From Roseomonas sp. (GTDB lineage: Bacteria; Pseudomonadota; Alphaproteobacteria; Acetobacterales; Acetobacteraceae), in NCBI GenBank assembly GCA_020249435.1, contig JADCFQ010000012.1, positions 157,484 through 221,483 on the forward strand: a stretch of DNA of 64,000 nt. The letters are read 5' to 3'. Every line of letters begins with the position of its first letter. Position 1 is the stretch's first letter. A program made the translations under genes and the position numbers. A model generated the notes under the pieces. That model ran no database searches, had not been told where the DNA came from, and saw nothing but the letters and a program-made list of their open reading frames with translations. Below, piece after piece: positions 1 through 64,000 of this stretch.

Positions 1-397
1 CATCAACGGCGGCAACGGCAACGGCTTCGGCATTGCCGCCATGGCCATTCAGCAGCATGGCGCGCTTGAAGCCGGCGCGCGCGGCTGAGCGCACAATGCC
101 GCGCAGCACGCCGCCAAAAGCCGCGTAATCCAGCGTGACCGTGCCGCCAAAGGGTACGTGATGCTCCGCCAAACCAGGCCAGACGCAAGGTGTCACCACC
201 ACCTGTTCGCCGGCGGCGGCCATGCGCTGTGCGACGCGATGTGCAACACCCGTGGCGCAGATGATATCAACGCCGGTCGCGAGTGCGGGGCCGTGCTGTT
301 CCAGCGATGCCACCGGAATGATCACCAATGCCCCCGCCGCAGCGCGGGCATTGAGTTCTTCCGAGGTCATTTTCATCCATTCGATTTCGGTTGTCAT
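1..397 (-). CDS. Creatininase family protein (3' part runs off window)
   Basis: Reverse-complement reads MTTEIEWMKMTSEELNARAAAGALVIIPVASLEQHGPALATGVDI...LNGHGGNAEAVAV, with the creatininase-family EQHG and NGHGGN motifs. Open to the window edge, so absent from the ORF track. Confidence 0.85.
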   Translation of the reverse strand, partial: MTTEIEWMKMTSEELNARAAAGALVIIPVASLEQHGPALATGVDIICATGVAHRVAQRMAAAGEQVVVTPCVWPGLAEHHVPFGGTVTLDYAAFGGVLRGIVRSAARAGFKRAMLLNGHGGNAEAVAVAAVD

Positions 398-402
398 AAG
401 GA

Positions 403-1392
403 TCACTCCGCAGTTGCACCGGATTGTTCGACAAGATCGCGCCAGATCGGTTCCTGTGCGCGCCAGAATGCGCCGAAAGCGGCGGGGCTGGGATCGGTCA
501 TGGCCAAGATGCTGAGCGGCTTGAGTCGCGCCGCCAGCGCCTCATCCGCCATCACGCGCGTCAATGCCGTGTGCAGCGTATTGATTGGCCCAGGCGGTGT
601 GCCGGCCGGGGCGACGACTGCGAACCAGTTCTGCGCATCAATCCCGCTACCGGGTAGGGCTTCCGCCATGCCAGGCACATCAACCAATTCGGGGACAAAG
701 GTGATGCGTTGGGCGCTGCCAACGGCAAGCGGCCGGAAGCGGCCTTCGCGAACATGCGGCAGCAGCGCAGGGATCGCATCGAACATCATGTCAATCGTGC
801 CCGCGGCCAGATCCTGAATGGCGAGAGAGCCGCCGCGATAGGGCACATGGGTGATTTGAACGCCGGTCGCGCGATTGAGCTTTTCCAGGAACAAATGACT
901 GATCGTACCAGTGCCGGAAGACCCCATGGTGACACGCCCCGGATTGGCGCGCGCAAAGGCAACCAATTCAGCCAAGGTCCGATAGGGCCTTTGGCTATTC
1001 ACCACCAATAGGATGCTGAATTGTCCAACGCGCGTAATGGGCGCCAGATCGCGTAGGGGGTCTATCGGCATTTGCGTGCGATACAAAAACTTATTCGCCG
1101 CCAAAACAGTGGCGGAGGTAAAGAGCAGCGTATGGCCATCCTTTTCAGCCTGAGCCACCGCGAGCGCACCAAGATTACCGCCCGCGCCGGGGCGATTATC
1201 TACCACCACCGACTGTCCGAGTACGACCGCAAGGCGTTCAGCCACCATGCGCGCTGTAATGTCATTGGCGCCACCGGGCGCGATAGGCACAATCAGCCGC
1301 ACCGGGCGGGATGGAAAATTCTGCGCTTGCGCGGCGCTGGCGGCGAAGATGGCGCTGGCGCCGATCAGGGCCGCGCGACGGGAAAAGCTCAT
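403..1392 (-). CDS. Tripartite tricarboxylate transporter substrate-binding protein (Bug/TctC family)
   Basis: Signal peptide then FPSRPVRLIVPIAPGGANDITARMVAERL..., typical Bug family N-terminus. Confidence 0.93.
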   Translation of the reverse strand: MSFSRRAALIGASAIFAASAAQAQNFPSRPVRLIVPIAPGGANDITARMVAERLAVVLGQSVVVDNRPGAGGNLGALAVAQAEKDGHTLLFTSATVLAANKFLYRTQMPIDPLRDLAPITRVGQFSILLVVNSQRPYRTLAELVAFARANPGRVTMGSSGTGTISHLFLEKLNRATGVQITHVPYRGGSLAIQDLAAGTIDMMFDAIPALLPHVREGRFRPLAVGSAQRITFVPELVDVPGMAEALPGSGIDAQNWFAVVAPAGTPPGPINTLHTALTRVMADEALAARLKPLSILAMTDPSPAAFGAFWRAQEPIWRDLVEQSGATAE

Positions 1393-1457
1393 GGGGGGAC
1401 CTCCGGCTTGGAAGCTGGAAGGCTAAGCCGGAAAGGGGCTGGAAGAAAACAGGCGAA

Positions 1458-2999
1458 TCAGCCCCGCATCGCCGGCCCATCCAGAAATTCCCGCGCCTTG
1501 GCACGCATCGCCGCCAGCTTTTCGGGCTTCAGCTTGCGCAAGCCCATCACCGGCATGGCCATGCGCGGGTTGCGCGCAAATTCCTCGGCATGGCGGGCGA
1601 TGAAATCCCAATAGAGGAAATTGAACGGGCACGCGCGTGGCCCCACCGCATCCTTTGCATCATGCGCGCAGCCGCGGCAGTAATCACCCATGCGGTTGAT
1701 ATAGGCCGCCGATGCCGCATAGGGCTTGGACGCCATGACACCGCCATCGGCGTAAAGCGCCATGCCCTGGGTATTGGGCAATTCCACCCAATCAAAGGCA
1801 TCGGCATAGACGGCAAGATACCAGCGATTGACCTGATGCGGATCAAGCCCCGCGATGAGTGCGAAATTGCCGGTGATCATCAGGCGTTGGATGTGATGCG
1901 CATAGGCGTGATCGCGCGTCTGCCCGACCGCTTGCGACATGCAGCGCATGGAAGTCTCCGCACCCCAATAAAATGCCGGCAAGGGGCGCTTGGCGGTAAG
2001 CGCATTGCCTGCCGCATAGCCCGGCATCAGCAGCCAATAGAGCCCGCGCACATATTCGCGCCAGCCAATGATCTGGCGAATGAACCCCTCAACGGCATTG
2101 AGGGGGGCCTTGCCATCGCGCCAGGCTTGCTCGGCCGCGATACAAATCGCGCGCGGATCGAGCAGGCCGATATTGAGGCTGGTTGAAATCAGTGAATGGA
2201 ACAGAAAAGGCTGATCTGCCGCCATGGCATCCTGGTAATCGCCAAAACGCGGCAGGCGGTCACGGATAAACGCCGCCAGCGCAGCTTCCGCATCGCGCGC
2301 TGTCACGGGCCAGGCAAAGCCCTCGGCTGCGCCGAAATGCGCGCCGAAGCGTGTGCTGACCAGTGCGATCACATCGCGCGTGATTTCATCTGGCGCAAAG
2401 CGCGGCGCGGCGGGGGGTGTGACGCCGGCGGGTAGTGAAGCGCGGTTTTCGGCATCGTAATTCCAGGCGCCGCCGGCGGGTTCATCGCCTTCCATCAGCA
2501 GGCCGGTTGCGCGGCGCATTTCGCGATAGAAAAACTCCATGCGGTATTGCTTGCGCCCCTTGGCCCAGGCGCGAAAGCGCGGCAGGTCGCAAATGAAGCG
2601 ATGATCGGGGCGGATTTCGACCGGCAGGCCAAGCGCTTTTTCCCAAGCCTCCATATCCTGCAAGACGCGCCATTCACCGGGATGGGTGGCGATGATGCGC
2701 TCTGGGCGATGCCGCGCCACCGCGCGCGCCACTTCACCCGCAAAACTTTGCGTATTCGCAGGATCATCCAGGCGGATGTAATCCACGGCCACGCCGCGCG
2801 CTTCCAAGGCGCGGGCGAAATGGCGCATGGCGGATAGGATCAGGATGATCTTTTGCGGGTGGTGCGGCACATAGGTGCATTCCGCCATCACCTCCATCAG
2901 CAATACGCGGTCCCGCTTGGGGTCCAGGCCCTCAAGCGCCGAGACACCGGGCGTCAATTGATCGCCCAGCACCACGCGCAGCGCGGCAGTTTTGCTCAT
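1458..2999 (-). CDS. Cryptochrome/photolyase family protein, FeS-BCP/PhrB-like (prokaryotic (6-4) photolyase type)
   Basis: LRVVLGDQLTPGVSAL N-terminus; C-terminal Cys motifs (RCMSQAVGQTRDHAYAHHIQRLM, YCRGCAHDAKD...ACPFNFLYWDF) as expected for the 4Fe-4S photolyase class. Confidence 0.9.
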   Translation of the reverse strand: MSKTAALRVVLGDQLTPGVSALEGLDPKRDRVLLMEVMAECTYVPHHPQKIILILSAMRHFARALEARGVAVDYIRLDDPANTQSFAGEVARAVARHRPERIIATHPGEWRVLQDMEAWEKALGLPVEIRPDHRFICDLPRFRAWAKGRKQYRMEFFYREMRRATGLLMEGDEPAGGAWNYDAENRASLPAGVTPPAAPRFAPDEITRDVIALVSTRFGAHFGAAEGFAWPVTARDAEAALAAFIRDRLPRFGDYQDAMAADQPFLFHSLISTSLNIGLLDPRAICIAAEQAWRDGKAPLNAVEGFIRQIIGWREYVRGLYWLLMPGYAAGNALTAKRPLPAFYWGAETSMRCMSQAVGQTRDHAYAHHIQRLMITGNFALIAGLDPHQVNRWYLAVYADAFDWVELPNTQGMALYADGGVMASKPYAASAAYINRMGDYCRGCAHDAKDAVGPRACPFNFLYWDFIARHAEEFARNPRMAMPVMGLRKLKPEKLAAMRAKAREFLDGPAMRG

Positions 3000-3595
3000 C
3001 CGATCAGCTCATAAACAACGGCGCTGCCATCCTCGCCCTTGGTGGAGAAGCCCACCCAGCGGCCTTCGGCGTCATAGCGCGCAATGGATTCAACCTCGCC
3101 ATTCAGGGTAAATTGCACGCCGCCGCCGGGCACCGCGCTGCGCGTTGGTGTTGCCGCAAGCGCTTTGCCGGTCAGCGGGCGAATAAGCGGGCGGGTGAAA
3201 TGGGCGCCATTCCACCAGGTAAGCGGCGCGGCATTGGCGGGCAGGCGCGCGGCACCCTCCGGCCCTTCTGCCACCAGCGCCTTACCCTCGGCCACCACGC
3301 GCGCTTCCGTCACGGTGCCATTGCGATCATGGCGCGATGTCAGGCGTTGCAGCCGGTCATTCGCCCATTCCTCGGCGATGTCATGACGGAGCCGAAACAC
3401 GGTGAAGCCGGCAAGCTTCACCTGCAGGGCGATTTCGGTCTGCACGGAAAGCTTCGCGGCATTGCCGGAAAGCCGCACCTGATGCGTGCCAATCTCTCGG
3501 CCTTCACGCAAAACGCGAAACCGCACGGCGCCGGGGGCGGCCAGTGCTGCCATGGGCAGCAAGGGCGGCAGCGTGAGAAACGCACGCCGCAACAT
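2996..3595 (-). CDS. DUF6134-like secreted protein
   Basis: Signal peptide; FRVLREGREIGTHQVRLSG...; overlaps neighbours by a few bases on both sides. Confidence 0.6.
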   Translation of the reverse strand: MLRRAFLTLPPLLPMAALAAPGAVRFRVLREGREIGTHQVRLSGNAAKLSVQTEIALQVKLAGFTVFRLRHDIAEEWANDRLQRLTSRHDRNGTVTEARVVAEGKALVAEGPEGAARLPANAAPLTWWNGAHFTRPLIRPLTGKALAATPTRSAVPGGGVQFTLNGEVESIARYDAEGRWVGFSTKGEDGSAVVYELIG

Positions 3596-4323
3596 CAGCC
3601 GCGGCTCCGCAGCGTGGAACGGCCACCATCCACGGCCATGATCTGGCCGGTGATCCAGCCCGCCTGATCCGATAGCAGAAAATCGGCGAGTGCAGCGGCA
3701 TCCTCGCCCTCACCCAGCCTTGGGATTGGGTGTTGTTTGGCGATGGCATCGGCCATTTGCGCATTGGCGAGCAAGGGTGCCGCCATGCTGCTGCGCGTCA
3801 GTGATGGCGCGATGCAATTGATGCGAATGGCAGGCGCCAATTCGGCGGCGAGTGCGACCGTCAGGCCCTCAATTGCGCCCTTGGCGGCGGCAATCGCGGC
3901 GTGGTTGGTGAAGCCCGCCCGCGCCGCAATGGACGAAAACAGCACGACGGAACCGCGGCCTGCTGCCAGCGCATCCTGCGCGGCCTGGATGGCAAACAGG
4001 GCCCCCAGGGCATTCAGGCGAAAGGCGCTCAACATATCCGCCTCGGTCACGCGCTTGAGCGGCTTCAGCGCGATGGAACCCACGCAATAGGCCAAGCCCG
4101 CCAAGGGCGTGCCGGCGGCGGCCACCGCGCTGCGGAGCGCGGCCGCATCTTCCACATCGGCGGGGATCGCCTGGCTGCCGGGGATTTCGGCGGCAAGGCC
4201 AGCAAGCCGCGCGGCATCGCGCGCCACCAGCACCGGGCGTTGCCCGCGCGCTGCCACGCGCCGCGCCAGCGCCGCCCCCACCGCGCCGGTCGCGCCCAGG
4301 ATCAGGATTGTCGGCTGTGTCAT
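3595..4323 (-). CDS. SDR family NAD(P)-dependent oxidoreductase
   Basis: ILGATGAVGAALARRVAARG Rossmann motif; GWITGQIMAVDGG C-terminus. Confidence 0.92.
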   Translation of the reverse strand: MTQPTILILGATGAVGAALARRVAARGQRPVLVARDAARLAGLAAEIPGSQAIPADVEDAAALRSAVAAAGTPLAGLAYCVGSIALKPLKRVTEADMLSAFRLNALGALFAIQAAQDALAAGRGSVVLFSSIAARAGFTNHAAIAAAKGAIEGLTVALAAELAPAIRINCIAPSLTRSSMAAPLLANAQMADAIAKQHPIPRLGEGEDAAALADFLLSDQAGWITGQIMAVDGGRSTLRSRG

Positions 4324-4410
4324 GCTGCCCTCCGCTTGCCTGTCACCAAATGGTCATGCGCCGCCAAAGCGGGAGGGGCGCGACAAGCCGCGCTCGCCGT
4401 GCCAGTATGG

Positions 4411-4947
4411 ATGGCGATGCGTCAACTCCTGCTGCTGCGCCACGCCAAATCCGCCTGGGATGACCCGGCGCTTGCCGATCATGCGCGGCCCTTGAATGGG
4501 CGGGGCCGGCGCGCGGCGGCGGCGATGGCGAATGCGATGCGCGGCCTGGGGCTTTCGCCCGATGTGGTGCTGGTATCTTCCGCGCGACGCACGCTGCAAA
4601 CGCTGGAAGCCCTTTCGCCGCTGCCCGATAGCCCGATCATCGAACCGATGGATGAGCTTTATTTGGCATCCTGGCAGAATCTGCTTGGGCTTTTGCATCG
4701 CGTACCGGAAACCGCGCGGAGCGTCCTGCTGATCGGCCATAATCCCGGCCTGCATGATCTGGCGCTCGCCCTGACGGGCGCGGAGTCCATGGCGCGCAAC
4801 CCGGAGGCGCGGCGCATGGCGGGTGCTTTCCCGACCGCGGCTTTGGCGGAATTCAGCGTCTCCAGCCCCTGGGCGGGGCTCGGGGAAGGCGGCGGTCGGC
4901 TGGTGCGCTTCATGATCCCGGCCGATTTGCCGGAAATGGCGGAATGA
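4411..4947 (+). CDS. Histidine phosphatase family protein (SixA-like)
   Basis: MAMRQLLLLRHAKSAWDDP...LIGHNPGLHDLA; start chosen inside the longer track ORF. Confidence 0.88.
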   Translation: MAMRQLLLLRHAKSAWDDPALADHARPLNGRGRRAAAAMANAMRGLGLSPDVVLVSSARRTLQTLEALSPLPDSPIIEPMDELYLASWQNLLGLLHRVPETARSVLLIGHNPGLHDLALALTGAESMARNPEARRMAGAFPTAALAEFSVSSPWAGLGEGGGRLVRFMIPADLPEMAE

Positions 4948-6488
4948 CCCCCGAGGGCCGAGAGGGTGGCGCGCCTGGGGCCGAAGCATCGGAAGCGCCC
5001 CCGGAAGCTCCGCTTAGTCTGGAATTCGTGCTGCCGGTCACGGAAGCGGCGCGGCTGGCGCGCTTTCCCATCCTGGCAGCACTGCGCCAGGGCCGCATCA
5101 GCACCAGCACCGAGGAACTGCACTGGCTGGATACGCCGGACGGCGCCCTGGCTGCCGAGGGCAGGCTGGTTGAGGCGCCAAAACGCGGACCAAGGCGGCT
5201 GATGGCCCTGGCGCCGGCGGCCGAGGCTCCCTGGCATCCCGGCCAGATACTGCCCCCCGTGGCGATGCTCGCCCCGCATGAAACGCCCGCAGCGGCTGAA
5301 GGCGCGGCGCTGATGCCGCTTGCTGCCTTGAGCGGCAAAAGGCGCAGCCAGCGCCTTTTGATCGGCGATGCGGTGGTGATGCTGCACCTGGTCCAAGGGC
5401 ATTTGCGTACGGTGGCGGCAGAGCGCGAGGTGGCGCGGGTGGTGCTTTCCGGCACAGCGCCTGCCGTGCTGGATCTCGCCCGGCGCCTTGCCGCTGCGCT
5501 GCCCTTGCTGCCGCCAAGCCAAAGCCTGGGCGCCGAGGCGCTCAGCCTTGCCACCGGGCAGGCGCCACCGCCCCGCCGGCATGGCGCGCCGGACACTTCG
5601 GAAGCGGCAAGCGCCGAAGCCTGCTTCACCATGGCAATCGGGCATTTGCTGGAAGTCGCGCTGCAAGTGGCGCCCATCGCCCGCGCTGGGGTCGAGATTG
5701 AAGGCGTGCATCAGCTTCGTGTGGCGCTCAGGCGGCTGCGGTCGGTGCTCAAGGTTTTTCGCCCCATCACGGGCTGCAAGCAGGGCCGCGCCCTGGATGG
5801 GGTATCGCGGCAAATGCTGGGGCTTTTGGGGCCGGCGCGGGATTGGGATGTGTTTCTGGCCGGGATCGGCGCCGATCTGGCGGCGCTTTTGCCCGAAGAT
5901 AAGCGCCTGAAATCCCTGTTGAGCGCGGCGGAAGCCAAGCGGCAGGCGGCCTATGCCGCGCTGGCCGAGGCGCTGGATGGGCCAGCTTGGCGCGCCGCCG
6001 TGACCTCGGGCCTTGCCTTCATGCTGGAAAAACCCTGGCGCGCGGGGGCGGGCGATGAACGAATTGGCCTGCTGGACGCGCCACCGCAGGATTTCGCCGC
6101 GCTGATCCTGGACAAGCGCTGGGGCAGCCTGCTTGAAGCCGGCGCCGAGATCGAAACCCTGCCCGCTGAGGCGCTGCATGAGCTTCGCCTGGATGCCAAG
6201 CGTCTGCGCTATGCGGCCGAGGTCTTTGCCCCCGTTTTCCCCAAAAAGGCAGCGCGGCGGTTCCAGCGCAGATTGGCCGCGCTGCAGGAAGAATTGGGCC
6301 GCAGCAATGACGCTGCCGTTGCGCGCAGCTTGGCGCAGAGCCTGGCGCAGGACAAAGACGAGGGTCGCGCCTGGGCCATTGGCTTGGTGGAAGGCTGGTG
6401 CCTAGCGCGGTCTGTCACCGATCGTGACGATGTGGTATCAGCGTGGAAAAAATTATCGTGCAAAGAGTCATTCTGGTCAGCGGATTAG
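4944..6488 (+). CDS. CYTH/CHAD domain-containing protein
   Basis: C-terminal CHAD signature (VHQLRVALRRLRSVLKVF, LHELRLDAKRLRYAAEVF); CYTH-like N-terminus. Confidence 0.87.
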   Translation: MTPEGREGGAPGAEASEAPPEAPLSLEFVLPVTEAARLARFPILAALRQGRISTSTEELHWLDTPDGALAAEGRLVEAPKRGPRRLMALAPAAEAPWHPGQILPPVAMLAPHETPAAAEGAALMPLAALSGKRRSQRLLIGDAVVMLHLVQGHLRTVAAEREVARVVLSGTAPAVLDLARRLAAALPLLPPSQSLGAEALSLATGQAPPPRRHGAPDTSEAASAEACFTMAIGHLLEVALQVAPIARAGVEIEGVHQLRVALRRLRSVLKVFRPITGCKQGRALDGVSRQMLGLLGPARDWDVFLAGIGADLAALLPEDKRLKSLLSAAEAKRQAAYAALAEALDGPAWRAAVTSGLAFMLEKPWRAGAGDERIGLLDAPPQDFAALILDKRWGSLLEAGAEIETLPAEALHELRLDAKRLRYAAEVFAPVFPKKAARRFQRRLAALQEELGRSNDAAVARSLAQSLAQDKDEGRAWAIGLVEGWCLARSVTDRDDVVSAWKKLSCKESFWSAD

Positions 6489-6580
6489 GTGGCGCTCTTC
6501 GCGTTTTGCGTGAGTGTGTCGCGAAAATTTCGCTGTTTTGCCAGTTGTAATATCCAGAAAAAATCGGCTAACGGTCCCGG

Positions 6581-7132
6581 GTGCGAGAACCAAGACGCAT
6601 TTTCAAGGGAAGGCAATTTGGCCCCCGCTTTGGCGGTTCGGGCCTTGGCATTGCTTGCGCGGTTTTGGCGGCCCTTGTCCTTGGCTTTGGCCTGCCCTCC
6701 AACCTGTTTGGTTCTGCCCCGGCGGATCGCCCAATCACGGCCGAAGCCGCGCAAATCCGCGTTTTTGATGGCGAAACCCTTGGCCTTGGCGATCGGATCA
6801 TCCGGCTTTCTGGCATTGCGGCCCCCGCACGGGGAGAAGCTTGCGGGGCGGATGCAGCGCGGCGGGATTGTGGCGCGGCGGCGGCGGCGATACTGGCGGG
6901 CCTGGTGCATGGCCAGGATGTGACCTGCCGGATCGAAGGCTATGATGCATTTCGCCGCGGCCTTGGCCGCTGCATCGCCGGCGGGCGGGATGTGAATGCG
7001 GCCATGGTGGAACAGGGCTTTGCGCTGGCTTCCCTATCCGTATTGCGTCCCCTGGAAGTGGCGGCGCGTGATGGCCGCCAGGGGCTTTGGGCCGATGCCA
7101 GCCTAATGCCGGCCGAGTGGCGCCGGCGCTGA
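6581..7132 (+). CDS. Thermonuclease (SNase-like) family protein, possibly inactive
   Basis: ITAEAAQIRVFDGETLGLGDRIIRLSGIAAPARGEACG...DCG architecture of SNase-like proteins; exact start uncertain. Confidence 0.75.
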   Translation: MREPRRIFKGRQFGPRFGGSGLGIACAVLAALVLGFGLPSNLFGSAPADRPITAEAAQIRVFDGETLGLGDRIIRLSGIAAPARGEACGADAARRDCGAAAAAILAGLVHGQDVTCRIEGYDAFRRGLGRCIAGGRDVNAAMVEQGFALASLSVLRPLEVAARDGRQGLWADASLMPAEWRRR

Positions 7133-7336
7133 TCAGCCCCCTTGCGCGGGGCAAGGGCTGGAATTCCAGCACTTTGGCCCCCTTCTTCAAACCCGATTCA
7201 CGCTTTGCGGTTAGGCTTCCGCCCAGGATCAGTGCCTGGGTTTGCCAAGCTGACCACTCCGCCCTTATCCTGCACCGCACCATGATTAAGCGCCCCCGCA
7301 TCTGACGGTGGCGCATTGTTCTTGAGGAAGACGCGC

Positions 7337-8644
7337 ATGACCACGAAGGCCCAAGGGTCCATTACCATCACCCTGGATGGTACCAATAAAAGCACGACAT
7401 TGCCGCTGCTGGGTGGCACGCTGGGGCCGCAGGTTGCGGATATCCGCAAGCTTTATGGCGATCTTGGCATTTTCACCTTCGATCCGGGCTATGGCGCCAC
7501 CGCTTCCTGCGAAAGCACCATCACCTACATTGATGGCGATGCCGGCGTGTTGCTCTATCGCGGCTATCCTATTGAGCAATTGGCGGAAAAATCGAGCTTC
7601 CTTGAAATCTCCTACCTGCTGCTGAATGGCGACCTGCCCAATGCCGCGCAGTATGAGGAATTCCGCAAGGGTGTGACCTACCACACCATGCTGCATGAAC
7701 AGCTGCGCCGCTTCTTTGACGGCTTCCGCCGCGATGCGCACCCGATGGCGGTGATGTGCGGTGTGGTTGGCGCGCTGGCGGCCTTCTATCACGACAATCT
7801 GGATATCAATGATCCGCGGCAGCGCGAAATTGCGGCCTTCCGGCTGATTGCGAAAGTGCCGACCATCGCGGCCTGGGCCTATAAATATTCCATCGGCCAG
7901 CCCTTCATGTATCCGCGCAATGACCTGACCTATGCGGAAAACTTCCTGTATATGCTGAACGCCGTGCCGGCCGAGCCCTGGGTGAATAACCCAATTCTGG
8001 CGCGCGCCATGGACCGCATCATGATCCTGCATGCGGATCACGAACAAAATGCCTCCACCAGCACCGTGCGTCTGGCCGGTTCAACCGGGGCCAATCCTTT
8101 CGCCTGCATCGCGGCCGGTATCGCCGCACTTTGGGGCCCGGCGCATGGTGGCGCCAATGAAGCCGTGCTGAAAATGCTGGCCGAGATTGGGCACCCGAAG
8201 AATATTCCTGCCTTCATCGGCGAAGTGAAGGACAAGAACAGCCACACCAAGCTGATGGGCTTCGGCCACCGGGTCTATAAGAACTTCGACCCGCGCGCGA
8301 AGATCATGAAGGAAACCTGCCACGAGGTGCTGGCTGAACTCGGCATCAAGGATGAGCCGCTGTTGGATATGGCGATGGAAATGGAACGCATTGCGCTTTC
8401 CGATGATTACTTCGTCAGCCGCAAGCTTTATCCGAATGTGGATTTCTATTCGGGCATTATCCTCAAGGCGATGGGCATTCCGACCCATATGTTCACCGTG
8501 CTTTTCGCCGTGGCGCGCACGGTGGGCTGGGTGAGCCAATGGAAGGAATTGGTCGAAGACCCGAGCCAGCGGATCGGTCGCCCCCGCCAGGTCTATTCCG
8601 GTGCGGCGGAACGCCCTTTCGTGCCGATGGCGCTCAGGCCCTGA
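7337..8644 (+). CDS. gltA: Citrate synthase
   Basis: [52 protein letters not shown]. Confidence 0.97.
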
Positions 8645-8655
8645 AACGCGGCTTG

Positions 8656-8683
8656 CCTCCCTCCGGTTGATGACGGAGGGGGG
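8656..8683 (+). terminator. Hairpin downstream of gltA
   Basis: CCCTCCG-N8-CGGAGGG followed by T-containing sequence. Confidence 0.55.
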
Positions 8684-8866
8684 CTTTAACCCCCTGGCAG
8701 TACAAAACTGCCCAATTTTTTAAGGCGTCCATGCAATTATGCGTGTATGGACGCCGCCGAGACGATCAACCAGAAGCCGAAGATCAGACTAAATTTGACG
8801 CCTATTGCCCCCCGGGGGGCCTCGGCGTTAACCTTTCATTCATCTTTAGCCCCTAAGGTTTCGTCT

Positions 8867-9073
8867 ATGCTCGGTTTAAACTCCATCGCGGCCTTCTCCC
8901 AGGAAATCGCGGCCAATGCCGGGATTATCCAAGTTCGCTCTCCGGTGCAGCCGGTGGATGCGCTGGGCAATAACCGCCTGCCCCAGACATCGCAGCAGCG
9001 ATCGCTTGAGGCTGTACCGCCCGAGCCGAACAAGCCGATGCCGCGCGGGTCGTTGCTCGATCTTCGGGTCTGA
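8867..9073 (+). CDS. Small hypothetical protein (68 aa; alternative start at 8747 gives 108 aa)
   Basis: MLGLNSIAAFSQEIAANAGIIQVRSPVQPVDALGNNRLPQTSQQRSLEAVPPEPNKPMPRGSLLDLRV. Confidence 0.5.
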   Translation: MLGLNSIAAFSQEIAANAGIIQVRSPVQPVDALGNNRLPQTSQQRSLEAVPPEPNKPMPRGSLLDLRV

Positions 9074-9109
9074 AGCTTTTTTCTTAAAATCTGTCAGATT
9101 GGCGCGGCG

Positions 9110-9754
9110 CTATTTGCCGTCGAGCGCTGCCATCACGCCTGCCATCGCGGCTTGAAACATCTCCGGCGTCAGGCGCCGCGTTGAGGTGTTGTAGCGGCTG
9201 ACATGATAGGAATCCGCCAGGATCAGCCCATCGGGCAGGCGATGCCGCGCACCATGGGCGAAGGCAAAGCGCGAAGCCGGGATGCCCTTGGCACGGAGCA
9301 GCGCGTTATGCGCCACCACACCAAGCGCCAATACCACACGCAAGCGCGGCATGCCGGCCAATTCGGCCTGCAGGAAGCCATTGCAGGCGCGGATTTCGAC
9401 CGGCAGCGGCAGGTTCTCCGGCGGCACACAACGCACTGCATTGGCAATGCGGCAGCCGGTGAGTTCCATGCCGTCCTTGGGGTCTTCGCCATAGGCACCG
9501 CGCGCCAGGCCGTATTCCAGCAGGGTCGCATAAAGCAGCTTTCCGGCGTAATCGCCGGTGAAGGGCCGCCCGGTGCGATTGGCGCCACGCACGCCGGGCG
9601 CCAGGCCCAGTACCAGCAAGGGCGACTCGCGAGGCCCCCAGGAAGGCACGGGGGCGTTATGCCAGCCGGGTTCCTTGGCGCGATTGGCGGCGCGGTATTC
9701 GGCAAGCCTTGGGCAGAGCGCGCAATCGCGCCCTGGTGCCAAACTACCGCTCAT
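9110..9754 (-). CDS. Uracil-DNA glycosylase family protein (family 5/UDGb-like)
   Basis: CALCPRLAEYR, LLVLGLAPGVRGANRTGRPFTGDYAG. Confidence 0.88.
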   Translation of the reverse strand: MSGSLAPGRDCALCPRLAEYRAANRAKEPGWHNAPVPSWGPRESPLLVLGLAPGVRGANRTGRPFTGDYAGKLLYATLLEYGLARGAYGEDPKDGMELTGCRIANAVRCVPPENLPLPVEIRACNGFLQAELAGMPRLRVVLALGVVAHNALLRAKGIPASRFAFAHGARHRLPDGLILADSYHVSRYNTSTRRLTPEMFQAAMAGVMAALDGK

Positions 9755-10458
9755 TCAGGCTCGATATCCGGCGCCTCACCATAGGGGTCGGCGGGGGTGG
9801 CGCGGCTTGGGCGGGCCGGGGCGGCAGCAGGTGGCGCCGCGGGGCGGGGGGCGCGGGCTTCCGGCGGCGGACGGCGGGCGATCTCAGGCCCGATATCGGC
9901 CAGTTCCAGAAAGCCATCGGCCTGGCGGCGCAATTCATCGGCGATCATGGGTGGTTGGCTTTCCATGGTGGATACCACCGTCACCTTCACGCCCTGGCGC
10001 TGCACAGCTTCCACCACGCGGCGGAAATCGCCATCGCCGGAAACCAGCACCGCGTGATCCAGATGCGGGGCCAATTCCATCATGTCCACGGCCAATTCGA
10101 TATCCATATTGCCCTTGATCCGGCGCCGCCCGGTCGGGTCTGCCTGTTCCTTGGCGGGCTTGGTCACCACGCGCCAGCCATTATAGGCCAGCCAATCGGT
10201 CAGTGGGCGCAGCGGCGAGTAATCCTCGGTCTCGATCAGGGCAGTATAGTAGCAGGCGCGCACCAAATAGGTGGAGCCGCCGAAAAACCGCAGCATGGCG
10301 GCGAAATCAACCTCGAACCCCAGGGCCCTTGTGGCGTAGTAGAGATTGGCGCCATCAACGAAAAGGCCAACGCGTTCCAGGCCAGCCTGGCGCCGAGCAA
10401 TATGAGCAGACATCAAATGATCCTCAATGGTTTGAGACGAATGATTAAATTCGGACAT
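9751..10458 (-). CDS. NYN domain-containing protein (LabA/DUF88-like)
   Basis: GLFVDGANLYYATRALG; HAVLVSGDGDFRRVVEAVQRQGVKVTVVS. Confidence 0.9.
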   Translation of the reverse strand: MSEFNHSSQTIEDHLMSAHIARRQAGLERVGLFVDGANLYYATRALGFEVDFAAMLRFFGGSTYLVRACYYTALIETEDYSPLRPLTDWLAYNGWRVVTKPAKEQADPTGRRRIKGNMDIELAVDMMELAPHLDHAVLVSGDGDFRRVVEAVQRQGVKVTVVSTMESQPPMIADELRRQADGFLELADIGPEIARRPPPEARAPRPAAPPAAAPARPSRATPADPYGEAPDIEPE

Positions 10459-10487
10459 TTTTATTACACCAAACAGGCCGGCTTGTC

Positions 10488-10988
10488 ATGGCCCGTGCGC
10501 TGATCGGTATCGGCGCCAATCTGCCGGCAGGTGATGGCGCGCCGCCGCTTGCCAGTTGCAAGGCGGCGCTGGCGGCACTCGCTGCCCTGCCGGGGCTGCG
10601 CCTGGTGGCGGCTTCCCGCTGGTGGGAAAGCGCGCCAATCCCGCCCAACCCAGCTTCCCCACGCTATATCAATGGGGTCGCGCTGCTGGAGGGTGCGGCG
10701 GAACCGGCAGAACTGCTGGCCGCGCTGCAAGCCATTGAAAACGCTGCCGGGCGCACCCGGCCCTATCCCAATGCGCCGCGCGTCCTGGACCTTGATATCA
10801 TTGATCTGGATGGGCTGCTGCGCGATGCGCCGGACCCGGTGCTGCCCCATCCGCGCGCCCATTTGCGCGGCTTTGTTTTGCATCCGCTGGCCGAGGTGGC
10901 ACCGGATTGGGTGCATCCGCGCCTGAAGCAGCCCGTCGCCGCGCTGATCGCGGCGCTGCCCGCGCAGGATGTCAGGCCCCTGACCTGA
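10488..10988 (+). CDS. folK: 2-amino-4-hydroxy-6-hydroxymethyldihydropteridine diphosphokinase
   Basis: ALIGIGANLP...; GRTRPYPNAPRVLDLDIIDLDG; LPHPRAHLRGFVLHPLAEVAP. Confidence 0.93.
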   Translation: MARALIGIGANLPAGDGAPPLASCKAALAALAALPGLRLVAASRWWESAPIPPNPASPRYINGVALLEGAAEPAELLAALQAIENAAGRTRPYPNAPRVLDLDIIDLDGLLRDAPDPVLPHPRAHLRGFVLHPLAEVAPDWVHPRLKQPVAALIAALPAQDVRPLT

Positions 10989-11110
10989 CCTGACGCGCGA
11001 GGCGCTTGAAATCCTTGCAAAGCGGCGCCGAGGCGACTATTTGCAATCCATAACCGGTTCAGCCGGGCGCCCGGCCCCCGCCGCGCGCCCCTTTTGTCTT
11101 TGGAGCCCTC

Positions 11111-11503
11111 ATGGCGCGCGTTACCGTTGAAGATTGCATCGAAAAGATCCCGAACCGCTTTGAACTCGTGCTGATGGCCGCGCAGCGTGCGCGCAATATC
11201 AGCCGCGGTGAGCAGATCACGATTGATCGCGACAATGACAAGAACCCGGTCGTGGCGCTGCGCGAAATCGCCGAGGAAAAGGCTGATCTTCCGGCGCTTG
11301 AAGCTGATCTGATCAAATCCTTGCAGCGCGCGCCGGAGCCGGAGCCCGCCGAGGAAGAAGTGATTGACCTGATCGCGACCGATGAAAACATCTTCGGCAT
11401 CATGGATGTGCAGGAAGAAGCCCTGCCCGAGGCCGGCGCCGAAGACATGGCGCCCGATGATCTGGAAGCCGCCATCGCCGCTGAGCTTGGCGGCAAACGA
11501 TAG
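11111..11503 (+). CDS. rpoZ: DNA-directed RNA polymerase subunit omega
   Basis: [55 protein letters not shown]. Confidence 0.97.
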
Positions 11504-11505
11504 GA

Positions 11506-13791
11506 ATGCCGATGGGGCGAAGCTTTACCTTCTGCTTCCCCCCGGAATTTCCCCGCGCGCCTGAAGGTCTGGCCGCGGGGCGTGCCCTTTCGCCCGGCGC
11601 TGAACTTGCTTCCCACGTCATTGCCTATGATCCGCGCGCCGATGCCGCGCTGATTACCGCCGCCTATGATGTTGCGGCAGACGCCCATGCGCCGCAAAAG
11701 CGCGATGATGGCCAGCCCTATATTGTTCATCCCTTGGCTGTTGCGGAAATCCTGGCCGGTTATCGGCTTGATCCCGGTTCCATCATCACCGCACTATTGC
11801 ATGACACGGTTGAGGATACGCCGCTCAAGCTTGGCGATATTGAAGGGCGCTTCGGCAAGGAAGTGGCGCGGCTGGTGGATGGTGTCACCAAGCTGACGCG
11901 GCTTGAACTGCAATCCGAACGCACCAAACAGGCCGAGAATTTCCGCAAGCTTGTGCTCGCGATGAGCGAGGATATTCGCGTGCTGCTCATCAAGCTCGCG
12001 GATCGGCTGCATAATATGCGCACCATTTCGGGGATGCCGCAGCCGGAACGCCGCCGCAAACAGGCGCGCGAGACTTTGGAAATCTACGCGCCGCTCGCTG
12101 AACGCATCGGCATGGATGCCCTGAAGACCGAGCTGGAGACCCTTTCCTTTCGCGAAATGAATGCGGAAGCCTGGCAGACCATTGCCGCGCGGCTGACCTA
12201 TCTGCGCGGCCAGGGTGCCGATTTGATTGCAGAGATTGAGGCGGATTTGCGTCGCGTGCTGGCCGATGCCGGTGTCACGGTGGTGGATATTCAGGGGCGG
12301 GAGAAATCGCCCTATTCCATCTGGCTCAAGATGCAGAAGAAGAATGTCGCGTTTGAGCAATTATCCGACATCATGGCCTTTCGCATCATCGTACCGGAAA
12401 AGGGTGATTGCTACGCTGCCCTTGGCGCCATTCATTCCGCGTATCGCGTGGTGCCGGGGCGCTTCAAGGATTGGATTTCAACGCCCAAGACCAATGGCTA
12501 TCAAAGCCTGCATACGGGTGTGACCGTGCCGGAACGGCGCAATGCCAAGATCGAAGTGCAAATCCGCACCAAGGAAATGCATGACATTGCGGAAAACGGC
12601 GTCGCCGCGCATTGGAGCTATAAGCAAGGCCCCGGATCATCACGAGATCAGAAGCGCTACCCTTGGGTGCGTGATCTTTTGGAAATTCTGGAAAACGCCG
12701 CTGAGCCGCAGGAATTTTTGGAACACACCAAGCTTGAACTGCATCGCGACCGGGTATTCTGTTTCACGCCCAAGGGCGATCTGATCGAATTGCCGCGCGG
12801 TGCCACGCCGGTTGACTTTGCCTATGAGGTGCATAGCCAGGTCGGCGATACCACTGTTGGCGCCAAGGTGAATGGCAAGATCGTGCCGCTCCGCCATGTG
12901 CTCGAAAATGGCGATCAGGTTGAAATCATCACCGCGCGCGGCGGTACGCCCAATCCGGGGTGGGAGCGGTTTGTTGTCACCGGCAAGGCGCGGGCGCGCA
13001 TCCGGCGCGTCAATCACGCGCGGCAGCGTTCCGAACAGCGCGAAGAAGGCCGCAGCGCCATTGCCAAGGCGTTCCGGGCGGCTGGCCTCGATTTTTCGGA
13101 AAAGCTTGCGGAACCCGCCTTGAAGCCGCTGAAGCAGGCGGATTTTGAGGCGATGTGCATTGCAGTCGCCAGCGGCAATCTTTCGCCGCGCGATGTGCTG
13201 CATGCCGCCGTGCCGGAATTGCGCGCCGCGCCCCGTGGGGCGGACCCGCTGCCACTCGCAAGGCCCAGGGGCCGGCTTGGCGCGGGGCCCACCCTGATGC
13301 CGGGCAAGGCAGAACGCCAATCAGCGGCCAAGCGGGATGCGGCGCTTGGGGTGCGGGGCCTGGTCACGGGCATGGCGGTGAGTTTTGCGGGCTGCTGCCA
13401 CCCCCTGCCCGGGGATCGGATTCTGGGCATTGTCACCACCGGGCGCGGTGTCACGATCCACCGACAGGATTGTAATGGCTTGCAGGCTTTTGCCGCAACG
13501 CCCGAGCGCTTCATTGATGTGGATTGGGATTATGATGGCGCGACCAAGGGCACGCATGTCGCGCGGGTGGAGCTGGTCGCGGAAAACCGCCCGGATGCGC
13601 TGGCGGGCGTCACCACGGCCATCGCGCGGCAGGAAGGGGTGGTGAATAGCCTTCGTATCACCAACCGGGCCGAGGATTGGTGCGAAGTGCTGGTGGATGT
13701 GGAAGTGCGCGATATTTCCCACCTGACGGCGGTGCTGGCGGCGCTGCGGGCCTGCCCGGGCATCACCCAGGTGGAACGCGGCAAGGGATAG
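11506..13791 (+). CDS. RelA/SpoT family bifunctional (p)ppGpp synthetase/hydrolase
   Basis: HD domain ([19 protein letters not shown]), synthetase region ([12 protein letters not shown]), TGS and ACT regions. Confidence 0.95.
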
Positions 13792-13799
13792 GGCAGCGC

Positions 13800-14207
13800 A
13801 TGATCATCGGTATCGGGTCGGATATCCTGGATATCCGGCGCATTGAGCGCACCATTGAACGCCATGGAGAGCGTTTTCTGGAGCGCATTTTCACCCAGGC
13901 AGAGCGCGCCAAGGCGGAAAAGCGCACCGAACGCATCCGCGCCGCGACCTATGCCAAGCGCTTTGCCGCGAAGGAAGCCGCTTCCAAGGCGCTGGGAACT
14001 GGCTTTCGCGCCGGGGTGTTTTGGCGCGATCTGGGGGTGGTGAATTTGCCATCCGGCCAGCCGACCTTGCGCCTGACCGGGGGCGCGGCGGAGCGCCTGA
14101 AGGCCATTACGCCGGCGGGGCATGGCGCGGTGATTGCGCTGACGATGACCGATGAATTTCCCTATGCCCAGGCGATGGTGGTGATTACCGCCGTGCCGCT
14201 TCCTTGA
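13800..14207 (+). CDS. acpS: Holo-[acyl-carrier-protein] synthase
   Basis: [50 protein letters not shown]. Confidence 0.95.
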
Positions 14208-14297
14208 CAGGGCGCGCCGCGCCGCTATGCCCTGCCCTGACCCGACAGTTTCGTTGGGCTTCGCATGCGCCGTTTGGGCGATATCCTTGGAAGTGAC

Positions 14298-15050
14298 ATG
14301 GCCTCGAAGAAATCCGGCGGTTGGCTGGAAAGCGTAAAAACCATTGTCTATGCCGCCGCGATTGCGATTGGCATTCGCACCATTGCGTTTGAGCCCTTCA
14401 ATATTCCTTCCGGGTCCATGATCCCCTCGCTGCAAGTGGGGGATTATCTTTTCGTCTCCAAATACTCCTATGGCTATTCGCGCCATTCCATGCCCTTCAG
14501 CCCGCCGCTGTTTGAGGGGCGGATTTTCGGGTCCATGCCGAAGCGCGGCGATGTCGCTGTGTTCAAGCTGCCGCGCGATGGCAGCACGGATTACATCAAG
14601 CGCATCATTGGCCTGCCGGGGGATCGCGTGCAGATGCGCAGCGGCATCCTTTATTTGAACGGCGCACCGGTGCGGCGCGAATTGCTTGGCCCCTATACGG
14701 TCGAAGGCGATGGGCCGCGCATTACGGTGCGGCGCTTCCGCGAATTCCTGCCCGCGATTGATGGCGCGCCAGGGGTGGCGCATGATATTCTGGAAGCGTC
14801 CGATGATGCGCCCTTGGACAATACGCCGGAATTTCGCGTGCCGCCCGGGCATGTTTTTGCCATGGGCGATAATCGCGACAATAGCCTCGATAGCCGCGCG
14901 ATGAATGCGGTGGGCTTCATTCCGATTGAAAACCTGGTTGGTCGCGCCGAGGTCATTTTCTTTTCCGTGGATGGGTCCGCCGCCTGGTGGCAGGTATGGA
15001 ATTGGCCCTTTGCCATTCGCTGGTCTCGGCTATTCAGTACGGTCAAGTGA
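14298..15050 (+). CDS. lepB: Signal peptidase I
   Basis: FNIPSGSMIPSLQVGDYLFVSKYSYGYS; GDVAVFKLP; FAMGDNRDNSLDSR. Confidence 0.95.
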   Translation: MASKKSGGWLESVKTIVYAAAIAIGIRTIAFEPFNIPSGSMIPSLQVGDYLFVSKYSYGYSRHSMPFSPPLFEGRIFGSMPKRGDVAVFKLPRDGSTDYIKRIIGLPGDRVQMRSGILYLNGAPVRRELLGPYTVEGDGPRITVRRFREFLPAIDGAPGVAHDILEASDDAPLDNTPEFRVPPGHVFAMGDNRDNSLDSRAMNAVGFIPIENLVGRAEVIFFSVDGSAAWWQVWNWPFAIRWSRLFSTVK

Positions 15051-15066
15051 TGCGCTGTTGCGTCCA

Positions 15067-15738
15067 ATGAATGGCGAATTGGAAGCACGGTTGGGCCATC
15101 ATTTCGCCCGACCGGAATTGCTGACCCGCGCATTGACCCATAGCACCGATGCGGAAAGCCGCGGTGAAGGCTTGCTTTCCAATGAGCGCCTGGAATTTGT
15201 CGGCGACCGTGTGCTGGGGCTCTGCATTGCCGAATGGCTGGCCGAGCGTTTCCCCGATGAACGTGAAGGCGATTTGGCGAAGCGGCTTTCCATGCTGGTT
15301 TCCGCCGATACGCTCTGCAAAATTGCCGAGGAACTGGGGTTGGGTGCTGATTTGCGCATGCCCGCGCGGTATCGCGCAACAGGGCTGATGGGGCCGCGCA
15401 ATCTGCTTTCTGATGCGTTTGAAGCGGTGCTGGGCGCGATTTATCTGGATGGCGGGATGGCGCCGGCGCGCGCGCTGGTGCGGCGCTGTTTTGCCGCGCT
15501 GATCGAAGCGGATGTGCGCCCGCCGAGCTCGGCCAAAAACCGCTTGCAGGAATGGACTTTGGGGCGCGGCCTTGGTTTGCCGGTCTATGGGTTGGTGCAA
15601 TCAAGCGGCCCCGCCCATGCGCCGCGCTTTGTCATCAGCGTGCTGGCGGCAGGGCGGGAAGCAACCGGTGAGGGCGACAGCAAACGCGCCGCCGAACAGG
15701 CAGCGGCGGAAGCCTGGTTGAAGGGTTTGGGAACATGA
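15067..15738 (+). CDS. rnc: Ribonuclease III
   Basis: NERLEFVGDRVLGLCIAEWL; NLLSDAFEAVLGAIYLD; dsRBD at C-terminus. Confidence 0.95.
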   Translation: MNGELEARLGHHFARPELLTRALTHSTDAESRGEGLLSNERLEFVGDRVLGLCIAEWLAERFPDEREGDLAKRLSMLVSADTLCKIAEELGLGADLRMPARYRATGLMGPRNLLSDAFEAVLGAIYLDGGMAPARALVRRCFAALIEADVRPPSSAKNRLQEWTLGRGLGLPVYGLVQSSGPAHAPRFVISVLAAGREATGEGDSKRAAEQAAAEAWLKGLGT

Positions 15739-16628
15739 CAACGCGTTGCGGGTTGATCGCCATTCTGGGCGCGCCCAATGCCGGCAAATCCACGCTGGTG
15801 AATAGGCTTGCCGGCAGCAAGGTGACGATTGTCTCACCCAAGCCGCAGACAACGCGGTTTCGCGTGCGCGCTGTGGTGATGCGCGGTGAAAGCCAATTGG
15901 TGTTGGTGGATACGCCTGGCATTTTCACGCCGCGCCGGCGGCTCGACCGCGCCATGGTCGCGGCCGCCTGGGGTGGCGCGCAGGATGCTGATATTTCGCT
16001 GCTGATTGTGGATGCGCGCGCTGGGCTGACCGAGCCATTGCGCGGCATTATCGAAAGGCTCGGCAAGACGCGCCGGCCCATTTGGCTGGTGCTGAACAAG
16101 ACCGATCTGATCCCGCGCGAACAATTGCTGCCGCTGACCGCGGAATTGCATAAGCTGTTGCCCTTCGCCGAGACCTTCATGATCTCCGCCGAAAAGGGCG
16201 AAGGGCTGGATCGGCTGCTGGATCGCCTGGCGGAGGCGGTGCCGCCTGGCCCCTATCTTTTCCCGGAAGATGATCTGACCGATTTGCCGAACCGCATGCT
16301 GGCCGCCGAGATTGTGCGGGAACAAATCCTGCGTCAGACGCATCAGGAAGTGCCGCATCATGCCTCGGTTGAAACCGAAGCCTGGACGGAAAAACCCGAT
16401 GGGTCGGTCAGGATTGATTGCACCATCTACATCGCCCGTGCCTCGCAAAAGGCGATCCTGATTGGCGATAAGGGGAGCCGTATTCGCGAGATTGGCCGGC
16501 TCGCGCGGCTGGAACTGACCAGGCTTTTGGAACGCCCGGTGCATCTTTTCCTGAATGTGAAGGAAAAGCCCGATTGGGATGAAACCGCCGCGCGCATCCG
16601 CGCCATTGGGCTTGAGGATGCCGGCTGA
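15735..16628 (+). CDS. era: GTPase Era
   Basis: ILGAPNAGKSTLVNRL, VDTPGIF, NKTDLI, C-terminal KH domain. Confidence 0.96.
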   Translation: MTTRCGLIAILGAPNAGKSTLVNRLAGSKVTIVSPKPQTTRFRVRAVVMRGESQLVLVDTPGIFTPRRRLDRAMVAAAWGGAQDADISLLIVDARAGLTEPLRGIIERLGKTRRPIWLVLNKTDLIPREQLLPLTAELHKLLPFAETFMISAEKGEGLDRLLDRLAEAVPPGPYLFPEDDLTDLPNRMLAAEIVREQILRQTHQEVPHHASVETEAWTEKPDGSVRIDCTIYIARASQKAILIGDKGSRIREIGRLARLELTRLLERPVHLFLNVKEKPDWDETAARIRAIGLEDAG

Positions 16629-16640
16629 AAGTTACGCCCC

Positions 16641-17381
16641 ATGAGCGTTGAATGGCAGGCGCCGGCGGTGGTGCTTGATCTCCGCCCGCATGGTGAAGGC
16701 GGCGCGGTGGTGACGGTGCTCACCGAAGCCCATGGCCGCCATGCGGGGCTGGTGAAGGGCGGCGGTTCTCGTGCCCAGGCGGGGTTATGGCTACCGGGCA
16801 ATTTGATTGAGGCGCGCTGGGTCGCCCGGCTTTCGGATCAATTGGGGAGTCTCAGCGGTGAATTGGTCCATCCGGCAGCCGCCCTTGCCATGGATGAACC
16901 GCTGGCCTTGGCGCTGCTATCTTCCGCCTGCGCCATTGCCGCCGATGCCCTGCCGGAACGGGAAGCCCATCCGCGCGCCTTTGCCGGGCTGGTTTCCCTG
17001 ATCGGCCATTTGGCCGGCGGTGCTGAGGGTGTGGTCGCGGATTATGTGCGCTTTGAAGCGCTGATCCTGGCCGAACTTGGCTACGGGCTTGACCTGGTGA
17101 CCTGCGCCGTGACTGGCGTGCATGAGGGGCTGACGCATGTCTCACCACGTTCGGGCCGCGCGGTCAGTGCCGGGGCGGCGGCGCCTTATCTTGATAAGCT
17201 GCTGCCCCTGCCCGCCTTTCTGCGTGATGCGGACAGCCTTGGGGAGCCTACATCCTGGGTGGCAGGGCTGAAACTGACCGGGCATTTCCTGGAACGCGAT
17301 GCCTTTGGCGCGCGCCACCGCCCGCTACCCGAAGCGCGCTTCAGATTGGCTGAGCGAATAGCGGGGCTGCTCGCCGATTGA
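16641..17381 (+). CDS. recO: DNA repair protein RecO
   Basis: MSVEWQAPAVVLDLRPHGEGGAVVTVLTEAHGRHAGLVKGG; synteny rnc-era-recO. Confidence 0.92.
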   Translation: MSVEWQAPAVVLDLRPHGEGGAVVTVLTEAHGRHAGLVKGGGSRAQAGLWLPGNLIEARWVARLSDQLGSLSGELVHPAAALAMDEPLALALLSSACAIAADALPEREAHPRAFAGLVSLIGHLAGGAEGVVADYVRFEALILAELGYGLDLVTCAVTGVHEGLTHVSPRSGRAVSAGAAAPYLDKLLPLPAFLRDADSLGEPTSWVAGLKLTGHFLERDAFGARHRPLPEARFRLAERIAGLLAD

Positions 17382-17712
17382 CGCAGTAATGCATCACGCC
17401 GGTTTGTCCGCACATGGCGGCTTCACAGATTTCGTGAAACTCCTCCGGCAGGGCGTATAGTCTTTCAGGGTTCAGCGGCACGCCGCTTTGCGTCGCCACG
17501 TGATTCCAGCCGAGGTTGCGGAGTGTCATTGCTGCCCGTTGCGCCGCCGCTTCTGCGCCGTGGGCCAGGGTAAAGACCAGGAAGCAGCGGAACTCCCCCC
17601 GCGGGGCGAGGGTCGCGGGGCCGGCGATGCCCTCAGCCCAAGTGACCCAGACGGCGGGCGCGGGCGCGGGCACGTAGTTTTGCCGTGCGGGGGCGATGGC
17701 CAAATTCATCAT
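17341..17712 (-). CDS. Hypothetical protein (overlaps recO 3' end convergently)
   Basis: 123-aa ORF MMNLAIAPARQNYVPAPAPAVWVTWAEGIAGPATLAPRGEFRCFLVFTL...; fills the otherwise empty gap between recO and parC. Confidence 0.55.
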   Translation of the reverse strand: MMNLAIAPARQNYVPAPAPAVWVTWAEGIAGPATLAPRGEFRCFLVFTLAHGAEAAAQRAAMTLRNLGWNHVATQSGVPLNPERLYALPEEFHEICEAAMCGQTGVMHYCVNRRAAPLFAQPI

Positions 17713-17814
17713 GAGGGAAAGAATACGGCAAGAATGCTTACTGAAGTCTTGAAGCCTTTGCAGCGCGATTGGCGCAGGGTTAGACGGGTGCCTGAATGAG
17801 GACGCGATTCGGCC

Positions 17815-20046
17815 ATGCCTGATGATGTGAAAACCCTATCGCCCGCCGGGGCAGAGCGTGAAACACGCCTCGCGGATGCGCTTTCCGAACGCTATCTGGC
17901 CTATGCGCTTTCCACCATCACGGCGCGGTCCCTGCCGGATGTGCGCGATGGGTTGAAGCCCGTGCATCGGCGCCTGCTTTGGGCGATGCGGCAATTGCGG
18001 CTTGATCCGGAAGCGGGTTTCAAGAAATGCGCGCGTATCGTGGGCGATGTCATGGGTAAATATCACCCGCATGGCGATGCCGCGATTTATGAGGCGATGG
18101 TGCGGCTCGCGCAGGATTTTGCGGCGCGTTATCCGCTGGTCGAAGGCCAGGGCAATTTCGGCAATATTGATGGCGATAACCCGGCTGCCATGCGCTACAC
18201 CGAAGCGCGACTGACGGAAGTGGCGCAGGCGCTGCTGGAAGGGATTGAAGAAGACGCGGTAGATTTCCGCGCGACTTATGATGGGGAAGAACGTGAACCC
18301 ATCGTGCTGCCGGCGGCGTTTCCGCATCTGCTCGCCAATGGGGCGGCGGGGATTGCGGTGGGTATGGCAACCTCTATCCCGCCGCATAATGCCGGGGAGC
18401 TTTGCGCGGCTGCGCTTGAATTGGTGCGCAACCCGAATGCGGGGACGGATCAGCTGCTGCGCCATATCAAGGGGCCGGATTTCCCAACTGGCGGCATTCT
18501 GGTGGAAAGCGCTGAGGCGATGCGCGAAGCCTATGAAACCGGCCGTGGCGGGTTTCGCGTGCGCGCGAAATGGGAAGTGGAAAAGGGCAAGGCCGGAAGC
18601 TGGGTGATCATTGTCACCGAAATTCCCTATCAGGTGCAGAAGGCACGGCTGATTGAGCAGATCGCGCAATTGCTGGAAGAAAAGAAGCTGCCGTTGCTGG
18701 CCGATTTGCGCGATGAAAGCACTGAACAGGTGCGGATCGTACTAGAGCCGAAATCGCGCAATGTGGAACCGGCAGTGCTGATGGAAACGCTGTTCCGGGC
18801 CACCGCTTTGGAATCGCGCTTTTCGCTGAACATGAATGTGCTGGATGCGGATCGCACGCCGCGTGTGATGAGCTTGAAGGAAGTGCTGCGCGCCTGGCTC
18901 GATCATCGGCATGAGGTATTGCAGCGGCGCACCAATCATCGGCTGGGTGCGATTGCGCGGCGGCTTGAGATTCTGGATGGCTATCTGATTGCGTATCTCA
19001 ACCTGGATGAGGTGATCCGCATCATCCGGGAAGAAGATGAACCAAAGCCGCGCCTGATGGAACGCTTTGGCCTGACCGATACGCAGGCGGAAGCCATTCT
19101 GAACATGCGGCTGCGTGCGCTACGACGCCTGGAAGAAATGGAAATCCGCAAGGAGCATAAGAAGCTCTCGGCCGAACAGAAGAAGCTGCAGGCGCTGATG
19201 AAGTCTGAAGCTGCGCGCTGGGATGCGATTGCGGAAGAAATTGAAAGCATGCGCACGCGCTTCGGTGGCGGCGCTTTGGGCACGCGGCGCACGGCAACCG
19301 GTGCGGCGCTGCCGGAAGTGGTGGTGGATGAAGCCGCCTTTGTGGAGCGGGAGCCGATTACCGTGATCCTGTCTGAGAAAGGCTGGATCAGGGCGCAGAA
19401 GGGGCATGTGTCCCTGGATGCTGAATTGCGTTTCAAGGAAGGCGATAGCCTGTTCATCGCGCTGCATGCGGAGACCACGGATCGGCTGGTATTGTTTGCC
19501 ACCAATGGCAAGGCCTTTACGCTCAAGGCGGATAGCATTCCGCGCGGGCGTGGTGATGGGCAGCCGGTGCGCCTCATGCTTGATCTGACCAATGAGGATA
19601 CGGTGGTTGCGATGTTCGTGCATCGCGAAGGGCTGCGCTATCTGGTCGCGGCCTCCGACGGCAAAGGCTTTCTGGTGAAGGCCGAGGATTTGCTCGCGGA
19701 AAAGCGCACCGGCAAGCAGGTGCTGAATGTAGACCCGCCGGCAGAAGCGGCGGTCTGCGCGCCGGCGGAAGGTGATTGCGTTGCGGTGATTGGCGAGAAT
19801 CGCAAATTGCTGATTTTCCCGATTGACCAGGTACCGGAAATGACTCGTGGGCGCGGCGTGCAATTGCAAAGCTATCGCGATGGCGGGCTGGCGGATGCGA
19901 AGGTATTCACCCGCAAGGAAGGGCTTTCCTGGGTGCTTGGGGAAAGAACGCGGACCGAGACGGATTTGCGCGCCTGGGTTGGCAATCGCGCTGGCGCGGG
20001 CAAGGCGCCACCGAATGGGTTCCCGCGGTCCAATCGATTTGAATAA
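17815..20046 (+). CDS. parC: DNA topoisomerase IV subunit A
   Basis: [50 protein letters not shown] (catalytic Tyr). Confidence 0.95.
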
Positions 20047-20050
20047 AAAA

Positions 20051-20078
20051 GCCCCAGCGCGATGCTTTGCGCTGGGGC
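20051..20078 (+). terminator. Rho-independent-like terminator after parC
   Basis: GCCCCAGCGC-gatgcttt-GCGCTGGGGC perfect stem, flanked 5' by A tract and 3' by T-rich sequence (may serve both strands). Confidence 0.8.
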
Positions 20079-20103
20079 CTTGTTTCAGCGGTAATCAACC
20101 GCC

Positions 20104-21180
20104 TTACGGCATCGCGACATCAATGCCCTGATAGAAGTAGTTCTGCGCCCGGATTTCATCATCCGAAAGGCGCCGGCCCGCTGGGATCACCACCGTGCCA
20201 TCCTGGCGCGTGATCGGGCCTTCAAACGGGTGCAAAGTGCCGGCGGCGATGGCGTCGCGGATGCGCGTTGCCTCGCTCACTTCCTCGGGCGTCATATTGG
20301 TGAAGGGGGCCATGCGGAACATGCCGCTGCCAAGCCCGCCCCAGGTATCCGTCGGGCGCCAGGTGCCATCCAGCACGGCCTTGGCCCGTTCGGCGTAATA
20401 ATCGCCCCAATTATTCACGCTGCTGGTCAGGTGGGCGCGCGGCGCGAAGCGCGTCATATCCGATGCCTGGCCAAAGCCGAAGATGCCGCGCTGTTCCGCC
20501 AATTGCAGCGGCGCCGGGCCATCGGTGTGGCTGCACAGCACATCACAGCCCTGGTCAATCAGGGCGCGGGCGGCATCGGCCTCTCGCGCGGGGTTCGACC
20601 AGGCATTCACCCACACCACGCGCACCTTCATGGACGGGTCCACCGACCAGGCGCCGCGCATGACGGTATTGATGGCGCTGATCACCTCTGGCACTGGGAA
20701 GGTGGCGACATAGCCAATGGTCTTGGAACGCGATTTGCGCGCGGCAATCACGCCCTGGATGTAGCGGCCTTCGTAGAAGCGGGCATTGTAGATCGCCATA
20801 TTCGGCAGCGTCGTCGGGCCCGTAGCGTTTTCAAAGAACACGCCCGGGTGCTGCGGCGCCAGGCGCTGCGTGGGGGCGAAATAGGAAAAGCTGGTGGTGA
20901 AGATCAGCCGATGGCCGGTGCGGACCAGCTGCGTCACCACGCGGTCGAAATCGGGCGGGGCCACGGATTCGACCGTGGTGGCATTGACGCGGTCGCCCAG
21001 CACCTCCGCCATGCGGCGCCGGCCCTGGTCGTGCATATGCGACCACCCGAAATCGCCAACGGGGCCGATCAGGACGACGCCGACGCTGAGGCGTGATTGT
21101 GCTTCGGCCTGCTGGCCGGCCAGCGCAGCGCCGGCAAGACCGGCGGAGCCGGCCATAAGGTGACGACGGGTGATGTTCAT
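20104..21180 (-). CDS. BMP family ABC transporter substrate-binding protein
   Basis: VGVVLIGPVGDFGWSHMHDQGRRRM..., Bmp-type periplasmic protein. Confidence 0.9.
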   Translation of the reverse strand: MNITRRHLMAGSAGLAGAALAGQQAEAQSRLSVGVVLIGPVGDFGWSHMHDQGRRRMAEVLGDRVNATTVESVAPPDFDRVVTQLVRTGHRLIFTTSFSYFAPTQRLAPQHPGVFFENATGPTTLPNMAIYNARFYEGRYIQGVIAARKSRSKTIGYVATFPVPEVISAINTVMRGAWSVDPSMKVRVVWVNAWSNPAREADAARALIDQGCDVLCSHTDGPAPLQLAEQRGIFGFGQASDMTRFAPRAHLTSSVNNWGDYYAERAKAVLDGTWRPTDTWGGLGSGMFRMAPFTNMTPEEVSEATRIRDAIAAGTLHPFEGPITRQDGTVVIPAGRRLSDDEIRAQNYFYQGIDVAMP

Positions 21181-21238
21181 GAAGCTCTCCCTGAAAAGCG
21201 GTTCGGATTAAGCAAAATTAATGCCGATACGGAAGCCC

Positions 21239-22156
21239 TTATCTATCAGGCACGAAGGGCACGCCAAGGGAAGCCGGCCCCGCGGCCCCGCCGCGCCTTG
21301 CCCGCATAATGAGCACCAGCACGAGAATCGTGATCAGATAGGGCAAGGCCGCCAGAAATTGCGATGGCAGCGGCACGCCCGCCGATTGCGCATGCAATTG
21401 CAGGATGGTCAGCGCGCCGAACAGATAGGCGCCCACCATGGCCCTGAAGGGCAGCCAGGAGGCAAAGACCACAATCGCGAGTGCAATCCAGCCCCGCCCG
21501 GCAGTCATGCCGCTGGTCCAGAAGGGTGTCAGGACCAAGGACATATAGGCCCCCGCCAGCCCCGCGCATCCGCCGCCGAACAGGATGGCGAGCAGACGTA
21601 TGCGCCGCACCGGATAACCCAGCGCATGCGCTGCCGCGTGGTTTTCGCCAACCGCGCGCAGCACAAGCCCCGCGCGGCTTCGGGTCAGGAACCACCAAAC
21701 GCCGATGACCAATGCCACCGAGGCATAGACAAACGGGTCCTGATGGAAAAGCACCGGCCCGATGAAAGGAATATCTGACAGCCAGGGGATCTCGATCTTG
21801 CCGATGCCCGCGCGCTGCACGCCGACAAAGGGCGCGCCGATCACGCCGGAAAGCCCAAGCCCAATGATGGCGAGTGCCAGCCCCGCCGCGACCTGATTGG
21901 CGGCAAGGCCCAAGACCAGCGCAGCGAACACCAAGGACAGCGCCATGCCGGCCAGTACCGCCACCAGCACGCCAGAACTGGAAGACCCGGTGGTGATGGC
22001 CGCCGCAATGCCGGCGGCAGCGCCGATCACCATCATGCCCTCCACGCCCAAATTCAAAACGCCGGCGCGTTCCACCACCAATTCGCCAATCGCCGCAATC
22101 AGCAGCGGCGTGGAAGCCGTGATGATGGTCAGGATGATGGCTTCGAACAGCGTCAT
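21239..22156 (-). CDS. ABC transporter permease (BMP/nucleoside-type)
   Basis: VERAGVLNLGVEGMMVIGAAAG motif; operon with 22153-24743. Confidence 0.9.
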   Translation of the reverse strand: MTLFEAIILTIITASTPLLIAAIGELVVERAGVLNLGVEGMMVIGAAAGIAAAITTGSSSSGVLVAVLAGMALSLVFAALVLGLAANQVAAGLALAIIGLGLSGVIGAPFVGVQRAGIGKIEIPWLSDIPFIGPVLFHQDPFVYASVALVIGVWWFLTRSRAGLVLRAVGENHAAAHALGYPVRRIRLLAILFGGGCAGLAGAYMSLVLTPFWTSGMTAGRGWIALAIVVFASWLPFRAMVGAYLFGALTILQLHAQSAGVPLPSQFLAALPYLITILVLVLIMRARRGGAAGPASLGVPFVPDR

Positions 22157-23229
22157 GCGGCGGCGCCCCGCAGCAAGCGGAAGCGATACAAAAGCATACT
22201 GTCGCAGACCAGCACGAAGAACAGCAAAAGCCCTTGCAGCACGCGGGTCGCATCCAAGGGCAGGCGCAGCATGATTTGCGCATTCTCACCACCGATGAAG
22301 GTGATGGCGATGAATATGCCGGCGAACAAACAGCCGATGGGGTTGAGCCTGCCCAAGAAGGCAACAATGATGGCGGTGAAGCCATAGCCAGGGGAAATGC
22401 CGGGCTGCAATTGCTTGACCGTGCCCGCGGCTTCCAGCACGCCGGCAAGCCCAGCCAGCGCGCCCGAGATCATGAAAACCGTGACGATCAAACGCGTTTC
22501 GGAAAACCCGGCAAAGCGCGCGGCGCGTGGCGCTTCACCCACCAGGCGAATTTCAAACCCCTTCAGCGTGCGCCCCATCAGCAGCATGAAGGCAAGCACC
22601 ACCGCAATCATGATGGGCGTGCCGATATTGAGCCGTCCGCCCGCCATCAGCAGCGGCAGCGTCGCTTCTGCTTCGAACACCACGCTATTGGGCATGTTGA
22701 AGCCCGCTGGGTCGCGCCAGGGGCCGCGCACCAGGTAATCCAGCAGCAATTCCGCGACATAAACCAGCATCAGGCTGGTGAGAATCTCATTGGCGCCGAA
22801 ATGCGTGCGCAGCAGTGCGGGGATCAGCGCGAAACAGGCGCCGGCCATGGCGCCCGCCAGCAGCATCACCGGCAAAAGCCATGGGCCCTGCGTGCTGCCA
22901 TGGGTGATGATGGCGATATAGCCGCCCGCCATGGCACCAAACAGGAATTGCCCCTCGGCGCCGATATTCCAGACCTTGGCGCGATAGCAGACCGCAAGCC
23001 CAACGGCGATGAGCACAAGCGGCGTCGCCTTCACCGCCACTTCCTGCAAGCCCCAGGAATCCGAGAGCGGATCAAGGAAATAGGTTTGCAGCGCCGCCAC
23101 CGGGTCCTTGCCGAGCAGCGCGAACATGATGGCGGCCGATATCATGGTCAGCGCCACCGCAATCATGGGCGATATCAGCATCAGGCTGATCGGCGTTTCC
23201 GTCCGCTTTTCCATGACAAGCTTCATCAC
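22153..23229 (-). CDS. ABC transporter permease (BMP/nucleoside-type)
   Basis: VCYRAKVWNIGAEGQFLFGAMAGG. Confidence 0.9.
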   Translation of the reverse strand: MMKLVMEKRTETPISLMLISPMIAVALTMISAAIMFALLGKDPVAALQTYFLDPLSDSWGLQEVAVKATPLVLIAVGLAVCYRAKVWNIGAEGQFLFGAMAGGYIAIITHGSTQGPWLLPVMLLAGAMAGACFALIPALLRTHFGANEILTSLMLVYVAELLLDYLVRGPWRDPAGFNMPNSVVFEAEATLPLLMAGGRLNIGTPIMIAVVLAFMLLMGRTLKGFEIRLVGEAPRAARFAGFSETRLIVTVFMISGALAGLAGVLEAAGTVKQLQPGISPGYGFTAIIVAFLGRLNPIGCLFAGIFIAITFIGGENAQIMLRLPLDATRVLQGLLLFFVLVCDSMLLYRFRLLRGAAA

Positions 23230-24743
23230 GCCGCCATCCCCGCCCCGCCCATGAGTAGGCCGAGCGATTCGCGTGTGGCTTCGGCGGTCGGCATGGCGGG
23301 TGAAAGCCTGCCCATGAACATGACGCAGAGCCGATCTGAGATTTCCAGCAGCTCATCCAAATCCTGGCTGATCACCAGAACAGCGCTGCCCGCACGCGCA
23401 AGATCCATCAGCGCCTGGCGAATGGTGGCAGCGGCGCCGGCATCAACGCCCCAGCTTGGTTGCGCCACCACCAAAAGGCCGGGCTTGCGCGCGATCTCGC
23501 GGCCAATGACGAATTTCTGCAAATTGCCGCCGGATAGCGCGCGGGCTTCCGGATCGGCGGGGCCTTTGCGCACATCAAAGGCGCGCACCACCTTGCCCAC
23601 GAAGTCAGTCAGCTTGGCGCGATCCACCAGGCCATGGCGCAAAAAACCATTGGTGGCATGGCCTGAGAGCAGCGCGTTTTCCGTGAGCCGCATGGCAGGC
23701 GCCGCGCCATGGCCAAGCCGTTCTTCCGGCACAAAGGCAGCGCCACGCCGACGGCGTTCATTGATGCCGGCGCGACCCACCGCGACACCATCCATGACAA
23801 TGGCGGCGTCATGCGGCGCCAATTCTTCGCCGCTGAGGGCTGCAAAAAGCTCATCCTGGCCATTGCCGGCGACGCCCGCGATGCCCAGCACCTCACCGGC
23901 GCGGAGTTCCAGGCTGATCCCATCCAGCGCAATGCCATGCGCGTGCTGTGGCGGGAGTGACAGCGCCGAGACCGCCAGCCGCACCGGGCCTTGCGCTTCA
24001 ATCACATCATGGCGGATGGGCACCACATCACCGCCCATCATCATGCGCGCGAGGCTCGCTGCCGTTTCCGCGCGCGGGTCGCAATGCGCCACCACCTGGC
24101 CGCCGCGCAGAATGGTCGCGGCTTCGCAAATGCGCCGTACTTCTTCCAATTTGTGGGAGATGTAGAGCACAGAACGCCCTTCAGCGCGCAGCCTGGCGAG
24201 CGTCGCGAAAAGCCCCTCGGCTTCCTGGGGTGTCAATACGGAAGTGGGTTCATCCAGGATCAGCAGGCTTGGGTCCTGCATCAGGCAGCGCATGATCTCA
24301 ACGCGCTGGCGTTCACCCACGGAAAGCCGCCAGACTTCGCGCCTGGGATCAAGTGGCAGGCCATAGGCGCGGCTTGTTTCAGCAAGGCGTTCGGCGATGT
24401 CTTCCAAGGCGCCCGCGCCATCAAGCGCGAGGGCGACGTTTTCCGCGACCGTCAGCGCCTCAAACAATGAGAAATGCTGAAACACCATGCCAATGCCAAG
24501 CGCGCGGGCGGCGCGCGGCGTTTCCACCTGAACCGGTGTGCCGCGCCAGACCAGCCGCCCCGTATCCGGGCGCAGCAGGCCGTAGATGATTTTGACGAGC
24601 GTGGATTTGCCGGCGCCGTTTTCGCCGAGCAGCGCGTGGATTTCGCCTGGCGCCACTTTCAGTTCCACGGCGTTATTCGCCACCAAGGCGCCGAAGCGCT
24701 TGGTAATGCCCTCAGCGGCGAGAAGCGGGGGGGTGGCCTGCAT
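23226..24743 (-). CDS. ABC transporter ATP-binding protein (two NBDs)
   Basis: MQATPPLLAAEGITKRFGALVANN, GENGAGKSTLVKI, LSVGERQRVEIMRCL, LILDEPTSVL; second NBD with ALSGGNLQKFVIGRE. Confidence 0.93.
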   Translation of the reverse strand: MQATPPLLAAEGITKRFGALVANNAVELKVAPGEIHALLGENGAGKSTLVKIIYGLLRPDTGRLVWRGTPVQVETPRAARALGIGMVFQHFSLFEALTVAENVALALDGAGALEDIAERLAETSRAYGLPLDPRREVWRLSVGERQRVEIMRCLMQDPSLLILDEPTSVLTPQEAEGLFATLARLRAEGRSVLYISHKLEEVRRICEAATILRGGQVVAHCDPRAETAASLARMMMGGDVVPIRHDVIEAQGPVRLAVSALSLPPQHAHGIALDGISLELRAGEVLGIAGVAGNGQDELFAALSGEELAPHDAAIVMDGVAVGRAGINERRRRGAAFVPEERLGHGAAPAMRLTENALLSGHATNGFLRHGLVDRAKLTDFVGKVVRAFDVRKGPADPEARALSGGNLQKFVIGREIARKPGLLVVAQPSWGVDAGAAATIRQALMDLARAGSAVLVISQDLDELLEISDRLCVMFMGRLSPAMPTAEATRESLGLLMGGAGMAA

Positions 24744-24807
24744 GACGCGGCTGTAACCTTTTTCGGCGGCCCTGTCGCGGTGCCCCGGCCAATCGGCGGG
24801 CAGAAAA

Positions 24808-25470
24808 TCAGCCCGGCAGGGCGAAGGCTGCAAGCTCAGCGCGCAATTCCGGAATGCCCTGCCCGGTTTCGCTGCTGGTCACCATCACCACCGGATGGCC
24901 TGCCGTGTGGCGCCGGGCGAGGCCTTCAACCTCGGCCAGGCGCTTGGCCAATTGGGCGGGCGGCACGTCATCGGCCTTGGTCAGCACGATCTGGAAGGCG
25001 ACTGCGGCATCATCCAAAAGCTGCATCGCCGCGCGATCGGCGGATTTGGTTTCAATCCGCGCATCCATCAGCAGCAGCACACGGCCAAGATTGGGCCGGC
25101 CGCGCAGATAATCGAACATCATGCCCTGCCAATCGGCCTGCAATTCCTTGGATGCCTTGGCATAGCCATAGCCCGGCATATCCACGAGTGCGAGCCGATC
25201 ACCCAAATTGAAGAAATTGAGCTGGCGTGTGCGCCCTGGTGTGTTGGAAACCCGCGCCAGAGCATTGCGCCCGGTCAGCGCATTCAGCAGGGATGATTTG
25301 CCGACATTGGAACGCCCGCAAAAGGCAATCTCCGGCAGGCCGGGTGGCGGCACTTGTTCAAGTTTTTGGGCACCGAAATAGAAATCACAAGGCCGCGCAA
25401 AAAGCAGCCGCCCCGCTTCAAGCAGGGCGGCGCGGGCTTCCTCCTCGGATGTGTCGGCAAGGCCGTTCAT
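24808..25470 (-). CDS. engB: Ribosome biogenesis GTP-binding protein YihA/YsxC
   Basis: AFCGRSNVGKSSLLNALTGR; NFFNLGDRLALVDMPGYGYAKASKE. Confidence 0.94.
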   Translation of the reverse strand: MNGLADTSEEEARAALLEAGRLLFARPCDFYFGAQKLEQVPPPGLPEIAFCGRSNVGKSSLLNALTGRNALARVSNTPGRTRQLNFFNLGDRLALVDMPGYGYAKASKELQADWQGMMFDYLRGRPNLGRVLLLMDARIETKSADRAAMQLLDDAAVAFQIVLTKADDVPPAQLAKRLAEVEGLARRHTAGHPVVMVTSSETGQGIPELRAELAAFALPG

Positions 25471-25492
25471 CACGCAAACCCGGCAAGCGGTA

Positions 25493-27283
25493 TCACGCCT
25501 TCTTGCCGCCTGCCTTGGCCGCACGATTGGCCGCGCGTTCATGGCGCATGATGTAGTATTGCTGGCCGACGGAAAGCGTATTGTTCCAGGCCCAATAGAT
25601 GATGAGCCCTGCCGGGAAGGATGCCAGCATGAAGGTGAAGATCACCGGCATCCAGGCGAAAATCTTCGCCTGAATCGGATCGGGCGGCTGCGGGTTCAGC
25701 TTCTGCTGCACCCACATCGTCAGGCCCATGATCAAAGCCCAGGCCGGCATATGGAGGAAGGTGCTCCAGGCCGCGGGATCAAAGGGCAGCAGGCCGAACA
25801 GGTTGAACAGATTGGTGGGATCAGGCGCGGACAAATCCTTGATCCAGCCAAAGAAGGGCTGATGGCGCATTTCGATGGTGACAAACAGCACCTTGTAAAG
25901 CGCGAAGAACACCGGGATCTGGATCAGGATCGGCAAGCAGCCGGAGGCAGGATTGACCTTTTCACTCCGGTAAAGCGCCATCATCTCCGTCTGCGCTTTT
26001 TGCGGATCATCCTTGTAGCGTTCCTTGAGCTCGGCCATTTTGGGCGCGAGCACCTTCATCTTCGCCATGGATTTATAGGCCTTGTTGGCCAACGGGAAGA
26101 AAAGGATCTTGATGGCAAGCGTGAAGACCAGAATGGCGACGCCGAAATTGCCGAACAGCTGGAACAGCCAATCCAAGGCATAGAAAAAGGGCTTGGTCAT
26201 GAAGTAGAACCAGCCGAAATCAATCGCCTTGTCGAAATCCTTGATGCGGAAGCGCGTGGCGTAATCATCCAGCAGATGCACTTCCTTCGCACCGGCAAAC
26301 AGACGGCTTTTGAAGCCATCCGTGGCGCCTGGCGCGATCTGTTGTGCGGCAGGGGCAGCGATATCCACCTGCCAGCGCTCACCGGCTGTGCCGGGCGCTT
26401 CGCTGACAAAGCGATAGGCAGCGCGCATCGGCTGATCTGGTGCTGCCGGCATCAGTGCCGCGAGCCAATATTTATCGGTAATGCCAACCCAACCGCCGGC
26501 ATCTTCCTGTTCGAAGGCCGGGCCGCGCCGCTTCTGCGCTTCGGTCTTGGCATCGGCGAAGGTCACTTCATTCAAGCGCCCGCCAACAACACCGGTGAAG
26601 CCTTCATGCAGAATGAAGAAGCCTTCCACCTTGGGCGTCACTTCACGCCGGATGCGCGCCCAGGGCAGTACCGCCACCATGTCACCACTTGTATTGCGCA
26701 TGCGCTGTTCGGCGGCGAACATGTAATTCTCATCCAGGCTTAGCTGGATTTCGAACACCTGCCCCTGGCCATTATCCCAGGTGAGTGTCACCGGCTTACC
26801 GGGCGCGAGTGGCCCGCCGCTGATCTGCCAATCCGTATCACCATCCGGCACGCGGGTGCGGCCATCGGCTGCCGTCCAGCCCCATTGCGCGAAATAGGGT
26901 GCATCAGAATCGCGCGGCGCGAACAGCCGCACGGGCGCAGAACCTGGCGCGGTGGTTTCGCGGTGGCGCAGCAGCACCAGATCATCCAGCCGCGCGCCGC
27001 GCAGATTGAGATTGCCAGCGACCGAGGGGCTTTCAATGGCAATACGACGCGCCGGGGTGCGCGCGGCGGGTGCGGCTTCCTGTTGTGATGGTGCGGTAAG
27101 GATCGGTGTCGCCGGCACAGCCGCGCCAGAGGCCGCCGGGGCGGGCACGGCGGGCGCAGGCGCGGCCTGCTGCGTGATGGGCGCAGGCGCTTCGGGCGGG
27201 GCATTCATGCGCTTGTAGACATCGAAAAGCAGCAGGATGCCGATTGAAAGCGCAATCGCGGCGAACAGACGCTTCTGATCCAT
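25493..27283 (-). CDS. yidC: Membrane protein insertase YidC
   Basis: MDQKRLFAAIALSIGILLLFDVYK; KPFFYALDWLFQLFGNFGVAILVFTLAIKILFFPLANKAYKSMAKM. Confidence 0.96.
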   Translation of the reverse strand: MDQKRLFAAIALSIGILLLFDVYKRMNAPPEAPAPITQQAAPAPAVPAPAASGAAVPATPILTAPSQQEAAPAARTPARRIAIESPSVAGNLNLRGARLDDLVLLRHRETTAPGSAPVRLFAPRDSDAPYFAQWGWTAADGRTRVPDGDTDWQISGGPLAPGKPVTLTWDNGQGQVFEIQLSLDENYMFAAEQRMRNTSGDMVAVLPWARIRREVTPKVEGFFILHEGFTGVVGGRLNEVTFADAKTEAQKRRGPAFEQEDAGGWVGITDKYWLAALMPAAPDQPMRAAYRFVSEAPGTAGERWQVDIAAPAAQQIAPGATDGFKSRLFAGAKEVHLLDDYATRFRIKDFDKAIDFGWFYFMTKPFFYALDWLFQLFGNFGVAILVFTLAIKILFFPLANKAYKSMAKMKVLAPKMAELKERYKDDPQKAQTEMMALYRSEKVNPASGCLPILIQIPVFFALYKVLFVTIEMRHQPFFGWIKDLSAPDPTNLFNLFGLLPFDPAAWSTFLHMPAWALIMGLTMWVQQKLNPQPPDPIQAKIFAWMPVIFTFMLASFPAGLIIYWAWNNTLSVGQQYYIMRHERAANRAAKAGGKKA

Positions 27284-27292
27284 GGCGGGTGC

Positions 27293-27532
27293 TCAGCCTT
27301 TGGTGTTTTTGGGGCGGGGAACGGGGTCGTAGCCGCCAGGGGTCCAGGGGTTGCAGCGCAGAATGCGCCGCGTGGTCAACCAGCTGCCGCGCAGCGCGCC
27401 ATGATCTTCCAGGGCTTCCAGCGCGTAATCACTGCAGGTCGGGTAATGGCGGCAATGGCTGCCGATAATGCCGCGCAGCGTGTAGCGATAGGCATGCACG
27501 CAGCCCTTCAGCGCAACGGTGGGCAGGCTCAT
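27293..27532 (-). CDS. yidD: Membrane protein insertion efficiency factor YidD
   Basis: [46 protein letters not shown]. Confidence 0.96.
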
Positions 27533-27909
27533 GGTGCCACACCGGCTTGGCAGAGAGCCGCGCGCAAATCCTCAATCAGCAAGGGAAAGGGACGCTCGGC
27601 GGTCGCATCGCGCCCGATCAGCACCAGATCCCAGCCGGATAGCGCCATGCCAGGCAGCGTCAGCCGCGCGGCTTCCTTGAGCCGCCGGCGCGCGCGGTTG
27701 CGGATAACGGCATTGCCGATTTTCTTCGTCACGGTGAAGCCAAGCCTGAGCGAGGGTTCCGGCACGGCAAGCGCTTGCAGCACCAGACCAGACCGCGCGG
27801 CGCGTTTGCCGCGTGCTGCGGCGCGCAGAAATTCCCGCCGTTTCTTGAGCCTTGCAAGCCCGGCTGCCGTGGGCGGCAATGGTGCGGCGGAAGAGGCAAG
27901 CCGCTCCAT
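27529..27909 (-). CDS. rnpA: Ribonuclease P protein component
   Basis: [18 protein letters not shown]...[25 protein letters not shown]. Confidence 0.93.
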
Positions 27910-27934
27910 CACGCAACCCCGCGCGATGCTTGCT

Positions 27935-28069
27935 TCAGGCGGAAAGACGCTTGCGGCCCTTGGCGCGGCGATTGGCCAGCACCTTGCGGCCGCCCACAGT
28001 CGAAAGGCGGGAGCGAAAGCCATGGCGACGCTTCCGGACGAGCTTGGAGGGCTGATAGGTACGCTTCAC
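27935..28069 (-). CDS. rpmH: 50S ribosomal protein L34 (GTG start)
   Basis: [44 protein letters not shown]. Confidence 0.97.
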
Positions 28070-28289
28070 GATACTTCTCCCAGAGGGTCGTAGCCATAAG
28101 GCAAAGAAAGAGCGCCGGCGGCAGGCCATTGGCGGACCCACCCCGGCGGGGTGGCGTTCCTATAAGGAGAGCAGGCGCAATCCGTCAACCTAAACAGCCC
28201 GGAAAAGCGATTGACGCTGGCGGAAAGCGGCCCGCATCATCCCAGAAATGGCTTGGGTGGGGTAGCCTTCACCACGCCGAAGGGGGAGG

Positions 28290-29516
28290 ATGGGCATGGC
28301 TGAAGCGCCCTATGACATGGTTTTGCAGAATTTTCGCCTGGCCGATGGCGGGCCACCTGACCAGCGCCTGGCGCTGAAGGATGGGCGGATTGCGGCCATC
28401 CTGCCCGCCGATGCGCCGGCGCCTCGGGCAGGGCAAAGCCTGGATTTGGGCGGGGATTTGCTGCTGCCGGGCCTGGTTGATGGCCATATGCATCTGGACA
28501 AGACCCTGTTCGGCCTGCCCTGGACGCCCCATGCCGCCGAGCCCTTCCGCATGAGCCGGATTGCGACCGATGCCAAGCTATTGCCATCCCTGCCGCTTGA
28601 TACCGCCGCGCGGGCCGGGGCGTTGATCCGCCGCTGTGTCGCCAATGGCACGGCGCATATCCGCACCCATGCCGATATCACGCCCGCCTTTGGGCTTTCG
28701 GCCCTTGAAGGCGTGCTGGCCGCGCGTGAGGCGCATAAGGCCGCCGCCACGGTGCAGGTGGTGGCCTTCCCCCAGGCCGGCGTGATGCGGGCTGGCGGTA
28801 AGCCCATGCTCGATCTGCTGGATGCCGCCATTGGCGCGGGGGCAGAGCTGGTGGGTGGCATTGACCCTTGCGAGGTGGATCGCGACTCGCGCGGGCAATT
28901 GGACGGCATTTTTGCCATTGCCGAAAAGCGCGGCGTTGGCGTGGATATTCATTTGCATGAACCAGGCGAGCTTGGCCTGTTCAGCCTGCTTGAAATCTGT
29001 GCCCGTGTGCGCGCGCATGGCATGGCGGGACGGGCCACCATCAGCCACGGATTTTGTCTGGGTGGCATTGCCGAATCAAAACAAAAGGCGGCGGCGGAGA
29101 TGATGGCATCTTGCGGTGTTGCGCTGGTGACGCATGGCGCGGGCAGTGCGACCATGCCGCCCTTGATGCTGCTGCGCCGCGCCGGTGTACGCGTTTTTTG
29201 CGGCAATGATGATGTGCGCGATACCTGGAGCCCCTATGGCAATGCCGATATGCTGGAACGCGCTTCCGTGATCGGCTGGCGGGAAGATTTGCGCCATGAT
29301 CCGTTGATCCTGGAATTATTCAGCATGGTGTCATCAGAAGGTGCCGCGGCGCTCGGCATTCCGGATTACGGGATCGCGCCCGGCAATCCTGCGCATTTCT
29401 TCACCATTGCGGCTGAGAATATTCCGGATGCGATTGGCGCGCATCCGCCGCGGAAGCGGGTGTTTCATGCGGGGCGGCTGGTGGCGGCGGATGGCGTATG
29501 GAAGGACGCAGCATGA
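28290..29516 (+). CDS. Amidohydrolase family protein (cytosine-deaminase-like)
   Basis: LLPGLVDGHMHLDKTLFG; VDIHLHEPG; FCGNDDVRDTWSPYGNADMLERA. Confidence 0.88.
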   Translation: MGMAEAPYDMVLQNFRLADGGPPDQRLALKDGRIAAILPADAPAPRAGQSLDLGGDLLLPGLVDGHMHLDKTLFGLPWTPHAAEPFRMSRIATDAKLLPSLPLDTAARAGALIRRCVANGTAHIRTHADITPAFGLSALEGVLAAREAHKAAATVQVVAFPQAGVMRAGGKPMLDLLDAAIGAGAELVGGIDPCEVDRDSRGQLDGIFAIAEKRGVGVDIHLHEPGELGLFSLLEICARVRAHGMAGRATISHGFCLGGIAESKQKAAAEMMASCGVALVTHGAGSATMPPLMLLRRAGVRVFCGNDDVRDTWSPYGNADMLERASVIGWREDLRHDPLILELFSMVSSEGAAALGIPDYGIAPGNPAHFFTIAAENIPDAIGAHPPRKRVFHAGRLVAADGVWKDAA

Positions 29517-31138
29517 CCGAAGAAGCTGGGGTGTTTGATTTTATTGTCTCGGGCGCTGGGTCCGCAGGCGCGGCAGTGGCGGCGCGGCTTTCGGAAGATG
29601 GGCGTTATACCGTGTGCCTGCTGGAAGCCGGGCCGCCGGATCGCAACCCATGGATTCACATTCCGCTCGGTTTTGCGAAAGTCTATGCCAATCCGGCGAT
29701 CAATTGGTGCTTTGAAAGCCAGCCGCAAAAGCAATTGAATGATCGCAAATTCTTTGTGCCGCGCGGGAAGACCTTGGGCGGGACGAGTTCGATCAATGGC
29801 ATGGTCTATATGCGCGGCAATCCGCGTGATTATGATGGCTGGCGTCAGCGTGGCTGCACGGGATGGGATTATGATTCCGTGCTGCCCTTTTTCAAAAAAA
29901 GCGAGAACCAGACACGCGGCGCGGATGAGTTTCACGGCGTTGGCAGGCCGCTGACGGTTTCGGACCATGTGGCGACGACGGAATTGACGGAAGCCGTGAT
30001 CAGCGCGGCGGAACAGGCCGGCATTCCGCGCAATCCGGATTTCAATGGCAAGGTGCAGGAAGGCACTGGCTATTATCAATCCACCACGGGGGCCAATCGG
30101 CGCTGGAGCGCGGCGCGCGCCTATCTGGTGCCCGCGAAGGGTCGCGCCAATCTGGATATCCGCACCAATGCGCATGCGACGCGGGTGGTGATTGAAGGTG
30201 GCCGCGCCATTGGCGTGGAATATCGCGATCCTGGTGGGTTGAAACGCGTGCGGGCGCGGCGGGAAGTGATTGTCTCGGGCGGCGCTTATGGGTCCCCGCA
30301 ATTGCTCCAATTATCCGGGCTGGGGCCGGCGGAGCATTTGCAGGCCATGGGCATTCCGGTGCTGCGCGATATGCCGGCGGTGGGTGCCAATCTGCATGAT
30401 CATTTCTGCGTCTATCTGATGTGGCGTTGCGCGAAGCCCCTTACTTTCAATGATCTGGAAAAAAGCTGGCCGCGCAAGATTGCCGCTGCCTTGCAATATG
30501 GGCTGTTTCGCAGCGGACCCATGGCGGTGAATGCGGTGCGCACGGGGCTATTCACGCGGTCTGATCCCAGGCTGGAGCAGCCAGATTTGCAGATCAATCT
30601 GCTGGAATGGAGCACGCTGGAACGCTCCAAAAAAGGTGTCATTCCGCATCCGTTTTCGGGCTTTACGCTAAGCCCGGTCCATCTGGCGCCCGAAGGGCGG
30701 GGCACGGTGAGGTTGGCAAGCCCTGATCCCTTCGCGGCGCCGGCGATTACCTTCGGGTTTCTTGCTTCCGATTACGATATGCGCGCCATGATCAGTGGGA
30801 TCAAACTTGTGCAGCGCCTGGTGGAACAGCCGACATTGAAGCCCTTCGCGCTTGGTGAATTGACGCCCGGTGGTCCCCTGGAAAGTGAAGCGGATATGGA
30901 ACGCTTCGTGCGCGAAACCGGCACGACCAATCATCACCCATCCAGCAGCTGCGCCATGGGGATTGGCAGCAATAGCGTTGTGGACCCCGCATTGCGTGTG
31001 CATGGAGTGGCAGGCTTGCGTGTGGCAGATGCTTCCATCATGCCATCAGTGGTGGCCGGCAATACCAATGCGCCTTCCATCATGATTGGTGAAAAGGCAG
31101 CGGCGATGATTCTGGAAGATGCGCGGGCGGCAGCCTGA
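29513..31138 (+). CDS. GMC family oxidoreductase (choline-dehydrogenase-like)
   Basis: FDFIVSGAGSAGAAVAARLSE; PRGKTLGGTSSINGMVYMRGN; C-terminal NHHPSSSCAMG. Confidence 0.93.
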   Translation: MTEEAGVFDFIVSGAGSAGAAVAARLSEDGRYTVCLLEAGPPDRNPWIHIPLGFAKVYANPAINWCFESQPQKQLNDRKFFVPRGKTLGGTSSINGMVYMRGNPRDYDGWRQRGCTGWDYDSVLPFFKKSENQTRGADEFHGVGRPLTVSDHVATTELTEAVISAAEQAGIPRNPDFNGKVQEGTGYYQSTTGANRRWSAARAYLVPAKGRANLDIRTNAHATRVVIEGGRAIGVEYRDPGGLKRVRARREVIVSGGAYGSPQLLQLSGLGPAEHLQAMGIPVLRDMPAVGANLHDHFCVYLMWRCAKPLTFNDLEKSWPRKIAAALQYGLFRSGPMAVNAVRTGLFTRSDPRLEQPDLQINLLEWSTLERSKKGVIPHPFSGFTLSPVHLAPEGRGTVRLASPDPFAAPAITFGFLASDYDMRAMISGIKLVQRLVEQPTLKPFALGELTPGGPLESEADMERFVRETGTTNHHPSSSCAMGIGSNSVVDPALRVHGVAGLRVADASIMPSVVAGNTNAPSIMIGEKAAAMILEDARAAA

Positions 31139-31148
31139 AAGGACAAAG

Positions 31149-31535
31149 ATGATTTCCCTGCTTGGTACTTGGCAATTGCTCCGCGTGCGCGCGACCGACG
31201 CGGCGAGGCAGCCGCTGGAGCATCATCAATATGGGCCAGAGCCAACAGGCATCGTGCAATTCGGCCCGAAGCGCATGCAGGCCGCAACGGGTGATGGCCG
31301 CGCCGTATTGCCGCCCGGCGTGAAGCGCTTCTGGTCTGCCTATACTGGCAATTACAGTTTTGATGGCCACACGCTGATCACGCGCGTTGATGACAGTAAT
31401 TTGGCCGAGCGCATTGGCGGCGATCAGGTACGGCAAGTACACGCGGAAGGTGTTGGCGTTTGGCTGAAACCGCCGGCGCGCATGGTGGATGGCGCCATGC
31501 AGCAATTGGAATTGTATTGGGAGAGGATCGGCTGA
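31149..31535 (+). CDS. Lipocalin-like domain-containing protein
   Basis: MISLLGTWQLLRVRATDAARQPLEHHQYGPEPTGIVQFGPKRMQA... Confidence 0.75.
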   Translation: MISLLGTWQLLRVRATDAARQPLEHHQYGPEPTGIVQFGPKRMQAATGDGRAVLPPGVKRFWSAYTGNYSFDGHTLITRVDDSNLAERIGGDQVRQVHAEGVGVWLKPPARMVDGAMQQLELYWERIG

Positions 31536-31553
31536 CGCGCCTTCCTCCCCTGT

Positions 31554-32786
31554 TTATGCGAAAGCCTGCTGCCGGCGGTTAAGCCGCCACATCAGCCAAA
31601 GCGCAATGGATAGATTGACGAGATTCCAAGCAATGCCGTTCAGCATCGCCGCCGTATAGCCGCCGGTTGCATCAAACAGCGCCCCCGCCATCCAACCACC
31701 CACGGCCATGCCGACCATGGTGGAAGAAAGCGCCAGACCAACGCGGCTGCCGGCCTGCGATGGTGGGAAGTTTTCACGCACGATCATGGCGTAGCAGGGC
31801 ACCAACCCGCCCTGGAACAGGCCGAACATGAAGGAAACCAGGAACAGCGCCATCAACCCATCCGATGGCAGGAACATCAGCAATGCGACACCTTGCAGCA
31901 TGGAGGAAAGCACAAGGGTTCTGACACCACCAATGCGATCCATGATGAAGCCGAAAATCAGCCGCGAAGCAATGCCGCTCGCGAGCATGACGGAGAGCAT
32001 CTCCGCGCCGCGTGCCGCGCCATAGCCAAGGTCCACGCAATAGGCGACGATGTGCACCTGCGGCATGGCCATGGCGATGCAACAGGTGATGCCGGCCAGA
32101 ATGATCAGTGTCTGCAAGACATTGGGCGGCAGCTCAAGCGCCATGGGGTTGCGTGGCACAACACTGCCAGGTGCAGCCGGCGCGGGCATCGGCGCGCGGG
32201 TGCGCAGCAGAAGGGCGAGCGGCACCAACGTCACGAAACTCGCAATGCCCATGATCAGATGCGCCTGACGCCAACCAATCGTAGAAATGCCCCATTGCAG
32301 AAGGGTCGGCCAAAAGGTGCCGGCGAAGTAATTTCCAGACGCCGCGAGCGCCATGGCAATGCCGCGGCGCTTTTCAAACCAGAGCGAGACATCGGCAATC
32401 AAAGGGCTGAATACCGCCGCTGCGCCAAAGCAACTGAACAACACGCCATAGGCAAGACCAAAGGTGAAAAGGCTTGGCGCGAAATAGGTCGCGATGCCGC
32501 CAAGCCCGATGGAGGTGGCACCAATCAGCACCGGTACCATGACGCCGAAACGATCCGAAAGCCGGCCCATCATAATGCCGCCCACCATGAAGCCCACCAT
32601 GGTCATGGTATAGGGTAGCGAAGCACCGGCGCGCAGCGTGCCGAATTCTGCTTGCACCGCAGGCAACACCACCACCACCGTCCACATTGGCGCGCTGCCG
32701 ATCATGCTGATCAAAAGTGCAATCGCCAAACGCGTCCAGGCAGCGCGGCCATCCAAGCGGCTGTCACGCATCAACGGAGCATTCAT
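31554..32786 (-). CDS. MFS transporter
   Basis: 12-TM-like sequence; GGIMMGRLSDRFGVMVPV motif. Confidence 0.9.
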   Translation of the reverse strand: MNAPLMRDSRLDGRAAWTRLAIALLISMIGSAPMWTVVVVLPAVQAEFGTLRAGASLPYTMTMVGFMVGGIMMGRLSDRFGVMVPVLIGATSIGLGGIATYFAPSLFTFGLAYGVLFSCFGAAAVFSPLIADVSLWFEKRRGIAMALAASGNYFAGTFWPTLLQWGISTIGWRQAHLIMGIASFVTLVPLALLLRTRAPMPAPAAPGSVVPRNPMALELPPNVLQTLIILAGITCCIAMAMPQVHIVAYCVDLGYGAARGAEMLSVMLASGIASRLIFGFIMDRIGGVRTLVLSSMLQGVALLMFLPSDGLMALFLVSFMFGLFQGGLVPCYAMIVRENFPPSQAGSRVGLALSSTMVGMAVGGWMAGALFDATGGYTAAMLNGIAWNLVNLSIALWLMWRLNRRQQAFA

Positions 32787-33637
32787 TGGTTTTGCGCTTG
32801 CTTGCCCGGTGCCCAGCGATAGGCGCGCGCGGTCGCTTCACCCATCAGCATGGCGCGATCACTATCAGAAAGCCGATCCGATTTCAGGAAGGCATCCACG
32901 CCTTCGGCATAGGTCATCAACTCCACGGCGCGAGTCCAATCCGTGCCCCAAAGGCAGCGCCGCAAGCCGAAGGCATCGAATATGCGCGCGAGCGGTTCCC
33001 AGATATCGGCGTAAGGATATTCCCCGCGCGACAACGTACACGCACCGGTGATTTTCACGACGATATTGGGGAAAGCTGCCAACGTCAGCAGCTTCGGCAA
33101 TTCGGCAAAGCCATTATCCATGCGCGGTGGTTCAAAGGGCTGTTGCAGGCCAAGGTGATCAATCACAAGCCGCGTATTCGGATTGCGCCGCGCCAATTCA
33201 TGCACCTGATCAAGCCTGCCCCAACACAGCAGATTGACCGGCAGGTCTCGTTTCGCGGCCGTTGCCAACACGTGATTGATGCCGGGATTGGCAGGATCGG
33301 CGGAAACATCACCGCGCATCATGATGCGAATACCAACCGCACCAGGTGTGGCCTGCCAATCCGCAATGGTCTCGGCCACCGCCGGATCATTGGGATCAAC
33401 CGGTTTTATCAGTGCGAAACGATCAGGATAGGTATTGCGGACAGAAACCGCGTAGCTCGCGTCAAAGCGATACATGGTGAAGGCAGAAACCAGAATCGCG
33501 CCAGCCACACCGACTGCGTCCATGGCCTTCACCATGTCAGCACCCGTGACCTCTGGCGGGCCATGCAGCACCGCATGCCAGGGGCGGCCCGGATGGTTGC
33601 GTTCATAGGCATGGACTTGCGCGTCAATGATCGGCAT
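32783..33637 (-). CDS. Amidohydrolase family protein (TIM-barrel, Amidohydro_2-like)
   Basis: MPIIDAQVHAYERNHPGRPW...RLVIDHLGL...CLWGTDWTR. Confidence 0.88.
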   Translation of the reverse strand: MPIIDAQVHAYERNHPGRPWHAVLHGPPEVTGADMVKAMDAVGVAGAILVSAFTMYRFDASYAVSVRNTYPDRFALIKPVDPNDPAVAETIADWQATPGAVGIRIMMRGDVSADPANPGINHVLATAAKRDLPVNLLCWGRLDQVHELARRNPNTRLVIDHLGLQQPFEPPRMDNGFAELPKLLTLAAFPNIVVKITGACTLSRGEYPYADIWEPLARIFDAFGLRRCLWGTDWTRAVELMTYAEGVDAFLKSDRLSDSDRAMLMGEATARAYRWAPGKQAQNQ

Positions 33638-33750
33638 GGCGGTTCCCCGGGCGTGCTTCGGTCCGGAAGCCTAGCAGGCTGATGACATGCATAGCCAGAT
33701 TTCCGTATTCATGATTGACTGTTGCCGCATTTCGATAAGGTTGCAATGCG

Positions 33751-33909
33751 GTGTCTGGTTCCTTGTTCAGCCATGCTGATCTTGTAAAGCGAGTGCGTCC
33801 CGACCATCCGCTTCAGGTGATTCGTGGCCTGGTCAACGGCGCTGTGGCTGATCTTACGCCAGCATTGAATGCGCTTTTTGTGCCATTCGGTCGCGCATCC
33901 ATCCGGCCT
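33751..33909 (+). pseudogene. IS5-like transposase N-terminal remnant
   Basis: GSLFSHADLVKRVRPDHPLQVIRGLVNGAVADLTPALNALFVPFGRASIRP resembles the N-terminal 'DHPLRAIR..V...L..L...F..LY...GRPSI.P' region of IS5-superfamily transposases, then loses similarity. Confidence 0.6.
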
Positions 33910-34174
33910 CGGCACTATTCGCCGTGCCGGCACGCCTATTGGCGCCTATACCACGGTGTTGTGTCAGGCAATGCTGGCCCTCCTGCGACGCGGGCAGCAA
34001 GTGGCAGAATTGGAAAATGTGCCACGCATAACGTTTTCAGCACACACCATCATCGACATGGCTGAATTCCTCGGCAGGTTGGGGTGCCTGTGTGCGCGAG
34101 CTTATGGCATTCCGACAGGGAAAATACCTAATGCCAGCAGAGAAATTCGCGGCGCTATTGGACTGTGCCAATGA
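33910..34174 (+). pseudogene. C-terminal remnant of an unidentified gene, overlapping the next ORF by ATGA
   Basis: Frame of track ORF 33869..34174 reads GLGTIRRAGTPIGAYTTVLCQAMLALLRRGQQVAELENVPRITFSAHTIIDMAEFL...; no N-terminal half; stop overlaps the kinase-fragment start (caATGActg). Confidence 0.35.
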
Positions 34175-34548
34175 CTGCGCCCGTGCCCCGCCTGCTGGCC
34201 CATGACCTAACTGGCGCGCTGGATACCGTGGTGGAAATGGTCGCGCTATGCGGTCCGGTCCCTGTTCGCTGGGAAGCCACGCTGCGACAGGGCAGCGCAG
34301 CCTTTTCCGGTGGATCACATGAGACGCCGCGTGATGCCGCCATCAGAGCCATCTGGGCTTTCGCACCTTTGGTGGCTGAGGCAGCCATCGCCTTTCGGAA
34401 ATTGGATAGTCCGCTTCGCGACAATGTCACGGCAGAACTCGCAACCTGCCTGGCCGCAGGTTTCTGGCACCATTGCGTGTTGGCTCCTGCCTTCCCGGCA
34501 CAGGGCCGCATCGGCCGTGATGGTCGCGTATTGGCGCAGATGGGCTGA
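34171..34548 (+). pseudogene. Truncated four-carbon acid sugar kinase (DUF1537/OtnK-like), N-terminal part only
   Basis: RLLAHDLTGALD (cf. ADDLTGALD) and FRKLDSPLRDNVTAEL (cf. KKIDSTLRGNVxAEL); terminates at AFPAQGRIGRDGRVLAQMG with no ATP-binding C-terminal half. Confidence 0.65.
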
Positions 34549-34701
34549 TTCAGAGCAGTACTCGCCCCTGCCCCCGATGATCCGGCGCGGCGGGAATGCT
34601 TCATCCCCTTGCCCTTTTGCCTTCCACCAGCGATGGTCGCGTAGCTGCGCCAGGCATTGCTTTCATTTTTTTCGCAATGCTCAGGCCATGAAGGACGGGT
34701 A

Positions 34702-36225
34702 ATGCACATCGTTTGGTTCAAGAAAGACCTGCGTGTGGCAGACCATAGGCCCTTGGCGATGGCGGCTTCGCGTGGTGCGATCCTGCCGCTTTATATCGCC
34801 GAACCCGGTTTCTGGGCAGGGCAGGATGCATCCGCGCGCCAATGGGCTTTCGCCGCGGAATGCTTGCAGGAATTGCAGGCCGATCTGGCAGCACTTGGAC
34901 AGCCCTTATGCGTCATGACGGGTGATGCCGTTTCAATCTTCAGAGACCTGCATCAACGCCACGGCATCACAGGCTTATGGAGCCACGAAGAAACAGGCAA
35001 TGGCTGGACTTATGCACGGGATTTGGCCGTGGCAGCATGGGCCAAGGAAGCCGGGGTGCCGTGGTATGAAGCGCCGCAATTCGGTGTCATCCGCAGGCTC
35101 AAAACGCGTGATGGTTGGGCGCGGGCGTGGGATCGCCAGATGGCGGAACGCATCACGCCGCCGCCCTCCGCCTTGCAACCGCTTAAAGGCGAATGGCCAA
35201 CCTCTGTGCCGAGCGCATCCGCGCTTGGTCTTGCGCCAGACCACTGCCCCCATCGCCAAGCCGGGGGCAAACAAGCAGCAACTGGATGCTTGCATAGCTT
35301 TTTGCACAAACGCGGCCGCGATTACCGCTTTGAGATGTCGAGCCCACTGACAGCCTTTGATGCCTGTTCACGGCTTTCGCCGCATCTGACCTGGGGCAGC
35401 CTTTCCATGCGCGAAGTGGCGCAAGCAAGCGCTGCCAGGATGGAGGCGCTACGATATTCGCCGGATGCCGATGCCCGCGCCTGGCGCGCTTCCCTTGTTT
35501 CCTTCATGGGGCGGCAGCATTGGCATTGCCACTTCATGCAAAAGCTTGAAGACGAACCGCGGCTGGAATTTGAAAATCTGCATCATGCCTATGATGGCGT
35601 ACGCCCAGATATCGCGGACCCGGCTAAGCTTTCAGCCTGGGCCAATGGGGAAACCGGATTTCCCTTTCTTGACGCTTGTATGCGCGAACTCAATCAGCAT
35701 GGCTGGATCAATTTTCGAATGAGAGCCATGCTGGTTTCCTTCGCGAGCCACCATCTGTGGCTGCCCTGGCGGGAGACTGGGCTGCACCTCGCGCGTAAAT
35801 TCGTGGATTACGAAGCGGGCATTCATTGGCCACAAGTGCAGATGCAATCCGGTACAACTGGCATCAATACGATCCGCATTTACAACCCCGTAAAGCAGGG
35901 GATGGACCAGGACCCTTCCGGGGCATTCATCCGCGCTCAAATACCCGAATTGGCTGCTCTGCCCAATGCATTCATTCATGAACCTTGGCGTTGGCCCGAA
36001 GCGGCACAGCTGCGCTACCCGAAACCGATCGTGGATAATGCCGCCGCTGCCAAGGCTGCCCGGGACATTCTTTATGGTCTACGCAAGAGGGCAGGACATC
36101 ACCTTGAATCCGGAAAAATTGCTGAAAAGCATGGCAGCCGAAAGGCAGGCCTACCCATGACCGGCAGTAAAGCCAGACCAGGCAGAAAGACCCAAACTCA
36201 CGCGCAATTCAAAATGGATTTTTGA
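34702..36225 (+). CDS. Cryptochrome/photolyase family protein (FAD-binding)
   Basis: MHIVWFKKDLRVADHRPLAMAA; TGFPFLDACMRELNQHGWINFRMRAMLVSFASHHLWLPWR. Confidence 0.9.
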   Translation: MHIVWFKKDLRVADHRPLAMAASRGAILPLYIAEPGFWAGQDASARQWAFAAECLQELQADLAALGQPLCVMTGDAVSIFRDLHQRHGITGLWSHEETGNGWTYARDLAVAAWAKEAGVPWYEAPQFGVIRRLKTRDGWARAWDRQMAERITPPPSALQPLKGEWPTSVPSASALGLAPDHCPHRQAGGKQAATGCLHSFLHKRGRDYRFEMSSPLTAFDACSRLSPHLTWGSLSMREVAQASAARMEALRYSPDADARAWRASLVSFMGRQHWHCHFMQKLEDEPRLEFENLHHAYDGVRPDIADPAKLSAWANGETGFPFLDACMRELNQHGWINFRMRAMLVSFASHHLWLPWRETGLHLARKFVDYEAGIHWPQVQMQSGTTGINTIRIYNPVKQGMDQDPSGAFIRAQIPELAALPNAFIHEPWRWPEAAQLRYPKPIVDNAAAAKAARDILYGLRKRAGHHLESGKIAEKHGSRKAGLPMTGSKARPGRKTQTHAQFKMDF

Positions 36226-36405
36226 TTGCGAATTATGCGCAGAACAAATTTTCTAACCACGTATATCGGTGATCCAGTGAGCGATGCGTGCACTGCTCCC
36301 TGAAAACTGGATCGATTTGAGTTGGCATTTTCTGCCCTGATTTTCCTGGCTGAGGAGCGGGGGAAACGATAAAGGCATCGAAGTTTACGAACGCGCAAAA
36401 GGCGT

Positions 36406-36729
36406 TCAATTTAGGCAGGGTGCGGATGGGCACCCTGTGGCCGGGAATCGCTGCCTTGTCTCAGCGGCAACGCGGTTCGGGTGAGGCATCTTTGCGCCAG
36501 GAAGCCGGTTGATCAGGCCATCCGCGCCGCAGGCCTGGAAGTTCCAACAGATTTCGTAGAATCGCTGCCGGGAATGGCCCATCATCTTGCAGCCGCGGCT
36601 CACATTCGACAATTCGGCAGCGATTTCGAGTAACGACAGCTTGCGTCGTGATGCCTTGTCTTTCGTGATCTCTTGTGTTGAGGATTGTGTCGTAGCGCCA
36701 ACAAACCCGCTTCCACGATGTCCGGCCAC
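36406..36729 (-). pseudogene. IS481-family transposase N-terminal remnant
   Basis: RRKLSLLEIAAELSNVSRGCKMMGHSRQRFYEICWNFQACGADGLINRLPGAKMPHPNRVAAET is the IS481-type HTH region; no DDE catalytic domain follows. Confidence 0.75.
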
Positions 36730-36732
36730 CGC

Positions 36733-36771
36733 GAACCGGGCGCGCAGACCCCGGCGGTCCGCGCCCGGTTC
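36733..36771. terminator. Perfect 12-bp inverted repeat
   Basis: GAACCGGGCGCG-N15-CGCGCCCGGTTC, downstream of the 36846-38597 minus gene. Confidence 0.45.
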
Positions 36772-36845
36772 CGCCGGCGGCCTATGTCAGGCGATGATCG
36801 TAGGGCGACATTCAGGATTTTCCAGCGGCGTCGCGCAATGCCGCC

Positions 36846-38597
36846 CTATGCATCATCCATTGGCAGCCCGGCCTTGCCCAACCCGGCAACAAGGGCATCA
36901 ACGGCCGACGCTCGCTTGATCGAAACAGAATAGTAGATGCGCGTGCTTTTTTGTGTCTCCTTTGGGCTGAGCGCCAAAAGGCGGCTTACTGCGGCATTGC
37001 CCTCTTCAATCCGATCAAGCAAACCCAAGCAGGCCGCGCGTATCCGCCAGGCAGGCAAATAATCGGGCTTTTCAAGAAGGGTACGGTTGGCCCATTCCAG
37101 GCTTTCTTCGTATCTTCCGGCGGTAAAGGTCGCGAAGGCAGCGGCAGTCAGCTTGTTATAGGTCTGCGCATCGCGGGGGCTGAGCCGTTGTGCGCGCTCC
37201 AGATGGGCCAGTGCAACCTCACAATCCCCCTGATAGGCCCTGGCCATGCCACTATACGTCAGCGCATCAGATGAATTGGGGTTGATGGTCAAGGCACGAT
37301 CAATCAGCGCGATGCCTCCGCTTGTGTCGCCGCCAGCCAAAGTCATGATAATACCTGCCATCCAGAGCACTTCAGAATCATTTGGTTCAAGTTCTGCGGC
37401 GCGGCGCGCCATCATCGCAGCTTCAGTTACCGAAGGATCATCAGGCCTGACCCAGCCCTGTATTTTGCGAAAATTACGGCACCTTCCACCGAGCGCCAGG
37501 CAGCGAGCATTATCGGGATCAAGGCGCAAGGCCCGATCGGTCAGATCCTTCGCGATTTCGACATCATTTTGGGTCAGGCGATAGAAATGTCCTGTGGCGC
37601 GCAGGAACAGGTCATGGGCCACGATGCTTTGTGGTGGCTCACGGAAAACGCGCTCAACCTCCGCAAACAAAAGTCGCGGTTCAATGATCGCAGCAACGCC
37701 TTCGGTAACGCGATCCTGTAGTGCAAAGATATCGGCGACATCTCCCTCAAACTGGTTGGACCAGATTTGAGCACCATCCTCCGCCCTGATGAGACTGCCG
37801 GTAATGCGCATGCGCCCACCCGCGCGCCGTACCGTACCATTCAGCAAATAGCGCACCCCCAGTTCCTGCCCGATCTGGTGTGGCGGGATAGCGCGGTTCT
37901 TGTAGGTGAAGGACGAACCGCGCCCGATCACGAACAGAAATTGAATACGCGACAAGGCATTGATGATATCCTCAACAACCCCATCGGCGAAGAATTCCTG
38001 TTCCGGGTCTGTACTCAAATTGGCGAAGGGGAGAACCGCGATGGAGGGCTTTTCCGGCAGGCTCGGGTAGGCAGGCTTTCTATCATGTTCTTCTTCCAGG
38101 ACACGAAAGCAACGTACCCGCTGGGATATGCCCCTAACTTCCAAGGCTCCCAGGAATTCGAAACGACAATTCGTGCTTTCCCTAACGGCCTCATGAACTG
38201 AACCAGAAACAATGATATCGCCCGGCTTGGCCATATGCTGCAGTCTTGCCGCCACATTGAGCACGGAACCAAAGACCTTGCTTCCCTGCGTCACTACCTC
38301 ACCCATATGGAGGCCCATACGGAAAAGGATTTGCTGTTTGCCCGGCTCGGACGAATTGTCCTTCGACATGCTGTCCTGCGCCTGAAGCGCGGCCCGCAGC
38401 GCTGAAGGCGCCAGGGCGAAGCGTGCCAATAGGCCGTCACCGGCTGTGCTGAAGACTTCCCCATCTGCCGTGGAGATGATGTTACTCAGATTCGCCATGG
38501 AAGAGGCCACCCGGGCGAAGGCCTCCTCCTCATCCAGTTCCATCATCGCAGTGTAGCCCGCGACGTCAGCGGCAAAAATGACGGCTTCCTGACGCAT
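36846..38597 (-). CDS. Class III adenylate/guanylate cyclase domain protein with TolB-like and TPR regions
   Basis: FAADVAGYTAMMELDEEEAFARV...FSTAGDGLLARF (cyclase); IAVLPFANLSTDPEQEFFADGVVEDI; C-terminal TPRs. Confidence 0.9.
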   Translation of the reverse strand: MRQEAVIFAADVAGYTAMMELDEEEAFARVASSMANLSNIISTADGEVFSTAGDGLLARFALAPSALRAALQAQDSMSKDNSSEPGKQQILFRMGLHMGEVVTQGSKVFGSVLNVAARLQHMAKPGDIIVSGSVHEAVRESTNCRFEFLGALEVRGISQRVRCFRVLEEEHDRKPAYPSLPEKPSIAVLPFANLSTDPEQEFFADGVVEDIINALSRIQFLFVIGRGSSFTYKNRAIPPHQIGQELGVRYLLNGTVRRAGGRMRITGSLIRAEDGAQIWSNQFEGDVADIFALQDRVTEGVAAIIEPRLLFAEVERVFREPPQSIVAHDLFLRATGHFYRLTQNDVEIAKDLTDRALRLDPDNARCLALGGRCRNFRKIQGWVRPDDPSVTEAAMMARRAAELEPNDSEVLWMAGIIMTLAGGDTSGGIALIDRALTINPNSSDALTYSGMARAYQGDCEVALAHLERAQRLSPRDAQTYNKLTAAAFATFTAGRYEESLEWANRTLLEKPDYLPAWRIRAACLGLLDRIEEGNAAVSRLLALSPKETQKSTRIYYSVSIKRASAVDALVAGLGKAGLPMDDA

Positions 38598-38830
38598 TCA
38601 ACCCCTTCCACGCACGTGATGCTCGTTGCGGAGAGAACCTTCGTGAAGCTTCGGCACTAGGACCGATCTTCTGGCTAACAGAACCGCATCAGCGGTCGAA
38701 CAGACGCTTTGATAAATATCGCGTGAACCGAATAAGCATGCAACCCTCCCCAAGGTCAAAGTCGCTTGGTGAAAAATCTCTCCCTCACCCAATATCACGG
38801 GCATGGTGCAGCGCAGTCGCTCGATCGCGT

Positions 38831-40315
38831 ACATGTGGAAGTTCCTGCAACCATAGGGCGAAAGATCGATTCAATAAGGGCCTGCTGTATCAGCACTCCT
38901 TAGAACACGCCGAGGCTTAAGGTGTGTTCGCCGATGCTGCGGCCGAAGATGCAAGCTGTTCAATGGCCTATTGGGAAACGGCCCTGTCGGCCCTCAATAA
39001 TCTGTTCGACCGTCCGGCATCAGCGGATCGCGAACGTGCAGCCAAAGCCCTGTCCCAAGCGCCGTTAGCGCCGTCACCCTGGAATGCGTGGCTTGACGCT
39101 TTACAACCCCTCACCGCGCCAGATCCGATCAATTGGCAAGCGAGTCTTGAGCAGTTTTCTGCGCGGATGGAAGAAATTGCCAAGACCGATCCGCAGAATG
39201 ACGAGGCGCAGGTCTTTTTCGCCCTATCCTTGCTGATGGCTGCCCCTGCCGAGGACCGATTGGATACTGCCCATCGGCATGCCGCGGCCATTCTGGAGCC
39301 GATCTGGGCGCGGCAACCAGAACATCCAGGCGTGATGCATTATCTTATCCACGCCTATGATACGCCCGATCTGGCTGGGCAGGGCATTCAGGCGGCTAAC
39401 CGCTATGCCGAGGTAGCTTCGGCATCCGCGCATGCACTTCACATGCCGTCACATATTTACGCGCGCCTTGGCATGTGGGCGCCGGCGATTGCTTCCAATA
39501 TCCGCTCAGCCGAGGTCGCGCGATCAGCCAATTCCGTGAATGATGAGCTTCATGCGCGTGATTACCTTGTCTACGCCCTGCTGCAGAGTGGTCGGACGCA
39601 TGAAGCCCAAAGGGCCTGGGCCGCAGCGCTTCAGGTGGGCCCAAGAATGAATTCTGAGCATCTGGCCGGCCCCTTCGCGATGGCCGCCATGCCGGCCCGC
39701 CTTGCGCTTGAGCCTGGCGATTGGGCCAAGGCCGCCGCTTTGCCGGTGCCAGAAGCAGGCTTTCCGCAGGTTATGGCCATCACACTATTCGCTCGTGGCC
39801 TTGGCATGGTCCGCTCTGGTCAATCGGCGGAAGCCGCGCGTGAGGTGGCGGCGCTATCAACGCTGCGCGACGCCCTGCTGGCTCAGGGATCAGTGGGCTG
39901 GGCGCATCAGGTTGGTATCCAGCGCGACTCGATTGACGCTCTGATCATGGCGGCTGCGGGTGACACCAATGGCGCCTTGGCGCAACTCGAACGCACAGCA
40001 CAAAGTGAAGATGGCCTTGCCAAGAGTGTTGTCCAGCCGGGACCTCTCGCACCAGCGCGGGAGCTTTTGGGGGAGTTGCTCTTGTCACTCGGCCGCAGCG
40101 GCGAAGCTGAGGCTGCTTTTGAGGCAGTCTTGCGGAGCAACCCGAATCGTTTCCGAACTTTGGCGGGTGCTGCAGCCGCGGCACAGGCCGAAGGGCGCGC
40201 CGGCGTTGGTTTGGCGCGCTACCGGCTACTGATCAGGATGGCCGCTGAGGCAGACGCGCCGCGTCCGGAGCTTGCTGCTGCATATGCGGCATTGGAGGCG
40301 CTGCGTAAGCGATGA
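38831..40315 (+). pseudogene. TPR protein gene interrupted by an in-frame TAA (residual ORF 38924-40315)
   Basis: Same frame reads SCNHRAKDRFNKGLLYQHSLEHAEA*GVFADAAAEDASCSMAYWETALSALNN; TAA at 38918-38920 splits the first TPR-like helix pair. Confidence 0.6.
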
Positions 40316-40403
40316 CAGCGCCTTCGCCGGCCATGTTCAAGGCAACCAAGCGGGGCGTGAACACAGACACGCCTGTGCTGCATTCCCAAACCCTGTGGCA
40401 CTG

Positions 40404-41048
40404 TCATGCCAGCACCACCGGCAAAAGCAGCAGAAAACCAAGGCTCATCAATACCATGCCGGAAAGGGCGCAGACCGGGCGATGATAACTGAAGGCCACA
40501 TGCCGCATGAAGGGATGCGCAAAAAGTACTGCGGTCAGCAGGCCAAAAAGCCAGGCCTGCGTCGCTACCAACAAAATCGCCCAGGGCACCGCATTGGTCT
40601 GCGCCAGGGGGCCGATGAATTGCGCGAAGCAATAGGCCGCTGTCACTGGGTTGGTCAGCGCAATGAAGAATCCTGTCCCAATTCCAACAATCCAGTTGTT
40701 CAGCATCTGCGGCTCGGAAAACCGAGACTGGTTCGAAAGACGCGGCGCACGAGCGCAGATGATACGAAAGGCAAGTGCCGTTAGTAAGGTGCCTGCCACC
40801 ACGCGCCCCACCATTTCCAACTCATGGGAACCCGCGAAGGCTTCCAGCAGCAGCGATGTCGCGCCAGCCACCAAGCCGGCGCCAAGTGCGATGCCAAGGC
40901 AAAAGGGCAAGGCACCACGAAACCCGCGCAGCGCGGCCATGGTGCCAATGGTCAACATATTCGGCCCCGGCGTGGCCAGGATGGCGAAATAGCCAAGGGC
41001 GAATTTCAGCAGCAGCGCGGACGAAAGGGTTGTTGCTTCAAGCATCAT
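40404..41048 (-). CDS. LysE family translocator
   Basis: LKFALGYFAILATPGPNMLTIGTMAALRGFRGALPFCLGIALG. Confidence 0.92.
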   Translation of the reverse strand: MMLEATTLSSALLLKFALGYFAILATPGPNMLTIGTMAALRGFRGALPFCLGIALGAGLVAGATSLLLEAFAGSHELEMVGRVVAGTLLTALAFRIICARAPRLSNQSRFSEPQMLNNWIVGIGTGFFIALTNPVTAAYCFAQFIGPLAQTNAVPWAILLVATQAWLFGLLTAVLFAHPFMRHVAFSYHRPVCALSGMVLMSLGFLLLLPVVLA

Positions 41049-41123
41049 GACAGCCTCCGCATTGCATCCAAAGGCAGGTCGTGGATGGGCGGCGTGGTGA
41101 GGTGCGTTGCGGCTCTCATCGCA

Positions 41124-41432
41124 TCACCGCGCCAGGTTCAGGGCGAAAAACCCGGCTACCGTCGCCGCGGTTTGCGCGGCCATGGCGGGCCAGGGGCGGG
41201 CTGCCACCCGCTCAGCCATGCCGGGCGCGGGCAGCATCACTTCCTGCGCCGCGCCAAGCTGCGGAAAATCCCAGGCATAGCCGGCACTGGGCACTTCCTG
41301 ATGCTCCACCTCGGCGCCCGTCGCGCGCAGGCCTCCGCATAGGAAGGCACAAGCCTCGGCCGGGTTGGCGGCATTTCGAAGGGATCACAGAGGAAGAAAT
41401 GCACCAGGAAGACCGCCGTAATCATGACGCGT
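41124..41432 (-). pseudogene. Dienelactone-hydrolase-like C-terminal remnant with in-frame stop
   Basis: Minus frame reads TRHDYGGLPGAFLPL*SLRNAANPAEACAFLCGGLRATGAEVEHQEVPSAGYAWDFPQLG...RPWPAMAAQTAATVAGFFALNLAR; in-frame TGA at 41385-41387. Confidence 0.4.
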
Positions 41433-41634
41433 GGACTTTAACCTTCCGCGCCGCTTCGGTGTTTCTTGTGGCGCTGGCCAGCAATGCGCCTTCAAGCGTA
41501 GAACGCTTCCGGGTCACCGCGCGGGCGATTTTGACGGCGAGGAGGAGCCAGAAGGCCATCCCCAGCGCAAAGATCGCCAAGACCGCCACCAGCAGCACCT
41601 GGCCCAGCAGTGGAGAGGTGATTTCGGAATACAT
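41422..41634 (-). CDS. Small single-TM hypothetical protein
   Basis: MYSEITSPLLGQVLLVAVLAIFALGMAFWLLLAVKIARAVTRKRSTLEG... Confidence 0.4.
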   Translation of the reverse strand: MYSEITSPLLGQVLLVAVLAIFALGMAFWLLLAVKIARAVTRKRSTLEGALLASATRNTEAARKVKVHAS

Positions 41635-41786
41635 GATGAGATCCCCCTTGGTTGCCCCGGGCTTCGGCCCGCAGGGAGATATTCAGCACGGCCCGCTGAT
41701 ATGATCTGTGACGTTTGGTACAAAGCGGGCTAATTGTTTTCTGCCCGGCAGATCAGGCCGCCCTAAACCGAGTCCGGAAGGCAAAA

Positions 41787-42437
41787 ATGGTTCCTGAAAT
41801 CCTGCGATCGCTCTCACCCGCCATTCGTGAAAAGGTACTTTCCGCTTGTGTCCCACTTTCCTTTGGTCCCGGGAAAACCGTTATCGAGGAAAACGCGCTT
41901 GATCAGGATCTCTATTTTTTGCAGCAGGGTCAGCTGCTTGTCCGCGCCTTGGCGGCAAATGGGGTGGAGGTTGCCTTTCGTGTCATGGAAGCGGGAGATT
42001 GTTTTGGGGAATTCGCCGCCATTGATGGATTGCCCCGTTCGGCAAGCGTGGAAACCATTACGCAGGTCTCTCTTGCGCGCCTCCCGCGTGAACGCTTTCT
42101 TGGCTTGATGCACAGCGAGCCAGATTTCGCCATGGCCATTGCTGAGATGATCACCAGGCGGGCGCGCGCCTTGTCCGCGCAGCTTTATGAAATGGCAACG
42201 CTGAAACTTGGTGACAGGCTGCGGCTGGAATTGCGACGGCTTTCCCTTGCGCAGGGCTTCGTATCAGGCGAGGCACTCATTCACCCTGCGCCAACCCATC
42301 AGGCCTTGGCAGCACGCTTGGCGACAACCAGGGAATCAGTTTCACGCGAATTGTCTCGGCTGGCGCAGACTGGGATCATCACGTGCAGTCGGCAGCGTAT
42401 CATCATTGCGGATCTCGCGCGCCTGACTGGGGGGTGA
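41787..42437 (+). CDS. Crp/Fnr family transcriptional regulator
   Basis: cNMP-binding fold (GDCFGEFAAIDGLPRSASVETIT) and C-terminal HTH (THQALAARLATTRESVSRELSRLAQTGII). Confidence 0.92.
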   Translation: MVPEILRSLSPAIREKVLSACVPLSFGPGKTVIEENALDQDLYFLQQGQLLVRALAANGVEVAFRVMEAGDCFGEFAAIDGLPRSASVETITQVSLARLPRERFLGLMHSEPDFAMAIAEMITRRARALSAQLYEMATLKLGDRLRLELRRLSLAQGFVSGEALIHPAPTHQALAARLATTRESVSRELSRLAQTGIITCSRQRIIIADLARLTGG

Positions 42438-42940
42438 CCGGTCCATATTCATCGCCACGGACGAGTAGTGTTGCGCCGAGGACGAGAACCGCATCACCCT
42501 AAAAAGGACTGCGCGTGTAGGCGTTGGGCGCGGGGCGGCAGGACTCAAGCGCTGCCATCGCCTTGCGAAGGGTTGGAAAATCTCAAGCTTTCAGCCCTGA
42601 GTTTCCTTTATTCTGTTGCCATGTTTTTCATGACCAGCAAATTGAGGAAAATCTGGAAATTCTCTTCGACGCATTCTTGGAAACTCAGCAGACAGCCAGG
42701 GCGGCTTATGCTTATTCGCCAAACCGCGCGGCGGTTCCGATAGAGCAAATCCCGTGCAGAAGGAAAATCTTAACGCGTGATGATGCTCGAAAAACAGAGA
42801 TGTGGAGCGGGTTGCGTGAACCGGTGCGGCCGCAACACGCTCTGGAACCAACGCTACTCCAGTAATGTCACTTGGCTGGAAAACGCCCTGTCGCCGCCCC
42901 GTCGTGTAAGGACGGAGCGGATTGGAAGGTATTGCGCTTT

Positions 42941-44113
42941 TCACTCAGCTGCGGCTCGGGCGGCCTTTTCGGAATCATAGATGGCCTGCGCCGTCTCAAC
43001 GGCCTTTGCATGCACAACCGCGAGGTCCGGGCGCATCTTCTGGGCACGGATCGCAGCTTGCATTGTCGAGTGATGCTGCCCCTGGAAATGCGGAAAGACT
43101 TCGCGCGCGATCAGCTCATAGGATTTCTTCGTCGCCTCGAAATTTGCCCAATTATGCGCCAGTGTCAGATAGGCGCCAAAGCCGCCATTCGACTGCTTCC
43201 ACAACCGCTCAATCTGGGCGCGGCACATTTCAGGCGTGCCGATGGCGCCGAAGCCGCTGTCATTGATGAAATCGATCATCTCCTTTGCGTTTTGACCCGG
43301 CATTGACATCTGTGGGAAGGCGGCGATTTCCTGGAAATAGTGGAACCAGTGCTCAATCCCGTATTCCACGTCCCGTTTGGCTTGTTCCATCGTTTCGGCG
43401 ATGTGGCACAGGCCAACAAGTCGCCACTTGCTGCGATCTGCCACATGGCCGTGGTGCTTCGCCTCGGCCTCCACCACGTCCCAATGCAGGGCCAAGGCGT
43501 CGAAGCCGGCCGCCGTCGTGGCGCCGATCGAAATCATTCCGGTTCCGTACCGGCCTGCCAGCTTTGCCCCAGTGGGGGAGGCGACAGCGGCGGTTGCGAT
43601 GTCGAAGTTGGAATAGGGTCGTAGATGCAGGCGCGCATCCTGCAAGGTCCAACGCTCATTCTGAAAATTCACTGGATCATCGCTTCGGATCAGGCGGGTC
43701 ATAATGTCCAGCCCCTCCGCCAAAAGGCGGCGCGTGTGTTCCTGCGTCAAGCCCACCATGGCAGCATCCGTGGGTAGCGACCCGGGGCCAACGCCCAGCA
43801 TCACCCGCCCACGCGTCAGGTGATCGAGCTGCACGATGCGTTCTGCCACCCAAAGCGGGTTGTGGTAGCTGACAGATACCACGCCAGTGCCAAGCTTGAC
43901 GTGCCGCGTGCGCTGAGACGCGGTCGCGATCATCAACATCGGGTCTGCCGAGATTTCGGAGCCCGCCGAATGATGTTCGCCGAACCAGACCTCATCATAA
44001 TCGCAGCGATCGAGCCACTGGACCAATTCCAGATCCTGTTCCAGCGCTAAAGTGGGGTTAATCCCCGGCTTGTGGAATGGCGCAAGGAAGATGCCGAAGC
44101 GCATCCTATTCAT
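42941..44113 (-). CDS. LLM class flavin-dependent oxidoreductase
   Basis: MRFGIFLAPFHKPGINPTLALEQDLELVQWLDRCDYDEVWFGEHHSAGSEI. Confidence 0.93.
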   Translation of the reverse strand: MNRMRFGIFLAPFHKPGINPTLALEQDLELVQWLDRCDYDEVWFGEHHSAGSEISADPMLMIATASQRTRHVKLGTGVVSVSYHNPLWVAERIVQLDHLTRGRVMLGVGPGSLPTDAAMVGLTQEHTRRLLAEGLDIMTRLIRSDDPVNFQNERWTLQDARLHLRPYSNFDIATAAVASPTGAKLAGRYGTGMISIGATTAAGFDALALHWDVVEAEAKHHGHVADRSKWRLVGLCHIAETMEQAKRDVEYGIEHWFHYFQEIAAFPQMSMPGQNAKEMIDFINDSGFGAIGTPEMCRAQIERLWKQSNGGFGAYLTLAHNWANFEATKKSYELIAREVFPHFQGQHHSTMQAAIRAQKMRPDLAVVHAKAVETAQAIYDSEKAARAAAE

Positions 44114-44430
44114 AACTTGTCTCTCCCTCTTTCCTACGACAATCCTTGAATGGACTGCCGTTTGACGAGAGGCTCGCCTGACGTGGACCCAGAATCAAGC
44201 ATTTTCGTCGGGGGCAGAGCCTGTCATCACGCGTCAGGCGATTATTGGCTGGCGCGGTGGCGCGCGGCGTGGAATGCAGCAGGGGCAGCTCGCCATTCAG
44301 CATCATGCGCAACCCCGCTGCGCTACAGGGTTCGACGCTTAATCGCACGCAGCGCAGCAAGGCGCGGGCCTTGGTGGCGCGCGCGATTCGATCTAGCGTG
44401 GCGCATCATCACCCTGATCGAGGAAACATC

Positions 44431-45288
44431 ATGACCCCGCCTGAGAGAATGCGTGCCCTGCTCGCCAAGCCTGATTTCGTTGTCATGCCCGCCGTATGGG
44501 ATGGGCTTTCCGCCAAGATGGCTGCGGGCGCCGGGTTTGAAACCGCGTTTCTGTCCGGTTCCTGCGTGGCGGCAAGCCGCCTGGGTGGGCCGGATCTGGA
44601 TTTGATTTCCTTTGCCGAGATGTTTGACAGTTTCAACATGGTGCGTGGTGCCGCGCCGAATACGCTGGTGCTCGCCGATGGTGATCATGGATATGGCAAT
44701 GCGATGAATGTCCAGCGCACCGTACGCGCTTATGGTCGCGCCGGGGCCGCCGCCATCCTGATTGAAGACAAGATCACGCCGCGCGCCTTGACCGCTGCGG
44801 GCAAGCCCTGCCTGCCACGCGAAGAAGCGCGCATGAAAATCCGCGCCGCTGTTGAAGCGGCCAGGGAATCGGGCATTCTCATTCTGGCGCGCACGGATTG
44901 CCGCCCGACCGCCGGCATTGATGAGGCCGTGGCGCGGATTGAAATGTTTGTCGAAGAAGGCGCGGATATCCTGTTTCTGGATAGCCCCGCAGATAATGCC
45001 GAAATCCATCGCGCGATTGCTGCGGCCAAGGGCCGGCCTTCCTTTGTGGTGCTCTCCCCCGGTGGGGCGCGCGCCACACCAACCCAGGCGGAAGCCAAGG
45101 CGCTTGGCTTCAAGATCGGCACTTTCCCAACCGGCATGCTGTCTCCAGCAGCGGCGGGCATGAAGGCTGGCCTGGCCGCGCTGCAAGCCGGGCTTTCGGA
45201 AGCGGCCAGCGCCATGCCTTCGGCGGAATTGCGCGATACGCTTGGCTATGGCGATTACGACGCCAAGGCCAAGGCTTTCATTGTCTGA
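44431..45288 (+). CDS. Isocitrate lyase/PEP mutase family protein (oxaloacetate decarboxylase-like)
   Basis: MRALLAKPDFVVMPAVWDGLSAKMAAGAGFETAFLSG; ADGDHGYGNAMNVQRTVRAYGRAGAAAILIEDK. Confidence 0.92.
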   Translation: MTPPERMRALLAKPDFVVMPAVWDGLSAKMAAGAGFETAFLSGSCVAASRLGGPDLDLISFAEMFDSFNMVRGAAPNTLVLADGDHGYGNAMNVQRTVRAYGRAGAAAILIEDKITPRALTAAGKPCLPREEARMKIRAAVEAARESGILILARTDCRPTAGIDEAVARIEMFVEEGADILFLDSPADNAEIHRAIAAAKGRPSFVVLSPGGARATPTQAEAKALGFKIGTFPTGMLSPAAAGMKAGLAALQAGLSEAASAMPSAELRDTLGYGDYDAKAKAFIV

Positions 45289-45300
45289 TTGATACCGTGT

Positions 45301-45324
45301 CGGTCGGGTGAAATCACCCGACCG
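45301..45324. terminator. Bidirectional hairpin between convergent genes
   Basis: CGGTCGGGTG-aaat-CACCCGACCG perfect 10-bp stem, overlapping the amidase stop codon. Confidence 0.7.
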
Positions 45325-46711
45325 GATCAATCGGCGTGATTGGCGCGCCGGCGGCTTCAATGGTGGCGCCAGCTTGCAGCAGCAAATCTTCCCGGTAGCG
45401 GCCAGAGAGCAATTGCACGCCCACGGGAATGCGCCCGACTGTGCCGGTGGTGACGGTAAGGCCAGGCAGGCCCATCAGCGGCAGCCCCACTTGCGTAAGC
45501 TGCGCTTCCATGATGCGGCGGAAGGCAGCCGGGCTTTCGACATCTTCCTGATCGCGGAAGGGCAATTCGCCTGATACGGGCGTTATCGCCACCGGGAAGC
45601 GCTCAAAAAATTCCATCCAAAGCCGCAGGAAATAGGAACGCTTCTGCAGCGCATCCATGAAGCTGTTCAGGTCAGGATTGGGGCAGAGTTCTTCCATCTG
45701 CGCAAAGATGAAGCTGGCATCCGGATCGCCTTCCTGATGCAAGGCGCTATTGAGGCCGCGGCGACTTTCCGCGAGCCACAGCATGGCCTGCAACTGCGCG
45801 GGTTCGCGCAAGGGCGGTGTGTCTGTTTCCTCAATGGTCCAGCCGGCGGCTTCCAGGCGGCGGGCAGCGTCACGCAGCGCCGCCTGCACTTCGGGTTGCA
45901 GCTTCATGCCATCGGGCGCGAGGCAAAGTGCCGCGCGCTTCGGTGCGGGCGGGCCTTCCATCGCCGCTTCCACCCACCAGGGGTCGCGAATATCGCGCGC
46001 GCACATGGCACCGAAAGCGAGTTTCACATCGGCGATGCTCCGCGCTAGAGGGCCACTCACCGCCATAAGCTGCCCACCAACATGACGTTCCGCACCCGAA
46101 GCATTCCAGGCCGGAATACGCCCAAGTGTGGGGCGGAGCCCATGGATACCGCAGGCATAGGCGGGGTAGCGGATGGAACCGCCAATATCCGTGCCGTGAC
46201 CAATCGCGCCAATGCCGGCCATGGTGGCCGCACCTGCACCGCCCGAGGAACCGCCTGGTGTAATGCTGGGATCGCGCGGGTTTTTCGTGTGGCCATGCAG
46301 CGAATTGCGCGTGAACCAGCGCAGCGAAAAGGCCGGCGTATTGGTCCGCCCGACAATCACCGCACCTGCCTTGCGCAGATTGGCGACCACGGGATTATCC
46401 TGCTTCGCGATCAGATCCTTTTGCAGGCGAAGCCCATTGGTTGTCGCGTAGCCTCGCTGATCCGCATTGACCTTGATGGTGATGGGCACACCCGCGAGCG
46501 GGCCGGCATCTTCGCCACGCGCGATCATGGCATCAATGCGCGCGGCATCGGCGAGTGTCTCCGCCGGGCGGTGATCCACCACGGCATTGATCTTCGGGTT
46601 CACCGCATCAAGCCGCGCCAGCGCATCCTTCGCCGCTTCTGTTGCGGAGACCTGTTTGGACCGAATGCGCGCCGCGAGATCTGTCGCGTTGAGCCGCCAT
46701 AAATCGCTCAT
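45314..46711 (-). CDS. Amidase (amidase signature family)
   Basis: TITPGGSSGGAGAATMAGIGAIGHGTDIGGSIRYPA. Confidence 0.94.
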   Translation of the reverse strand: MSDLWRLNATDLAARIRSKQVSATEAAKDALARLDAVNPKINAVVDHRPAETLADAARIDAMIARGEDAGPLAGVPITIKVNADQRGYATTNGLRLQKDLIAKQDNPVVANLRKAGAVIVGRTNTPAFSLRWFTRNSLHGHTKNPRDPSITPGGSSGGAGAATMAGIGAIGHGTDIGGSIRYPAYACGIHGLRPTLGRIPAWNASGAERHVGGQLMAVSGPLARSIADVKLAFGAMCARDIRDPWWVEAAMEGPPAPKRAALCLAPDGMKLQPEVQAALRDAARRLEAAGWTIEETDTPPLREPAQLQAMLWLAESRRGLNSALHQEGDPDASFIFAQMEELCPNPDLNSFMDALQKRSYFLRLWMEFFERFPVAITPVSGELPFRDQEDVESPAAFRRIMEAQLTQVGLPLMGLPGLTVTTGTVGRIPVGVQLLSGRYREDLLLQAGATIEAAGAPITPIDPVG

Positions 46712-46741
46712 GATGGTGCCTCCCCTTTCAATCGCGCGGCC

Positions 46742-47905
46742 TTAGCCTGGCAGCGCGAGGACATTCTTGCTGATGATATTGCGCTGGATTTCATTCGATC
46801 CGCCATAAATGGTCGAAGGCCGCGCCTGAATGTAAAGCCCGGTCGGATTCAGGTTGCGATTGCCCTCCATGGGGTCGAGCAAGCCGGCATTCTCGCCGCA
46901 GATTTCCAGCATGGTATCGGTGATGCGCTGAAACAGCTCCGTCTGGAACACCTTCAGCATGGACACATCGGGGCCGAGTGTTTCACCCCGCCTGACCTTG
47001 TCCACGAACACGCCATAGAGCGATTTCAAATCTTCCAGATCAAGCCGGAGCTTGGCATAGGTGTCCTGGAAGATTGCATCTTCCCAAACCCCCATCCGTT
47101 CCGCGAGTTGCTTCAGGCGCGAAAACGCATAGGCCGAAAGCCGTGGTGAGCCGAGATAGATGCGTTCGAAGGACAGCAGGGCCTTCGCCATATCCCAGCC
47201 GCGATTGGGCGTGCCGACCAGATTGGCCGCCGGCACACGGACATTGTCGAAAAATACCTCACAGAATTCGTCGTGATATTCCAGATTGATGATCGGCTTC
47301 ACGGTGATGCCGGGCGTGTTCATATCAACCAGGAGAAAGGAAATGCCTTCCTGCTTTTTCGCGTTCTTGTCAGTGCGCACCAGCAGGAAGCACCAATTGG
47401 CGTCCATGGCGAGTGTGGTCCAGATCTTCTGGCCATTTACCACGTAATGATCGCCATCCAGCACGGCTTCGGTGCGGAGCGCCGCCAAATCCGATCCTGC
47501 ATTGGGTTCGGAATAGCCCTGGCACCAGATATGCTCACCAGAGAGAATTTTCGGCAGGAAGCGCTGCTGCTGTTCGCGTGTGCCGTGATTGATCAGCAGC
47601 GGTCCCACCATGACAATACCATGGTCATTGGTGCGCGCGCAGCCATGGCGTTCGATTTCCTCGGTGAAGATGATCTGCTTCGCCGGGGAAAGCCCAAGCC
47701 CGCCAAATTCGCGCGGCCAGCCGGGGCAGAGCCAGCCTTTTTCCGCCAGCTTGAAATACCAGGGCTTGTTTTCTTCCCAATGAAGGCGCTTTGGCGGATT
47801 GCGCAATTCGGCGGGGTAATTGCCTTCAATCCAGTGCCGCACATGCAGGCGGAAGGCTTCGTCTTCCAGCAGGTTCAGATCCTGGGTTTCGCGTGCTTCG
47901 ATCAT
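46742..47905 (-). CDS. Acyl-CoA dehydrogenase family protein
   Basis: QGYSEPNAGSDLAALRTEA; C-terminal IYGGSNEIQRNIISKNVLALPG. Confidence 0.94.
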   Translation of the reverse strand: MIEARETQDLNLLEDEAFRLHVRHWIEGNYPAELRNPPKRLHWEENKPWYFKLAEKGWLCPGWPREFGGLGLSPAKQIIFTEEIERHGCARTNDHGIVMVGPLLINHGTREQQQRFLPKILSGEHIWCQGYSEPNAGSDLAALRTEAVLDGDHYVVNGQKIWTTLAMDANWCFLLVRTDKNAKKQEGISFLLVDMNTPGITVKPIINLEYHDEFCEVFFDNVRVPAANLVGTPNRGWDMAKALLSFERIYLGSPRLSAYAFSRLKQLAERMGVWEDAIFQDTYAKLRLDLEDLKSLYGVFVDKVRRGETLGPDVSMLKVFQTELFQRITDTMLEICGENAGLLDPMEGNRNLNPTGLYIQARPSTIYGGSNEIQRNIISKNVLALPG

Positions 47906-47908
47906 TTC

Positions 47909-48694
47909 TCAGCCTCCCGTAAAATTCGGCTTGCGCTTGGCGAGGAAGGCAGCGCGGCCTTCCTTGAAATCTTCTGTCGTGAAGAGCGCGGCCTGATAGG
48001 TTTGTTCCTGTGCCAAAGCCTCATCCAGGCCATCGGCGAAGATTTGCTTGGTGAAGGCGATGGGGCCTGGTGCTTCGGCAGCCAGGAAGCGCGCCTTTTC
48101 CAAGGCCATATCCAAAGCCTTGCCAGGTGGTGCGATGTAATCCACCAGGCCGATGCGCTCGGCTTCCGGTGCGGCAATCACCTCATGGAAAAACAGGATG
48201 CGCCGCGCGCGGCCAATGCCGACACGCGCGGGCAGGAAATGCGGCAGGCCCATATCGGACATCAGGCCAATCTTGTGAAAACCCGCCGTGAAACGCGCAT
48301 CTTCGGCCGCCACAATCACATCGCAGGCGCAAGCCACCGCCATGCCGGCACCTGCTGCCCAGCCTTCCACTGCCGCGACGACTGGCTTGCCGCCCTTGGC
48401 CATAAGGCGGACAAGCTTATGCGTACGCCGCATCCTCTCCCGCCCCGCCAGCGTGCTATCAATATCCATCGAAGATATATCGCCGCCGGCGCAGAAAGTG
48501 CCCTCGGCGCCCGTGACCACAATGGCGCGGATCGTGTCATCGCCATGGGCACGTTCCATCACGTCTTCCATCGCGGTGCGCAGCACGGGCGCGATGGCAT
48601 TCTTGCGCGATGGGCAATCAATGGTGACGATCAGCACCGCGCCATCGCGTTGTTCCAGAATGCGCTGACGCAAGGGTTCGGCGGGGGCGGTCAT
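47909..48694 (-). CDS. Enoyl-CoA hydratase/isomerase family protein
   Basis: AIVVTGAEGTFCAGGDISSM; AVEGWAAGAGMAVACACDVIVAAEDARF. Confidence 0.93.
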   Translation of the reverse strand: MTAPAEPLRQRILEQRDGAVLIVTIDCPSRKNAIAPVLRTAMEDVMERAHGDDTIRAIVVTGAEGTFCAGGDISSMDIDSTLAGRERMRRTHKLVRLMAKGGKPVVAAVEGWAAGAGMAVACACDVIVAAEDARFTAGFHKIGLMSDMGLPHFLPARVGIGRARRILFFHEVIAAPEAERIGLVDYIAPPGKALDMALEKARFLAAEAPGPIAFTKQIFADGLDEALAQEQTYQAALFTTEDFKEGRAAFLAKRKPNFTGG

Positions 48695-49761
48695 TCCGCA
48701 TCCTCCGGCGCCAAAGCCATGAAGCGGCGGCGATGCAGCGCAGCCGAGCCGAATTGATTGGCGATCACCATACCGCGCCGCAGGTAAAGCCCGACATCAT
48801 ATTCATCCGTATAGCCAATGCCGCCATGCAACTGGATGCATTGACGGAGCACCATCAGCCCGCTTTCACCAGCACGCGCCTTGGCCTTGGAAACCGCGGC
48901 CTTGCGCGCATCACCTGCCGCGCCGCCATCCAAAGCTGCCGCCGCTGCTTCCACGGCGGCGCGCGTGAGCGCGAGATGGATTTTCAAATCCGCAGCGCGA
49001 TGCTGCAAGGATTGGAAGGTGCCGATGATGCGGCCAAATTGCTGACGCGTCTTGAGATAAGCGAGCGTCATATCAAAGGCGCGTTCCATCAGCCCGACCA
49101 TGGCGCCCGCAGTCATCAGCGCGGCCTCATCCAAGGTAGCGTCCAACACTGCGCCGATATCGGCAGCGATGCGTTGACCCTTCGCGGGATCAGCGCGGAG
49201 CGTACCAAAATACCCGCCATCCATGGTCTTTTCCAAAGCCAAATCAGCGCCGGCAGCGGGCACGGCGTAAAGCGCAAGCCCGGCGCCTTCGCGCACCGGC
49301 AGCAAAAACACATCAGCCCCACCAGCTTGCGGGATGAAGACGCGCGGCGCATCGGCATTGCCAGGGGCGGCCAGCGTGTCAGCGCGTTCCTGCCACGCCG
49401 TCAGCACCACTTGCTGACCCGCAAGCAGGGGGCCGAGCAGCGCCTGATCATCCGCGCCCGCCAGCAAACGCGCGGACAGCATCGCCGGGATCAGCGGTTC
49501 CGGCGCCAAGCCACCGGCAAGTTCTTCGGTGAGCGCAATCGCCTCACTCATGCCAAGCCCGGCGCCGCCGGCGGCTTCATCAACCGCGAGGCCGATCCAG
49601 CCAAATTCGCCCATCTGGGCAAAAACGCGCTTGTCAAAACCAGGTGCGACAAAGCGGAGCCCACGTACGCGCTTGCTGTCACCGCCGCGCGGCGCGACGG
49701 CACCGGCGCTATCGCGGATCATGCGAATGGATTCCGCGCGTTCTTCCAAAACCTCACTCAT
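48691..49761 (-). CDS. Acyl-CoA dehydrogenase family protein
   Basis: ALTEELAGGLAPEPL; RQQFGRIIGTFQSLQHRAADLKI; CIQLHGGIGYTDEYDVGLYLRR. Confidence 0.92.
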   Translation of the reverse strand: MSEVLEERAESIRMIRDSAGAVAPRGGDSKRVRGLRFVAPGFDKRVFAQMGEFGWIGLAVDEAAGGAGLGMSEAIALTEELAGGLAPEPLIPAMLSARLLAGADDQALLGPLLAGQQVVLTAWQERADTLAAPGNADAPRVFIPQAGGADVFLLPVREGAGLALYAVPAAGADLALEKTMDGGYFGTLRADPAKGQRIAADIGAVLDATLDEAALMTAGAMVGLMERAFDMTLAYLKTRQQFGRIIGTFQSLQHRAADLKIHLALTRAAVEAAAAALDGGAAGDARKAAVSKAKARAGESGLMVLRQCIQLHGGIGYTDEYDVGLYLRRGMVIANQFGSAALHRRRFMALAPEDAE

Positions 49762-49794
49762 GCCCGTTTCCTCATTGCCCGAAGGGGCACCCTT

Positions 49795-50436
49795 TTAATT
49801 CATGTGCAGCTTGGCGCCGCTGGCGGCCTGGATTTGGTCAAAGGTGACACCGGGCGCCAGATCGCGCACCACGAAGCCCTTGCCCTGCACCACATCCAAT
49901 ACACCAAGATTGGTATAAACGCGGCTGACCGCGCCAGGTGTGGTCAGCGGATAGGTGCAGCGTTCCACAATCTTGTGTCCGCCATCCTTGGTAGTGTGTT
50001 CCATCACCACCCAAAGCCGCTTGGCGCCAGCGCCGAGATCCATGGCACCACCCACAGCAGGTGCCGAGTCATTTTCGCTGGTGGCCCAATTGGCGATATC
50101 GCCATTGGCCGCCACTTCAAAAGCGCCCAGCACGCAAAGATCAATATGCCCGCCACGGATCATGGCGAAGCTGTCGGCGTGATGGAAATAGGAACCGCCG
50201 GGCCTGAGCGTCACCGCCTGCTTACCGGCATTCACCAACCATGGGTCCACCTTATCCGGCGCGGGCGCCGGGCCCATGCCCAGAATGCCGTTTTCCGAAT
50301 GCAGAATCACCTCACGTTCCAGCGGCACGTAATTCGCAATCATGGTCGGAATGCCGATGCCAAGATTGACGAACCAACCTTCCGGAATGTCTTCCGCGAC
50401 ACGGGCGGCCATTTGCTTGCGGTCAAAGCCTGTCAT
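49795..50436 (-). CDS. 3-oxoacid CoA-transferase subunit B
   Basis: MTGFDRKQMAARVAEDIPEGWFVNLGIGIPTMIANYVPLEREVILHSENGILGMGP. Confidence 0.93.
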   Translation of the reverse strand: MTGFDRKQMAARVAEDIPEGWFVNLGIGIPTMIANYVPLEREVILHSENGILGMGPAPAPDKVDPWLVNAGKQAVTLRPGGSYFHHADSFAMIRGGHIDLCVLGAFEVAANGDIANWATSENDSAPAVGGAMDLGAGAKRLWVVMEHTTKDGGHKIVERCTYPLTTPGAVSRVYTNLGVLDVVQGKGFVVRDLAPGVTFDQIQAASGAKLHMN

Positions 50437-50461
50437 GGTCTGATCCCCTTTTCCTGCCTGC

Positions 50462-51142
50462 TCAAGCCCAGTCCGGGCCGCGGTCAATGCGCAGCACGCG
50501 CTTTACGAAAATGCCGGGCGTATGGACGTTTTCCGGCACCAGCTCACCCAATTCGCGAATATGCATCACCTGCGCGATGGTCAAATCCGCGGCCATGGCC
50601 ATGACCGGATTGAAGTTCCGTCCGCTGGAACGATAGGTCAGATTGCCCCAACGGTCGCCTTCCCAGGCTTCCACCAAAGCAACATCGCCTTTCAGCGCAT
50701 GTTCCATGACGTAGGTACGGCCATTGAATTCGCGCTGTTCCTTGCCATTGGCCAGGATGGTGCCAACCGATGTCGCGGTGAAAAACGCTGGCACACCAGC
50801 GCCGGCAGCGCGCATGCGTTCTGCCATCGTGCCTTGCGGCACAATCTCAAGCTCGATCTTGCCTTGGCGATATAGTTCTTCAAACACCACAGAACCGGCG
50901 GAACGCGGGAAGGAACAAATGATCTTGCGCACCCGGCCCAATTCCATGAGCCGTGCGAGGCCAACCCGCCCCGTGCCGGCGTTATTCGCGACACAAGTCA
51001 GGTCGGTCGCGCCCTGTTCGATCAGCCCTTCAATCAAATGATCGGGCTGACCGACAGCGCCGAAGCCGCCGATCAGCACGGTTGATCCATCCTTGATACC
51101 GGCCATGGCATCGGCCATGGATTGCACGATCTTGTTGATCAT
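50462..51142 (-). CDS. 3-oxoacid CoA-transferase subunit A
   Basis: MAGIKDGSTVLIGGFGAVGQPDHLIEGLIEQGATDLTCVANNAG. Confidence 0.93.
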   Translation of the reverse strand: MINKIVQSMADAMAGIKDGSTVLIGGFGAVGQPDHLIEGLIEQGATDLTCVANNAGTGRVGLARLMELGRVRKIICSFPRSAGSVVFEELYRQGKIELEIVPQGTMAERMRAAGAGVPAFFTATSVGTILANGKEQREFNGRTYVMEHALKGDVALVEAWEGDRWGNLTYRSSGRNFNPVMAMAADLTIAQVMHIRELGELVPENVHTPGIFVKRVLRIDRGPDWA

Positions 51143-51169
51143 TCGTTTCTTCCCATCATCATGCAGGCG

Positions 51170-52027
51170 TCAGGCAAAGCGAAACAGGCCATTGCTGACC
51201 ACCACCTTGTCGCGTTCCACAACACGCGCGCGGAAGGCAGCGCCACCTGCTTCGTGCCAAATCTCGGTGCGGATCGTCTCACCGGGATAGACCGGTGAGG
51301 AAAAGCGCAAATCCATCTTGCCGAAGCGCGCCGTGTCGTAATCGCAAAGGGTTTTCAGCAGCGCATGGCAGATCGTGCCGAAGGTGCAAAGCCCATGCAG
51401 GATGGGGCGCGGATAGCCAGCGGCGGCGGCGATTTTCGGGTCTATATGCAGCGGGTTCAAATCCGTGTTCAGGCGATAGATCAGCGCCTGTTCCGGCCGT
51501 GTCGCAAGATCAAGCGAAATATCGGGCGCGCGTTCCGGTTCCGGATGCGGCTTCTTGACCGGCCCGCTCGGCCCACCAAAACCGCCATCACCGCGCAGGA
51601 AGGATGTGCTGGTGACGGTGGCCAGCAAATCGCCGGTTTTCGCGTCAATCACTTCGCGTTCGGAATACATGAGAGCACCCTTGCCCTCACCGCGATCCAC
51701 CAGGCCCGTCACGCGCGAACGGCCAATGATGTCGCCTTCGGTCAGCAGCGGCTTGTGCAGGATCAGGCCCTGTTCGCCATGCAGGATTTTCACCCAATCC
51801 ATGCCGGTATCGGGATTGCGCGACCAGAAGCCTGGCGCCCCAAGCACAACAGGCATGGACGGCATGACTTTCAAGCGCGGCTCATAAAGAAAATCGAGCT
51901 GCTGTTCATCCATCGGGTCCTGGCCGAGCCCGACAGAGAAATTATACATCGCCACATCCTGCCAGCGCAGATGCTGGCGCATTTCCGGGATGGGGTAGTT
52001 CAGCAGCTTTTCATAGACGATCGGCAT
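51170..52027 (-). CDS. MaoC family dehydratase (acyl dehydratase)
   Basis: ALIYRLNTDLNPLHIDPKIAAAAGYPRPILHGLCTFG hydratase-2 motif. Confidence 0.92.
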   Translation of the reverse strand: MPIVYEKLLNYPIPEMRQHLRWQDVAMYNFSVGLGQDPMDEQQLDFLYEPRLKVMPSMPVVLGAPGFWSRNPDTGMDWVKILHGEQGLILHKPLLTEGDIIGRSRVTGLVDRGEGKGALMYSEREVIDAKTGDLLATVTSTSFLRGDGGFGGPSGPVKKPHPEPERAPDISLDLATRPEQALIYRLNTDLNPLHIDPKIAAAAGYPRPILHGLCTFGTICHALLKTLCDYDTARFGKMDLRFSSPVYPGETIRTEIWHEAGGAAFRARVVERDKVVVSNGLFRFA

Positions 52028-52028
52028 T

Positions 52029-54104
52029 TCAATGCCCTTCCTCGATTTCAATCACCGCATCCGCGGCAAAGGCGCCCTGCCCTGCTGGCAGCACCAGCAT
52101 GGGGTTCACATCAACGGAGGCCAAGCGCGGTCCCGCCGCCACGGCAAAACGCGATAGCGCGGCGAGTGCGCCCGACAGCGCCTTCACATCGGCCTTGGGT
52201 TTGCCGCGCGCACCATCCAGCAGCGGGAAGCCCTTCAACGACCGGATCATGGCTTCCGCTTCGGTGGCGTTGAAGGGGCAGCGGCGGAAGGCGACATCCT
52301 TCAGGATTTCGATGAAAACGCCGCCCAGCCCCACCATGGCAACAGGGCCAAAGACAGGATCGCGCAGCACCCCAAGCGCCATTTCAACGCCGCCGGTGAT
52401 TTGCTTGGCAATCAACACACCTTCAATGCGCGCCTTGGGTGCATGCTGCGCGGCGCGGGCCAGCAATGTCGCATGCGCTTCGCGCACTGCAGCGGCATCC
52501 GCAATATTCAAGATCACACCGCCGATTTCGCTTTTGTGCAGGATATCGGGCGAGAGGATTTTCGCGACCACCGGATAGCCCATCGCGTCCGCCGCGCGCG
52601 CCGCTTCATCAGCACTGGTGCAGGCGTGTTCTGGCACGGCAGCAACGCCAGCCGCGGCCAGAAGGCGTTTGGCTTCGGCTTCCGTTGGGGTTTGTGCGGG
52701 CAGAAAAACATTCGGCAGCGCGCCCACAGCGCCCGCATCCTGGCGCGCGAAATAAGCGCCGAAGCGGCCCATCGCCGCAATGGCATTCACCGCGCGCGTC
52801 GGGTCTTCGAAAACAATGAAGCCGTCTTCTTCATATTCGCGCACCTTCTCACGCGAACAAATCGCCGACAGCACCCAAAGCCGATCGCGACGTTTGGCGA
52901 TGGCATCACGCATGAAGGGCCGGAGCTTCGGCGCCATGGAGGTGGAACCGCCCGTCTGCGTCAAAAACACCAGGACAGAAGGATAACCACCATCGCCGGC
53001 GGTGGCTTCCAGGAAGTCGCCGAAAAGCTCGGTCTGGTTCACCGCTTGCGCGGTGCAATCCACTGGGTTGCGCGGCGCGCAAAAGCTGATCAGGCCACGC
53101 AGCTTATCCTGCGACGCCTGCGGCATTTCCGGCATGGGCAGGCCAACGGCTTCTGACGCATCGGAAATCAGCACGCCGGCGCCGCCGCTGACTGTCAGCA
53201 CGCCAAGGGAATTATGGGCCGGATAAATGCGCCGCGATGCCGCATAGGCGATATCGAGCATTTCTTCCGTGGTGCGTGCGCGCAAAACACCAAATTCATC
53301 CAGCACAGCTTGTGTCACGGCATCATCACCCGCGATGGAGGCAGTGTGGGATTTCGCCGCAGCACCACCAAGCGCGCTGGCGCCGACTTTCATCATGATC
53401 ACGGGTTTGCGATTGCGTCGCGCCAGATCAAGGGCGGCGATGAAACCGGCACTTTCGCGAATGCCCTCGGCATAGGCGCAGATCACTTCCACTTCCGGCG
53501 CCTGCGCCATCCAACCAATCGCCTCACCCAAGGAGACATCGGCTTCATTGCCGGTGGTGATGCAAACCGTGGTGCCAAGGCCGCGCTGGCGTGCCACGGC
53601 GAAAACATGCGTGCCATAGGCGCCGGATTGGGACGCGATGCCGATATTGCCGCGAATGGGCCAACCCTGTTCGAAGGACAGGGAGAAGATCGGATAGAAA
53701 CCGATTTCCGCATTGAACAGGCCAAGGCAATTCGGCCCCAGCATGCGCATGCCGTGGCGGCGTGCGGCAGCGACCAGCCTATCCTGCATCGCGGCGCCAG
53801 CCTCATCCACTTCAGCGAAGCCAGCGGTGAAGACAATGGCGGATTTGCAGCCGCGCGCGCCAAGATCATCCATGGCCTGGATCGCGGTTTCGCCTGGCAC
53901 GGCGATAATCGCGGCATCCGGCACTTCGGGCAGGGCGGCGACGGAAGCGAAGGCCGGCAGGCCCTGCACGGTTGGGCGATTCGGGTTCACCGGCAAAAGC
54001 CGCCCTTGGAAACCCTGGCTCTGCATATAGGCAATGGGGCGCCCGCCAATGCGCATGGCGTCATCCGATGCGCCGATCACCGCGACAGTCCGGGGACGGA
54101 TCAT
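52029..54104 (-). CDS. Acetate--CoA ligase family protein (NDP-forming acyl-CoA synthetase type)
   Basis: MIRPRTVAVIGASDDAMRIGGRPIAYM; GIASQSGAYGTHVFAVA; C-terminal ATP-grasp. Start placed at 54104 because the longer ORF start (54146) reads through a palindrome. Confidence 0.92.
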   Translation of the reverse strand: MIRPRTVAVIGASDDAMRIGGRPIAYMQSQGFQGRLLPVNPNRPTVQGLPAFASVAALPEVPDAAIIAVPGETAIQAMDDLGARGCKSAIVFTAGFAEVDEAGAAMQDRLVAAARRHGMRMLGPNCLGLFNAEIGFYPIFSLSFEQGWPIRGNIGIASQSGAYGTHVFAVARQRGLGTTVCITTGNEADVSLGEAIGWMAQAPEVEVICAYAEGIRESAGFIAALDLARRNRKPVIMMKVGASALGGAAAKSHTASIAGDDAVTQAVLDEFGVLRARTTEEMLDIAYAASRRIYPAHNSLGVLTVSGGAGVLISDASEAVGLPMPEMPQASQDKLRGLISFCAPRNPVDCTAQAVNQTELFGDFLEATAGDGGYPSVLVFLTQTGGSTSMAPKLRPFMRDAIAKRRDRLWVLSAICSREKVREYEEDGFIVFEDPTRAVNAIAAMGRFGAYFARQDAGAVGALPNVFLPAQTPTEAEAKRLLAAAGVAAVPEHACTSADEAARAADAMGYPVVAKILSPDILHKSEIGGVILNIADAAAVREAHATLLARAAQHAPKARIEGVLIAKQITGGVEMALGVLRDPVFGPVAMVGLGGVFIEILKDVAFRRCPFNATEAEAMIRSLKGFPLLDGARGKPKADVKALSGALAALSRFAVAAGPRLASVDVNPMLVLPAGQGAFAADAVIEIEEGH

Positions 54105-54109
54105 CGCAT

Positions 54110-54153
54110 CTAGAGCATGTGTGCTTCGCATTCGCTCAACATCCATGCTCTAG
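54110..54153. repeat. Intergenic inverted repeat
   Basis: CTAGAGCATG-N24-CATGCTCTAG perfect 10-bp arms. Confidence 0.8.
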
Positions 54154-54167
54154 GTTTTGGTTGGGTC

Positions 54168-54211
54168 GCATTTTCCTGGCCGCCAAGTGTTTCCACTTGG
54201 CTTGAAAATGC
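54168..54211. repeat. 44-nt nested palindromic (REP-like) element, single copy
   Basis: GCATTTTC ctggcc GCCAAGTG tttc CACTTGGC tt GAAAATGC. Confidence 0.85.
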
Positions 54212-54337
54212 TCCAGCGCCGCAAAATCAGCGGCGGATTTTCCGGCACTCAAGGGGCCGCCTTCGGCGGGCATCGCGTCTTCCTCCTGCAATCGGGTGCA
54301 GGGTGGCGCCAGCGCGCGCGGGCGGCAAGGGGTTGAC

Positions 54338-55597
54338 TTATGTGACCAGGACCAGAAGCGCCCCCGTGAGGCCCGCCGCAAGCGAGATCGCGGCGAAGGG
54401 CAGGCCGAAACGCCCGCCGCCCAGGGTCATGGCATAGGCAGATTTGGCGCAGATATTCACGGCAACCGCCGCAAGCACGGCCTGGGCGGCGAAGGCCAGG
54501 CTTATCGTCGCCGGCGCCAGCAACGGCACGGAAAGCGCCACCGCATCCACATCAGCAAGGCCGGTGATGGCCGCGACCGCCAAAACGGCCTCGGGCCCCA
54601 GCTTTTCGCCGGCCAGTTTGGAAATCAGCGCCACGGCGGCCAGCAGCAGGGCAATTTTCAGCACGGCGGCGAGTTCAAAGGGATTGTCTGGCGCGCTGAC
54701 CGCCGCACCATCCGCCCCCGCGCGTCGAGCAAGGGTGAAGCCACCAAGCGCCATAATGACGGCAGCGAGGCCAAGCGGCGCAAGCAAATATTCAGCCACC
54801 GAAGGCGCGATAAAGGCCACAATGCCAATGGTGCGCAGGCAGGAAACCGCGCCGGCCATCAGCGCGCCCGCCGCCAGCGCCAAAGCGGCGCCACCCGCTG
54901 CCGCCGCCCGCGCATTGGCAAGCGTGACCGCGGTGGAAGACACCAAGCCCCCTGCCGCGCCGCTGAACAGCAAGCCCCGTTCCGGCCCCAGCAACCGCAC
55001 CGCGAGGTAGCCAAGATAGGAAATCGCCGCGAGCAGAATGGCAAAGCGCCAAATCTTGGCTGGGTTCAGCCCGCCCAGCATGGCAATGGGTTCATTCGGC
55101 ACCAGAGGCATGACCAGCAGGGTCATGGACAGCAGCACAAGGGCGGATCGCAACTCGGCCCAGGTGATGCGCGCCATCAGGCCGTGCAGGCTTTCACGCG
55201 CGGCGAGGATCGCGGTCATGGCAACTGCCGCCGCGCCAGCGACCGCCATATCGCCCAGCACCGCCAGCGCGCCCAGGCCATAAGTGCCAAGCGCGGCGAC
55301 CAGGCTGGTGGCGGAGACCTTGTTTTCGGCCTCGGCCTCCCGCAACGCGAAGGGCAATTGCGCGGCCAGAAGGGCGATAAGACCAAAACCCAGCAGCAGC
55401 GCACCGCCGGGCTCGCCCAATGCAGAAGCCAGCACCGCCATGACGCCGCCGAAAAGCCCGGTCAGCGCAAAGGTCCGCACGCCGGCGGTGCGCCTGCCGG
55501 CGGCTTCCTGCCTTTCGCGCCAATGCCGTTCCGTGCCCACCAGCAAACCAATGGCAAGTGCCGCGGCCAGGCGGTGGATCAGCTCCTCCGTGCCCAT
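54338..55597 (-). CDS. MgtC/SapB-DUF4010 family membrane protein
   Basis: LAAALAIGLLVGTERHWRERQEAAGRRTAGVRTFALTGLFGGVMAVL, then many TM segments. Confidence 0.88.
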   Translation of the reverse strand: MGTEELIHRLAAALAIGLLVGTERHWRERQEAAGRRTAGVRTFALTGLFGGVMAVLASALGEPGGALLLGFGLIALLAAQLPFALREAEAENKVSATSLVAALGTYGLGALAVLGDMAVAGAAAVAMTAILAARESLHGLMARITWAELRSALVLLSMTLLVMPLVPNEPIAMLGGLNPAKIWRFAILLAAISYLGYLAVRLLGPERGLLFSGAAGGLVSSTAVTLANARAAAAGGAALALAAGALMAGAVSCLRTIGIVAFIAPSVAEYLLAPLGLAAVIMALGGFTLARRAGADGAAVSAPDNPFELAAVLKIALLLAAVALISKLAGEKLGPEAVLAVAAITGLADVDAVALSVPLLAPATISLAFAAQAVLAAVAVNICAKSAYAMTLGGGRFGLPFAAISLAAGLTGALLVLVT

Positions 55598-55677
55598 GGC
55601 GCCATAAGGCGCCAAGCGGGGCGCCATCGCAAGCGGAAAGCTTGCGCGCCCCAGGGCATCGCGGCCATATGAGGCGG

Positions 55678-56499
55678 ATGTCGCTTTCCTTCTCCCGCGC
55701 GGAATTGCAGCGCTATTCCCGCCATATCCTGCTTCGTGAAGTGGGCGCGCTTGGTCAGGCCAAGCTCCGCGCCGCGCGCGTGCTGATTGTGGGGGCAGGC
55801 GGCTTGGGATCGCCGCTCGCGCTTTATCTGGCGGCGGCTGGGATCGGGACGCTAGGGCTCGTGGATCATGATGCGTTGGAACTTTCCAATCTGCAGCGCC
55901 AGGTGGCGCATACCACCGCGCGGATTGGGGAGAACAAGGCAGCGAGTGTCGCGGAAACACTCAAGGCGCTGAACTCGGAAGTGGCGGTGGATATCCATGC
56001 GCGGCGGATGGATGCGGCGGCGGCGCGGGATCTGATCCCCCATTATGATTTGATCTGCGACGGGACGGATAATTTTGAGACGCGCTTTTTGCTGGGTGAT
56101 GCCTGCCATTTGCTGGGCAAGCCCTTGGTGAGTGCGGCGGTGCTGCGCTTTGAAGGCCAGCTTTCGGTATTTCATGGCCATGATGGCACCAACCCCTGCC
56201 ATCGCTGCCTGCACCCGGAACCGCCGCCGCCCGGCCTGGTGCCGACCTGCTCTGAAGCGGGTGTCTTGGGTGCCGTCACGGGCGTGATGGGCACGCTGCA
56301 AGCGACCGAGGTGTTGAAGCTGATCCTTGGCATTGGCGATCCGCTGATCGGCAAGCTGTTGCTGTGGGATGCGCTAGATGCGCGGTTTCGCACCGTGCGC
56401 CTGAAGCGCGACCCGGCTTGTGCGCTGTGTGGGCCGGAAGCGGCCATTCGTGATCTGTCCGCGCATGAGGGCGCGGCAGAACCGGCCTGCCGGGCATGA
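55678..56499 (+). CDS. HesA/MoeB/ThiF family protein
   Basis: ELQRYSRHILLREVGALGQAKLRAARVLIVGAGGLGSPLALYLAAAGIG; CxxC pair sites (CHRC, CALC). Confidence 0.93.
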   Translation: MSLSFSRAELQRYSRHILLREVGALGQAKLRAARVLIVGAGGLGSPLALYLAAAGIGTLGLVDHDALELSNLQRQVAHTTARIGENKAASVAETLKALNSEVAVDIHARRMDAAAARDLIPHYDLICDGTDNFETRFLLGDACHLLGKPLVSAAVLRFEGQLSVFHGHDGTNPCHRCLHPEPPPPGLVPTCSEAGVLGAVTGVMGTLQATEVLKLILGIGDPLIGKLLLWDALDARFRTVRLKRDPACALCGPEAAIRDLSAHEGAAEPACRA

Positions 56500-56879
56500 G
56501 TGAAAAGCGCCCCCCGCTTGGGATTTTGCTGCTGGATGGCGGGCATGAACGCGCCCATTACGCCCTGGTGATGGCGAGCGGCGCGGCAGCCCTTGGCCGC
56601 GATGTGGTGCTTTTCGCCACCAATGGTGGCTGCCGGCTGCTTTTGGCCGATTGCCCGCTGTTGCAGGATGCGCGTGAGGCGCATTTGACGGCGCGTGGCG
56701 TGGCCGGGATTGGCACTTTGCTTGCCGCCATCGCTGCCCTTGGCGTGCAGCGCATGGTCTGTGAGGCCGGGCTGAAGGCCGAGGATTTGGGCGCCGCGCG
56801 CCTCGCCCCCGGCGTTGAGCGGGCCGGGGTGGCGAGTTTTCTAGCCGCTGTCGGTTCCGGGCAGATCATCAGCCTGTGA
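56496..56879 (+). CDS. DsrE family protein
   Basis: LGILLLDGGHERAHYALVMASGAAALGRDVVLFATNGGCRLLL...MVCEAGLKAEDL. Confidence 0.82.
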   Translation: MSEKRPPLGILLLDGGHERAHYALVMASGAAALGRDVVLFATNGGCRLLLADCPLLQDAREAHLTARGVAGIGTLLAAIAALGVQRMVCEAGLKAEDLGAARLAPGVERAGVASFLAAVGSGQIISL

Positions 56880-56891
56880 CCCATGGGTCAC
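56876..56891. terminator. Perfect palindrome at the 3' end of the DsrE gene
   Basis: GTGACCCATGGGTCAC. Confidence 0.4.
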
Positions 56892-57199
56892 GGTTCTGCG
56901 CGTAGCGCGTGAGCTTCGGGCGGGAAAGCTCTGATTAAGCGCCTTATTCGGCCAAGTCCTTGCCTAAATCTTGTCATGATTGCCGTGGCAAATACCCCAC
57001 ATGCTGTGGGCATCAGGTAACGCTTGACCTGCCCAGTCCAAATGGCATAGGCGAAGATGTCGCGGTCATGTTTCTGGATGTTTCAGCAGCCAGCGCGTGA
57101 TCAGCGGGACGGCTTGGGCTGCACCGATGCGGGGGCATTGGCGGGGTCCTTGGGGGGCCGTTTCGGGGCGCAAATCCCAGACCCGATGGAGTTTAGGGG

Positions 57200-58417
57200 A
57201 TGCACGGGTTTCGACTGGGCTATGGCCGGTTTCTGGTTTTAGGGCTGCTGCTGGCGGTGCTTTCGGCTTGCGCGGATGGCGCTGGGCGCCACGCCAATGG
57301 GCCATTCTATAACCGTCCTGACAGCACCTCTCCGCCCGGACCGCCGGGCGATCCCTGGGGTCCCTGGATCCGCGATGCGTCTCGTCGCTTTGACGTGCCC
57401 GATCTTTGGATCCGCGAAGTCATGCGCCAGGAAAGCGGGGGCCGCGCCAGCGCGACCTCTCGCGTAGGGGCCATGGGGCTGATGCAGGTGATGCCGGGCA
57501 CCTACCGCGAATTGGCGCAGCGCTACAATCTGGGGCCGGACCCCTATCATCCTTACGATAATTTGCAGGCTGGTGCGGCCTATATCCGAGAGATGTATCA
57601 GCTTTACGGCAACCCGGCCTTCCTTGCGGCCTATAATGCCGGGCCGCGGCGGTTGGAGGATTATTTATGGGGCGGGCGCGGCCTGCCCGATGAAACGCGC
57701 AATTATGTGGCCCGCATCGGGCCGCGCATTGCGAGTGCGGCGCCAGCCCGCCGCGCCCCGGCCGAGGTTTATGCGGCTGCTGATATCGGCACGAGCATCC
57801 CGCGCGGGCCGCGCCGGATGGATGGCGGCACGATGGTAGCGTTGAACCAGCAGCGCAGCCCAGCGCCGACGGTGCAGGTCGCGCAGGCCGCTGCCCCTAC
57901 CCCGGCCGCGCCGGCGGGCACGCAGGTGGCGAGCCTTGGCAATGTCGTGCGTATGGAACCGATCCCGGATGGCAGCACCTTTACCCCGGCAGAGCGCAGG
58001 CGGGCTGGGCTGGATACGGGGCGCTCCAGCCTTGCCGCGGCGCCCGTGGCACCGCCCGCGCCGCGTCAGGCGCCGGCGGCTGCGCCTACTCGGGGGCTCG
58101 GGCTGATAGGGTCCGCCCAGGCAGCGCCAGCATCCGCCCTTGGCGGCGCCGGTTCCGTCCCGCCACCAAGCGGGGGCGGCAATGGCTGGTCGGTCAGCCT
58201 GGGGCGTTTTGCCTCAGAGAATTTAGCGCGTAGCGCGGCTTCATCGGCGCGTTCCTCGGCAGGCGGAAGCGGGCAGGCAGAGGTGGTGCGCGTTGCGCAG
58301 GGCAATAACGCAGCCTTCACTGCAAGGGTGAAGGGGCTGACGCGCACGCAAGCTGAACAGGCTTGCCAAAAGGCGCGCTCAGCGGGGAATTGCACGCTGG
58401 TGGCGCCGGGGGCGTGA
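57200..58417 (+). CDS. Lytic transglycosylase domain protein with SPOR-like C-terminus
   Basis: MRQESGGRASATSRVGAMGLMQVMPGTYRELA...AAYNAGPRRLEDYL; C-terminal GWSVSLGRFASENLARSAASSA repeat-binding-like region. Confidence 0.88.
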   Translation: MHGFRLGYGRFLVLGLLLAVLSACADGAGRHANGPFYNRPDSTSPPGPPGDPWGPWIRDASRRFDVPDLWIREVMRQESGGRASATSRVGAMGLMQVMPGTYRELAQRYNLGPDPYHPYDNLQAGAAYIREMYQLYGNPAFLAAYNAGPRRLEDYLWGGRGLPDETRNYVARIGPRIASAAPARRAPAEVYAAADIGTSIPRGPRRMDGGTMVALNQQRSPAPTVQVAQAAAPTPAAPAGTQVASLGNVVRMEPIPDGSTFTPAERRRAGLDTGRSSLAAAPVAPPAPRQAPAAAPTRGLGLIGSAQAAPASALGGAGSVPPPSGGGNGWSVSLGRFASENLARSAASSARSSAGGSGQAEVVRVAQGNNAAFTARVKGLTRTQAEQACQKARSAGNCTLVAPGA

Positions 58418-58464
58418 TCAGGGCAGTGTGACCAAGCTTGACGATTGGCGCTGGCCTATCAGCG

Positions 58465-59019
58465 TCAATTACGGTTTTGATCTCTCGCTTCAACAAGTTC
58501 CTGGCGCGCATCAAGCAAGGCACGCTCGGTACGTGGCAGCGCCGGCGGATCACCAAAAAGGTTGAGCGTTCCCTGCCCACCTGGGGTGAAAAGCGGCTGG
58601 CGCAGGGCATCTATCGCACCCGAAAGGCTGCGCTGCGCAAAGGCGCTGCGCACCAAAGCCAGGCTGTCAATCACTTCCTGCGCGCGCGCATCAGCCGCGA
58701 TACCAAAGGCCTGGCGCCATTCACCGCGCGCGCGCGGAATAGTGATTTGCGCCATGGGTAGGATGACGGTCCAGCGCGGCCCATTCGGCAATTCAACGGC
58801 GAGGAATTCCAAACCCTGAATCAGGCGTGCCGTTTCCCAGGGCTGGCCGATCAAACGGCGCCGATTGGTCAGCATATCGGCGCCCTGTTCGATGGACTGG
58901 CGCACACCATCAATCGTGATGAAGCTGCTGAATTCCGGCAGGCGTGCCGTCTCAGGCGGGCCAGAGCAGGCGCCCAAGCCAATCAGCCCCGCAAGAAAAA
59001 CGCGCCTACCGCAGTGCAT
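58465..59019 (-). CDS. Hypothetical lipoprotein, paralogue A
   Basis: MHCGRRVFLAGLIGLGACSGPPETARLPEFSSFITIDGVRQSIEQGADMLTNRRRLIGQPWETARLIQGLEFLAVELPNGPRW; lipobox LGAC. Confidence 0.7.
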   Translation of the reverse strand: MHCGRRVFLAGLIGLGACSGPPETARLPEFSSFITIDGVRQSIEQGADMLTNRRRLIGQPWETARLIQGLEFLAVELPNGPRWTVILPMAQITIPRARGEWRQAFGIAADARAQEVIDSLALVRSAFAQRSLSGAIDALRQPLFTPGGQGTLNLFGDPPALPRTERALLDARQELVEARDQNRN

Positions 59020-59129
59020 CCTGATATCCTTCCAAAAAAGCCGCACAGCCTATCGCAATTGCATTTTCACGCGGCATGGCGGGCGCCTTGATAACCCATA
59101 CAGCATTTGATGAGGGAAGGCGCCTTAAA

Positions 59130-59708
59130 CTAGCGAATGACAAAACCGCGCCCCGAACGCCGCTCAAAACTTTGCGAAATCAGTTCCTGGCGCGCATCAA
59201 TGATGGCGCGGGTGGTGCGCGGCAGGGCGGGTGGGTCAGCAAAGCGATTGAGCGTTTCCTGCCCGCCCGGGGTGAAAAGCGGCGCGCGCAGGGCCGCCAC
59301 CGCTGCGGCGGGACGTTGCTCGGCAAAGGCCGTGCGGACTTCCGTCAGGCTATCAATCACCTCCTGAGCGCGCGCGTCTGGCGCAATGCCGAAAGCCTGA
59401 CGCCATTCGGCTCGTGCAGCCGTCAGGGTCAACTGCGCCATGGGCAGCATTACATTCCAGCGCGGCCCATTCGGCACTTCCACGGCAAGGAATTCCAAAG
59501 CCTGAACCAGGCGCGCGGTTTCCCAAGGCTGACCCATGAGCCGGCTTCGATTGGTGAGCAGATCGGCGCCCTGCTCAATGGAATGGCGCACAGGATCGAT
59601 TGAAACAAAGCCGCGAAATTCTGGCAAAAACGCCGTTTCCACTGGCGTGGCGGCGCAGGCGCCAAGCCCGAGTAGCCCCAGGAAAAGCACGCGCCTGCTA
59701 CTCATCAT
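59130..59708 (-). CDS. Hypothetical lipoprotein, paralogue B
   Basis: MMSSRRVLFLGLLGLGACAATPVETAFLPEFRGFVSIDPVRHSIEQGADLLTNRSRLMGQPWETARLVQALEFLAVEVPNGPRW; lipobox LGAC. Confidence 0.7.
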   Translation of the reverse strand: MMSSRRVLFLGLLGLGACAATPVETAFLPEFRGFVSIDPVRHSIEQGADLLTNRSRLMGQPWETARLVQALEFLAVEVPNGPRWNVMLPMAQLTLTAARAEWRQAFGIAPDARAQEVIDSLTEVRTAFAEQRPAAAVAALRAPLFTPGGQETLNRFADPPALPRTTRAIIDARQELISQSFERRSGRGFVIR

Positions 59709-59765
59709 GAGGCTTCCTTCTGCCATGGCCCCGCATAACCCCGTGTCTTTTCTGACAGCACTGTT

Positions 59766-59801
59766 GGGCGGGCGCCTTGATCCGGATCACGGCGCCCGCC
59801 C
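59766..59801 (-). terminator. Strong hairpin downstream of the metal-dependent hydrolase gene
   Basis: GGGCGGGCGCC-N14-GGCGCCCGCCC perfect 11-bp arms. Confidence 0.65.
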
Positions 59802-59812
59802 TTGATACGCGC

Positions 59813-60523
59813 TTACAGGCTGACCGCCTTGCCCTTTTCCGGCACCAGCACCTTGGCCTTGGCGCCAACCATCTCGGCCTCAAAGCCTGAGGCATCCGGC
59901 AGCAGCATGCCGAAGGTCGCGTAATGGCAGGGAATGGCGGTGGTGACATTGCGCAGATACCGCTTCACTGAAAGCGCCGCCGCGCGCGGGCCCATTGTGA
60001 AGCGATCCCCCACCGGCACCAATGCGACTGTCGGCGCGTAAAGTTCATCGATCAGCGCCATGTCGGAGAAGATATCGGTGTCACCCATGTGATAGACGGT
60101 CGGTTCGTGCTTGTCCTTCGGCGTCACCACAATGCCATTCGGCAGGCCGAGGCAATGGAAAACGCCATTGGCATCCACCTCAACCGAGGAATGGAAAGCC
60201 TGCGTCAGCGTGACGGTAAACTCGCCCTGATCCGTGGTGCCGCCGGTATTCATCGGATCAAACGCTGTGACACCCTGCTTGCCGAGCCACATGGCGAGTT
60301 CATAATTGGTGACAAGCTTGGCGCCGGTGCGTTTGCAGATGGCCGCCGCATCGCCAATGTGATCGGCATGGCCATGGGTCAACAGCACATGGGTCGCCCC
60401 CGCGCTTGCTGCTTCCGGATCACCGCCAAAGGCAGGATTGCCGGTGAGGAAGGGGTCAATCATCACAACCGAATTGCCGAATTCAAGACGGAAAGCGGAA
60501 TGGCCGAACCAGGTGAGTTTCAT
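59813..60523 (-). CDS. Metal-dependent hydrolase, MBL fold (UPF0173-like)
   Basis: [42 protein letters not shown]. Confidence 0.94.
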
Positions 60524-60542
60524 TGCTTTTTTCCTTTTGGTT

Positions 60543-61001
60543 TCAGGTGAAAGACATGCGGATGGTATCCGCGATCATGGCGGGCTTCGCCTCATTTTCG
60601 ATTTCAAGCGTCTGGCGCACGGTGATGCGATGCGCGCCGGGCGTGCCATCTTCCACCGCGACCAGGCTTTGACGCAGCCGGATGCGCGCGCCGGCCTTGA
60701 CCGGATTGACGATGCGCACCTTGTCGCTGCCGTAATTGATGGACCGCGTGGGCCAGGAAAGCTTGTAGATGCCAGCGCCGAGCTTGGGCAGCAGCGACAG
60801 CAGCAGATAGCCATGCGCGATGGTCTTGCCGCCGGGCATCTCGCGTTTTGCGCGTTCCACATCCACATGAATCCATTGATGATCGCCGGTGACTTCGGCG
60901 AAGCGATCAATCAGATCCTGTGTCACTTCCAGCCAATCACTGACCCCCAATTCCTGCCCGATCAGCGCGCGGAGCGCTTCCGGGCATTCGACCATGCGCA
61001 T
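60543..61001 (-). CDS. MaoC family dehydratase
   Basis: [47 protein letters not shown]. Confidence 0.93.
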
Positions 61002-61098
61002 TGCGACCCTCCCTTAATGATCGTCCCAACATCGGGCGCGGCGCGTCAGGGATCAAGCCGGGCTATCGGAAGCGGGCGAATTGCGGCCTAATCGGGCC

Positions 61099-62325
61099 AT
61101 GACCTTGCTTCCCGGCAGCCGGGGTTTCGTGGTGGCCATGGTCACGGCGCAAATCCTGACCCAAATCGGTGCCTTCACCCTGCCCGCGCTCTTGCCGGAG
61201 ATGATGGCGCGCTGGTCGCTTTCCGCTACCGAAGCGGGCTGGCTGATTGGGGTTTTCTTCGCGGCCTATGTGCCGGCAGTGCCGGTGCTGCTTTCGCTGA
61301 CGGATCGCGTGCCGGCCAGGCGGATTTATCTGATCGGCACGGGCGCCACGGCGGCAGCGCATCTGGGCTTTGCGTTCTTCGCCGATGGCTTTTGGGGCGG
61401 GCTGTTCTTTCGCGCACTCGCCGGGATTGGCTGGGCGGGGGCCTATATGCCGGGCCTTAAAGCCATCGCTGATCCGCTGACCGGCGTGGCGCAATCGCGC
61501 GCTGTTGCCTGGCATGCGGCGGGGGTTGGGATTGCGGGGGCGGCGTCCTTCGCGCTGGCCGGGCTTTGCGATGCGCTGGTGGGGCCAGGGTTTGCCTTTC
61601 TGGTGGCGGGGCTGGCCGCCACTGGTGCCTTTGCCATTGCCATGCTGATCCTGCCCGATGCGCCACCGCCCAAAAGCGCCGCGCCGCGCGGCTTGCTGGA
61701 TTTCCGCCCGGTTTTCGCCAATCGCCGCGCCATGGCCTGGATCGCGGGCTATACGGTGCACACGCTGGAAATGGCCGTGCTGCGCGCCTGGGCGGTCGCC
61801 TTCCTGACCGCGAGCTTCCTGATCCAGGCGCCACCTTCCTGGCTGCCCGGCCCGACGGTGCTGTTCACCCTTGCGGGCTTGGTCGGCATTGCGAGCTCCC
61901 TCGCCGGGAACCGCCTGGCCGAGAGCCTGGGGCGGGATAGGATTGTGGCGATTGCCATGCTCTCGGGCGCCGCGCTGTCGCTGGTGGCGGGGTTTGGCTT
62001 TGGGGCCTCGCCCTTTGTGGTGCTGCTTTTGGTGTTTTTGTGGAATGCGGCGATCTATCTGGATAGCTCGGCGCTGACGGCGGGCACGGTGCAGGCGGCG
62101 GACCCGGCGCTGCGCGGCGCGACCATGGGGCTGCACAGCATGTTGGGCTATGCGGGCGGGTTTGTCGGGCCTTTGCTCGCCGGCGTGTTGTTGGATTGGG
62201 CGGGCGGAGAGGGTGTGGCCGCCTGGGGCACCGCCTTTGGGCATGTCGCTTTCATCATGCTGGCGGGGTTTGCCGTGCTGCGCTGGTTGGGGCGCGGGGC
62301 GGATTCGCCTGGGGCTGCCCGGTAA
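61099..62325 (+). CDS. MFS transporter
   Basis: GAFTLPALLPEMMARWSLSATEAGWLIGVFFAAYVPAVPVLLSLTDRVPARRIY. Confidence 0.9.
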   Translation: MTLLPGSRGFVVAMVTAQILTQIGAFTLPALLPEMMARWSLSATEAGWLIGVFFAAYVPAVPVLLSLTDRVPARRIYLIGTGATAAAHLGFAFFADGFWGGLFFRALAGIGWAGAYMPGLKAIADPLTGVAQSRAVAWHAAGVGIAGAASFALAGLCDALVGPGFAFLVAGLAATGAFAIAMLILPDAPPPKSAAPRGLLDFRPVFANRRAMAWIAGYTVHTLEMAVLRAWAVAFLTASFLIQAPPSWLPGPTVLFTLAGLVGIASSLAGNRLAESLGRDRIVAIAMLSGAALSLVAGFGFGASPFVVLLLVFLWNAAIYLDSSALTAGTVQAADPALRGATMGLHSMLGYAGGFVGPLLAGVLLDWAGGEGVAAWGTAFGHVAFIMLAGFAVLRWLGRGADSPGAAR

Positions 62326-62458
62326 GCTTCCTGCCAAAGCGCTGCCTTGCAGGCGGAATTACCCGGCCCTCGATAGGGTTTCGGGCATGATTCCGGGTGC
62401 CCCCGGGGGATTTAAGGAAAAAAACCGGGCGTGGGGGTAGATTTCACTTGCATTCCGC

Positions 62459-62654
62459 GGGCCGAGGGCATAGATGCGCGCCAGACGCAGTACGCACGTG
62501 CCTCTGGCCCCCGGCCCATCCGGCCAAAGGGTTTACGCAACGACGTCAAGCGTTCTGGCAACCCCGTCTGAGTCTCCCTCGGGCGGCAATTTACTGGTCG
62601 CTGGTTCGTTCGACCGTTTCGTTAACCTTGGGCCGTCGCCTTCATGGGCGGCCC
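62459..62654 (+). promoter_or_regulatory. Structured 5' leader, candidate speF-type element
   Basis: About 350-nt non-coding gap upstream of the decarboxylase with at least three potential stems (GGGCC 62459/GGCCC 62517; GGTCG 62596/CGACC 62615; GGGCC 62630/GGCCC 62654 just before GGAGG). Confidence 0.45.
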
Positions 62655-62678
62655 CTTTGGAGCCTGGAGGGTGCTGCG

Positions 62679-63809
62679 ATGACACCGAAAATCGCACGCT
62701 TTTTGCGCGACAACGCGCCGGCCACGCCATGCCTTGTGGTGGATGTGGATCGTGTAGAGGAAAAGTACCGCGCCATGCACGCGGCGCTGCCGCTGACGCG
62801 CATCTATTACGCCGTGAAGGCCAATCCCGCCGCGCCGATCCTGGAACGGTTGGTGAAGCTGGGATCGAGCTTTGATGCCGCCTCTTTTGAAGAAGTGCAG
62901 GCGTGCCTGAATGCCGGCGCGCGCCCGGAAGCGATTTCCTATGGCAATACCATCAAGAAGGCGTCCGCGATTGCGGCTGCCCATAAGGCTGGTGTTTCCA
63001 TGTTCGCCTTCGACAGCATCGAGGAATTGGAAAAGCTGGCGCGCCATGCGCCCGGCGCGCGGGTTTATTGCCGCATCCTGGTGCAGAATGAAGGCGCGGA
63101 ATGGCCGCTTTCGCGCAAATTCGGCTGCGAATTGGAAATGGCGCGCGATCTGATGCTGAAGGCCGGCGATATGGGGCTCGACCCCTATGGCATTTCCTTC
63201 CATGTCGGCAGCCAGCAAACCAAGACCGCCACCTATGAAGGTGCCATTGCGCGGGTTGCGATGCTGTTCACGGATTTGAAGGAAGCGGGCGTGAAGCTCC
63301 GCATGGTCAATCTGGGCGGCGGCTATCCGGTGCGTTACCGCGCGGAAGTGCCGGGCATTGATGATTTCGGCATGGCCATTATGGGCGCCATGACCAAGCA
63401 TTTCGGCAATGACCTGCCCGAGATGGTGGTGGAGCCTGGGCGTTTCATTGTGGGCGATGCTGGCCTGGTTTCGAGCGAAGTGGTGCTGGTTTCCCGCAAG
63501 GGCGGCGCTGATCCGGTGCGCTGGGTCTATCTGGATATTGGGCGCTTCGGTGGCCTCGCGGAAACCGAGGGCGAGGCCATTCGCTATGACATCCGCACGC
63601 CGCATGATGGCACTGAGGATGGGCCGGTGACCATTGCGGGGCCGACCTGCGACAGCACGGATACGCTCTATGAAAAGTCCAATTACCGCATGCCGCTGAA
63701 GCTGGCCTGTGGTGATCGGGTGGAGCTGCTGGCGACCGGGGCTTACGTGACGACTTATGCGTCGCAGGGCTTCAACGGCTATGCGCCGTTGAAGGAACAT
63801 TACATCTGA
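62679..63809 (+). CDS. Type III PLP-dependent (ornithine) decarboxylase
   Basis: TRIYYAVKANPAAPILERLVKLGSSFDAASFEEVQACL; GISFHVGSQQ; MVNLGGGYP; GPTCDSTDTLY. Confidence 0.93.
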   Translation: MTPKIARFLRDNAPATPCLVVDVDRVEEKYRAMHAALPLTRIYYAVKANPAAPILERLVKLGSSFDAASFEEVQACLNAGARPEAISYGNTIKKASAIAAAHKAGVSMFAFDSIEELEKLARHAPGARVYCRILVQNEGAEWPLSRKFGCELEMARDLMLKAGDMGLDPYGISFHVGSQQTKTATYEGAIARVAMLFTDLKEAGVKLRMVNLGGGYPVRYRAEVPGIDDFGMAIMGAMTKHFGNDLPEMVVEPGRFIVGDAGLVSSEVVLVSRKGGADPVRWVYLDIGRFGGLAETEGEAIRYDIRTPHDGTEDGPVTIAGPTCDSTDTLYEKSNYRMPLKLACGDRVELLATGAYVTTYASQGFNGYAPLKEHYI

Positions 63810-63816
63810 GTCTTGT

Positions 63817-63844
63817 GGCGTGATCCGCTCGCGCGGGTCACGCC
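63817..63844 (+). terminator. Hairpin downstream of the decarboxylase
   Basis: GGCGTGATCCGC-tcgc-GCGGGTCACGCC (12-bp stem with one T-G pair). Confidence 0.7.
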
Positions 63845-63860
63845 CCAGAAGCCTTAGATG

Positions 63861-64000
63861 GTCGCATTTTCCGAGTCGCCAAACGATTCCGTTTGGCTTG
63901 AAAATGCTCTTGCTTACGGTCGCATTTTCCGAGTCGCCAAACGATTCCGTTTGGCTTGAAAATGCTCTTGCTTACGGTCGCATTTTCCGAGTCGCCAAAC
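63861..64000. repeat. Tandem array of 58-bp units carrying the 44-nt nested palindrome (at least 2.3 copies, cut by window end)
   Basis: GCATTTTC cgagtc GCCAAACG attc CGTTTGGC tt GAAAATGC at 63864-63907 and 63922-63965; third copy begins at 63980; linker ctcttgcttacggtc-like. Confidence 0.95.

Follow-up and report, generated by a model that had tools for sequence, protein, structure and literature searches.

The window analysed here, a stretch of 64,000 nucleotides from a freshwater Roseomonas-type genome, contains an acetate--CoA-ligase (ADP-forming)-like gene, the main body of which occupies positions 52029 to 54104 of the minus strand; its assignment is based on orthologs and on NCBIfam matches (NF045494/TIGR02717) that lie below their cut-offs. 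At the 5' end of this gene, positions 54168 to 54211 of the forward strand form a hairpin, here called H2, which reads exactly GCATTTTC-ctggcc-GCCAAGTG-tttc-CACTTGGC-tt-GAAAATGC. A first-pass annotation of the window had described this hairpin as a dispersed copy of an element at 63864-63907 with the same 8-6-8-4-8-2-8 layout; letters and layout both proved correct, and the inner arms of the two copies differ by two compensated pairs. The annotation had also taken the 44 nucleotides to be the element itself. The hairpin is real, but it belongs to a longer unit with its start near 54109, of which it makes up only the 3' half; this is a single two-hairpin mobile unit of 103 bp.

The 5' arm of this unit is H1, a hairpin of 46 nucleotides (54109-54154, forward strand) whose stem is very variable between loci and which was aligned in 25 copies of this genome. 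H1 is joined to H2 by a 13-nucleotide linker (TTTTGGTTGGGTC, 54155-54167, forward strand) with the family consensus nnTTTGTTTGRTC. The 25 aligned copies can be matched over about 108 nucleotides, H1 included, and at about 30 of the roughly 43 loci in this genome a 46-nucleotide H1 stands some 13 nucleotides upstream of H2. The set was widened to 179 copies by including sister genomes, and an H1 with at least 13 of its 19 pairs is present in 93; the length of H1 is nearly fixed at 46 nucleotides and the spacing to H2 is 13 nucleotides in 67 of the 93. In the control for this set, 15 or more H1 pairs were very rare in shuffled upstream sequence. At one further site of the same contig (C4:2526, locus L040) and its orthologs (L081-L088), the place of H1 before an H2 array is taken by a hairpin that resembles a terminator and has a T run; it is conserved between species, and its changes are compensated; the array itself comprises one to three units among sister species.

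The limits of the unit are given by orthologs of the ligase-like gene from Roseomonas-type metagenome genomes. The insert is present in 8 sister species and absent from 11 of the same clade, and the site likewise carries no insert in more distant (outgroup) Roseomonas species. From the ATG to the MIRP codon, occupied alleles measure 169 nucleotides and empty ones 66, a difference of exactly 103 bp in every clade member compared; given that this difference spans H1, linker and H2, the three parts make up one mobile unit. Empty alleles read CATCGCATC-TA-GCGC and occupied alleles CATCGCATC-[TA-GAGC...GCTC-CA]-GCGC, which places the unit, TAGAGC...GAAAATGCTC, at 54111-54213 of the forward strand, with ends that can be shifted within TA/CA. 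The putative TA target would have its left copy at 54111-54112 and its right copy at 54214-54215 (both forward strand), where all occupied species now have CA, so that the duplication is imperfect.

In the empty alleles, the ATG of AGGAGGAAGACGCG-ATG shares the reading frame of the enzyme and lies beyond the insertion site, and the unit therefore sits inside the 5' coding end of the gene, where it has shifted the frame by +1. On the minus strand, the original start AGGAGGAAGACGCG-ATG now opens a reading frame of 45 codons (54136-54273) that runs into the element and ends at a TGA inside H1; the frame and its length are kept in the occupied species. An ATG inside H1 overlaps this TGA (ATGGATGTTGA) in the enzyme frame (54102-54146, minus strand), and translation of the ligase-like enzyme probably restarts there, as judged from the reading frames. 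At its 5' end the gene has been split by the insertion, leaving a short reading frame followed by what is probably a restart.

At least three tandem 58-bp units of linker plus H2, beginning with the element at 63864-63907, carry the GCCAAACG/CGTTTGGC arm variant and form an array at 63860-64000 (forward strand) that runs off the end of contig C4. Since contig C34 begins within the same array variant (C34:1-208), the two contigs are probably neighbours split by the repeat. In the genome as a whole, the pattern GCATTTTC-N6-GCC has 58 exact matches, compared to one for the reversed control pattern, and DNA searches place H2 at 48-49 sites. The proposal of a structured interspersed repeat family is supported, with about 50 copies in the genome and covarying arms. 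A copy-rich clade of about 20 genomes, 2.6-4.2 Mb in size, has 46-101 H2 matches per genome, and the remaining genomes placed in this genus, most of them 5-6 Mb, have 0-7; a search of plasmids for the element gave no match. One sister species with a large genome contains another palindrome family, TTAGAGAGCCGTTTGCGTC...GACGCAAACCGCTCCA (L189, G033:C8).

Covariation between copies had been taken to indicate selection on the folded structure rather than on primary sequence. The covariation is genuine. Across H1 and H2, 24 of 35 pairs show two-sided changes, compared to 14.6 in shuffles, and the covariation score is 0.389 versus 0.154 for shuffled and at most 0.084 for slid sequences. All 19 pairs of H1 are changed on both sides in some of the 25 copies from this genome, with 85.7% of cells paired, while among 43 distinct copies of H2 six pairs show two-sided changes, compared to a mean of 1.4 after shuffling. 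The expectation that inner-arm changes preserve pairing holds for 98.7% of the H2 pair cells, which are standard, and fails in a few copies (9 of 688 cells broken). The hairpin has been maintained over long times, and the H2 arms are constrained in sequence as well, differing by 0.3-2% between orthologous copies. What the covariation establishes is that the palindromes are maintained, and this fits an RNA, a DNA hairpin, a requirement for mobility or templated repair between the arms alike. Selection at the RNA level is only one among several possible reasons for the upkeep of the hairpin.

The two arms diverge in different ways. In orthologous copies, H1 stems differ by 7-12%, like the flanking DNA (9.5%), and their single changes are mostly pair-breaking (145 cells versus 27 compensated doubles). 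Between loci, two-sided differences are six times as frequent as one-sided ones among differences from one paired state to another. We considered that H1 stems might be made anew at each insertion and dropped this idea: the nearest H1 neighbours at other loci are mostly 5-14 of 46 bases apart around one consensus, for which gradual divergence suffices. Even so, gradual divergence does not fully explain why H1 stems differ so much more between loci than H2 arms do (44-52% versus 1-4%). An association of linker base -3 with right-end base +3 (Fisher p 2e-6) might suggest that these two bases pair; this is disfavoured by the common A-A combinations, and subfamilies are the likelier cause.

The copies are mostly intergenic. 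The earlier suggestion that they lie at gene 3' ends describes many of them, as at about 15 of the roughly 43 loci the stop codon of a convergent gene is within 2 nucleotides of the H2 boundary, but not the reported copy itself, which is in a 5' coding end. Orientation to the genes is even: according to gene calls from a simple codon-usage script with approximate starts, 12 copies run along both neighbouring genes, 11 against both, 16 lie between convergent and 3 between divergent genes. This evenness argues against a strand-specific RNA function. TA dinucleotides are under-represented in the window (1,029, where base composition predicts about 2,312) and 774 of them fall in coding sequence, which suggests gene ends and spacers as the tolerated TA sites.

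Other insertion sites are in part comparable to the ligase site. At the stop codon of an hslU-like gene, the empty allele reads TTA-TA-GAAATGAGC and the occupied one TTA-[TA-G...GCTC-CA]-GCCATGAGC, with CA or CG as the right dinucleotide and tandem expansion of H2 in some species. The unit at a locus on contig C42 is absent in one species, and the empty alleles of locus C45:7304 contain extra bases and are not clean. For this family as a whole (family A), the left end reads YTAG, no more than 16 of 88 locus groups have TA as the right dinucleotide, and correlating left with right ends recovered no fixed target-site duplication beyond the end consensus. A sister family (family B) has a similar length, the same two-hairpin layout, the H1 loop GTTCACATGGGTTCAC and a distinct H2 (GAGCATCTTCAC...TCTGAACGCG...TGCTC). 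About ten copies are found in this genome: L276 (C56:134), L277 (C37:19140), L279 (C62:34212), L280 (C33:134), L281 (C30:132), L282 (C15:85895) and L292 (C13:36205), as well as L278 (C45:59882), L285 (C9:60559) and L293 (C25:85423) on the minus strand. At one family B locus, the closest empty allele reads GGGCGT-TA-TCCCAGC and the occupied allele GGGCA-[TA-GAGC...GCTC-TA]-CCCCAGC, a clean TA duplication. Duplication of TA is therefore clear for family B and not for family A.

The 103-bp element has no coding capacity and is polymorphic in its insertion among sister species. IS630-type elements of the genus, one of them in this genome (C23), have TAGAGC at one or both ends, and one transposon of this type appears intact, with 1,051 bp, two overlapping frames and TA-GAGC ends. 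These ends have TAGAGC in common with our element, that is, six terminal bases only. On contig C40 (L070, L296; C40:20100-21110), an IS630-type transposase gene is located directly upstream of an H2 copy that lies 3' of an ftsZ-like gene; the H1 of this copy is unlike that of its orthologs.

In its architecture, the element resembles the CcrM-associated intergenic repeats (CIR) of Caulobacter, Brucella and other alphaproteobacteria. In the account of Chen and Shapiro (2003) given in a 2007 review (PMC2229807), CIRs are about 105-110 bp long and consist of two inverted-repeat arms with a linker, one arm exposing a GANTC site in its loop or close to it; they are dispersed and mostly intergenic, as is the element described here. 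GANTC occurs in the linker and H2 of 60 of 84 loci, at position 22 in the terminal loop (38 of 84) and at position 10 in the internal loop (41 of 84), and is nearly absent from H1. Two differences stand against these similarities. CIRs are described in that account as not occurring within genes, which is an observation rather than a defining property, whereas the reported copy lies within a 5' coding region; and the printed copies of family B carry no GANTC, unlike CIRs as summarized there. On architectural grounds we consider the element best read as a new CIR-like family, the comparison with CIR1-CIR4 being one of descriptions only. In Brucella, Bru-RS1 and Bru-RS2 (103-106 bp; PMC10800456, PMC2267715) are, by description, likewise palindromic repeats of similar length, with dispersed intergenic copies and an association with a TA-duplicating insertion sequence (IS711). 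Among Rfam families, none matched the element at the gathering threshold; the Brucella sRNA CI27 (RF02600) gave a weak, non-significant match (16.4 bits, cut-off 59.8, E 0.11) at 54090-54223 of the minus strand, in which both arms and the linker are aligned.

Taken together, we think it probable that the element is a CIR-like non-autonomous unit of about 103 bp (a MITE) that an IS630-type transposase moves in trans at TA. The combination of H1, T-rich linker and H2 has spread as one unit; it would insert at TA dinucleotides, as the empty sites suggest, and an IS630-type transposase would recognize the TA-GAGC ends. This last step we infer, given that the right end of family A is degenerate and the common termini are short. 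TA in stop codons and spacers would offer tolerated sites and so bring copies to the 3' ends of genes. The folded arms would probably be kept as a requirement for movement or be tolerated as terminator-like structures. Units of linker and H2 can expand in tandem. A comparable element is RUP of pneumococcus, proposed to be moved by an IS630 (PMC2229807). RUP and the Correia/NEMIS MITEs are, like our element, non-autonomous, about 107 bp long and have TA at their ends; in contrast, they fold end to end and have longer terminal repeats, while here two separate arms and common termini of about 6 bp are found. A transposase of the IS5/IS427 type, with target YTAR and duplication of TA, could instead move such a two-arm MITE, as IS711 does in Brucella, where the Bru-RS palindromic repeats are its preferred sites and the TA of YTAR is duplicated (PMC2266754). 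The YTAG at the left end of family A would agree with this, whereas the genus has IS630-type elements with TA-GAGC ends, and we regard the alternative as unlikely. Mobilization of a REP/BIME family by a RAYT (Y1) transposase is disfavoured and very improbable: the short palindromes, high copy number and tandem units are reminiscent of such families, but a search of the genome for Y1 (RAYT/IS200) transposases (PF01797) found none while control genomes matched, and the unit length and the probable TA target do not fit. The GTAG/CGTC superfamilies of REPs (PMC3733652) are abundant palindromic repeats as well; they are 20-40 bp long and their head bears a tag. The CGTC type is the one typical of alphaproteobacteria; neither a GTAG or CGTC head nor the 8-9 bp stem beginning with AT and the CCA tail of CGTC REPs is present in the H2 consensus.

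Two further explanations concern what the copies do rather than how they move. The fold might be selected as a functional RNA, such as a 3' UTR stabilizer, terminator or cis-regulator, in line with the strong covariation of H1, the many copies at gene 3' ends and the conserved terminator-like hairpin replacing H1 at C4:2526. Even orientation, presence or absence between sister species at the tested loci, the mostly pair-breaking changes in orthologous H1 and the lack of Rfam matches at threshold all speak against this, and we consider it quite improbable. Alternatively, copies might be retained for their GANTC sites, which as CcrM sites would have a putative methylation-dependent role in regulation or as chromosome landmarks. 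GANTC is otherwise scarce: the window contains 67 sites where about 200 are expected (0.33), the strongest depletion among 16 comparable 5-base palindromes, and arrays concentrate the sites, with two per complete 58-bp unit and 5 of the 67 falling within 63860-64000. However, 24 of 84 loci lack the site, the reported copy is also free of GANTC, and GAGCC is almost as frequent as GAGTC; such retention seems to us a doubtful explanation, and a distinctly weak candidate.

Returning to movement by an IS630-type transposase, the CIR and Bru-RS repeats could form one class of two-arm MITEs, moved at TA by IS630- or IS5-type transposases and spreading GANTC, with one arm constrained in sequence and the other in structure only; we put this forward tentatively, as a possibility that falls somewhat short of being likely. 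The copy kept within a gene here and in 8 sister species amounts to a natural experiment in the tolerance of such inserts. The mechanism of CIR mobility was described in the 2007 review as still to be ascertained, with more information needed (PMC2229807). With about 20 related genomes offering occupied and empty sites, a clean TA duplication in family B and IS630-type elements as candidate partners, this question can now be tested in these organisms.
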